IMG/VR virus record: IMGVR_UViG_3300042565_001545 | Coordinates: 1-37,093 of that record | Strand: one strand, 5' to 3' | Length of the DNA: 37,093 nt | DNA from: a virus | Shown here: in pieces, positions 1 through 37,093 of the stretch | Layout: each line of letters opens with the position of its first letter | Numbering within the stretch: the stretch's first letter is position 1 | Position numbers and translations under genes: made by a program | Notes under the pieces: generated by a model | Database searches by the model: none | What the model was told of the DNA's origin: nothing | Seen by the model: only the letters and a program-made list of their open reading frames with translations

Positions 1-1278
1 TTGGTGCTCGTAGAACCCGCCGGGATTCCACCGATTCCATGGTTGGATGTAGTGTGGGGTATTGGTCAACTTGAACCCCATGTGGAAACTCGTTTTGTCT
101 CCGTACCAAACTCCCCGTTCGCCCCCGTTAAATCCCTCCCAGTAGTCAGCACGGTCTGCAAAGTGCTTCACGATCTTGAGGGCCTTGGCTCCTCTCCGTT
201 TGTCGATCAACATCTGACCAGTTTCAATATCGTTGATCCTGTCCTTGCGGTTTGACCCGACACGGATCCACTGGTCTTCGATTATGCGACCGTGGTAGTC
301 ATTGACATGTGGGTTGTCCATCCAAAACAGGGCTGCGTGTTGTTTGAAAGTCTCACTGTCGAACAGATACGTTGGGTCTTTGGCAACGATGTTGTCGGCA
401 TCGAGGTGGAGGATCTGCTGATACTCGCTTTGGAGGATCGCGTTGATCTTGATCTGCCATCCGTGGACGCATCGCATGCCTGTGGTATCAACGACGTGGC
501 AGGTTGCCGCGACCCGCCGAGCATGGAGTTCACAGAACTCGATTTCTTCCATCTCACCTGGTAAGAACCAGAACTGAATGGGTAGGGTGCATCCATACGA
601 TCGGAGAACCCAAGCTGCCGCGTAGGCTCCCCAGAAATAGTATTGGGGAGCGTTCCTGTCGTAGATCGTGCAACGCCCACCTGCAGGGATGAGGATAGCT
701 CGGGAGGTTGGGTCCAACTTTGGCTCCACGACCGGCTCACCCAAGACACCTCGGAGCATCTCTCGATGGTACTCGACCACGTTAGGCCAGTCCCTCCACC
801 CGTTCGGCCAACCATGTGCCGGGGAGTGTAGGCGGACGGATAGCTCAGCCTGGCTTAGATGCTTATGTGGGGCGGACTCGGCCATGTTGATCGCTTCTAA
901 GACAAGGTTTCTGAGTTGTCGTTTCCCCTCGAGTTTCCCGATGAAGGGAATCCGGAGTGCCATCCGAACTACAGTGGACACGGATGGGTTTGTCGAGGCC
1001 TCTTCAAGCAGGTGGTCAACGATCTCTTCTATATGCTCACGACAACCGTCGACACCCCAGACGTTCATCCGATCGATCCACTCCTGACATTTGCACGACG
1101 CCATCTTGGCCCCGTGTCTCTCCTTGAGGAGGTCATGCAGAGTGTTCCCTGGAAACCGTTGGGGCCCCAGTCGTATCGACTCTCCTCGGGACTTCGCAGC
1201 GTCAATGACCTTCTGGGCTCGACGACCGAAGGGGGTGTCGTTGTCTATCTCAATCTGCCACTGTTCTGGGATTCTCAT
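1..1278 (-). CDS. GT71-like (Mnn1-type) glycosyltransferase, incomplete at the left edge
   Basis: An open frame of 426 codons runs off the window at base 1 with no stop. Residues 290-310 read ILHLDADNIVAKDP, the DxD-type metal and nucleotide-sugar site of alpha-mannosyltransferase-like (GT71, Mnn1) enzymes. It is followed by a FWMDNP segment, ETGQMLIDK near 352 and GDKTSF near 393, all typical of that family. The N-terminal part is separate and carries a Cys-x-Cys...MNVWGVDGC motif (about 62-79). I did not recognise a named domain for it. The ATG at 1278 is the first start after an in-frame stop and lies inside the end of the 54-residue ORF, so translation is probably coupled. The gene sits last in the virion block, next to a Ser-Gly-rich tail protein, so a virion or host-surface glycan is a reasonable substrate guess. 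The family call is fairly secure; the sugar and acceptor are unknown. Confidence 0.75.
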   Translation of the reverse strand, partial: MRIPEQWQIEIDNDTPFGRRAQKVIDAAKSRGESIRLGPQRFPGNTLHDLLKERHGAKMASCKCQEWIDRMNVWGVDGCREHIEEIVDHLLEEASTNPSVSTVVRMALRIPFIGKLEGKRQLRNLVLEAINMAESAPHKHLSQAELSVRLHSPAHGWPNGWRDWPNVVEYHREMLRGVLGEPVVEPKLDPTSRAILIPAGGRCTIYDRNAPQYYFWGAYAAAWVLRSYGCTLPIQFWFLPGEMEEIEFCELHARRVAATCHVVDTTGMRCVHGWQIKINAILQSEYQQILHLDADNIVAKDPTYLFDSETFKQHAALFWMDNPHVNDYHGRIIEDQWIRVGSNRKDRINDIETGQMLIDKRRGAKALKIVKHFADRADYWEGFNGGERGVWYGDKTSFHMGFKLTNTPHYIQPWNRWNPGGFYEHQ

Positions 1279-1414
1279 CTGGGCTGTTCAATCCTATCTC
1301 TGAGAGGTATTCAACCTCACGGGCCTTGATGTCGGTAATGTCTGAGTGAATGACTACGTGTAGGCAGCAGGAAACAAGGATCGAAGCGAGCGTCGTACAA
1401 ATGACTTCTGTCAT
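1250..1414 (-). CDS. Small single-pass membrane protein (54 aa)
   Basis: The ORF encodes 54 residues. An N-terminal hydrophobic stretch, about residues 5-23 (ICTTLASILVSCCLHVV), is followed by a charged tail containing DIKAREVEYL, the shape of a small phage membrane protein. Its ATG shares one base with the TGA stop of the cysteine-rich gene upstream (TGATG), which favours real, coupled translation. Its 3' end overlaps the start of the glycosyltransferase by 29 bases. No family is recognised. A lysis or membrane role is only a guess from topology. Confidence 0.55.
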   Translation of the reverse strand: MTEVICTTLASILVSCCLHVVIHSDITDIKAREVEYLSEIGLNSPDENPRTVAD

Positions 1415-1944
1415 CACGGTGTCTCATAAACTAGGATGGAAAAACATAGTGTGGGGTGAAGGACTGGCGGCAGCGGCGGCATGATCGATGCGATACAAGC
1501 CATCGCTGGATTCCAGCAGATCGTGCCTGTCAGCATAATGGGATCACAACTGACCCGAGTCAAGACTACGTTTGCGGGTGGAAGGACACTCAGCGGCCCT
1601 CCTGACCCTGCCCAATTCCACTCCAACAGCCAGCCCGCTCCGGCAGAACATTGGATGATGACGTGACTGTCGAATGTCCAAGTGCAACTTAACCCAGAGT
1701 CGTAGTAGCAGCAAAACGTACAGGTTCCTGTCACTCGACCGAGTCCCCACCGACCGTACTCAATCAAGGTCACAGTCGTGGACATTGTCCAACAACCGTA
1801 TGGAGAGTCTGTCGTGATCTCCACGGTCAGGGAGGACGGCATCGGGTTTTCACCGGGAGCACCTGTGCAAGTCCCCGGCTGCAACGCACTGATGTATGGA
1901 TTACATCTCTCAGTGCAGCATGTAGTTCCACAACAGCATGACAT
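1414..1944 (-). CDS. Cysteine-rich virion-associated protein (176 aa)
   Basis: The product opens with MSCCCGTTCCTERC and has about 20 cysteines in 176 residues, with many Trp, Thr and Gly and a Pro-rich C-terminus. The start at 1944 is preferred over an upstream in-frame start at 1995 because it shares one base with the stop of the Ser-Gly protein (TAATG) and has a GGAGCGG site upstream. The composition suggests an extracellular, disulfide- or metal-stabilised part, such as a tail fibre or tip accessory. I recognise no family. Its position between tail genes and the glycosyltransferase supports a virion role. Confidence 0.65.
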   Translation of the reverse strand: MSCCCGTTCCTERCNPYISALQPGTCTGAPGENPMPSSLTVEITTDSPYGCWTMSTTVTLIEYGRWGLGRVTGTCTFCCYYDSGLSCTWTFDSHVIIQCSAGAGWLLEWNWAGSGGPLSVLPPANVVLTRVSCDPIMLTGTICWNPAMACIASIMPPLPPVLHPTLCFSILVYETP

Positions 1945-2924
1945 TACGATCCGCTCCCTGATCCGCTCCCGGAGGTTGGACAAGGATCCAAACAATCGGT
2001 CAATGCCCCTCCAAAGAACCAGATGCGGTTGTATCTTGTAAACTGAATGACGTTAGTGACTGGGCAGCACTCCACCTCCGCTGGGATCTCGGCAACGCAT
2101 CGAGACCGTTTGCCAAACAGCACGACCCATCCCGTCCAGTCAGAACTTCCTGATCCACTGCCCGAACCTGATCCACTGCCTGACCCGGAACTGCAGACTG
2201 ACCATTTCGCGAGGCCGACCTTCCCCGCTTTATACCCGGCAGGGACCAAGGCATTCACACTCCCTATCTCCGTACACAGGTCAAACTCCATGTCGATGAA
2301 TGTCGTATCTCCTGACCCACTGCCCGAACCAGACCCTAACCAGGACCCTTCTGGTTCTGGTTCTGCTCCGGACCCTGACCCGGATCCAGACCCTGAGCAG
2401 TTTGATGTGCCGCACATGACCGCCGTGAAAGTTGCAAGGTCTGCAGTGCTGTAGAGCGAGATGGGAAGGATGCAGTCATCTTGGCCTGAGTCCTGCCCAA
2501 GTACGCCAAACGCGAACTCAGCAGATCCTCCTGCCCCTCCCCCGACCTGAACGACTGAGGCTACCCCGTCGACAGGCTGGTGCATCACGTAAAACCCGGT
2601 GCCCGCTGTTGACATGGCCCAAGAGCCAGACACAGGTCCGACCTGTGTACCGACTGCAGGAGACCCGTCCACCTTAGCGAGTTGGGGACGGCTCCACAGA
2701 AGGCTCTCACCCTTCTTGGTGCTGACTACCGCTGCCGCTCCATTCGCGAAGAACAATCCTGCAGTGTCATTGGGTTTTGAGGCTTGACTGTACCCCGTCG
2801 CATAGTTGGTACGCAGTTGCACGACACCGTACGCAGGGATCGTTTCGCCTGAGACGTTGACCCACCGCAGTGTGTCTTCCATCGCCGCGGTAGTTCGGTG
2901 AGGGCCTGAAGTACGGTCAGTCAT
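1944..2924 (-). CDS. Tail-associated protein with cysteine-led (Ser-Gly)n tracts (326 aa)
   Basis: Residues 1-170 form an ordinary Gly/Ala/Val-rich beta-type region (WVNVSGETIPAYGVVQL near the start). The rest alternates short ordered segments with Ser-Gly tracts: one about residues 176-185, one after SWLG, a long one after WSVCS, and one that forms the C-terminus. Three tracts follow directly after a cysteine or Cys-Pro. Such tracts look like flexible linkers or O-glycosylation acceptors. The start overlaps the end of the 550-residue gene by 8 bases. The location after the tail-tip-like proteins suggests a tail fibre or distal tail component. The repeats are coded with mixed Ser and Gly codons, so they are not a simple recent DNA slippage product. 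Confidence 0.75.
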   Translation of the reverse strand: MTDRTSGPHRTTAAMEDTLRWVNVSGETIPAYGVVQLRTNYATGYSQASKPNDTAGLFFANGAAAVVSTKKGESLLWSRPQLAKVDGSPAVGTQVGPVSGSWAMSTAGTGFYVMHQPVDGVASVVQVGGGAGGSAEFAFGVLGQDSGQDDCILPISLYSTADLATFTAVMCGTSNCSGSGSGSGSGAEPEPEGSWLGSGSGSGSGDTTFIDMEFDLCTEIGSVNALVPAGYKAGKVGLAKWSVCSSGSGSGSGSGSGSGSSDWTGWVVLFGKRSRCVAEIPAEVECCPVTNVIQFTRYNRIWFFGGALTDCLDPCPTSGSGSGSGS

Positions 2925-4569
2925 CTGCGTACTCCTTCTTCGCTAGTTTCTTGGCCTGCCTCAAGATACTCACCTTCGATGATGTAGCCCTAAGATGTGC
3001 GACCCTCTGTGCCCTTGAGGGAACGCCCTTGTCGAACTCAAAATGCCGAGCGGCCTCTGTGCGGTTAACCGCAGCCCCAAGATTCCCGGCGGTGAGAGTG
3101 TGCTTGACTTGCAGTATTGCACCGTCGCACCTGAGTGTCAACACCGGCTCGTGATAAACCTTGAACTGGCTGGCTGTCGTTGCATAAGATGCCGCAACTG
3201 CGGTAGCCCACGCATCTCCCAGAGCGATGAGAGCCGCCTGGTTTGTGGTCGTCGACGTAACAACGTGGCTGCTGTTGTACCCGAAGATAGACTCCGCTGC
3301 CTGCTCATGCTTGATCGTGTGATACCCTGTGCCGGTAGGAACAACCTCCACGTCATACTCGTAGTGGTTCCATGCAAAGTTGGTCTGGTTGCGAGCCCCG
3401 ATTGTACACTCCAACCAAAGGTCTGCGGCTTTGTACTCGGAGGAGACCATCCGCCAGATAGGCTTGCTGAAGATTATGATGCCGTTCTCACCGTCGAAGT
3501 GCATGGCCCGGCCCGTGACCCGGTCTCCTATTGCGGTGTCTGCTCCGCCAGGGATCGGTGGCTGACCGGTCTCATCCTCCAACCGATGGTACTGGCCGTA
3601 TACTTTAAAGGGAGTGCGTGACTCGTCCGCCCGGATGGCTTCGGTCTCAAGCAGCCGATTCTGCAGGGGCAGGATGTCTGTCAAACCGCTTAGGGCTCCA
3701 GACCCGTCTGGTGGATTCCAAGTCTCGTCTGCGAAACCCATGACCCGGTACGCTCGTCGGACATAGCCAACCGCTTCGATCTTTTGCTCTTCTGTGAGTC
3801 CATCAACAGCGTCGGGCAAAGAGTATGGAGGAATAGCTTCCCACCCCGCGGCGGGCTTGTACGACAGGCTGTCGATCGCTTTCCAAGTCCCGTCTGTATC
3901 GAGCCCTATCGCCTCCAACTTCAGTCGCACTTGAGCGACTGAGTTAGCGAAGCAGTTGCGTACGTACCGAGGCACGGTCTTAGCATCGATTGTGTCTGAG
4001 GAGATGAACTGCCCCGTCGAAGACAGGGCTGCTCCTGTGCCAAGCTTAACGACAGTGACTGCGTCTGAGCCGAACCCCAACGCCACAGAGTATCCATGCT
4101 CCTCGAAGAGAGTCTGTGCCGCCTCAATGACTGACTCGCACTCCCAGGATACTGGTGGGTAAATTGTCGTGGGCAAGGCCGATACGTCCGCACCGCCCTC
4201 TCCCAAGGCTGTCATGAGCAGAGCCCCGAGTTGTCTCAAGGTCCTCTGCTTGCCCATCACAAACTGGCCTGCTCGGATCAGGTTGTACTCTCCGCTGATG
4301 GGGGCTGCTAGCCTCCAATACTCTCGCCGGTCGAGCACTTTGAGTTGAACAAACTTACCGTCCGGTGTGACTTTGAGCGAGCCCAAGTCCACGACGCAGT
4401 TGGGCAACGTAATCGTGGTCGCCTCCCACGTCATTGTGATCGTACCTACAGCAGGCAGGTCAGGAACCTGTGGGTTGCACCGTAGCATTGCCACGTCAGG
4501 CTGGAACCCCAGCGTTTGGCTGTAGATAAGCTCAACCGGGTATGAGATGTTGGGCATTGACCATGTCAT
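2917..4569 (-). CDS. Putative tail-tip or baseplate hub-like protein (550 aa)
   Basis: This is a 550-residue protein in the tail region. The N-terminal part (LKVTPDGKFVQLKVLDRREYW, described here by its start near residue 64) resembles the beta-rich opening of phage hub or late-control-D type proteins, with a long middle region and a basic C-terminus ending KKLAKKEYADD. No catalytic motif is visible. It overlaps the upstream 253-residue gene by four bases (ATGA), showing coupled translation. The assignment to a hub role is from position and general appearance, not from a diagnostic motif. It could equally be another large tail structural protein. Confidence 0.6.
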   Translation of the reverse strand: MTWSMPNISYPVELIYSQTLGFQPDVAMLRCNPQVPDLPAVGTITMTWEATTITLPNCVVDLGSLKVTPDGKFVQLKVLDRREYWRLAAPISGEYNLIRAGQFVMGKQRTLRQLGALLMTALGEGGADVSALPTTIYPPVSWECESVIEAAQTLFEEHGYSVALGFGSDAVTVVKLGTGAALSSTGQFISSDTIDAKTVPRYVRNCFANSVAQVRLKLEAIGLDTDGTWKAIDSLSYKPAAGWEAIPPYSLPDAVDGLTEEQKIEAVGYVRRAYRVMGFADETWNPPDGSGALSGLTDILPLQNRLLETEAIRADESRTPFKVYGQYHRLEDETGQPPIPGGADTAIGDRVTGRAMHFDGENGIIIFSKPIWRMVSSEYKAADLWLECTIGARNQTNFAWNHYEYDVEVVPTGTGYHTIKHEQAAESIFGYNSSHVVTSTTTNQAALIALGDAWATAVAASYATTASQFKVYHEPVLTLRCDGAILQVKHTLTAGNLGAAVNRTEAARHFEFDKGVPSRAQRVAHLRATSSKVSILRQAKKLAKKEYADD

Positions 4570-5327
4570 GAGTTCACGCTGGGCAGCATAAAGGCATTGA
4601 ATCCCTGGCTCGTGGTAGCTTCCATGAAGTACTTCCAGGATGTCGCGAACATCTCCGCACCTCCAACGACTATGTCTTTGGCTGTCTCGAAGGTATATAC
4701 CCGCATCTCTCCATGTTCAATGGATGGGTACAGTGGGTCCGCGGGTGGTTCAAAGTCCTGCCGCCCCACGTTCTCCCCTTCCTGCACATACCAGAAGGAT
4801 GTTGCTGTCTGGAGGATCTGGGCCTGAGGTTCTCCCGTCTGCTGAGGGCTGTACCTCCAGAGGGGGCCTCCTGTGCCCTTGACCGTGACTCGTTCGTTCC
4901 AGGAGTAGAGGCCGCTGCCTACCCGGATCTCCGCCCGCAGGACAAGGAAGTACGTGCGTCGGTTGAGGTACTCAATGCGTCCTGTCCAAGGGCCGTTCAT
5001 GAACGAAGGGGGGACTGCGACCTTGGTCCCACCAAAAGTCTCGCTGTTGCTTACAACGTGGCGGGTAGGGGTAGTCCCGTCGTCATGGTACAACCCAAAA
5101 TCCATGTAGTCGACATTGTATGCGTCAGTGAGGTCCTGCAGAGCCGAGGTTAGGTTGGCCTTGGTCACCTCTGGATTGGGGTCGTCCGCGACCTGCTTCA
5201 CGCCAATGATCGTATACTCAATCATATCGCCCATGCGACGATTGAACTTATCGAAGATGCCCTGCACGGAAGTGCGGACCATCACCTCGTCTTGATCATG
5301 TGTGTAACTGCCATACTTGAACTTCAT
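4566..5327 (-). CDS. Putative distal tail or tail-tip structural protein (253 aa)
   Basis: The protein begins MKFKYGSYTHDQDEVMV and contains the segment YLNRRTYFLVLRAEI near the middle, with many aromatic residues and alternating hydrophobic residues consistent with beta structure. It lies between the Gln/Ala-rich 234-residue gene and the large tail-tip-like gene and overlaps both by four bases, so the three are probably translated together. I recognise no named family. A structural tail role follows from context only. Confidence 0.65.
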   Translation of the reverse strand: MKFKYGSYTHDQDEVMVRTSVQGIFDKFNRRMGDMIEYTIIGVKQVADDPNPEVTKANLTSALQDLTDAYNVDYMDFGLYHDDGTTPTRHVVSNSETFGGTKVAVPPSFMNGPWTGRIEYLNRRTYFLVLRAEIRVGSGLYSWNERVTVKGTGGPLWRYSPQQTGEPQAQILQTATSFWYVQEGENVGRQDFEPPADPLYPSIEHGEMRVYTFETAKDIVVGGAEMFATSWKYFMEATTSQGFNAFMLPSVNS

Positions 5328-6028
5328 AGGTAGTACCTGTCCAGATCAGAAGAGGCTCCTTCGTTGCCTTGGTATGACCGTGCGACAAAGGCTTCAGTTG
5401 ACTCCAACTTCAGGTCATCCAGGTTCGCCCGGATCTCTCGGACCTTTGCCGGGTCCTGACGTGGGGGTAATTCTAACTGTTCGTCGACGGCAGAGAAAGC
5501 CTCTTTTGGATCGATTGGGAATGCGGGTGGTACTGAGATCGTGACCTGTGTCTTTGGGGTGGGGCTAGCGGCTCCTACGAGCGTCTCTCGCTGCTTCCGT
5601 TCGGCAGGCATCCCGGCAATCGCCTCCAGGATCTTCGGCGTTGCTACGCGGCCCATGAACGTCTCAGGCGACATCACCTTGACCTTCACGTCCATGTTCG
5701 GCATGCCGGTCTTAGGATCCGCTGTCGCCCCCACTGTCTGTTGAGCCTGCTGAGCCTGTGCAGACTGACCCGCTGCCCGGATCTGCTGAAGGGGATTCGC
5801 TGTCGGCCCCACCGCAGGCTGAGGAAACATAAACTTGCTTTGAACGCCAGGTACAGCTTGGGGCGGGCTTGCTTTCGCATCCGGTACCGCAGGCCCCGGC
5901 TGCACAACCCCCTCCTGTGCAACTCTTTCGATCGACACTCGGTCCAGCAGTTCCTTGGGCCTTGTCATCGGGGCGTCTTCGGCGGGGGCCTCGGCCAATA
6001 AACGGATCAAACCTTCGATCTCGATCAT
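5324..6028 (-). CDS. Pro/Gln/Ala-rich virion-region protein (234 aa), overprints the upstream gene
   Basis: The ORF starts MIEIEGLIRLLAEAPAEDAP and has a low-complexity middle rich in Pro, Gln and Ala (QSAQAQQAQQ), then a more regular C-terminal part (VKVKVMSPETFMGRVATPKI). The first 317 bases lie in a different frame inside the 3' end of the gene that starts at 6575. Third codon positions are G/C-rich in this frame within the overlap, which supports it as the main coding frame there. A stop lies just before the ATG at 6028, so this frame is not a continuation from far upstream. The position right after the tail tube-like gene is where tail-assembly chaperones usually sit, but no family is recognised. 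Confidence 0.65.
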   Translation of the reverse strand: MIEIEGLIRLLAEAPAEDAPMTRPKELLDRVSIERVAQEGVVQPGPAVPDAKASPPQAVPGVQSKFMFPQPAVGPTANPLQQIRAAGQSAQAQQAQQTVGATADPKTGMPNMDVKVKVMSPETFMGRVATPKILEAIAGMPAERKQRETLVGAASPTPKTQVTISVPPAFPIDPKEAFSAVDEQLELPPRQDPAKVREIRANLDDLKLESTEAFVARSYQGNEGASSDLDRYYL

Positions 6029-6575
6029 ACTCTACTATCCAATCAAGCAGGAGTTTATTCCGCTGGAAGATCAGGTCGTCTTTCAACGCATGGTCTTGTA
6101 CGTTCCTGTATGTCCAGTAATGGTTCCAAGTCTTAGCCCATCTCGGGTTAGACAGACCTAGCGGATCATTGTGGTGTCGCTTCAAACAACCTTGTGTTGT
6201 CTCACAAGGGACACTGATCCCGCCGGGAATCCTCTTCGGCTTTTCGTCCGGCCCGTACTGTACTTCACCAGTCAGATGGTCAACTGCGAACTGTTGGCAG
6301 TCACGGCAGTCGAGCATGCTCAGACCAGGGTTGTACAAGACATGCAACTGAACACTGTCGTTGAGGTCTTGAAAGTCCTGCTTCTCTTTGGCAACATCAT
6401 ACTCCGCGATGCACTGAAGCATCTCTGGGGTGGCTTGCTGCCGAAAGAAGCATTTGTCGAACAACAACATCCTGAGATGTTTGTGGTCCCTGATAGGGTC
6501 ATCATGTAGAAGTGGACGGCAAGGTTTGCCGTCCACATCAAAGGTGAATCCATCATCGAGTTCTGGGTCGATCAT
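5712..6575 (-). CDS. Tail-region protein (up to 287 aa) with an overprinted Cys/Gly/Ser-rich tail
   Basis: Residues 1-195 look like a normal folded protein (HLRMLLFDKCFFRQQATPEM; LDCRDCQQFAVDHLTGEV) with a CxxC pair near residue 90. The last 90 or so residues change to Arg-rich and then Cys/Gly/Ser-rich low complexity. That part coincides with the 317-base overlap with the 234-residue ORF in another frame. The start shares an ATGA overlap with the tail tube-like gene. Possible explanations are a real long protein, a ribosomal frameshift into the second frame (a +1 shift would be needed, unlike the usual -1 shift of tail chaperones), or a sequence error. The N-terminal two thirds are secure as coding. 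Confidence 0.6.
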   Translation of the reverse strand: MIDPELDDGFTFDVDGKPCRPLLHDDPIRDHKHLRMLLFDKCFFRQQATPEMLQCIAEYDVAKEKQDFQDLNDSVQLHVLYNPGLSMLDCRDCQQFAVDHLTGEVQYGPDEKPKRIPGGISVPCETTQGCLKRHHNDPLGLSNPRWAKTWNHYWTYRNVQDHALKDDLIFQRNKLLLDWIVEYDRDRRFDPFIGRGPRRRRPDDKAQGTAGPSVDRKSCTGGGCAAGACGTGCESKPAPSCTWRSKQVYVSSACGGADSESPSADPGSGSVCTGSAGSTDSGGDSGS

Positions 6576-7435
6576 GCGTTAGTCAATACAATGTTAAAGG
6601 CTTCGGTAGCGGACTGACGGTGAGCCTCCCAAGTCATAGGCAACCGGATCTCTTCCAGTGCCCCTTCGATTGAGGGAGACTCGGGGTTGAGGATTGCTTT
6701 CGGAATGTTGATCGTCATTGTGTCGGTGCCATTCGTGAGCACCAACTCCTGCTGGACCCCGGCGGCACTGTCTCGGGCATCCCAGTACACCGCGTGGTTC
6801 GCGGTTGTGTACGGAATGGAAGTAGCGAGCAACGTCTGCCGGGGGCCTGCCCCAACGTCGGTGACAGTGTAGCTGGAGTTCCATGACTGGACCAACTTGT
6901 TGTCGATGACAAAGGCGAACCTGTCGATGCCGTAAGCGACAGTGGCGATCTCGTATGTGGTGCCTGGGAACCCGAAGAGGTTGTCTACGGTGCCGTCCAC
7001 CCAAGAAGTTGCAGCGTCTTCGAGTTCGTCCTCCGCGATCCAGGTACACTCGGCGGAGACCGGCATCGTGCCCACCTGACCTCGAATGATCATGCGGGTC
7101 ATGCGGCAGTTCGTGTACTCATGAACGGCACCGACCTTATCGATGATGATTGGGATGGTGCTGACTGTTTGGTTTGCAGTATACGTCCCTGCACTATTGG
7201 TCATACCCGCCAGTGGCAGCAGTTCAACCAGGATGGGGTATGTGATGTCGTGGAAGGTAGTGAACTGAATCTTCCTCCGACCTACTGCAGTCCGCTGAAG
7301 TAGAGGGTCCCTGTTACCGCAGATAGCATCTGGGTTCTGGATACGCTCGAATGAACTCTGGTCAAGGAATTTCGCAAAGCAAAACTTCTTGCTGTTGATC
7401 ATCATCCGGGCATTGATTGGTACACTGATTGCCAT
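6572..7435 (-). CDS. Tail tube-like protein
   Basis: This 287-residue protein has the size and beta-rich pattern of phage major tail (tube) proteins. It starts MAISVPINARMM and contains paired stretches such as VSTIPIIIDKVGAVHEYTN and RMIIRGQVGTMPVSAECTW. It lies directly after the tail terminator-like gene and before the gap where chaperones usually occur, matching normal siphovirus order. The ATG at 7435 has an AGGT site upstream. The match to a tube family is inferred from pattern and position. A long tail would also need a tape measure, and none is visible in the window. Confidence 0.6.
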   Translation of the reverse strand: MAISVPINARMMINSKKFCFAKFLDQSSFERIQNPDAICGNRDPLLQRTAVGRRKIQFTTFHDITYPILVELLPLAGMTNSAGTYTANQTVSTIPIIIDKVGAVHEYTNCRMTRMIIRGQVGTMPVSAECTWIAEDELEDAATSWVDGTVDNLFGFPGTTYEIATVAYGIDRFAFVIDNKLVQSWNSSYTVTDVGAGPRQTLLATSIPYTTANHAVYWDARDSAAGVQQELVLTNGTDTMTINIPKAILNPESPSIEGALEEIRLPMTWEAHRQSATEAFNIVLTNA

Positions 7436-7443
7436 GACTAAAC

Positions 7444-7974
7444 CTATCTGTGGTGACGGACCATTACCTGGAATGTGAACATTGCGACTTGCTGTTCATG
7501 CCGAACCAGACTCTGGGCATCTGCGGGCAATCTCTTTAACGGATGTACTACGAAGGGATCATACTCTTCTGGATCAGCATCCTGCAAGAAGGGGTTTGGT
7601 ACGGTGGTGAACTTCAGCCGAATGATATTCATCCAGTTGGCGTAAGTCCTTGCCGGACCTTCATGTTGGTGAGGAGTGGAATCAATTATCTGTATGGCTA
7701 CTTTGTGGACCTCATCGTCCGCACAGTTGAGCCCGGCACCAAGGGTTGATTCGACTGGAAGGGGAGTGATAAGAATACCCGGCATGATCAGGTTCTGGAG
7801 ACCTTCTGTCGTGTTATTCCTCTCACTCCCCTCCAGCACTTTCCAGATACGAACTGCCTGAGGTATGACGGATCGTACCCGTTCACCTTGTGCCGCCACG
7901 AATTCACCGTTGGCGGCTGCGGTTTGGATGATGCGGTACGTGCGGTCAAGTATTGCCCAGTCAGGGTTCGCCAT
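7444..7974 (-). CDS. Tail terminator-like / head-tail completion protein (176 aa)
   Basis: The 176-residue product has the size and order of a tail terminator or completion protein. A central segment, VHKVAIQIIDS...RTYANWMNIIRLKF (about 88-123), resembles the conserved core of such small alpha/beta proteins. It follows the 80-residue gene with a 14-base overlap and precedes the tube-like gene by nine bases. The ATG at 7974 is inside the end of the upstream gene. The functional call rests mainly on gene order. Confidence 0.55.
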   Translation of the reverse strand: MANPDWAILDRTYRIIQTAAANGEFVAAQGERVRSVIPQAVRIWKVLEGSERNNTTEGLQNLIMPGILITPLPVESTLGAGLNCADDEVHKVAIQIIDSTPHQHEGPARTYANWMNIIRLKFTTVPNPFLQDADPEEYDPFVVHPLKRLPADAQSLVRHEQQVAMFTFQVMVRHHR

Positions 7975-8203
7975 CTGAATCGTCTTCTATGAGTTGGTAT
8001 TCCTGAAACATGACCTGCTTCGCAAAGTCGGCCAGACCGAGGCGGGGTAAAAAGTCTCCCCTCCAAAACACCTCGCTAGATCCTTGTTTCTCGGACATCA
8101 GCTTTGTGCCGGTAAACACTGCGGCATCGAACCTGCAGAGCAGTTCTTTGATCAGGTCGTCTGTTGACGCTAGCTCAAGATCCTGTCCCGACATAGCCGA
8201 CAT
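7961..8203 (-). CDS. Small head-tail region protein (80 aa)
   Basis: A short acidic protein with the core DLIKELLCRFDAAVF and GLADFAKQVMFQEY, a pattern I associate with small conserved phage proteins but cannot name. A longer in-frame extension to 8362 exists, but it overlaps the adaptor gene by nearly 190 bases. The ATG at 8203, or the one at 8194, sits just before the adaptor stop and gives a normal overlap. A hairpin with 8-bp arms at 8213-8234 lies immediately upstream of this start and could affect its translation. Confidence 0.65.
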   Translation of the reverse strand: MSAMSGQDLELASTDDLIKELLCRFDAAVFTGTKLMSEKQGSSEVFWRGDFLPRLGLADFAKQVMFQEYQLIEDDSDGEP

Positions 8204-9332
8204 CCCGCAAACGCAGCCCATACCATTGGGCTGCAAGGCCTTTGTTTCGAACGTACCTGCCATCCGCCGCTTTGGCGTCGTTGAAGGCTTGAGCCAACCG
8301 GCTCTGACTAACCATTCTTTCAGAATGATTCCCCACCATCTTCGAGCCATACTCATCCTCACACAGTCGTTGAAGTAAGACGGTCATCGCCCCATCACAC
8401 ACATCGATCTGGCTCGAGGCACAGTAGGCTACTGCGGTCTCTGCGATCGAGGTATCACTGATCTGGCATGTCGTTGAGGTCAGGCGTTTGACCACCCTCA
8501 CCTCATGGCAATCGCGGTTATACAGCAGATCGTTAGCAGGAATATCACCAAACTCTCCAGTGGGGTGGGAGGTATCCGATTTACCGATTCGCAGCACGGC
8601 ACCCTCCCACAGCGGGCTGACAACCGCATCGGTGAACGTGGCGACTCCGCTCGCCACAGTGACAGTACCACGTTGTTCACGAACGAGAGCATTGGGTGAC
8701 TTCCTGGCAACATACAAGTACTGCAAGACCGTATCTTCTACCTGCTCAGTTGGTAGCCAAAGGCTCCATCGATTCGGGTTGGCACTGTCTGCCACAAGTG
8801 CGTAGCACGTCGGCAGTGCCGGGCTCCACACCATGCCTTCCTGAACCTGATGGGCCTCCAGCAAACTGAGACGCATCATCTGCATATTCTGAGTACCCTC
8901 CAACAACTGCACGACATCGCTAACGTCATACGGCAGTGGGTAGGTCATCTGTTGAACCAGATACGCCTGGTCGTCGAGATCAGCCTCAGGGTGCTTCCCT
9001 TCGAACAACTCGATGACTGTCGAACTGGTGCGTTTATAGATCGGATACCAATTGAAGTCCAGCCGGACCTGCATGTTCGTTACATCGGTTGGCCAAGTAG
9101 CCCCCGTGAGCGTGACAAGACGGGTTGATGTGCTGAAGTCAACTGTGCCGGTCGACTGACCTGCGTACGTGATCAACGTGCCGACACGATGGAAGTACGC
9201 CCACTCATGCATGCTGAGTAGACGAGCCCATGCGGACAATACTGCCGTGCGGACCTTGCCCTCCAGGTATCCACCCAGAGAGGCGTTGATCTGCACAGCG
9301 ATGTGACTCATCATGTCGGCAACTGTGATCAT
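8175..9332 (-). CDS. Head-tail adaptor-like protein with an inserted beta domain (385 aa)
   Basis: The N-terminal and C-terminal parts look helical and are split by a long beta-rich insert. The opening MITVADMMSHIAVQIN and the segment AVLSAWARLLSMHEWAYF resemble phage adaptor (connector) proteins that bind under the portal. After that come TRLVTLTGATWP and other Ig-like strands, and a C-terminal helix rich in Gln, Ala and Asp returns near residue 345. It is placed after portal and before the terminator-like gene, which is where adaptors occur. The start overlaps the 71-residue gene by four bases. I infer the function from architecture and location. Confidence 0.6.
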   Translation of the reverse strand: MITVADMMSHIAVQINASLGGYLEGKVRTAVLSAWARLLSMHEWAYFHRVGTLITYAGQSTGTVDFSTSTRLVTLTGATWPTDVTNMQVRLDFNWYPIYKRTSSTVIELFEGKHPEADLDDQAYLVQQMTYPLPYDVSDVVQLLEGTQNMQMMRLSLLEAHQVQEGMVWSPALPTCYALVADSANPNRWSLWLPTEQVEDTVLQYLYVARKSPNALVREQRGTVTVASGVATFTDAVVSPLWEGAVLRIGKSDTSHPTGEFGDIPANDLLYNRDCHEVRVVKRLTSTTCQISDTSIAETAVAYCASSQIDVCDGAMTVLLQRLCEDEYGSKMVGNHSERMVSQSRLAQAFNDAKAADGRYVRNKGLAAQWYGLRLRDVGYVGTGS

Positions 9333-9544
9333 GGTGAACTTTCGATTACCTGGACTTCGGGGGCGACTTCGGGGGTGACTTCGTCGAGGTCTGCGATGGG
9401 CACCACTTCGGTGTAGGGGGCCAAGGACTCATTCACCGCATCAAGTAGTTTCAGCAGTGCCGTTGTGGCGGCACCACCACCTAAGACCGTGCGGAGTTTT
9501 TCTTCAAGGACTGCCCGTTCTGCAGGAGCGATTACCGTATGCAC
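9329..9544 (-). CDS. Small hypothetical protein between portal and adaptor genes (71 aa)
   Basis: The protein has a helical N-terminal half (PAERAVLEEKLRTVL) and an acidic, Val/Pro-rich C-terminus. Its GTG start at 9544 has a GGAGG site six bases upstream, and it overlaps the preceding gene by 13 bases and the following one by 4. No family is recognised. The tight packing and strong ribosome site make it a probable gene. Confidence 0.65.
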   Translation of the reverse strand: MHTVIAPAERAVLEEKLRTVLGGGAATTALLKLLDAVNESLAPYTEVVPIADLDEVTPEVAPEVQVIESSP

Positions 9545-10239
9545 TGTTCACCTCCAAAGACTTCCTGGTTGACTTGCTCAATACTCGTCGGGGCGTTCAT
9601 CGCATCGTCGGCTGTCACGACCTTGGTGTGATTGTCGATGATGAGTTCTCGCAGTTCCCGTTCGTCAAGGTTTGCAAACTCTTCCTCTGCCCGGTACTCG
9701 GACAGGTATCGTGCCATGACCATCTCATTCATGCGGACCACCTGCGGCTGTGGTGCTTCCGACACTGGATGGTTCTCCCAGTCACCCTCAATCTGTTCGT
9801 TCCGCTCCTTCATGATTTTCTTCACGTCGGAGAGGCTCTGCTTGTGGGTGACAATACAACCGGGGTCCCCTGGGAATTTCGCCAGGCCCCGGTACACAAC
9901 CGCGTCCTCAGGGAGGTTCTCGCCGGTGTGTGCTCGGTAGTTCTTTCGGTACAGGGCGAGCATTGCTGGGCATCCTTTGAACTGCTCAGTAACACTCGGG
10001 TGATTGCTCTGGATGACTCGGTCGTTCATGCCGCCGCTGGGCGGTCGACGGGTGGCGAACTGAGCCGCCATGGACACGGACTCACCTTTGGCGATCATCT
10101 TATCAAAGGCTGCGATAGCCGCAGGGCCTGCCTGTACGACCGCGTCGTACTCAAGGTTCTCACGCATGGTTTTGAATCGGTTAGTCAGGCCCAACTCCCC
10201 CTCAACTTTTTCAATCAAGTCCAAACTCGGATTAGCCAT
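9532..10239 (-). CDS. Conserved-looking phage protein downstream of portal (235 aa)
   Basis: Starts MANPSLDLIEKVEGELG and is rich in charged helical residues, with the regular segments GENLPEDAVVYRGLAKFPGD and ERELRELIIDNHTK near the C-terminus. The ATG at 10239 shares one base with the portal TGA (TGATG) and has a GGGGAG site, so it is preferred over the GTG three bases earlier. It sits between portal and adaptor. A separate scaffold exists at 18239, so this is probably not the scaffold. I do not recognise it. Confidence 0.65.
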   Translation of the reverse strand: MANPSLDLIEKVEGELGLTNRFKTMRENLEYDAVVQAGPAAIAAFDKMIAKGESVSMAAQFATRRPPSGGMNDRVIQSNHPSVTEQFKGCPAMLALYRKNYRAHTGENLPEDAVVYRGLAKFPGDPGCIVTHKQSLSDVKKIMKERNEQIEGDWENHPVSEAPQPQVVRMNEMVMARYLSEYRAEEEFANLDERELRELIIDNHTKVVTADDAMNAPTSIEQVNQEVFGGEQCIR

Positions 10240-12407
10240 CACTTGCTCCCCTTCTTGGCGTTAGCCGCCTGAATGTCCTGCTGCTCCTGCAGGTGAATCA
10301 TCTGTTGCAGGTGAGACTCCTCCTGCATACGAACCTTCTGCTGGTTGAACATCTCCGCCCACTTCATCTTCTGCTGGGCCGGAGCGTTCGCTCCCTGCTG
10401 CTTGTACTGTGCATCAACCAATCGGGCGACAGTCTTCGCCTTGATCTCTTCAGTTGTCGCCGCAGTCTTGGCCATCTCAGCCTGCTGTGCTTCGGCTTGC
10501 AACTGCTGCATCTGTGGATCTGGTGCCTGCTGCCAAGGACCGAAGAACAAGTCCTCTGGGTTCTTCATCTGCATCGCTGTCCCGAACCGCTGCAAGAACG
10601 CATTGAACGGCTTCTCATCGCCAGTTAACTGAGCGTATGTCTGTACTGCCGGGATGTAGAACGGAGCGATACGTTCAAGGTCGGCCATGTCCTTGTCGCG
10701 ATTAGGTCGACGCAGGTCGGTGGCCTCGATCCAAACCTCCATCTCGTGGAACAAGGTGTCGATGTCCATGGACCCCAGCAGGTTATCCCACGCCATCGCA
10801 CCCCAATCACCAATCAGGCTGCGAAGTTGTTGCCCTTCGATGTACTGTGCCGCCAGCCACAACTCTTTGGTCGAGGTGTTGACGACAAACTGATGAACGT
10901 CGGTGGCCATCTTCTCAGGCCGCACGTTAGCCGCAGATTGCTTGGCGTTCACATCCGCACTGACTCGGGCTTGCTTCTGACTGACTCCGTAATGGATGTC
11001 GTCCAGTCCGGTCGCCATCTGGAACTGATTGTCCAAATACTGGATCCACTCAAGTAGATTACCTTGGACCTCGGGACGTTGTACAAACGCCACGATGTCG
11101 GAGATGCTCATTTGAGAGGCGGCATTGATCTTGATGACTGCGGGGTTATTCTCTCCCTTGATCGCAGCCTCGACCTCTTCCGCGTACGCACCGTTGACCG
11201 CAATGATGTCCCTCCGTCTGTCCCAACTCATCGTGAGGTGAGACACAAGGAGAATGTTCATCGCGAGCAGGGAGCCGATGCCTGGGCCCAGCACTGCCAT
11301 CGGCCAACACGATCCGACCACTGGGTAGAAGTCGAGTAGTTGGACTGGCCACTTTCGGTCACGCCATAGTTCAAAGACAGACCCGAACCGACTCGTTCGC
11401 CACTTCAAGGCTTCACGGATCTGCTCAGGGCCTCCTTGTGATACAAGGGCAGGCGGCAGATTGAGGGGATGCATGAGGTTGCGAGTAACACACAGGTAGC
11501 AGTAGTCGCCCGTCAACTGGTCAAGGGCCTGCCCCATTGTGGCGTTGGCCCCGGTCACCCGAGCACCGATGCCCCCACAACTCCAAACCTCGTACCACTC
11601 GATCTGGTCTTGGTACATAGTGTTCCCCTTGTTCACCTCAACTTCCATGCGTGAGGCGTACTCAGAGGAGATATGTGTGCCGCGGCCTTGCAGATACCCC
11701 GGCGGGTATCCAAAGCGTCGTTCGACAACCCAGACAGGTTCGACGTGTTTGCGTGCCATCCACTTCACGTCACGCAGTGCAGGGTCTTTTGCGTCCGGGT
11801 CGATCAGTAGATTGTCGACTGGATCGTAGAAGGTGCCGACCATCGGTTGACCCGTCGATCGGTTAGTGTACGTTTCGGTCCAGCCGCACCCTCTGCCAGT
11901 GACAAGAGCGTCCTGAATGATGAGTTCATTGTCGATCTTGGTGCCGCCGGGATGCTCTCTTCCGATGTACTCGAGCACCAAAGAAGCCAATGAATTGCGA
12001 ATTTCCCGCTCGGTAGTTTTTTGCCCCTGTACCTGCTGAATCTGCTCCAACATGTCCCGCTCGGTAATACCGAGTAATTGAGCGATTTGGGTCTGGTCAG
12101 GAACGTCCGTGCTCTTGACTTCCCTTGTGGGGGACTGCCAGTAGAGGGATGGACCGATGATGGCTACAAGCTCAAAGGCCTTGTTGAGGGACACCATGAA
12201 CTGTGGCTGTGCAACTGCTGGGTAAAACTCTTTTCTAAACCCGTCCTCCCACATGGCCTTCGCAGAAGACCCGAGGAATTGACGGCAGAGTTTTGCCATG
12301 ACAGAGAACCGCTCCTTCTCCTTCTGTGCAGAAGTGAAGCGGGCGTACCATTGACTGACAATGGGTCCGAGCAGGTATTGCTGGATGTTCTCTGCCGTTG
12401 GCTGCAT
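10239..12407 (-). CDS. Portal protein (722 aa)
   Basis: The portal forms the dodecameric ring through which DNA enters and leaves the capsid. This product has the size of the larger podovirus-type portals. It contains a helical N-terminus, the segment TFYDPVDNLLIDPDAKDPAL with DVKWMARKHVEPVWV in the wing/crown region, and a long C-terminal Gln/Ala-rich helix (QMQQLQAEAQQAEMAKTAAT), as in P22- and T7-like portals. It lies directly downstream of the large terminase. The ATG at 12407 is chosen over the GTG just before it. The C-terminal Gln-rich coiled region may be the barrel that extends into the capsid. Confidence 0.85.
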   Translation of the reverse strand: MQPTAENIQQYLLGPIVSQWYARFTSAQKEKERFSVMAKLCRQFLGSSAKAMWEDGFRKEFYPAVAQPQFMVSLNKAFELVAIIGPSLYWQSPTREVKSTDVPDQTQIAQLLGITERDMLEQIQQVQGQKTTEREIRNSLASLVLEYIGREHPGGTKIDNELIIQDALVTGRGCGWTETYTNRSTGQPMVGTFYDPVDNLLIDPDAKDPALRDVKWMARKHVEPVWVVERRFGYPPGYLQGRGTHISSEYASRMEVEVNKGNTMYQDQIEWYEVWSCGGIGARVTGANATMGQALDQLTGDYCYLCVTRNLMHPLNLPPALVSQGGPEQIREALKWRTSRFGSVFELWRDRKWPVQLLDFYPVVGSCWPMAVLGPGIGSLLAMNILLVSHLTMSWDRRRDIIAVNGAYAEEVEAAIKGENNPAVIKINAASQMSISDIVAFVQRPEVQGNLLEWIQYLDNQFQMATGLDDIHYGVSQKQARVSADVNAKQSAANVRPEKMATDVHQFVVNTSTKELWLAAQYIEGQQLRSLIGDWGAMAWDNLLGSMDIDTLFHEMEVWIEATDLRRPNRDKDMADLERIAPFYIPAVQTYAQLTGDEKPFNAFLQRFGTAMQMKNPEDLFFGPWQQAPDPQMQQLQAEAQQAEMAKTAATTEEIKAKTVARLVDAQYKQQGANAPAQQKMKWAEMFNQQKVRMQEESHLQQMIHLQEQQDIQAANAKKGSK

Positions 12408-12414
12408 CACGGAC

Positions 12415-12717
12415 CTACTTCAGGTTAAGGACTGAGAACGCACCTCGTGGGATCCACGAGCCGCGTTTGCGGTAGTTGGCGTTCTTCAACCGTTCATCCC
12501 CGACAAGGCACACGCCCTGCACCGGGACAAGCCGACTTCCGACAACAGCGTTGTACGTGAGATCGACCATGTTATCTTCGCCAAACGCAGTGACTGTCGC
12601 TACGTGAGGCAGGGTGTCAAGCTGGTTCTCGTTGAACAACCACACCACATCACCAAGAGCGATGACGATGGGCTGATCTTCGATGATGAATTGTCTGATA
12701 AGGTCTGACTGCTTCAC
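12415..12717 (-). CDS. Small protein between terminase and portal (100 aa)
   Basis: A 100-residue product with a likely beta-rich centre (IVIALGDVVWLF; MVDLTYNAVVGSRLVPVQGV) and a basic C-terminus. The GTG start at 12717 has a GGAG site eight bases upstream. The gene is placed between terL and portal with only short gaps, so it is almost certainly co-transcribed. The pattern resembles a small SH3-like fold, but no family can be named from sequence alone. Confidence 0.65.
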   Translation of the reverse strand: MKQSDLIRQFIIEDQPIVIALGDVVWLFNENQLDTLPHVATVTAFGEDNMVDLTYNAVVGSRLVPVQGVCLVGDERLKNANYRKRGSWIPRGAFSVLNLK

Positions 12718-12738
12718 TGGGGGAACTCCGGCCTGGGG

Positions 12739-14508
12739 TTAGGGAACGCCTAAGACTATCGGTCCGTTGGCGTCTTGTTTCTTGTTCAGCTTGAATATGC
12801 CGTTCAAGAACTTCTGGTCTTCGTCAAACATGCTTTGGCCAGGGTCGATTATCGCTGGTCCCCGAGGAGGTGCAAGGAATTTCGGTTCGAACCCGGCGTA
12901 GTATTCTGCCGTGTCAAGAACGTCATGGACCTGCCCTGGTGCCAACTTATCGAGTACTGCCTCCTTCGCAACCTGTTTGACGACTGTCTCAAGTTGTTTA
13001 ACCAACGTCGGACACATGTGGGGTACGACCCTGAGCCGGGGCCTACCGCAGTTTCTGGACCGCATGAGTGCCCGCAGTTTCATGGAACGTGTTACCCATA
13101 CTGTCTCGCCTCTGAGAAACATATCACCTGTTAATTGACATTTCAACCCCGCCTTGCGGAACTCCCGAGAGTATTGCTCAAACACGTCCCAAGAAAACCC
13201 CATCGGCGTCTGATCCCCAGCTTTTCTGTCACCAATGAACCGGGAATACCGTCTGCCGGGATCCGCAGCCTTGGCTCGTTTACCCATCGCCGCGGCGTCG
13301 ATATTGGGGACTGCCATCTCCCTGAAGATGATGTGGTAGGGCTCCCCTTCATCCCAATACTCTTCTGTCGGGATCGCTACCCAGAGCAGAGCCGGACGGG
13401 TTGTACCGGGGTCAAGGATCAGGTCGACGCACCAGTCGTGCGGCACGTTCCAGTTCAGCTTACGCATCGCCTCTGTGACTTTGTCGTTCAGAGGATTGTT
13501 CGGCCCGTAGTCAACACAGTGGTACTTCACGTTGAACTCGGGGTACGCCTGGATCGTGTCCATGACGAAGTCCCCGTGATCGCGGGCACGGAGTTGCTCC
13601 TCCGTCCAACCTTCAGCACGCTTCCTCTTTTCTTCATCATCGACGAAGGGTGAGTCGGATCCGCGGAACTTGAAGTTGACCACGTCGGCCTTGGTCCTGA
13701 CCCCACGTTCGACCTCGTCACGTTGAGCAACACAGCGTCGATACAGTGCGATCAACGCGGGGGTCTTCATGTTCGGCCAAGAGGTCCAGTAGATTCTCCC
13801 CTTGCGGTCAGACAGACGGCTCTGCCATTCAGGGTAGTGCTCGGAGTTCTCGATCTCTTCGTCGATCCATATGCGGTTGACGGGGTCGCCGCGTTTCACT
13901 GCACCGCTCGATGCGTAGGCATACACCCACGAGCCGTCCCTCATTGTGAGACTTGCGAACTCGTGCTTGGCCTTGTTGTCCCAAGACTCGGTAGCAATCT
14001 CTGAAGGAGGGATCAGCGGTGGTGCAGGCTTACGTTCATCAACAGGTATGTCTTCGTCGCCAGGGATGCGACCCGGTTGCCAAGCTCGCCACAGTCCGGT
14101 CTTCTTATCCCGTACCATGTCGAACGCACCGGGGCGGCACAACAGTCGGTAGATCGTCTGGCCGATGTGGTTAAGTTGAAGACCGATGAGCCACACCGTA
14201 ACAGGTCTGCCCTGCCATCCTTGCTCGCGGACGTAGTGCTTCGTTCCATCTGCGAACGTGATCGGCTTGTTGAGGAGGTAGGCTGCGATCATCACGGCAA
14301 CGATGGTGGACTTGCCGGAGCGAGTACCCCCTTGGACGAGGATCTCGGATGCGTCACACTTGACAACCGCTTCCTGGTACTCGGTCGGACGGAACATGTC
14401 TAGTGCGTTGAGCTTCTGCTTGGCAACCTTGGCTGCTGCAGCAAGGCCCTGTTGGAGTTCACGCCGGTGCGTCAGTGATGCTCGGATACGGTCGGCTATA
14501 TCAGACAT
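12739..14508 (-). CDS. terL: Terminase large subunit
   Basis: This is the packaging motor ATPase and nuclease. The Walker A motif GGTRSGKS is near residues 60-67, Walker B IWIDEE near 213-218, and the C-terminal RNase H-like nuclease shows DLILDPGTTRPALLW near 362 and HDVLDTAEYY close to the C-terminus. Length (589 aa) is normal. The ATG at 14508, with GAGGTG upstream, is preferred over the TTG at 14511. It overlaps the zinc-motif gene upstream by 8 bases, and portal follows. The motor and nuclease assignments are secure. I cannot tell the packaging mode (cos, pac or direct repeats) from the sequence. Confidence 0.95.
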   Translation of the reverse strand: MSDIADRIRASLTHRRELQQGLAAAAKVAKQKLNALDMFRPTEYQEAVVKCDASEILVQGGTRSGKSTIVAVMIAAYLLNKPITFADGTKHYVREQGWQGRPVTVWLIGLQLNHIGQTIYRLLCRPGAFDMVRDKKTGLWRAWQPGRIPGDEDIPVDERKPAPPLIPPSEIATESWDNKAKHEFASLTMRDGSWVYAYASSGAVKRGDPVNRIWIDEEIENSEHYPEWQSRLSDRKGRIYWTSWPNMKTPALIALYRRCVAQRDEVERGVRTKADVVNFKFRGSDSPFVDDEEKRKRAEGWTEEQLRARDHGDFVMDTIQAYPEFNVKYHCVDYGPNNPLNDKVTEAMRKLNWNVPHDWCVDLILDPGTTRPALLWVAIPTEEYWDEGEPYHIIFREMAVPNIDAAAMGKRAKAADPGRRYSRFIGDRKAGDQTPMGFSWDVFEQYSREFRKAGLKCQLTGDMFLRGETVWVTRSMKLRALMRSRNCGRPRLRVVPHMCPTLVKQLETVVKQVAKEAVLDKLAPGQVHDVLDTAEYYAGFEPKFLAPPRGPAIIDPGQSMFDEDQKFLNGIFKLNKKQDANGPIVLGVP

Positions 14509-15127
14509 CAATCACCTCGACTCTCGGTCCCGCTTCGATAATGTTGAGGGCTTCTCCTGCAGCCTCTACGACAGCGTTGGGATCGAACTTGGTGATCTCA
14601 GCAAGCAACTGCTTGCGGAACTCCGCATCGCCTTCTATACGCAGCATGGCGGCTTGGCTGGCAATCGCCATCAGGTCAACCTCAGAGATGCCGTCAAGCG
14701 GATCTCCGACTTCTCCTACCAGTTTGTCTCGTTCAGAGGTTAGCCGGATGATCGCTTCGTATAAGCCTTTGACGGTCTTGAAGTCGGTGTCATGAAACTC
14801 CTTCAACTCGGGCGGCAGGTGATCCCCCCGGAGTTTCTTGAGGTCCTGTGCCATCATCTTGCCAAGCTCAACGGCCCCACCTAACTCATCCATCGCCGCT
14901 TCGGCAATGTCAAGCGTGAGTGGCCGACCAGCCTTCTTGACTTCGGCCAGTGCCTCTTTGAATCCTCGCTGCGGGACTTTGCTGGCCATAACAGCCATCG
15001 TCCCCGCTACCTTTGCATCATCGTCGCATGACATACACAGACCTCTGGGTAGTATGTGTTCTGGGAGAACCGGCAGGTTACATGCTGGGCACACAACCTT
15101 GCCGGGGAAGTTGACTAGACCTGTCAC
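14501..15127 (-). CDS. Possible terminase small subunit with N-terminal zinc ribbon (208 aa)
   Basis: The N-terminus has two CxxC pairs (CPAC near residue 13 and CMSC near 31), a likely zinc ribbon. The rest is helical and acidic. The gene is directly upstream of the large terminase and overlaps it by 8 bases, the usual place of a small terminase, which binds the packaging site. No helix-turn-helix is obvious, so DNA binding could use the zinc motif instead. The GTG start at 15127 overlaps the stop of the ejection-like gene. The small-terminase call rests on location. Confidence 0.5.
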   Translation of the reverse strand: MTGLVNFPGKVVCPACNLPVLPEHILPRGLCMSCDDDAKVAGTMAVMASKVPQRGFKEALAEVKKAGRPLTLDIAEAAMDELGGAVELGKMMAQDLKKLRGDHLPPELKEFHDTDFKTVKGLYEAIIRLTSERDKLVGEVGDPLDGISEVDLMAIASQAAMLRIEGDAEFRKQLLAEITKFDPNAVVEAAGEALNIIEAGPRVEVIDV

Positions 15128-16254
15128 TGGATGCCGCCGTGCCGGTTGAAGGTTTGCAAGGCGTTGTAGACTGCCCCTGAGGCTGCGGCGGGGAACATGC
15201 TCGGCTCCGACTGGAGTCGCATTGGGTTGTTGGGAATGAGGTTATCTGGTCGTACGAAAGGCCCTGCGTATCCCGCCTCTCTGGTTGGCGGACCGCCTTG
15301 GTCCATGTTACTCCACACGTCTGCAGGAGCCACTTGTTGTCTGTGAGGCACAGAGTACATGTCCGAAGCTTCGTTCCACATGTTGTTCATCCTCCGGGCG
15401 GGCAAATACCGGTTGTACCCCCTTTCATTAGTCCTGGTTATCATCTCAAAACCTTCAGCGGTGCTTGGCTCCATCTGCCGAAGAACCTCAACCCGTCCGA
15501 GAGTTTCATCCATGTTGTTTGCGGCTGCTCGGTACGCGGCGTGCCCTGGATTTAGTCCAGAGTACGCCCCGAACATGGGCATGGTCACATTGTCCCCGAT
15601 AAAGGATTCGGGGTTCATCGACCGGTACGTGTTGCTTGCCGAAGGGTAGTGGGTGGACTTTACCAAGTATGTGTTCGGATAAGGAACATCATCTGGTGAG
15701 GCCAAGCCACTGTCCAAGGATCCAGAAGCGTTCTTATCCACCCAAGTGTTTGTTTGGTAACTCGGGTCATACTTCGCAAGGTCATCGTACTCCAATGTTT
15801 TCAAAGACGGACCTGAGTACCCCAGCAGTCCCTGCGGTCTTGCCGCCTCTGGGATCTCTTCTGCCAGCATCCTCGGGTTCACCATGGAATACTTGCCGCC
15901 CCGCTCCGCAATCATCGCTGCGTTGGCCTGTCGTGCCGCCTTCCGGCCTTTCAAAGCTTTGCCCACTGCCCCCAGCGGTACGAGGTTCAACGGGTCAAGC
16001 AGCATCTCTGCCCCGAACCCGGCGATGTCTTTGAACCCTTCCATCGGGTTGTCCCCCCAACCCGACATGCCGGTCTCTTCGTTGACCCCGAGGAACGGCT
16101 CCAACACATCTCGACCTGTTGCTCTGTTGCCATCCGAGAATGGGGTCGCCCATTGGTCGAACGGGTCACGCCCCGATAGTATATCCCTCAAAGAACTTCC
16201 GGGAAGATCCAGTAGGTTGCCCGCACCCGCCAGTATGTCCATGAGAGACGCCAT
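15124..16254 (-). CDS. Internal or ejection-like virion protein (376 aa)
   Basis: The protein starts MASLMDILAGAGNLLDLPG and has the segment DPFDQWATPFSDGNRATGRD followed by a hydrophobic, Gly/Leu-rich stretch (AEMLLDPLNLVPLGAVGKAL). In my recollection, such DLPGS...NPFDQ segments open very large internal proteins of marine and planctomycete-associated phages; here the protein is short. The C-terminal half is Asn/Tyr/Pro-rich and looks disordered. The ATG at 16254 has GGAG six bases upstream, and an in-frame TTG start at 16266 is less likely. An intrinsic terminator lies between this gene and the capsid genes. Confidence 0.55.
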   Translation of the reverse strand: MASLMDILAGAGNLLDLPGSSLRDILSGRDPFDQWATPFSDGNRATGRDVLEPFLGVNEETGMSGWGDNPMEGFKDIAGFGAEMLLDPLNLVPLGAVGKALKGRKAARQANAAMIAERGGKYSMVNPRMLAEEIPEAARPQGLLGYSGPSLKTLEYDDLAKYDPSYQTNTWVDKNASGSLDSGLASPDDVPYPNTYLVKSTHYPSASNTYRSMNPESFIGDNVTMPMFGAYSGLNPGHAAYRAAANNMDETLGRVEVLRQMEPSTAEGFEMITRTNERGYNRYLPARRMNNMWNEASDMYSVPHRQQVAPADVWSNMDQGGPPTREAGYAGPFVRPDNLIPNNPMRLQSEPSMFPAAASGAVYNALQTFNRHGGIQ

Positions 16255-16261
16255 GTTGTGC

Positions 16262-16300
16262 TCCAAAGAAAAAGGGCAGGCAGTTTAACCTGCCTGCCCT
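16262..16300 (-). terminator. Rho-independent terminator between capsid and packaging genes
   Basis: The arms 16273-16283 and 16290-16300 form an 11-bp GC-rich stem with a six-base loop. Read on the minus strand, the stem is followed directly by TTTTTCTTT. This ends or thins transcription after the capsid genes and just before the ejection-like gene, whose ribosome site begins within a few bases. Partial read-through would lower expression of packaging and tail genes relative to capsid protein. Confidence 0.85.
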
Positions 16301-16321
16301 GAGTTGGTCATGATTGCCAAA

Positions 16322-16438
16322 TCATCGCTGAGTGTTTGGCACTGCTACGACTTGGATGGGGTTGCCTGCGTGGACAACCTGTGCTGTGGACTGAGAATGA
16401 ATACCAGCAGGAGGCTGGCAAGGAAGTTGATCGGCCAT
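16322..16438 (-). CDS. Possible 38-residue virion-region peptide
   Basis: A short ORF begins at 16438 with AGGTGG about ten bases upstream, and encodes 38 residues (MADQLPCQPPAGIHSQ..., then AQVVHAGNPIQVVAV). The alternating hydrophobic stretch looks like real protein, and another in-frame reading of the same bases in a different frame looks like a shadow. It lies between the decoration-like gene and the terminator. It is short, so this call is tentative. Confidence 0.4.
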   Translation of the reverse strand: MADQLPCQPPAGIHSQSTAQVVHAGNPIQVVAVPNTQR

Positions 16439-16474
16439 AGATGGGATCACCACCTTTCTTACCCATTACTGGGA

Positions 16475-16999
16475 TCAGGGTTTGACGGCTGAGAACGGAT
16501 TCGTGAAGTAACATCGGGCGAAGTTGCCAGAGGTTGCGGCTTCGTTGGCCTTACCACAGTGTCCGATCGGGTTCGTTCCGGCAGTGCCTGTTCCGAAGAG
16601 ACCGTTTGCCAGAGTCTGAACCACTGCGTTTGCAGTGATGTCGCCAGCACCGATCTTCAATTCGCAAGGGCCTTGAATGATCAGCCAGAAGTAAGCCCCA
16701 TCTGGAATCGTACCGGACACCCATGGGTCCGCGATACCGTCACAGATAGCGTTTGCACCGGAGAGTGCTCCGACCCGCTTGCCGAGGTAGCCGGACTTGT
16801 AAGTGTAACCCAGGCTCGGAGTCACAACTCCACCAACGTCTGCCTTCACCATGATGGCGTAGACAGGGGTGCCGGAGTTGATGACCGGAGCGTTTGGATC
16901 AACCATGTCCTGATCTTGGAACATCGCGATCTGGCCAAGCATGCTGTCGTCAGAGACGACGTTGTATGACCCGAGGCGGGCCTGGTTCGTGATCGTCAT
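16475..16999 (-). CDS. Probable capsid decoration protein or minor head protein (174 aa)
   Basis: This is a Gly/Ala-rich, beta-type protein (TPVYAIMVKADVGG; GAYFWLIIQGPCELKIGAGD) directly downstream of the major capsid gene. Small beta-rich proteins in this place often coat or stabilise the capsid. The ATG at 16999 follows GAGGT. It is separated from the capsid gene by a strong hairpin (17037-17060) rather than by a long gap. The family is not recognised, and the role is inferred from location and fold type. Confidence 0.6.
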   Translation of the reverse strand: MTITNQARLGSYNVVSDDSMLGQIAMFQDQDMVDPNAPVINSGTPVYAIMVKADVGGVVTPSLGYTYKSGYLGKRVGALSGANAICDGIADPWVSGTIPDGAYFWLIIQGPCELKIGAGDITANAVVQTLANGLFGTGTAGTNPIGHCGKANEAATSGNFARCYFTNPFSAVKP

Positions 17000-17036
17000 A
17001 AGTATTACCTCATTGGAGAAAAAGATTCAGGAGAGG

Positions 17037-17060
17037 AGCCCGGCACCGAAGTGCCGGGCT
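17037..17060 (-). terminator. Stem-loop with UUCG tetraloop after the major capsid gene
   Basis: Arms 17037-17046 and 17051-17060 pair perfectly over ten bases. On the minus-strand transcript the loop reads TTCG, the very stable tetraloop. The bases after the stem are CCTCTCC and then TTTTT about a dozen bases further on, so termination would be weak. It could instead protect the capsid mRNA from exonucleases. I label it terminator-type with reservation. Confidence 0.55.
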
Positions 17061-17078
17061 AGAGCGGCCTCGGGTTTA

Positions 17079-18224
17079 TCACGCAGTCTCTGACACGAAG
17101 CGACACAGGTACTTCGGCAGGAACTTGAAGTTGCCGTAGGTGCTGATGTAGTACAGGTATCCGACGTGCGGGATGCTGTACTCAGGACCCATGACACCGT
17201 AGATGTCATTGTGCAGGAAGAAGGCCTCTGTGTACTGTGGCAAGTACATGTAGGCTTCACCGGCGGGGATTGCATAGTCCATTGAGTAGACCATGCCGTC
17301 GACCATCAGAGTCTCGCCTGGGTAACCCAGGTCACCGTCCTTGAACGGCATGATCTGACGGTTGTTTTCACGGAACGAGTTCTTGAACTCGGTGAACATT
17401 TCGGAGGCCATTACGACCTGGCATGGAGCCCCAACCATTGACTGCCCGCCACGATGTAGCATGGCTGTCTGAGCGTAGCTCGTAGCCTCAATCGCGTTGG
17501 TTGCCCAGTCAGTTGCACCAGTGCCCCACGCTGTTGAGGCGTAGTTGACAACCAGCGGAGTCGTGCCGTCGTACTCGCTTGAGCCCTGACCGAACGGCCA
17601 GTCCTTGGCGAGTGATGCGTTTGGCTTGGTCGCCATGTTGGATGACCAGGTTCCGCCAAGGTTACCCAGCACGCAGGACTGACCCGCGTATGACCCGTCA
17701 GGCAGACCCACTCGATCAGCAGCACCACAAGTACCAGCAGCATAGCTCAGCGGGGTTTTAATCCCAGTGAAGTCATATGCGTTGGCGGCGACGTTGCCGT
17801 CTTTCCAGAACGAATGACACAAGCGTTCCTGAGTCGCCTGAGCGATCTCTTTAGACTTGCGTTCGTAGCGATTGGTGATCTGCTCCGGGGCACCTTGTGC
17901 CTGCAGGTACTCCTGCTCTGGCAGGAAGTCAGACCCACGGTATCCCTTGATACCGATGTAGTACTGAATATCGGTGTCCCAGTTCACGAACTCAATCGGC
18001 TGGTTGTCGACAGCAGGTAGGATCGTTGGCTGCTTGACGCGGGCGTTCCACACCTGGCTGTGAGACCGGGCATTGAACGTCAACGAACCCCACTTGCGGA
18101 GGTTGTAGAAGGTCAGGAAGTTTCGAACGGTGAGGTCCGAGATTCCCTTCCAATAGCGTGGGGCGAGGTCACGTACGCTGTTGATGTGACCCGATACCGT
18201 GGACGGCACAAGACTGTGAGCCAT
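17079..18224 (-). CDS. Major capsid protein
   Basis: The 381-residue protein has the length and place of a HK97-fold major capsid protein: it follows the scaffold gene by a few bases and is followed by a decoration-like gene. Features include an N-terminal helical part (SVRDLAPRYWKGISDL), a segment near residue 110 with AQGAPEQITNRYERK in the extended-loop region, and a C-terminal region with GPEYSIPHVGYLYYISTYG typical of the A-domain. The ATG at 18224 has GGAG about six bases upstream. Sequence is too diverged to identify a family, but the context is strong. Confidence 0.8.
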   Translation of the reverse strand: MAHSLVPSTVSGHINSVRDLAPRYWKGISDLTVRNFLTFYNLRKWGSLTFNARSHSQVWNARVKQPTILPAVDNQPIEFVNWDTDIQYYIGIKGYRGSDFLPEQEYLQAQGAPEQITNRYERKSKEIAQATQERLCHSFWKDGNVAANAYDFTGIKTPLSYAAGTCGAADRVGLPDGSYAGQSCVLGNLGGTWSSNMATKPNASLAKDWPFGQGSSEYDGTTPLVVNYASTAWGTGATDWATNAIEATSYAQTAMLHRGGQSMVGAPCQVVMASEMFTEFKNSFRENNRQIMPFKDGDLGYPGETLMVDGMVYSMDYAIPAGEAYMYLPQYTEAFFLHNDIYGVMGPEYSIPHVGYLYYISTYGNFKFLPKYLCRFVSETA

Positions 18225-18238
18225 GTTCTACTCCGGTG

Positions 18239-19294
18239 TTAGCGGCTCTGGATTCCCAAAGCCTGAAGTGACCCGAAGGTCGGAAACCCATCATTACCGA
18301 CAGGGATGCCGATACCACTGGGCGGGACTGAGTTGGTAAACACTGTGCCCGGTGCCGTAAAGCTAGGGTCAGTGACAGGACTTTGCTGAACCTGCTGCAC
18401 CCAAGACTGTTGAGGCTGCGGAGCAGGAGGGGCTTGAGTTGTCTGAAGGTAAGGCTGAACTACTGACAGAGCGTACTCGTGAATCTTGTTGTAATCGTAC
18501 CCTGCCCTGTCCGCCATATCCCAGGCTTGGGAGTAAAGCTTTCCGACAGGGGTATGCATCTGCTTGCCTGCAGCATCGACGGTAAACAGCTTGTCCTTGT
18601 TGGCATCGACGAACTGTTTATCCGGTCGCGGTAGGGTCTCAGCAACTTGGTTCCGGAGAGCCTGTGTCTCCTGTCGCAACTGCTGAAGTTCCTGCTGAAG
18701 CGGAGTCAGTCGGCTATCAATCGCCTGTTGGCCGTACTTCGAAATGAATGCTGTTGGGTCTGCCAGTTCAGCCTGACGGGCCTGTGCTTCAAGCATGGCT
18801 GTGTTAAGCTGTTGTGCTGCTGCTTGGGCAATCGGGTTTGATGCAACCCACTGCCCGTTGTTCATCGCCAACCACCCTTGCTGCTGAAACATCGTCGCAG
18901 CTTTGGATAGGTCAGCCTGGTTGACTGCTGGTGCCTGAGGAGCCGGAGGTTCGACCGCAGGTCTGGCCACTGGCTCAGGGTTAACTCGGTTCGCCAAGTC
19001 CTCGGCAGTTGAGTACAGAGCGTCAATCAACTCTCGCTCGGTTCTGAACTGTCCCGCAGGAACTTTGCCCGCCCGTTCAAGCTGAGTCAGATACGACTCT
19101 TGTGGCTGGACCGGAGGGGCTGGTTGTGCCTGAGGAGTAAAACCTTGCCCGCTCGGTGTTGCCACCGGAGCGGGAAGGCTGTTGGCTCCCCCAGACGGAG
19201 CGTTCGGTGTAAGGTTAGGTTGCTGACCCGTCTGGGCTTGAAGGTCAGCGAACGACGGCATTGCCGGGGTGACCGGCGAAAACGGTGTACTCAT
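18239..19294 (-). CDS. Scaffolding protein (351 aa)
   Basis: The product is Gln/Ala/Pro-rich, with a disordered N-terminal third and a predicted coiled coil around RLTPLQQELQQLRQETQAL (middle of the protein), then another Pro/Gln-rich tail, the usual make-up of capsid scaffolds that are removed during maturation. The start at 19294 follows AAGGA; an upstream in-frame start at 19360 has no clear site and would cross the promoter region. It is the first gene of the virion transcript. Confidence 0.75.
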   Translation of the reverse strand: MSTPFSPVTPAMPSFADLQAQTGQQPNLTPNAPSGGANSLPAPVATPSGQGFTPQAQPAPPVQPQESYLTQLERAGKVPAGQFRTERELIDALYSTAEDLANRVNPEPVARPAVEPPAPQAPAVNQADLSKAATMFQQQGWLAMNNGQWVASNPIAQAAAQQLNTAMLEAQARQAELADPTAFISKYGQQAIDSRLTPLQQELQQLRQETQALRNQVAETLPRPDKQFVDANKDKLFTVDAAGKQMHTPVGKLYSQAWDMADRAGYDYNKIHEYALSVVQPYLQTTQAPPAPQPQQSWVQQVQQSPVTDPSFTAPGTVFTNSVPPSGIGIPVGNDGFPTFGSLQALGIQSR

Positions 19295-19321
19295 GTAGGT
19301 TCCTTTTGTCTGGGGTGAGCA

Positions 19322-19378
19322 ATTCTCCCTTATGAGAATCGAAGTGGAGTGGACTTGCAATACTCTGTTGAGTATAAA
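19322..19378 (+). promoter_or_regulatory. Promoter with two dyads between divergent genes
   Basis: A plausible sigma-70-type promoter reads rightward: TGGACT at 19350-19355, 17-base spacer, TATAAA at 19373-19378. A perfect dyad ATACTC-TGTT-GAGTAT (19360-19375) overlaps the spacer and -10 box, and a second dyad ATTCTC-CTTTAT-like arms at 19322-19327 and 19334-19339 (loop CCTTAT) lies upstream. Both share the form AT-nCTC...GAGn-AT. This is the gap between the scaffold gene and the helix-turn-helix gene, so it looks like an operator. A leftward promoter for the virion genes is less clear. Confidence 0.45.
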
Positions 19379-19419
19379 ACTCTCACTTTAGGTTTCTTCG
19401 TTTCTTTCGGATTTCCCTG

Positions 19420-19659
19420 ATGAGTCTCAACCCAGACGAGATGAACCAGTACTTGTCGGCCAAAGAGGTCGTCGCCCTCCTGTCCGGCATAGGCATTGAA
19501 GTAACCGATGATACAGTCCGGTTGTGGATTACCCGCGGCCTGAAAAACAGAAACGCCCCGGCAAGCCATCACTGGCTCCGGGGCGTTCGCATTGGGGGTA
19601 GATTGTACGTCGTACGGGAAGAACTGATTAAGTGGATCCCTCTGATACAACAGGGCTAA
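19420..19659 (+). CDS. Small winged-helix protein, DUF1580-like (79 aa)
   Basis: The protein reads YLSAKEVVALL (about residues 11-21), then DDTVRLWITRGL and a basic loop, then VRIGGRLYVVREELIKWI at the C-terminus. This is the helix-turn-helix plus wing layout of MerR/excisionase-type and DUF1580 proteins. DUF1580 is strongly associated with planctomycetes. Such proteins act as recombination directionality factors or repressors. Its stop overlaps the stop of the convergent recombinase gene, which suits an excisionase-like partner, and two dyads lie in its upstream region. Either role remains unproved. Confidence 0.75.
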   Translation: MSLNPDEMNQYLSAKEVVALLSGIGIEVTDDTVRLWITRGLKNRNAPASHHWLRGVRIGGRLYVVREELIKWIPLIQQG

Positions 19660-21209
19660 CGTAGTACCTCCATCAATCTAACCGCTTCTTCCGGATTGCG
19701 GCACGTTGCCGCCATCGCTGTCAAACCTTTCTTGTCGTGCAGTCGTCCCCGGATTGGTTTGGCAACCCGGATCCACTCCTCCATTCGGGGGAAGACGTGT
19801 GCAATCGTATCGACGTTCAACGGGTACATCACCAACGTGCCCTTACCGTACTTCTTCAGCACGTCGAGCAGTCGGTCGCGTTTCTCGCTGAACTCCACTG
19901 CCTGCATCTTCTTCACCTTGGCTTGGTACATCGCCAGAGTGTCGCCCGTCTCGCCGGTCAAGCTTGGGAACCCTTTACGCTTCAGCCACTGGTTAGAGAT
20001 GACACGACATGCGGTACGTCGATCTCGATACTGCTTGGCTGTGAGTACCAGGTGAATGTGCATTGAGAATCGTTCAGCCTTGGAGAAGAACTGGTTGAAG
20101 CAGAAGTGCTTCTGCCCCGCTCGGTCTTTGCACTCTCCCAACATCTTTGGTGCTCTCGCAGCCTGTGCCGCAGGGTTGACTCCCAACGCAACCATCAGCC
20201 CCTGCTTGGTCGATCGGCTGATCTCCTGAGACTCTACTTCAGCCAGCAGACTCAACAGACTTACCACGGTCTTACCAAACGGGGTGTCGGTCTTGATGCC
20301 TCCTTCGACTGTCATGAGGTATGACCCTTTGGCGTGGATCGCCTCGGTCATGCGTGCCATGTCGAGCATCGATCTGAAGATGCGGTCGGGCCTCCACGCT
20401 ACAACGATGTCGCCTGCCTTGAGGTCGTCCAACATCTTTGCCCCGGCCTTACGCTTTGACAGGCTGGTCTTGAACGCACTGGCACCCTCATCCTCGTACC
20501 AGACGATCTCGGATTCCTTCATGTCTTGCGGGAGTTGCTTGAGGATACACAGACGTTGCTGCTCGACCGTCTGATCCTTGGTCGAACATCGGATGTAGGC
20601 TCTCACCTTACCAGTGAATCTGAACTTGCTTCTCTCGCGGTCAGCCGCGATAGCTTGCATCACTGAGCCGATGTCTTTACTCGTCGGGTTCTCGATAGGT
20701 GCATGAACTACTGGTGCAGCCTTTGGCTCTTTCGGCTTATCCTTGCTGAGCATCCGTGCCTCACGCACACGGGCGGAAGTGAGGTCTGACTTCAGTTCCG
20801 CCACCACTGCGAAGATGCGAAGCATGGCCCTACCGTTAGCTGTGTTGGTCGACAGCATCGGATAGTCTGTGAAGACAACAGAGATTCCGTTGTCGACCCA
20901 GTACTCCATGGTCGTAACCATGTCTGACATCTTGCGGAACAGGCGATGGGTTGCTGTCGCGATGACAGTATCGCCAGGCTTCAGTACAGCCATCAAGGCC
21001 TGCCCGCCGGGGCGTTGTGACAACTTCTTCGTGTAGGCAGACTTGCCCCCGTCAATGAACACCCCGGTCAGCCCACAGTTGGTCGCCAAGCCGGGGAGCA
21101 ATAAGTTGTTCTTGGCGTACGTCAGACCTGACGTGCATTGGTTGTCGATGGAGAACCCGGAGTGGAACTGCTCGAAGGTTGAAACTCGGGCGTAGATGTA
21201 TGCTGACAC
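19656..21209 (-). CDS. Serine recombinase with two complete catalytic domains
   Basis: Serine recombinases cut and rejoin DNA using a serine nucleophile. This protein has two such domains in one chain. Domain 1 (about 1-150): YARVST with Ser10, Arg67, the HRLFR motif at 89-92, and the NGRAMLRIFAVVAE helix near 126. Domain 2 (about 200-340): YIRCSTKDQ with Ser209, Arg253, DRIFR at 276-279, and FGKTVVSLLSLLAE near 311. Both copies keep the nucleophile and the core arginines. The remaining 180 residues are basic and have no zinc-ribbon signature I can confirm. The GTG at 21209 has AGGAG upstream and overlaps the methyltransferase end by 88 bases; a TTG further upstream (21242) is less likely. 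It could be integrase, invertase or resolvase. Confidence 0.9.
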   Translation of the reverse strand: MSAYIYARVSTFEQFHSGFSIDNQCTSGLTYAKNNLLLPGLATNCGLTGVFIDGGKSAYTKKLSQRPGGQALMAVLKPGDTVIATATHRLFRKMSDMVTTMEYWVDNGISVVFTDYPMLSTNTANGRAMLRIFAVVAELKSDLTSARVREARMLSKDKPKEPKAAPVVHAPIENPTSKDIGSVMQAIAADRERSKFRFTGKVRAYIRCSTKDQTVEQQRLCILKQLPQDMKESEIVWYEDEGASAFKTSLSKRKAGAKMLDDLKAGDIVVAWRPDRIFRSMLDMARMTEAIHAKGSYLMTVEGGIKTDTPFGKTVVSLLSLLAEVESQEISRSTKQGLMVALGVNPAAQAARAPKMLGECKDRAGQKHFCFNQFFSKAERFSMHIHLVLTAKQYRDRRTACRVISNQWLKRKGFPSLTGETGDTLAMYQAKVKKMQAVEFSEKRDRLLDVLKKYGKGTLVMYPLNVDTIAHVFPRMEEWIRVAKPIRGRLHDKKGLTAMAATCRNPEEAVRLMEVLR

Positions 21210-22054
21210 TTGTGCTTCTCCTGAATGCGTTTGCAGATCCAACGTATGACTGGTACAGCCATACTGTTTCCTATCGCCTTGTATCTTGGCCCATCTTTGG
21301 CAGGTTTGCTACGGTGGTTTACCAAAGTCCAGTTATCGGGAAAACCTTGGAGCCGTTCACACTCGATGGGTGTAAGCCATCGAGGTGAGCCGTCGTACAC
21401 TACTGCGTGGCCTTCTTCTGCACTGTAGTTGTCGCGAGCGTTTCCAGTACGAGTCGTAACTGTTCCGACAATTTCCCCGCTCTCGATCTGTTTTTTCTCT
21501 CCCTTCGTAGTATCCCCTCGCAGGCAGTTGGGCTCAAAAAGAACTTCTGCGGCACTGGCCCAGTCTCCAAGACATCCAACAATGAAGACTCTACGGCGTC
21601 GTTGGGGTACTCCAAAGTACTGAGCGTCAAGAACTCGGTAAGCGACCCCATACCCGAGTTCGACCATCGCCCCGAGGATGGAACCAAAGTCCCGTCCTCC
21701 TGCCGATGACAAGACACCTGGGACGTTTTCCCACATGAACCACTTGGGTCTAAACTTTTGCAGAATTCGGCAGTAGACAAGGGCGAGGTTGCCTCGTTCG
21801 TCTTGCAGTCCTCCACGCAAACCCGCGATTGAAAAAGACTGGCAAGGTGTACCTCCAGCCAGGATGTCAAATTCAGGCACGTTCCACTCATCGAAGTTTT
21901 CCATGTTTCCAAAGTTAGGAACGTGTGAGAACCGTTCAGCCAGTACTGAGCAAGGTAGTGGCTCAATCTCGCTGAACCCTACTGCCTCCCAACCAAGGTT
22001 GGCTGTAGCGACAGAGACTGCCTCTATGCCTGAGCATACGCTGAGGAACTTCAT
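21122..22054 (-). CDS. C5 cytosine DNA methyltransferase
   Basis: Transfers methyl groups from S-adenosylmethionine to cytosine C5. Visible motifs in order: I (FLSVCSGIEAV, residues 3-13), IV (GGTPCQSFS with catalytic Cys71), VI (WENVPG, near 109), VIII (QRRRRVF, 151-157), the short recognition region with VTTRTGNARDN, IX (ECERLQGFPDNW) and X (YKAIGNSMAVPV). The 310-residue length is normal for a single-domain enzyme. No restriction endonuclease is adjacent, so it probably protects phage DNA or marks it. The ATG at 22054 has GAGGGT upstream. About 29 residues at the C-terminus after the last conserved motif overlap the recombinase start. Confidence 0.95.
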   Translation of the reverse strand: MKFLSVCSGIEAVSVATANLGWEAVGFSEIEPLPCSVLAERFSHVPNFGNMENFDEWNVPEFDILAGGTPCQSFSIAGLRGGLQDERGNLALVYCRILQKFRPKWFMWENVPGVLSSAGGRDFGSILGAMVELGYGVAYRVLDAQYFGVPQRRRRVFIVGCLGDWASAAEVLFEPNCLRGDTTKGEKKQIESGEIVGTVTTRTGNARDNYSAEEGHAVVYDGSPRWLTPIECERLQGFPDNWTLVNHRSKPAKDGPRYKAIGNSMAVPVIRWICKRIQEKHKCQHTSTPEFQPSSSSTPGSPSTTNARQV

Positions 22055-22056
22055 CG

Positions 22057-22272
22057 TCAATACCCTCGTATGATCTTTATCAGTTCGTCTCTGGTGAGCA
22101 GGTTCTTGTCGGCCAAAGCATCAACCAGCCTCGCAAGTAAGAGACGGGTGAGCTTGACTTCCTCGGATACTCTCTCAAGTTCTCCTTCGATCAATCCCCA
22201 CTGATCGCCGGTGTACCTTTCAACGAGATCGGTTACTTCCTCCCGGTCGTCATCAATCCGTAAATCAGCCAT
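22057..22272 (-). CDS. Small acidic helical protein (71 aa)
   Basis: The product starts MADLRIDDDREEVTDLVERY and is nearly all helical, with a C-terminal half like LTRLLLARLVDALADKN. The ATG at 22272 has GGAGG five bases upstream. It lies directly before the methyltransferase gene, with no gap. No family is recognised. Confidence 0.6.
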   Translation of the reverse strand: MADLRIDDDREEVTDLVERYTGDQWGLIEGELERVSEEVKLTRLLLARLVDALADKNLLTRDELIKIIRGY

Positions 22273-22273
22273 G

Positions 22274-22471
22274 TCAACCTCCACTCAACAACTCAGTTAA
22301 ACTTTTGAACATCCCCGGCACCTTCAGCCCGGCATCACTCCGTACGACTTGACCAACGAGGTCTGCCTGCTCACACCAGACGATCTGTAAGCCGGGGCCA
22401 ATGTCGTCCCAGATGAACTGCACGTTGGCTGGCTTGTTGTTGACGAAGCAGAAGGTCACGCTAGTAGTCAC
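22274..22471 (-). CDS. Small hypothetical protein (65 aa)
   Basis: A beta-type short protein (MTTSVTFCFVNNKPANVQFI...) with a hydrophobic C-terminus (GMFKSLTELLSGG). A GTG start at 22471 overlaps the previous gene; a second GTG at 22459 is possible. No ribosome site is obvious, so translation may be coupled to the upstream gene. No family is recognised. Confidence 0.5.
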   Translation of the reverse strand: MTTSVTFCFVNNKPANVQFIWDDIGPGLQIVWCEQADLVGQVVRSDAGLKVPGMFKSLTELLSGG

Positions 22472-22679
22472 GAGCGTTGATCCTCAAATGCTTCATCATC
22501 TGGTCGCCCCACACACGTCTCTGGTGAGGCAGGTTGTGGAACTCAATCGTGTGGCGGCGTTTCCGATCCAACTCACGACGGCACTCCCCACAAATGTTTG
22601 ACAGCCCGTCGCTGCTCCGCCTGAGGAGGCCGAACTCCTTCAACTCTTTCTCTTCCAGGCATTTCTTGCACGTCTTCAC
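22461..22679 (-). CDS. Small zinc-finger protein (72 aa)
   Basis: Two Cys pairs appear: CKKC near residue 5 and CGEC near residue 30, with the spacing KELKEFGLLRRSSDGLSNI between them, then a basic helix (RRELDRKRRHT). This resembles the zinc-binding half of recombination endonuclease VII-type or HNH-related small phage proteins, but the catalytic His/Asn is not evident. The GTG at 22679 overlaps the stop of the upstream gene by three bases and follows GGAGGAG. The nuclease idea is weak. Confidence 0.6.
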   Translation of the reverse strand: MKTCKKCLEEKELKEFGLLRRSSDGLSNICGECRRELDRKRRHTIEFHNLPHQRRVWGDQMMKHLRINARDY

Positions 22680-22864
22680 GACAACTCCTCCGGCCAACCC
22701 ATGCATCGAAGACGGTAGGCCACCGACATTCGGTGATAGCCATACGGGTCGGGATCCTTCCTCAGGTCAAGGGTGATAGTCCCTTGGACAACACTCTCCT
22801 CTTTCGAAGGGGGGAGAGGCGTCTGCCTTTCGAGGTTTTGAATACACCGTAAGATGTTTGTCAC
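22676..22864 (-). CDS. Small hypothetical protein (62 aa)
   Basis: This 62-residue ORF (MTNILRCIQNLERQ...) begins with GTG at 22864, with AGGAG in the last codons of the primase-polymerase gene, and ends overlapping the zinc-finger gene. A charged helix is followed by DPDPYGYHRMSVAYRL. No family is recognised. The coupling and ribosome site support translation. Confidence 0.55.
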   Translation of the reverse strand: MTNILRCIQNLERQTPLPPSKEESVVQGTITLDLRKDPDPYGYHRMSVAYRLRCMGWPEELS

Positions 22865-22865
22865 A

Positions 22866-25112
22866 TTACTCTCCTATCAATTCCAGAAACTTAAACCGTT
22901 CGGCGTTCTTGCCTTCAGGTACTCCGACAGATGCTACATGTCCTTCCCGGGTAAACAAGTCAACTTCCATTTGCCCATCGTTTTTCCTGATACCGAGAGT
23001 GTTGTAATAATCGCGGAGTGTCCAGGTCTCCCCAGCCGATCGCTCGACTCTGCGTTTCCGTTCTGCCACGAACTTGACAAGCTTCTTCGGAACACTCTCC
23101 GACTTGTCAAGCATATGTCCTCCCGAGATCGCTGCGAAGGCTGCTTCGACCAGAGGCTCGAGGTACTTTTGCTTGTGAGCCCAGAGGTACTCCTGCAAGT
23201 CAATAGCTCGTTGCATAACCCCCTTCGGAATGAAGCCATGGTCTTGTTGAGCAATGTTCCAGTGATACCAGAACTCTCTGTCGATCGCGCAGTCAAGCAT
23301 CCACAGCACGTTGGCGAACCTCAGTGCCTGCTCAGCATGCCGCACAATGTCTGACCGAAACGGATGCTCGTCGTCTGGCCACTGAGCCTCCACCTGATCC
23401 GACCGCTTGAGAGCAGCATACTCTTCCCACAGGACCCTTGCCTCTTCATCGAGGGTGTTGATGAGTGGCTTCGTAACGACGTTTCGGCCTGCCAACATGT
23501 CCTCCATTGGCACCATGCCGAGATTGGCCTTGACCTCCTGCAAACGACCAAGCACTTCGTACCACAGTTCCATGAATGCGGCATGCTCGGCCAATGCCTC
23601 GGGCCTGGACTTCTTTGGTATTTTGCCTACAGGGTACACGATGATGCGTTGGCCGAGACCGTCGACAAGGTCGTTCTGAGGCAGCAGGTTCAGGTTGTTT
23701 CTCTGGATCGCTGCCGACACGACAAGGTGTGGTCTCTCGATCCAGCATGCCCCCTTCTGCCGTTGCACCCTCGTCCTGTCTCCCGACCAGGCTCGATGGT
23801 ACAAGCTGTTGTCCGACTGTCCAGGCTGAGAGTTGTACCGGCCAAGCATCTTGGAGAAGTCTCTTCCCTCACTGAACTCCAACATGACTCCTCGAGGGAT
23901 CCGGGCGAGGCTCGATGTGAGGGCCTCTGGAGTCGCGTCTGTCATCACATAGTCTGAGGATGCGAAGGGGGCGTTGACCGCCATGAGGGTCCTACTCTTA
24001 CCTGACCCTGACCCACCAACTCCAAATGAGTATATCTGATTGCCTGTCACTGGGTGGTTCGGACTGACCCGCGACATGCATGCTGTGCCCAGTGCTGCGG
24101 CTGCTGCAGAGACGATGGACATGAGCCAAAGGTTGCGTGGCATCTGCGAACCTCGGGCACTCAGCGAGGCCTTCTGTATCACCGGGTGGAAGATGTGATC
24201 CGGGATGTCTGCAAGAGGATCCTTGTGTTCCTCCCGGTACTTCTCGAAGATGACCTCTGACAAGTCGTTGACCTTGTCCATCGAGATCGTGGCTTGCATC
24301 TCCTTCACCGGATCGCTAGGGCGTTGCAGACCTTTGAACAGGTTCTTCAGTTCCACTTCGCCGCGGCCCGGCTCGTCATAGGATCCGGAGCGTTGGGACA
24401 CCATCCGGGTCATGTCTACAGCCAGGTCTTTCGGCAGCATCCAGTCGCAGTACATGCTCTTACTGAAACTGAGCAGGTAGTCATGCCGACCACCATCGGC
24501 AGGCATGTACCCATCATCGTCCGCAATGAGGTCGTGGGTTCTTCCACCGTCCGCCGACTTCTTCACGTTGAGGAGGAAGTGGTCAACCACGTTCTGTGGA
24601 AGCTCAGCCGGGGCAATCTCCCAAGGAGCACAGCCCGGAACCCACTCGTAGTGTTCACCAGTGTCTGGGTGGACTGAGGGAGGGCATACCGAGAAGAACG
24701 AACTGGTTGCCGACCCGAGTCGGCACTCCAGCTTATTGACCGTCTTGGGGTTGGGTCCAAGGTGGGAAAGCCGGGGATCCCATTTGAAGATCCGGTGGAG
24801 CCCTCTCCGGGAGCGGTAAGACAGGGTCCTGACCCCGTTCGCCTTCATCAAAGCTTCGATGTCGATGTACGCCTCGGGGGTGTCTGGCTCGATATCGAGA
24901 ACGCCAGAGGTTGGGCCGAATACCATCCCCAGGTTGAACAGGCCTGCAGGGAGACCTTGAACCAACTGCTGGATGTTGTTGGTGGCCGTCTCGTTCCAGG
25001 ATTTGTGCTTCGGGGACTTGGTGCGAAACGTGGCGTGCGTAACTCGAATGCCGTGCTGGCACAAGTATGCAGCCGTACTGATGCAATCTAAACGAAAGCG
25101 TTCTGGGTCCAT
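22866..25112 (-). CDS. Primase-polymerase with C-terminal DUF3987-like ATPase (748 aa)
   Basis: The replication protein combines a PrimPol-type N-terminus with a helicase-like C-terminus. Residues 10-40 (CISTAAYLCQHGIRVTH...KSPKHKSW) match the family opening. VLDIEP at 71-76 gives the catalytic acidic pair, SRRGLH at 101-106 the second motif, and CPPSVHPDTGEHYEW near 143 the third. A bridge with DGGRHDYLLSF follows (about 206-216). The ATPase has Walker A VGGSGSGKSR at 365-374 and a following region typical of DUF3987 proteins. I start at Met 25112 because a strong terminator-like hairpin (25145-25187) lies in the extension to 25274 and because the family motif starts here. The extension is the main alternative. 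Confidence 0.8.
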   Translation of the reverse strand: MDPERFRLDCISTAAYLCQHGIRVTHATFRTKSPKHKSWNETATNNIQQLVQGLPAGLFNLGMVFGPTSGVLDIEPDTPEAYIDIEALMKANGVRTLSYRSRRGLHRIFKWDPRLSHLGPNPKTVNKLECRLGSATSSFFSVCPPSVHPDTGEHYEWVPGCAPWEIAPAELPQNVVDHFLLNVKKSADGGRTHDLIADDDGYMPADGGRHDYLLSFSKSMYCDWMLPKDLAVDMTRMVSQRSGSYDEPGRGEVELKNLFKGLQRPSDPVKEMQATISMDKVNDLSEVIFEKYREEHKDPLADIPDHIFHPVIQKASLSARGSQMPRNLWLMSIVSAAAAALGTACMSRVSPNHPVTGNQIYSFGVGGSGSGKSRTLMAVNAPFASSDYVMTDATPEALTSSLARIPRGVMLEFSEGRDFSKMLGRYNSQPGQSDNSLYHRAWSGDRTRVQRQKGACWIERPHLVVSAAIQRNNLNLLPQNDLVDGLGQRIIVYPVGKIPKKSRPEALAEHAAFMELWYEVLGRLQEVKANLGMVPMEDMLAGRNVVTKPLINTLDEEARVLWEEYAALKRSDQVEAQWPDDEHPFRSDIVRHAEQALRFANVLWMLDCAIDREFWYHWNIAQQDHGFIPKGVMQRAIDLQEYLWAHKQKYLEPLVEAAFAAISGGHMLDKSESVPKKLVKFVAERKRRVERSAGETWTLRDYYNTLGIRKNDGQMEVDLFTREGHVASVGVPEGKNAERFKFLELIGE

Positions 25113-25144
25113 GCCATCATCGATCTGTCTGGGGGATAACAAAG

Positions 25145-25187
25145 AAAAACCCTCCCGATCGAGTGGCAGTTCGAAGGGGAGGGTTTT
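25145..25187 (-). terminator. Strong hairpin with U tract: attenuator or terminator upstream of the primase-polymerase
   Basis: Arms 25146-25156 and 25177-25187 form an 11-bp stem (AAAACCCTCCC with its complement). On the minus strand the second arm is followed by more T residues (TTTTT then CTTT). The loop is about 20 bases with a small internal TCGA pairing. It lies between the probable leftward promoter near 25380 and the chosen start of the primase-polymerase, so it would attenuate the replication transcript unless antitermination occurs. If translation starts farther upstream, it lies inside coding sequence. Confidence 0.65.
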
Positions 25188-25330
25188 GTGCCGGGCGTAG
25201 CCCAACATGTTTCTGGTTAACGACTGCCACATCGTTTGCGGAATCTTTGCAGCAGTCCGGAGGTCTGTCAACACCCCAATCTAATTTTGTCTTTTGCGGG
25301 AGCCGTCCGCGGCTCCTCCGCCCAAATCGG

Positions 25331-25348
25331 GGTTTTACCTGGTTTTAC
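25331..25348. repeat. Direct repeat GGTTTTAC, two copies spaced 10 bp
   Basis: GGTTTTAC occurs at 25331-25338 and 25341-25348, an exact 10-bp period. The second copy runs into the 22-bp palindrome. A related CAGGTTTTACA follows at 25423. The spacing matches one helical turn, so bound proteins would lie on the same face of DNA. Confidence 0.6.
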
Positions 25349-25367
25349 AGGCCGTATACGGCCTGTA
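25346..25367. repeat. 22-bp perfect palindrome in the intergenic region
   Basis: The 22 bases from 25346 to 25367 are identical on both strands, centred on GTATAC. It lies just downstream of the predicted leftward TATAAT box, the standard place for a repressor site. A dimeric DNA-binding protein or an initiator could bind here. Confidence 0.8.
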
Positions 25368-25380
25368 ATGGTATATTAAG

Positions 25381-25408
25381 ATTATAGCTTAACCAGGTCA
25401 AACCAGGT
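25381..25408 (-). promoter_or_regulatory. Leftward -10 box with AACCAGGT direct repeats across the spacer and -35
   Basis: On the minus strand a perfect TATAAT lies at 25386-25381. Upstream of it AACCAGGT occurs at 25391-25398 and 25401-25408, again a 10-bp period, covering the spacer and -35 position. The -35 itself is poor, which is expected for a promoter needing an activator or one blocked by a repressor. It would drive the primase-polymerase operon. More CAGGT copies lie at 25423, 25441, 25485, 25515 and 25642. Confidence 0.45.
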
Positions 25409-25811
25409 TAATCAATGTCATTCAGGTTTTACAAGTACTACAGGTAGTATTACTCTTCGAGTAATTGTATTACCAAAGTAAAGGCAGGTATGGCCTAGGT
25501 CAAGCAAGTTAAGCCAGGTATTACCAAGGCAATTCCAGTATAGCCTGTATGCGAAAACCCTGTCAAGAGGGTCCAAGGGTGAAAATTGAAGATTGACAAG
25601 ACTTGACTGCTTTGTCACTTTTTGTCAGTCAAAGCACTGTACAGGTGACAACTGCTGAAGAATTCTTGTCAGTCCCGCCGGGCCGATGTCCCATTTATTA
25701 GAATCGGGAAAATCTAAGATCACGGGCAGACTAAGATTGACGGGTTCGGCTGGGACTGAGATGCTGGCTGTTGTCTCAATCTGTTTCTTTTTTATCAGTT
25801 AGGAGGTGCGT

Positions 25812-26402
25812 ATGACCTGTGAAAGAGCGATGACATTACCGGAGTTGAACGACGCGATAATCATCTGGGCAGCAGATCGTGGGATAATAAGGCACAGTAC
25901 TGCCTACGCCCAAGCGATTAAAACAGCCGAGGAGGTGATGGAGTTGATCCAGGCGTCTGTGGTCATGGAGTATGACGACGATCTGGACTTGGGGGACATG
26001 ATGGAGAACTTGATCTTCTGCCAAAATGTTGGGGAGAAGATAGACGCTATTGGGGATGTGTACATAACCCTGATTGTCGGGGCCATGTGTTACTCCAAGC
26101 TGACTGAGGTGGTGTACTCACCCCCAGAGGACATCACCCCTTCGTCAGTGAATAACCCGATTGAGTCCCTGCAGAAGTGCCTTGTCATGTTGGGTGCATC
26201 TTCGGTCGGTGGACGTAGTGACTACTGGACTATAAACGCAAAGATGATGTCCCACCTCGCTCAGATCGCGGGGGAGGGGTACTGTCCTGCTGAGGCCTCG
26301 GACCACCTCACTGAGTGTGTCGCACAGGCGTACAACGAGATCAAGGACCGGAAAGGGTATCTCCGGCCAGACGGTGTGTTCGTGAAAGAGGAGCAGGTGT
26401 AA
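25812..26402 (+). CDS. MazG-like nucleotide pyrophosphohydrolase (196 aa)
   Basis: MazG-type enzymes hydrolyse nucleoside triphosphates to monophosphates. The motif AEEVMELIQ (residues 39-47) gives the EExxE element, and EKIDAIGDVY (75-84) gives ExxD with a second Asp at 82, the metal-binding set. The C-terminal half (YNEIKDRKGYLRPDGVFVKE) matches the tail common in phage MazG-like proteins. The ATG at 25812 follows a perfect AGGAGG. It is the first gene of the plus-strand block and its stop overlaps the next ATG by one base. Substrate preference is not predictable; dNTP, altered nucleotides or ppGpp are options. Confidence 0.85.
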   Translation: MTCERAMTLPELNDAIIIWAADRGIIRHSTAYAQAIKTAEEVMELIQASVVMEYDDDLDLGDMMENLIFCQNVGEKIDAIGDVYITLIVGAMCYSKLTEVVYSPPEDITPSSVNNPIESLQKCLVMLGASSVGGRSDYWTINAKMMSHLAQIAGEGYCPAEASDHLTECVAQAYNEIKDRKGYLRPDGVFVKEEQV

Positions 26403-26638
26403 TGGATACAACCCAGATCGAGGTCCTGCCAGACGGCAGGATCGTCCTCGTGCTTCATGACGGGCCGCTACCGCGGGCCATGTCAACACATGAGGCGAAG
26501 CTGTTCGGGCATGACAAGGCCTTTGGTGGCCTGCTGACCCAGTTGAAAGAGATTCAGAAGGACGGGCATGACGACAAGGCGTACTTGTTGAACCATGCCG
26601 TCCGTGTTGCAAGAGCGTCGTTGGAGGTGCTGCGATGA
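26402..26638 (+). CDS. Small hypothetical protein coupled to nucleotide enzymes (78 aa)
   Basis: The ORF starts with ATG at 26402 sharing a base with the stop of the MazG-like gene (TAATG). The product begins MDTTQIEVLPDGRIVLVLHD (beta hairpin-like) and ends in a helix (KAYLLNHAVRVARASLEVLR). It ends overlapping the next start by four bases. It is not recognised, but its place between two nucleotide hydrolases suggests a related role. Confidence 0.6.
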   Translation: MDTTQIEVLPDGRIVLVLHDGPLPRAMSTHEAKLFGHDKAFGGLLTQLKEIQKDGHDDKAYLLNHAVRVARASLEVLR

Positions 26639-27150
26639 GTAAGTTCAAGGCCAAATATATCGGGGACAGCGGCCCCTGTATGACACATGACAAGACATAC
26701 GAGGTTACCTCTACTTCGGGAGGCTACTATTATCACTTAATGGATGATGATGGGGAGGCCAACAGTTACCCAGTCAGTCTGTTCGAAGTGCAGGAAGAAC
26801 CTCTGCTCCGTCAGTTCACCACGGGAGCGACACGCAACCTGGACAACAACAAGCTTGACTACGAAGGGTTTCTCTCACCTTTGGTAATCGAAGCTTTCGC
26901 CAAATATATGCACTCCCACCGCCTACAAGCTGACGGTACGATGCGGGCTGCTGACAACTGGCAGAAGGGCATCCCCCTCGACGTGTACATGAAGTCGGGA
27001 TGGCGGCACTTCTTCGACTGGTGGAAACTCCACCGCGGGGTTGAAGCCTTGAGCCCGGAAGACGGGCACAAGATCGACAAGGTTGAGGCGTTGTGTGCGT
27101 TGATGTTCAACGTGCAGGGTTACCTTCATGAACTGCTAAAGGAGCAGTGA
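26635..27150 (+). CDS. dATP/dGTP diphosphohydrolase-type protein, DUF5664 family (171 aa)
   Basis: The C-terminal two thirds match the DUF5664 family: GATRNLDNNKLDYEGFLSP near residue 63, HRLQADGTMRAADNWQKGIP near 91, YMKSGWRHFFDWW near 114, and the final helix with ALCALMFNVQGYLHELL. The family is named for dATP/dGTP diphosphohydrolase and is common in phages; related enzymes act in altered-nucleotide pathways. The N-terminal part (MSKFKAKYIGDSGPC...YEVTS) looks like a separate small SH3-like domain that resembles the start of other proteins in this cluster. The ATG overlaps the previous stop (ATGA). Confidence 0.75.
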   Translation: MSKFKAKYIGDSGPCMTHDKTYEVTSTSGGYYYHLMDDDGEANSYPVSLFEVQEEPLLRQFTTGATRNLDNNKLDYEGFLSPLVIEAFAKYMHSHRLQADGTMRAADNWQKGIPLDVYMKSGWRHFFDWWKLHRGVEALSPEDGHKIDKVEALCALMFNVQGYLHELLKEQ

Positions 27151-27290
27151 CCGTCTTGCAGGCCCAATCAGGAGAGAAACAGCCATGAAGTAGCAAACCA
27201 GAGGTTGGCGGACCCGTAAACCGTCAAAGAAAAGAAATGAAGACCGGGAGCAGGGTCTATTGGTTATTGAAACTGCCAACATAGCGAAGG
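27151..27290. other. Intergenic spacer upstream of the tRNA-like element
   Basis: No gene is seen here. It contains AGGAGA followed by ATGAAGTAG (27185-27193), a two-codon ORF that is probably chance, and a short hairpin with arms AGACC and GGTCT (27241-27258). No clear promoter stands out. Confidence 0.4.
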
Positions 27291-27406
27291 TTGATTCATG
27301 GCGGAGTGGTGAACGCTGAAAGTTGCTGCAGCAGCAAACCACAGGGGTGAAGGTCATTCCTTCATGTCGTTGTGGGCATCGTGGGTTCAAATCCCACTGA
27401 ATCAAA
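27291..27406 (+). tRNA. tRNA-like element with an insertion near the anticodon arm
   Basis: The ends pair as a 7- or 8-bp acceptor stem: TTGATTCA (27291-27298) with TGAATCAA (27398-27405). A standard type-II (Leu/Ser-style) D arm follows (TGGCGGAGTGGTGAACGC, 27299-27316), and a perfect T arm GTGGG-TTCAAAT-CCCAC lies at 27381-27397. Before it a 16-base variable arm (TGTC...GGCA, 27365-27380) can form. The anticodon arm is unusual: TGAAG-GTCATTC-CTTCA (27348-27364) folds properly and puts U at 33 with CAT as anticodon. It is separated from the D arm by 30 extra bases with their own hairpin (27323-27337). Excising those bases gives a normal 86-base molecule. It may be intron-bearing, degenerate or a tRNA mimic. 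Confidence 0.45.
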
Positions 27407-27452
27407 TCAACAGAGGAATTCCGTTCCGCGTTTACTTTTGGGAGGTTTAAAA

Positions 27453-27701
27453 ATGCCGCTGGATATGGTTGCAAAAGACGTTATCGCAAAACAAATGGCC
27501 GACCGTGTTGGGCATGGCATGAGCGAAAAGTGTGAAGTGTTCGCGTTGGTTGCCCTCGAAATGATGACCGAGGTCTACAACGCCGGTTATGCGGCCGGAC
27601 ATCACGATACGGTCGAAGGGTATTACGTGACGGTGCTTGATCGCGACAAAAAGGAATATCACTCCGGCGATGTCGAAGCGTTAGTTTCAGAGATGGAATG
27701 A
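27453..27701 (+). CDS. Small phage hypothetical protein (82 aa)
   Basis: Starts MPLDMVAKDVIAKQMAD and has the segment EVYNAGYAAGHHDTVEGYY near the middle, a helix with regularly spaced Ala, Gly and aromatic residues, then a short acidic C-terminus. The ATG at 27453 is preceded by GGGAGG at a good distance; an upstream in-frame start at 27372 lies inside the tRNA-like element and is rejected. No family is named. Confidence 0.6.
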   Translation: MPLDMVAKDVIAKQMADRVGHGMSEKCEVFALVALEMMTEVYNAGYAAGHHDTVEGYYVTVLDRDKKEYHSGDVEALVSEME

Positions 27702-27745
27702 GTATCGGTATCGTGTTCCTCTGTTGGGGGTAAGGAGTTGGTTCG

Positions 27746-28078
27746 ATGACGTGGATAGACATGGAGCAAGTAAGGCCGGATCATGGCCAGCGGGTCATTG
27801 TTTTGATTCCGTTCGGTATGCGTGTCGCTGACGACACGTACACGGAGTCAGACGGATGGCTAAATCATACCGAGTACATTTCTCACTGGATGCCGATCAA
27901 TCCGCCGGGAACGTACACAGAGGTCATGGAGCGGCCTCGTGGATCGCTGCCAGATATTGCTCGTCGGAAGGTTGCCGAGGCACCGGATTGGTTCCCGGCA
28001 GCGATTGTCGAGCATTCAAAGATGATGACTCAGATCGTCAAGACGCAATTAGCTATCCGGTTTCCCGGCAACAAATGA
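27746..28078 (+). CDS. DUF551-like protein (110 aa)
   Basis: The product has the layout of DUF551-type phage proteins: an opening TWIDMEQVRPDHGQRVIVLI with a Pro-x-x-Gly turn, a middle ATYxx-like strand, and HWMPINPPG near residue 47, followed by a helical tail. The function of that family is unknown. The ATG at 27746 follows AAGGAG. It lies between two small genes in the same direction. Confidence 0.6.
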   Translation: MTWIDMEQVRPDHGQRVIVLIPFGMRVADDTYTESDGWLNHTEYISHWMPINPPGTYTEVMERPRGSLPDIARRKVAEAPDWFPAAIVEHSKMMTQIVKTQLAIRFPGNK

Positions 28079-28090
28079 GGAGTCGGAATC

Positions 28091-28294
28091 GTGGCGAAAC
28101 GTGAGTACACGAAAGACGGTCTGACAGTCCTTTGGGACTCGGAAAAGTGCGAACACTGCGAATCGTGCTGGCGTAATCTTCCGAGCGTATTTAACCCAGA
28201 AGCACGGCCTTGGGTGAATATGGACGGTGCGACAACGTCAGAGATTCGGTATCAGGTCGAGCAGTGCCCACCGCAGGCATTGTCGGTGAAGTAA
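28091..28294 (+). CDS. Ferredoxin-like protein (mono-cluster 4Fe-4S type, 67 aa)
   Basis: The protein reads DSEKCEHCESCWRNLPSVF (residues 16-34) and EQCPPQALSVK at the end, with cysteines at 20, 23, 26 and 59. With the conserved PWVNMDGA element and CPPQAL end it matches the divergent single-cluster ferredoxin family (Fer4_19 type), which carries one iron-sulfur cluster. The GTG at 28091 has AGGAG eight bases before it. Phage ferredoxins can feed electrons to ribonucleotide reductase or other enzymes, but no such partner is visible in the window. It could also be a metal sensor. Confidence 0.75.
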   Translation: MAKREYTKDGLTVLWDSEKCEHCESCWRNLPSVFNPEARPWVNMDGATTSEIRYQVEQCPPQALSVK

Positions 28295-28398
28295 ACGCGG
28301 ATCGTGGTTCCGATAGCAACGTGTAAGTGCTAGTTACAAGTTCAAAAACATTGGCAATATGCGGCGGGAAGTACACCGCTGCTCTTTGGAGATCCGGA

Positions 28399-28650
28399 AT
28401 GTTCTGGACAGCGTTTATCTGGGGGTTGGGTGTTACTCTGGGCGGATCAATGGGCCTGATGGCGTTCATCTTGCTCTACGATCTCTGGGTGAAGCTCGGA
28501 CGATCAAAGACGATGAAGCGGGCGAATGAATTGGCAGAGTTGGCGAATGCGGCGTTGACGCGACGAAACGAACTGACAGAAATCCAGATTGAGCATCTTG
28601 CGACGATCGCGAGTTCCCTTGAGGATCTGGAGTTGTCGAATCGGAAGTAA
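28399..28650 (+). CDS. Small membrane protein with cytoplasmic or periplasmic coiled coil (83 aa)
   Basis: One long hydrophobic segment (WTAFIWGLGVTLGGSMGLMAF, residues 3-23) is followed by Lys/Arg and a predicted coiled coil (RANELAELANAALTRRNEL and the following). The ATG at 28399 follows GGAG at seven bases; the longer in-frame ORF start at 28327 lacks a site. The shape could be a holin accessory or an inner-membrane spanin subunit. A second TM-plus-coiled-coil gene lies at 30171. Confidence 0.6.
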   Translation: MFWTAFIWGLGVTLGGSMGLMAFILLYDLWVKLGRSKTMKRANELAELANAALTRRNELTEIQIEHLATIASSLEDLELSNRK

Positions 28651-28662
28651 AATAAGCTGAGT

Positions 28663-28691
28663 TTGACTCTACTGGCCTCAGGCGGTATCCT
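28663..28691 (+). promoter_or_regulatory. Sigma-70-type promoter before a structural-like gene
   Basis: TTGACT at 28663-28668, a 17-base spacer, then TATCCT at 28686-28691. It lies in an 80-base gap before the gene at 28731, which also has CAGGAGA as its ribosome site. It is the clearest promoter-shaped sequence in the plus-strand block. No transcript data are available. Confidence 0.45.
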
Positions 28692-28730
28692 GCGGTACGG
28701 GTACCTATTTCTGCATACCAGGAGAACATC

Positions 28731-29108
28731 ATGTCTGGCGAGATTCGGATGAACATGCAGGTGACTGTCAACAAGTCATCTGCAAGTTTCAACAAAACGG
28801 CCTTGAACTCAAACAAGACGTTTGACCAGACAGGTGTAGGAGGCCCGTCACCAGGGCGGGTCTCCCTCACTACCTCAGACACAGCGATCAGCCTTGCCGG
28901 GCTGTCAACGCCCGGCATGGTTGTTATCACGAACCACGATGCAACGAACTACTGTGAGTTCGGCCCAACGTCAGGTGGAGCGATCGTCAAGATGATCAAG
29001 CTACTACCAGGCATGTCAGCCGTGTTCTACCTGGCAGCGGGTGTTTCTCTGCGGGGTCAGGCCAACACAGCCACCTGCGTGATCTCGGTTGATGCGTACG
29101 AAGCCTAA
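28731..29108 (+). CDS. Small beta-rich virion-type protein (125 aa)
   Basis: The sequence GRVSLTTSDTAISLAGLSTPGMVVITNHDATNYCEFG (given here by its start near residue 42) alternates hydrophobic and polar residues, with TPGMVVITNHDATN resembling small phage tail or fibre components. The start is an ATG with CAGGAGA. It is unusual as a virion-type protein in the plus-strand block, away from the other virion genes, and has its own promoter. The role is inferred. Confidence 0.55.
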   Translation: MSGEIRMNMQVTVNKSSASFNKTALNSNKTFDQTGVGGPSPGRVSLTTSDTAISLAGLSTPGMVVITNHDATNYCEFGPTSGGAIVKMIKLLPGMSAVFYLAAGVSLRGQANTATCVISVDAYEA

Positions 29109-29121
29109 CCAGGAGTGCTGA

Positions 29122-30006
29122 ATGTTCACTTTGGAAAAGGGCATCAGCCCGAATGTGGTCAACGTCTACATCGATTGTAAGAAGAAGAGGGACCACTGGT
29201 TCCTTCTATCAGGAGACCGACACCACGACAACCCGCACTGTAATCGTGAACTTGAGAAGAGACACCTGGATGAGGCTCTCGAAAGAGAGGCAGGCATCAT
29301 TGACATAGGAGACCTGTTTTGTGCGATGCAGGGCAAGTATGACAAGAGAAGCAGCAAGTCAGACATTCGGCCAGAGCATCAGAACGGGGAGTACCTTGAC
29401 TCCCTTGTTAACACAGCGGCTGACTTCTATGAGCCGTACGCGAAAAACTGGGTTGCCTTTGGATACGGCAACCACGAGACGAGCATCCTCGGCAGACACG
29501 AAACCAACCTGACTGAAAGACTTGCTCAGGCCCTACGGACACGCACTGGGGCTCTCTGCCCGGTGACAGGATACACCGGCTGGGTTCGGTTCAATCTCGA
29601 TGCGGGACACGGTCGTCGAACCTCACGGACCTTGTGGCACATGCACGGGTATGGTGGGGGTGGTCCAGTGACGCAGGACACGATCCAGTCTCAGCGGCAA
29701 CGGTCGTACGTCGATGGGGCAGACATCATGCTCACAGGTCACGTCCACCAAAGGTGGTGCCAGGAGAACATGAAGATTCTGCTTGATAGTTTTGGAGAAG
29801 TTCGTCAACGTAGTTCGTGGGACGTGAAGTCCTCGACCTACAAAGAAGAGTATGGTTCCGGAGTAGGTGGGTGGCACGTTGGTACAGGCAAGCCTCCCAA
29901 ACCCCTCGGAGCCTGGTGGCTAAAACTGACGTATGACCGGTACAATGTTGGAGGCAAGCCGAAGCTTGTAACCCACATCGAACTGACCCCAACGTCAGGT
30001 GCGTAG
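29122..30006 (+). CDS. Calcineurin-like metallophosphoesterase (294 aa)
   Basis: The product has the metal-binding motifs of the superfamily in order: GDRHHD (residues 31-36), DIGD (61-64), GNHET (116-120), and TGHVHQ (205-210). The two-metal centre hydrolyses phosphodiesters or phosphomonoesters. Members act on nucleic acids, nucleotides or proteins, so the substrate is open. It follows the beta-rich gene by 13 bases. The length is typical of a stand-alone domain with some extra C-terminal residues. It could act in degradation of host DNA or cyclic nucleotide signals. Confidence 0.8.
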   Translation: MFTLEKGISPNVVNVYIDCKKKRDHWFLLSGDRHHDNPHCNRELEKRHLDEALEREAGIIDIGDLFCAMQGKYDKRSSKSDIRPEHQNGEYLDSLVNTAADFYEPYAKNWVAFGYGNHETSILGRHETNLTERLAQALRTRTGALCPVTGYTGWVRFNLDAGHGRRTSRTLWHMHGYGGGGPVTQDTIQSQRQRSYVDGADIMLTGHVHQRWCQENMKILLDSFGEVRQRSSWDVKSSTYKEEYGSGVGGWHVGTGKPPKPLGAWWLKLTYDRYNVGGKPKLVTHIELTPTSGA

Positions 30007-30058
30007 TTGAACACCCCTCCCTGTTAGCAATGCACTCAGAGCGTAAACAGATGGGGTG

Positions 30059-30089
30059 CTCTGCCGGGTTTCAGCATTTACCGGCAGAG
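30059..30089 (+). other. Hairpin in the gap after the phosphoesterase
   Basis: Arms CTCTGCCGG (30059-30067) and CCGGCAGAG (30081-30089) pair perfectly over nine bases with a 13-base loop. The following bases ATCCTTTCGGGG have no long T tract, so it is only a weak terminator candidate or a processing site. The 160-base gap (30007-30170) is otherwise without a convincing gene. Confidence 0.5.
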
Positions 30090-30170
30090 ATCCTTTCGGG
30101 GCTGGCGAATCGAGTGTGGCTCCGGCCCGCTGGCATCCCATTTTCTTTCTTTCCTATTTGGAGGTGTGAC

Positions 30171-30392
30171 TTGGAGATTCCGTTTTTGATCGCAGCGTTG
30201 ACCTTCGGAGTAATAGCTTGGGTGCAGTCGTTCCGGGCGTACGACGCAAAGCAGATGCAGGAGTCGAGCGAGAGACAGCAGGAGAGATCCGAACGTCGGC
30301 TGATTGAACTCCAAGGCGAACTGAGACGTGTTGAAAAAGAACATACCCGTTTGGTACAGAAGGTTATCAATCTTGTTGAGGAGGAGGACTAA
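30171..30392 (+). CDS. Small membrane protein with coiled coil (73 aa)
   Basis: Starts at TTG 30171 with GGAGG six bases upstream; an upstream in-frame ATG at 30030 has no site and crosses a hairpin. The N-terminal stretch PFLIAALTFGVIAWV is a membrane anchor. The rest is a strongly charged heptad pattern (SSERQQERSERRLIELQGEL) with a likely coiled coil. Such anchor-plus-coil proteins occur among inner-membrane spanins. It lies one base-pair gap from the protease gene, suggesting a joint role at the envelope. Confidence 0.7.
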   Translation: MEIPFLIAALTFGVIAWVQSFRAYDAKQMQESSERQQERSERRLIELQGELRRVEKEHTRLVQKVINLVEEED

Positions 30393-30393
30393 C

Positions 30394-31044
30394 ATGTGGA
30401 AACTCGACAAGTATGTCGTTGAGTCATTGAAAGAGTCCATCCCGTTCCTGATCGTCATGGCGGTCGTATGTGCCCTGCTTTGGGCATGCGACCCTTGCTC
30501 AGGTCAGGAGTTCGACGGGGTCTGCCGTCTATCAGGCCCGACCGCTCAATGGTCCGGCGTGGCTATCTCTGACACGCAGATTCTGACTGTCGCCCACCAC
30601 AACCAGACCGGGGATCTCAGGGCTGAGTTCCCCGAGGGCTCCCACGACTCGTTTAACCGCATGGGAGTCAAGGCCCGAGTAATCCGGTCAGACGCTAAGA
30701 AAGACCTCTCCCTGCTCTCCTACGAGGTTCCAGTGTGGCTGAAAGTCAAGTCATACCCGATCAGTCGGGAGAAGGGCAAGGGCCGAGTTAGAGGATTCAT
30801 CGGGGCAGACCCCCTAACCTCGCCTGTCCGGGTCATCCGGACAGACGCGACTGTCAACGGGTACGGCATTGTGACGATGAAGGCTCCGGAGTTGGAGTAC
30901 CTCGAGACCCTGTCGGGCATGTCGGGCTCACCGATCCTGACGGACACTGGTGTCAGGGGCATCCAGTTCGGGCAGATCCAGAGTGAGAAGACGGTCGAAG
31001 TGGTATCGATCGAGACGATCCTGTTGTTCCTGGAGGAGAAGTGA
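30394..31044 (+). CDS. Membrane-anchored or exported trypsin-like serine protease (216 aa)
   Basis: An N-terminal hydrophobic segment (residues 16-31, PFLIVMAVVCALLW) precedes ACDPC, a possible signal or anchor. The body has chymotrypsin-fold marks: ILTVAHHN with the catalytic His68 or 69, KKDLSLL with Asp104, and SGMSGSP with Ser177 in the GxSGxP motif. The order His-Asp-Ser is that of trypsin and HtrA peptidases. No PDZ domain is seen. The ATG at 30394 follows GAGGAGG. As an exported protease beside an anchor-plus-coiled-coil protein, it might act in lysis, host-surface processing or exclusion. Confidence 0.8.
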   Translation: MWKLDKYVVESLKESIPFLIVMAVVCALLWACDPCSGQEFDGVCRLSGPTAQWSGVAISDTQILTVAHHNQTGDLRAEFPEGSHDSFNRMGVKARVIRSDAKKDLSLLSYEVPVWLKVKSYPISREKGKGRVRGFIGADPLTSPVRVIRTDATVNGYGIVTMKAPELEYLETLSGMSGSPILTDTGVRGIQFGQIQSEKTVEVVSIETILLFLEEK

Positions 31045-31045
31045 G

Positions 31046-31318
31046 ATGATGTTGGATAGAGAATTGGTGTTTGAGCCCGAGGATGACGGTAATCCTCACG
31101 TAGTGTGCCCCTTTTGCCGTTGCTTAAATGTTCATCCGGAATACATGAAAGCGATAGATGGAAAAGACTCGGGCCAAGCGGGGTGGAACGGTAGGGGAGA
31201 CCTATATGTTCTAGGATTCTGGGGTGAATGTGGTCACGAGTTTGAGGTATGTTTCGGGTTTCACAAAGGTACTACCTTCGCGTTCAGCAGGGACAAGCCA
31301 GTTCAGAAGGAGGAGTGA
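31046..31318 (+). CDS. Zinc-ribbon-type phage protein (90 aa)
   Basis: A CPFC pair near residue 22 and CGH near residue 63 surround a beta-rich stretch (GRGDLYVLGFWGECGHEFEVCFGFHKG), which resembles small zinc-ribbon phage proteins of unknown function. The ATG at 31046, or the next at 31049, follows GGAGGAG. It is tightly packed after the protease gene. Confidence 0.6.
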   Translation: MMLDRELVFEPEDDGNPHVVCPFCRCLNVHPEYMKAIDGKDSGQAGWNGRGDLYVLGFWGECGHEFEVCFGFHKGTTFAFSRDKPVQKEE

Positions 31319-31319
31319 G

Positions 31320-31454
31320 ATGGTCATTTGCAGAGGTTGGGTTCCGTGTAGGTGGGGTCGAGAGTTTTACAGTTACAACTACTCCCAGACTGCAGTCTTC
31401 ACGATAGGGGGTAGTTATTTCAGGTTTGCTGAACCCCTGGTTTTCCAGTCCTGA
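31320..31454 (+). CDS. Small aromatic-rich protein (44 aa)
   Basis: A 44-residue ORF with ATG at 31320 and AAGGAGG upstream, rich in Trp, Tyr and Phe (YSYNYSQTAVFTIGGSYFRF). Coupled to the preceding gene by an overlapping region at its ribosome site. It ends just before a terminator. Unrecognised; short length lowers certainty. Confidence 0.45.
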   Translation: MVICRGWVPCRWGREFYSYNYSQTAVFTIGGSYFRFAEPLVFQS

Positions 31455-31460
31455 GAATCT

Positions 31461-31490
31461 GCCCGGCACCTCTTGCCGGGCATTTTCGTT
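31461..31490 (+). terminator. Rho-independent terminator on the plus strand
   Basis: Arms GCCCGGCA (31461-31468) and TGCCGGGC (31474-31481) pair over eight bases with a five-base loop, followed by ATTTTCGTTT. It ends the protease-region transcript before the nucleotidase gene. Confidence 0.8.
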
Positions 31491-31519
31491 TCGGCAATAC
31501 TGTTGGAAAGGAGGTAATC

Positions 31520-32095
31520 ATGACAACCATTTTCTTAGACCTTGATGGCGTACTGGCCGACTTCGTGTCGGGTGCCATCGCAGCGGCTGAACTGCCGGTC
31601 ACAGCCGAACAGGTAGAGCACTGGAACTTCTTCGAGGAGTACATGGACGATGACGAGTTCACGAAGCGGATCAACGACACGATGTACTTCTGGGACGACC
31701 TGGCGGTCTATCCCTGGGCTCACGAGCTTGTTGGCTACCTGAAGACCAAGGGCGACATCGTGTACTGCACATCGCCGGGCAACCACGATGAGGCAGCGAC
31801 AGGTAAGTTGAACTGGCTCCGCAGGCATGGCTTCCTGAGCAAGCACAGCAAGAACTACGTGCTGACGCACTACAAGTGGTTGCTTGCCGGGCGGGACAGG
31901 ATTCTGGTGGATGACAGTGACCAGCAGTGCCGGTCGTTTGAATTGAGCGGCGGGGCGTCGGTGATCTTCCCGCAGAAGTGGAACCGTATGTTTGACTGGG
32001 CGAGCGACCCGACCCCGTTTGCGTGCGTGACCATGCAGATGGGTGACATTGAGCGGGAGTGTTGGAAACCGTATTGTAAAGTTGGAGGTGTGTGA
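31520..32095 (+). CDS. 5'(3')-deoxyribonucleotidase-like HAD hydrolase (191 aa)
   Basis: The motif FLDLDGVLADF (residues 5-15) carries the catalytic DxDG of the HAD superfamily, with the two acids at 7 and 9. The sequence VYCTSPGN near 84 supplies the second motif and DRILVDDSDQQ near 130 the metal acids. The pattern matches dNMP 5'(3')-nucleotidases, which remove phosphate from nucleotides. The ATG at 31520 follows GGAGG. With the MazG and DUF5664 proteins it forms a nucleotide-pool set. Confidence 0.8.
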   Translation: MTTIFLDLDGVLADFVSGAIAAAELPVTAEQVEHWNFFEEYMDDDEFTKRINDTMYFWDDLAVYPWAHELVGYLKTKGDIVYCTSPGNHDEAATGKLNWLRRHGFLSKHSKNYVLTHYKWLLAGRDRILVDDSDQQCRSFELSGGASVIFPQKWNRMFDWASDPTPFACVTMQMGDIERECWKPYCKVGGV

Positions 32096-32589
32096 TGGCT
32101 CGTTTTAACATGAAGTTCAAGGTTGGCGACAGAGTTAGGTTCACCGGGAAACTGGCTGGGCATGACAAGCCACCGGACCCGACGAAAGTCTACACGGTCA
32201 AGGAACTTCCTAGCATATTCGACGGGGTGTATCTGAAAGAGCACAACGAGTATTTCTGGTACGGGGCTGAACTGTTTACTCTCGTTGAGCCAGACCCACG
32301 AGCATTACCCGGCGTTCCTGAAGGGTATCGGCTGGTGCGGATTGGTCAGCCACTGACTGGCGAATACTACTTGAACTGGGGTGGAGAGGTTGTAAAGGCC
32401 CCGTTTGATTTCATGAGTAAGAACCACGTCGTCCTTGAGAAGACCACCAAGACTGAGCGGCTGTGGGTCTGGGTTGACGTGGAGACCGGTGAAGCGGTCG
32501 ATATATGGTTCGTAGAGGGTGAGGCTAAATGTTCGACAGCGACGGTTCGAGAGGTGCGTACCAACAAGACCCGTGAGGTGCCTGCATGA
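32095..32589 (+). CDS. Modular protein with FKVGDRVR and GYRLVRIG segments (164 aa)
   Basis: The N-terminus MKFKVGDRVRFTGK has the feel of a small SH3-like barrel, and near residue 77 PEGYRLVRIGQPLTGEYYLN begins a second module. Both modules recur in the large protein at 33222 (repeats of FKVGDKVR and PEGYRAVRIG), so these genes are paralogous. The ATG at 32095 shares a base with the nucleotidase TGA; it follows GGAGG. The function is unknown. Segments like this are common in phage hypothetical proteins. Confidence 0.6.
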   Translation: MARFNMKFKVGDRVRFTGKLAGHDKPPDPTKVYTVKELPSIFDGVYLKEHNEYFWYGAELFTLVEPDPRALPGVPEGYRLVRIGQPLTGEYYLNWGGEVVKAPFDFMSKNHVVLEKTTKTERLWVWVDVETGEAVDIWFVEGEAKCSTATVREVRTNKTREVPA

Positions 32590-32936
32590 TAACGGCAAAG
32601 GATATTACTATTTGTAGTCGGAAGAACCTGACTGAACGATGCACTGACTTCGAGGCTTCTGTCATGTTACGAACTGCCCTGCGTGTCACAGATCGAGAGT
32701 TAGTACTATCTCGTGGAATGGTAGCCGAGTACCACCTGCGTCGACTCAAAGAGCAGATCCTGTACAAGTTGTACGGTGAGATCAGAGATCGTATCCGGAA
32801 CGACATGTACGAGGTGAAGTTCAAAGTCATGGATCAGGAAGAACCTTACTTGTCGAAGATGCAGGCTATCGACCTCATCGACAAGGTGTTCAACAGTGTG
32901 ACCGATCTCATTGACGAGAAAATGAAAGTAGGTTGA
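32586..32936 (+). CDS. Helical phage hypothetical protein (116 aa)
   Basis: Starts MITAKDITICSRKNL, overlaps the preceding gene by ATGA, and is mainly helical (HLRRLKEQILYKLYGEIRDR; then DLIDKVFNSVTDLIDEK). No family recognised. The dense packing supports it as a gene. Confidence 0.6.
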   Translation: MITAKDITICSRKNLTERCTDFEASVMLRTALRVTDRELVLSRGMVAEYHLRRLKEQILYKLYGEIRDRIRNDMYEVKFKVMDQEEPYLSKMQAIDLIDKVFNSVTDLIDEKMKVG

Positions 32937-32938
32937 CA

Positions 32939-33217
32939 ATGATCCCTAGAACTGTAGTCGTGCTTGGTAGAGAATATCTTATCAGACGGAAGCGGATGTC
33001 TTCCTATGGTCTGTGTGACTGCGGGGCAGGGATCATCTGGTTACGTTCAGGGATCAAAGGAAGTGAAGCAGAGGCCACACTGCTACACGAGATTATCCAT
33101 GCTGTACTGCATGAGAGTGGCTTACACTTTAATTGGACCGAAGAGTTTACGGAATCGGTGGTCCGTGCATTGGAGCACGGGCTTTTCCGAGCCGGGTACA
33201 CAAGACTAGGAGAATGA
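32939..33217 (+). CDS. HExxH metallopeptidase-like protein (92 aa)
   Basis: The segment ATLLHEIIHAVLHE (residues 46-59) contains HEIIH, the zinc-peptidase signature. The N-terminus has two Cys residues near 26-28 (CDCG). It is a small stand-alone member of the type common in phages (minigluzincin-like), which may cleave host regulators or act as an anti-repressor. The ATG at 32939 is preferred; an in-frame ATG two codons earlier has no site. Neighbouring genes give no substrate clue. Confidence 0.65.
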   Translation: MIPRTVVVLGREYLIRRKRMSSYGLCDCGAGIIWLRSGIKGSEAEATLLHEIIHAVLHESGLHFNWTEEFTESVVRALEHGLFRAGYTRLGE

Positions 33218-33221
33218 TCTG

Positions 33222-34370
33222 ATGAGTAAGTTCAAGGTGGGTGACAAGGTACGGACGTTGGCAAAGCCTGTCGGTTACGACAACGCGGGGTATCTCGGCA
33301 TCGGGAAAGAGTACGTGGTGGAGAGCGTGTTTGAGTCGGCAGGCACTGTCTCACTCGTTGGGAGGGGTCAGGCTTGGTCCGAGAAGAGATTCGAGTTGGT
33401 CCCGCCTGATCCCAACCACACTGACTTCAAGGTGGGCGACAAGGTCCGACGTAAGACCGAAGATCAGGGCAAAGACGTTGGTCTTGGTTGGCCGGAAGGA
33501 GATCGGGTGTGTGTTGTCACCAAGGTTCACACTCGAGGGGATGGCTCCCAGTCGTTGTCCCTCGAAGGTGTGAGAGATTTTGGTTGGGACGGTTACCGGT
33601 TTGACCGGGTTGAGGAAGAGGTCACCGCAGCCCCACAGATCGTGGGCTTGCCTGAAGGGTATCGAGCGGTTCGTATCGGTGCCCCGAAGGAGGGAGAGTA
33701 CTTCATCGGAGTTACCGGTGCTATCGAACAGTCTCGAGGATTCGATACCGCCAAGTGCTACGTCGTTCTCGAGAAGGTGGTCGTTGAGAAGGTCGCTCCG
33801 GTGTTCAAGGTGGGCGACAAGGTCCGACTGGTGGATAACACCAACTACAAGGAGTTCCCGATTGGTACGGTAGACACGATCGTCAAGACAGTGCCTGACC
33901 TTCCGTCTAACGGTGACTTGCTGGAGTTTGAAGGACCGCTTGAAAAGTCTCATGGCATGTACGCTTACCGGTTCGAGAAGGTCGTTGAGAGCCCGGACGA
34001 TCTTATCATTCAGGATATTGTGCCTGCCCGATCTGGTGTTGACCGGGGCTGGTGGGTGCCTGAGGACCAGTTCGGCACTTGGAAGGCCAACATCGCCTAC
34101 GCGTGGATCATGTACCCCGCACATGCCGGTAAGCGGCACGGTGACGTTCTCGAGTATAGCAAAGACCGGCTGGTCGTCATGTGCTACCGCAAAGACCTGC
34201 CAAAGGTTGAGAAGGTCACTCTCACGGAGTACGTCGCGTGGGACGACAATGGGCCTAAGTGTCTGCTGTGGACCTCTGTAAACCCCACAATCGAGTCGGA
34301 CTCGCTGGGTGCCTGGGATCATGCCTGTCCGACTGGCAACACTCGAGAGATTGAGATCCCACTCGGCTAG
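33222..34370 (+). CDS. Large modular protein with three FKVGDKVR repeats (382 aa)
   Basis: Three copies of FKVGDKVR begin at residues 4, 69 and 195, each opening a small barrel-like unit. PEGYRAVRIGAPKEGEYFIG lies near 144 and is the same module as in the 164-residue protein at 32095. The C-terminal half (residues 255-380) is Trp/Tyr-rich and differs. This looks like growth of one gene by repeat of a domain. The ATG at 33222 follows AGGAGA with a longish spacer. Function is unknown; possible nucleic-acid or protein binding by SH3-like folds. Confidence 0.65.
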   Translation: MSKFKVGDKVRTLAKPVGYDNAGYLGIGKEYVVESVFESAGTVSLVGRGQAWSEKRFELVPPDPNHTDFKVGDKVRRKTEDQGKDVGLGWPEGDRVCVVTKVHTRGDGSQSLSLEGVRDFGWDGYRFDRVEEEVTAAPQIVGLPEGYRAVRIGAPKEGEYFIGVTGAIEQSRGFDTAKCYVVLEKVVVEKVAPVFKVGDKVRLVDNTNYKEFPIGTVDTIVKTVPDLPSNGDLLEFEGPLEKSHGMYAYRFEKVVESPDDLIIQDIVPARSGVDRGWWVPEDQFGTWKANIAYAWIMYPAHAGKRHGDVLEYSKDRLVVMCYRKDLPKVEKVTLTEYVAWDDNGPKCLLWTSVNPTIESDSLGAWDHACPTGNTREIEIPLG

Positions 34371-34390
34371 TTGATCTTTGGTTACCAGGT

Positions 34391-34425
34391 GTCGGCAGTT
34401 GTACACAACTGCCGACTTTTTGTTT
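34391..34425 (+). terminator. Strong rho-independent terminator on the plus strand
   Basis: GTCGGCAGTTG (34391-34401) pairs perfectly with 34406-34416 around a TACA loop, followed by TTTTTGTTTT. It closes the transcript after the modular protein gene and precedes a gene with TTG start and perfect ribosome site. Confidence 0.9.
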
Positions 34426-34439
34426 TAAAGGAGGTTACC

Positions 34440-34700
34440 TTGGCTAGCACTAAGGCTGTGAGAGTGTTGACGGAGAAGCAGGTTCAGCTTCTTAAACTAT
34501 TGCATGTGGGAGCCCTGCGGTTCCCTCAAGGCGTTCATGAGAGGAAGGCCTACGAGAAGGCTGAACTACTGGGGTATGCCGCCAGCAGTCTTCAGTTGAG
34601 GCAGACGACCATTCAGCCGGATGGTAAACGTCTAAGAAACTACGAGCGGGCGTACCGACTGACGGACACTGGGAACATTTTTCTTGGGAGGAGAGATTGA
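34440..34700 (+). CDS. Small probable DNA-binding-like protein (86 aa)
   Basis: The start is TTG at 34440 with GGAGG five bases upstream. The product (LTEKQVQLLKLLHVGALRF..., ERKAYEKAELLGYAASSLQL, then YRLTDTGN) has the look of a winged-helix: a helix-turn-helix-like segment followed by a beta element ending in a Thr-Gly turn. I cannot prove DNA binding. It is the first gene after a terminator. Its stop shares one base with the next ATG. Confidence 0.55.
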   Translation: MASTKAVRVLTEKQVQLLKLLHVGALRFPQGVHERKAYEKAELLGYAASSLQLRQTTIQPDGKRLRNYERAYRLTDTGNIFLGRRD

Positions 34701-34822
34701 TGAATGACTTGCCGGAGGTGATCGTGCTGATGATGCTTTTCATCGCGTGTGTGCTCGGCTTTTTCTGGTCGCTGATTCTGCCCGTGGTCGGCATGCTGTA
34801 CATGCTTGGCTATCTGACGTAA
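34700..34822 (+). CDS. Small hydrophobic membrane protein, holin-like (40 aa)
   Basis: The 40-residue product is almost entirely hydrophobic (VIVLMMLFIACVLGFFW from about residue 7, then SLILPVVGMLYML), enough for one or two membrane spans. Its ATG at 34700 shares a base with the stop of the upstream gene. It is smaller than common holins, and no endolysin is adjacent, so the lysis role is tentative. It precedes the CsrA-domain gene by ten bases. Confidence 0.55.
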   Translation: MNDLPEVIVLMMLFIACVLGFFWSLILPVVGMLYMLGYLT

Positions 34823-34832
34823 GGAGGTTGTC

Positions 34833-35240
34833 ATGTTGTTTCTTGAACGTAAGTCTGGCCAGATCGTCATGATCGGTCACGATGTGAGGATGGTGGTCAA
34901 GCAGATCATCGTCAGCCCCCAGCCGATCGTGCGGCTGGGCTTTGAGGCCCCGAAGCATATTCAGATTGACCGGGAGGAGGTGTTCTTCAGCAAGGGCGGG
35001 AAAGACTGGCAAGGGCCTCCTGCTGGTGTGTTTGCTGATGGATGGTTGTGCGAGGATAAAGTGGGGATGTACTTCAGCAACTTCCTGCCGCAGTGGGAGG
35101 GTCATCACGATTGCTGGACGGCTCCGGGTGACTGTGAAGTAGAGGGTATCATTGCGTGGCAGTTCCCACAGGACCTGCCGTTTAACAAGAGGATTGTCAA
35201 GGTTGGGCCAGAGGCCGAGAAAGGTGTACCATGTGCTTGA
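34833..35240 (+). CDS. CsrA-domain protein with a C-terminal extension (135 aa)
   Basis: The N-terminal 54 residues match the carbon-storage regulator CsrA: MLFLERKSGQIVMIG at the start, APKHIQIDREEVF at 39-51 with the key RNA-binding Arg47 kept. CsrA binds GGA motifs near ribosome sites and changes translation or stability. The following 80 residues (DWQGPPAGVFADGWLCEDKV ...) are unrelated to CsrA and unrecognised. The ATG at 34833 is well placed after TAAGGAGG. A phage-borne CsrA domain could redirect host translation or regulate phage genes. The match is judged by eye. Confidence 0.75.
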   Translation: MLFLERKSGQIVMIGHDVRMVVKQIIVSPQPIVRLGFEAPKHIQIDREEVFFSKGGKDWQGPPAGVFADGWLCEDKVGMYFSNFLPQWEGHHDCWTAPGDCEVEGIIAWQFPQDLPFNKRIVKVGPEAEKGVPCA

Positions 35241-35578
35241 AGTCAACCCTACTTGAACGCTGTAAAGGCAAGACCCTCTCAGGGTACGTCGAGTCCTGCA
35301 GCAGCCAATACCTGCTGCTTGTCTGGTCAGACGGCTGCGTGACCGAGTTGAACTCAGAAGGTGACGAGGATGACTCGATCATCAACGAGGCCAGCAGTTA
35401 CAGCCCGTTGAACTTTGTCGGGTACAACCTCGATAAGCTCCTTGAGGCTGGAGTTGATCCAGACTTCGTACAAGGGCTCAGGCAAGCTGCTGAAGTCAAA
35501 CAGGCTCAACGACTGGCCGAGTCAAAAGAGACTCGCCGTAAAGAGTATGAGAATCTGAAGAAGGAATTCGAAGGATGA
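35231..35578 (+). CDS. Phage hypothetical protein (115 aa)
   Basis: Overlaps the end of the CsrA-domain gene by ten bases. The N-terminal half has a beta pattern (KTLSGYVESCSSQYLLLVWSD), and the C-terminus is a charged helix (RQAAEVKQAQRLAESKETRR). Not recognised. Its stop overlaps the next start by four bases. Confidence 0.6.
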   Translation: MCLKSTLLERCKGKTLSGYVESCSSQYLLLVWSDGCVTELNSEGDEDDSIINEASSYSPLNFVGYNLDKLLEAGVDPDFVQGLRQAAEVKQAQRLAESKETRRKEYENLKKEFEG

Positions 35579-35937
35579 TCAAGGTCAGGTTCAACCTTGC
35601 TCGTGGAGAGAACTACCAGAAGTGGCAGATTCGTCAGGGCAAGTCAGTACTGTACCTTGAGCCCGACTCTGTGAACCTCTGGATGATGAATTGTCGATTG
35701 AGGAACCGGCGAGGAACTGCAGACAAGATCTTTGCCGGTGCGGACAAGACCGTCTGTGCCTGGGTCGAGTGTGAAGCCCTCGCGATCGCTGATACCATCC
35801 GAGCCGGACGGCAGTTGCAGTACAACCCAAGGAAGTGTCCACACTGGACCTTCTCCGGCGATGACCTGAACCTCGACAACAACACCTTCCCTCTGATCGT
35901 CAGTCGAGGCAAGACCCTGTTCGAAGGGAAAGATTGA
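35575..35937 (+). CDS. Phage hypothetical protein (120 aa)
   Basis: Starts MIKVRFNLARGENYQKWQIR and has a mixed alpha/beta pattern with SVLYLEPDSVNLWMMNCRLRN and a central CAWVECEAL. Overlaps neighbours by four and one bases. No family is named. Confidence 0.6.
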   Translation: MIKVRFNLARGENYQKWQIRQGKSVLYLEPDSVNLWMMNCRLRNRRGTADKIFAGADKTVCAWVECEALAIADTIRAGRQLQYNPRKCPHWTFSGDDLNLDNNTFPLIVSRGKTLFEGKD

Positions 35938-36080
35938 TGGCAGCACCCAAGACCCGCAACAGCCCTTGGTTCAAGCACCCGACCGGCGTTGGCTGGAAGT
36001 GCTTGGGCTGTGGACGATGTAACTCCTCCAAGGTGAAAACCTGCTCGAGGTGTAAATTCCTCAGACCCCGCTTCAGATAA
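35937..36080 (+). CDS. 47-residue RanBP2-type zinc finger protein
   Basis: The 47-residue product contains W20-x-C22-x2-C25-x3-N29-x6-C36-x2-C39, exactly the RanBP2 zinc-finger pattern (W-x-C-x2-C-x3-N-x6-C-x2-C). These fingers bind single-stranded RNA or proteins. The ATG at 35937 overlaps the preceding stop by one base. It is the last gene before a terminator. Its small size and location suggest a host-interaction role. The C-terminus is basic (RPRFR). Confidence 0.65.
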   Translation: MAAPKTRNSPWFKHPTGVGWKCLGCGRCNSSKVKTCSRCKFLRPRFR

Positions 36081-36092
36081 CCCTCAGACAGC

Positions 36093-36121
36093 AAGCCCCG
36101 GCCAAACCGGGGCTTGTTTCG
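36093..36121 (+). terminator. Rho-independent terminator at the end of the plus-strand block
   Basis: AAGCCCCGG (36093-36101) pairs perfectly with CCGGGGCTT (36107-36115) over a five-base loop, followed by GTTTCGTTT. It ends the last gene of the plus-strand block. Confidence 0.85.
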
Positions 36122-36191
36122 TTTATAGCCCCTCAATCTCCTCAGAGGGCCGCACAGGCCCTCGTGAGACGGTGGTTGATGGAAATACCCA

Positions 36192-36223
36192 GAAGTCCCC
36201 CTGAAGTCCCCCTGAAGTCCCCT
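36192..36223. repeat. Tandem 11-bp repeat
   Basis: GAAGTCCCCCT occurs at 36192-36202 and 36203-36213 and a shorter GAAGTCCCCT at 36214-36223. Located just after the last terminator in non-coding DNA. Confidence 0.7.
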
Positions 36224-36334
36224 GAGCGGCTCCGGCTGTGACAAACGTGGCTCCACCCTGCTGTGAATGGAGTCAATCAAAGTCCCACTATACCTAAGCA
36301 AATTCAGGTGAGCCTGAGGCAGTGGCCAGATCCT

Positions 36335-36462
36335 GCCAAGTACCCCATGGGCACCGGAGGGAACCAGCCAGCACCTCCAGTCTGACCGGCATACGGAATT
36401 GGTATGGCTGGGATATGCCAAGTACCACATAGGCATTGGATGGAACCGGCCAAGTACCACAT
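36335..36462. repeat. Dispersed 14-bp repeat, three copies
   Basis: GCCAAGTACCCCAT at 36335-36348, then GCCAAGTACCACAT at 36417-36430 and 36449-36462. The intervals are 82 and 32 bases. The surrounding sequence has no convincing gene. Confidence 0.65.
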
Positions 36463-36670
36463 GGTCCCATTTTGAAAAACGTGGAAAACCTGGCTGGGGA
36501 CCCAAAGAGAAAAGAAACGCCGTGCCGGACCATGTATCCCCCCTTTTTCAGGCGTTTCTAACTTCCCTGGCTGGATGTCTGTACAGTATGACCGGCCTGG
36601 AATTGGCTGAAATCAGCCATTACGCAAGATCTGCGGAATTGTTCCAGCGGTGACGGTTGAACAGCGATAT

Positions 36671-36708
36671 ACGAAATTTATTTCGTGTATTGTATTTCGT
36701 GAATTGTA
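36671..36708. repeat. Dyad plus 14-bp tandem repeat, AT-rich
   Basis: ACGAAA-TTTA-TTTCGT (36671-36686) is a perfect dyad. It overlaps a tandem repeat TTTCGTGTATTGTA (36681-36694) and TTTCGTGAATTGTA (36695-36708). It precedes the 10-bp array by about 40 bases. Confidence 0.7.
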
Positions 36709-36750
36709 TTGCATGTTTCGCCTCCACAATTGCCGTAGTCCGGGCCCACT

Positions 36751-37050
36751 GCTGAGCCATGCTGAGCCATGGCCTCCACTGCTGAGCCATGGCCTCCACT
36801 GCTGAGCCATGCTGAGCCATGCTGAGCCATGCTGAGCCATGCTGAGCCATGCTGAGCCATGCTGAGCCCTGCTGAGCCATGCTGAGCCATGCTGAGCCCT
36901 GCTGAGCCATGCTGAGCCATGCTGAGCCATGCTGAGCCATGCTGAGCCATGCTGAGCCCTGCTGAGCCCTGCTGAGCCCTGCTGAGCCATGCTGAGCCCT
37001 GCTGAGCCCTGCTGAGCCCTGCTGAGCCCTGTTGAGCCCTGCTGAGCCCC
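36751..37050. repeat. Tandem 10-bp array, 28 units
   Basis: From 36751 the sequence runs in exact 10-base steps to 37050. Twenty-eight blocks are GCTGAGCCAT (17 copies) or GCTGAGCCCT or near variants (11). Two blocks are GGCCTCCACT (36771, 36791). CAT forms dominate the left half and CCT forms the right. Long minus-strand open frames across it arise from the repeat itself. The whole region 36081-37093 has no convincing gene. The period equals about one DNA turn. A role in packaging, origin, recombination or binding of a factor is possible. Confidence 0.9.
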
Positions 37051-37093
37051 CGAAACATGCCTACATTTTGAGCAGTTTTGCCTAGTGTTTTCG

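Follow-up and report, generated by a model that had tools for sequence, protein, structure and literature searches.

Gene content and features of the locus

The window analyzed here comprises an entire IMG/VR record (37,093 bases), a linear fragment whose right end carries an array of ten-base repeats. The plus-strand operon on the left of the array ends in a small zinc-ribbon-like gene and a strong intrinsic terminator. From this terminator to the contig end, about 1 kb contains no recognizable gene, and the array lies in apparently non-coding DNA of at least 1 kb. The region is organized as follows:

35575–35937, plus strand: gene with a weak Pfam match to mycobacteriophage L5 gp82 (PF25735), used as the locus anchor in relatives
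35937–36080, plus strand: last plus-strand gene, encoding a 47-aa zinc-ribbon-like protein (homologue 81% identical in relative G019)
36090–36118, plus strand: intrinsic terminator with a 12-bp stem, 10 bases past the last plus-strand gene
36188–36222: three 11-bp repeats, CCC[T/A]GAAGTCC (TRF)
36334–36464: 37-bp direct repeat (84%) and three CAAGTACC[A/C]CAT motifs
36675–36710: AT-rich stretch with 2.6 copies of a 14-bp repeat, AATTGTATTTCGTG (TRF)
36711–36720, plus strand: left arm of an inverted repeat, GCATGTTTCG, occurring once in the window
36719–36750: left flank with CGCCTCCACA and CGGGCCCACT, partial look-alikes of GGCCTCCACT (direct reading)
36751–37050: array of 30 decamers, 28 of the type GCTGAGCC[A/C]T and two GGCCTCCACT at units 3 and 5 (direct reading and TRF)
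37051–37060, minus strand: right arm of the inverted repeat, CGAAACATGC on the plus strand

The contig ends 43 bases beyond the array. The inverted repeat that brackets the array is perfect over 10 bp, and one as long occurs in about 0.1% of base-shuffled flanks. At least three further local duplications (11-bp in three copies, 37-bp in two and 14-bp in 2.6) lie in the flank at 36121–36750, so that the whole gap is prone to duplication. Its last part, 36719–36750, is a possible source of the minor decamer GGCCTCCACT. On the plus strand, the frames of the array meet a TGA every 30 bases, and an Rfam scan for known RNAs gave no match at the gathering score. The window contains three G-quadruplex motifs, two of which lie on the minus strand of the 1-kb tail (36188–36222 and 37017–37051) and are both made by tandem repeats; the one at the array's right end comes from a duplicated GGG tract with 7-nt loops.

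Two other contigs match the window at about 100% over 24–27 kb, and one of them reaches 17 kb further left. Taken together, the sequences indicate a roughly 67-kb uncultivated phage whose gene map would be circular, since relatives of 67–68 kb have differing break points and each runs across the breaks of the others. About 7–8 kb of the phage genome next to the array is covered by no contig. The phage encodes a terminase, a portal protein, a primase-helicase, a serine recombinase, a C5-cytosine DNA methylase and a CsrA-like protein; DNA polymerase A and an SNF2 helicase are additional genes in relatives. The serine recombinase ORF (19656–21242, minus strand) contains two tandem resolvase-type catalytic domains with the serine motifs YARVST and YIRCST, and its homologues in relatives are near full-length at 50–67% identity. 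The methylase gene (21122–22060, minus strand) overlaps the start of this ORF, and the CsrA-like domain forms the N-terminus of a 135-aa protein (34833–35240, plus strand). A deoxyribonucleotidase-like gene (31520–32095, plus strand) shares 89% DNA identity with relative G012, compared with about 64–78% in the other matched stretches, which suggests a recent exchange. A search for the nearest cultivated phage through the terminase found none, the exonuclease matched one distant Rhodobacteraceae phage among cultivated phages, and no similar DNA was found in phage or plasmid records.

Order and variation of the repeat units

Direct reading gives 30 head-to-tail units of ten bases that fill 300 bases with the 10-bp register unbroken and zero indels. 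TRF reports the array at 36750–37048 with period 10, 29.9 copies and a score of 433, against 63 for the runner-up array in the window. The original prediction of a ten-base array in perfect register over 300 bases is confirmed by both approaches, and 28 of the 30 units are of the main GCTGAGCC type. The two blocks that had been described as replaced by another decamer, units 3 and 5, are both GGCCTCCACT. The main type comprises 17 copies of the CAT version, GCTGAGCCAT, and 11 CCT-type decamers with C at unit position 9. Two of these 11 carry one extra change: position 2 is a T in unit 29 (GTTGAGCCCT), and position 10 is a C in unit 30 (GCTGAGCCCC, ending in CCC).

With A for CAT, C for the CCT type and B for the minor unit, the order of the units is AABABAAAAAACAACAAAAACCCACCCCCC. 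CAT versions lie toward the left and CCT versions toward the right (rank test, p = 1.8e-4), and the array switches between A and C seven times, compared with 13.4 times expected on shuffling (p about 0.01). The gradient first proposed for these variants thus holds as a significant polarity, but the transition is mixed rather than smooth. Besides the A/C variant and the two minor units, the array shows only two single changes in 280 bases.

The decamer holds a 7-bp near-dyad, GCTGAGC (GCT-G-AGC), through which the copies are able to pair with one another. Plus-strand RNA of the array folds better than shuffled sequences (z = -4.1), whereas the DNA fold is no better than that of shuffles (z = +0.7). 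Outside the array, the window contains a single other GCTGAGCC and no set of dispersed sites. A role as a DNA methylation target was considered, as the unit contains GCTNAGC (CTNAG) and the phage encodes a C5-cytosine methylase, and was rejected because GCTNAGC counts elsewhere are as expected.

The locus in related phages and other genomes

Three relatives (G010, G019 and G012) span the locus, and all three lack the array. In G010, the homologue of the gene at 35575–35937 overlaps a convergent SNF2-helicase ORF by 4 bp. In G019 and G012, small genes directly follow the homologue of this gene or its neighbor. Synteny would therefore place the array where the plus-strand operon meets a convergent SNF2-helicase operon, which is the expected right-hand neighbor past the contig end. 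A search for relatives with the gene at 35575–35937 as query found none.

The unit itself was sought in related phages and other genomes, as had been suggested, and no other viral contig has three consecutive units. The two-unit pattern is absent from 21 terminase-bearing kindred records, which are mostly fragments and few of which span the locus; the three-unit pattern is absent from the rest of the viral contig collection, and 22-mers from both flanks of the array match no other viral contig. Among 84,980 species genomes, three units in a row occur in one, an unrelated Streptomyces with a 6-copy GCTGAGCCCT array, which is taken as an independent chance expansion. TRF applied to 2.09 Mb of fetched DNA, mostly from related phages, found no comparable decamer array, and the short-period arrays in this DNA have periods that are almost all multiples of 3. 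One of the two near-identical contigs (G002, L036) carries three 54-bp repeats (99%) at 14901–15063 within a large minus-strand ORF.

Origin of the array and competing explanations

The array is probably a young, lineage-specific, non-coding minisatellite whose growth in unconstrained DNA would be due to slippage or unequal exchange. Its low divergence, clustered variants, whole-unit register, nearby duplications and absence in relatives together lead to this reading. The units are near-identical, run head to tail and fall within the size range of minisatellites and VNTRs (about 6–100 bp), and they share clustered variants of the kind that whole-unit duplication leaves; low divergence is as expected of a young or homogenized array. 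The array would lie in an expanded gap of at least 1 kb that opened at the point where, in relatives, two convergent operons adjoin with at most a short spacer. Replication slippage or unequal exchange between units would have multiplied a short seed, which may have come from the flank, and growth in steps of whole decamers would have kept the register. One A-to-C change at unit position 9 may then have arisen and spread to neighboring units by the same slippage or exchange, and such local spread would produce the CAT-left, CCT-right pattern. Array length probably varies between phage individuals, and no selected function would be involved. As the array is known from one contig only, variation in copy number was not observed.

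The original set of proposed functions is partly supported, with a copy-number variable region as the best-supported option. Relatives that have homologous terminase and recombinase genes without the array speak against a packaging or recombination site that the phage group conserves. A protein-titration array is possible but unsupported, as the window has no dispersed sites beyond one other GCTGAGCC and a cognate protein was not identified. The argument from the length of a helical turn carries little weight, since slippage by whole units preserves the register of any array that grows in this way. Conversely, some features fit a minisatellite less well: the inverted repeat and the adjacent AT-rich repeat are more organized than a bare minisatellite needs, a strict 10-bp register over 300 bases is equally expected from an array bound by protein, and no second copy of the locus was found among the viral contigs searched, so that length variation is inferred.

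The main functional rival is a protein-binding array of centromere or origin type, in which a DNA-binding protein of the phage would occupy the decamers at a spacing of roughly one site per helical turn. Such an array would act in the manner of pSK41 parC, or of iterons beside an AT-rich region where the DNA unwinds. Although unlikely, it accords with the unbroken 10-bp unit, the near-dyad within the decamer, the flanking inverted repeat, the AT-rich stretch with 14-bp repeats immediately to the left and the 10-bp direct repeats of which pSK41 parC is likewise built (PMC4911067). However, the array is missing from relatives that share the replication genes of this phage, and no gene for a ParA-type ATPase, ParB_N or tubulin/TubZ-type protein, as ParABS or TubZRC systems would have, was found in nine records (the window, the two near-identical contigs and six relatives; controls positive), a search that leaves uncovered the about 7–8 kb beside the array where a cognate gene could lie. 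A ParM N-domain search gave no match, with a control that was equally silent, and neither parM nor parR is among the annotated window genes left of the array, the right side being beyond the contig. A newly acquired partition or replication site, with thirty helically phased decamers bracketed by the inverted repeat and bound by a protein from the uncovered 7–8 kb or from the host, is distinctly improbable. It is also quite unlikely that the last ~1 kb is host chromosome beside an integrated phage, or a chimeric join, and the array bacterial. The trinucleotide make-up of 36121–36740 ranks at the 98.7th percentile among segments of the phage itself, this stretch is common to no relative, the flank 22-mers on both sides are in no other viral contig, the contig stops 43 bases after the array and a serine recombinase is encoded. 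Yet the divergent intergenic region of the phage (25.3–25.8 kb) is at least as deviant in composition, the non-coding stretch starts where G010 has its operon junction, and the last phage gene has its terminator 10 bases further on, as expected of a natural operon end. In addition, the contigs of the group fit a circular map with no attachment junction, and the search of species genomes returned only the unrelated Streptomyces array.

Coding by the minus strand is very improbable, with no coding signal in favor of translation and no recognized family. A gene entering from past the contig end would read through the array as a 10-residue repeat, MAQHGSAWLS, and the only point in favor is that the array interrupts none of the three minus-strand frames, two of which are still open at the contig end. 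This openness follows from the unit sequence alone, the variants are not codon-phased and alter the encoded residues whichever frame is read, the read-through tails could not be recognized, and the last 43 bases lack the C-terminus of the expected neighbor (LLDVLRDYAKQKGKI in G019). There is likewise very little reason to regard the array or its length as a product of the assembler, even though the array is on one contig only and short-read assemblies often misjudge tandem repeats. Every 70-mer in 36701–37093 is unique and no exact repeat inside the array exceeds 69 nt; a large k (77–127) with ordinary reads could thus in principle resolve the array, and a simple collapse would lose the ordered variants.

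The array therefore resembles a stutter of variable length more than a conserved functional element. As a minisatellite, it offers a clean example of a long non-coding array at a locus that relatives keep compact, and it could be used as a strain marker. Evidence that a protein uses the decamers as sites would be needed to give it greater importance.

Comparison with known systems

CRISPR arrays also consist of repeats in a row in a prokaryotic element, but the present array has no unique spacers between its repeats, as noted originally, and its unit is also too short. Iterons are usually longer (about 17–22 bp), fewer and next to an initiator gene. The array resembles iteron-type origins in having direct repeats beside an AT-rich stretch; however, long units, few copies and an adjacent initiator are not seen, and the site is not conserved with the replication genes of the group, as relatives lack it. 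In plasmid pSK41, the ParMRC centromere parC consists of 10-bp direct repeats bound by ParR (PMC4911067). The present array shares the tandem 10-bp direct repeats in non-coding DNA, but parC lies directly upstream of parM and parR, neither of which is seen among the annotated genes left of the array, and a ParR-like binder was not identified.

In the genome of corynephage CL31, a 42-bp minisatellite in clg55 has four, six or eight copies in different plaques (PMC8002715). As in the present array, its units are near-identical, head to tail and marked by shared point variants. The CL31 repeat lies in frame within a tail gene and its copy-number variation has been shown, whereas the present array has a 10-bp unit, is non-coding and would vary in length by inference. 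The same paper (PMC8002715) cites a survey in which 85% of public phage genomes had tandem repeats. The sequence of the array is new, but the kind of element is not; most probably it is a non-coding minisatellite that is long but otherwise ordinary.
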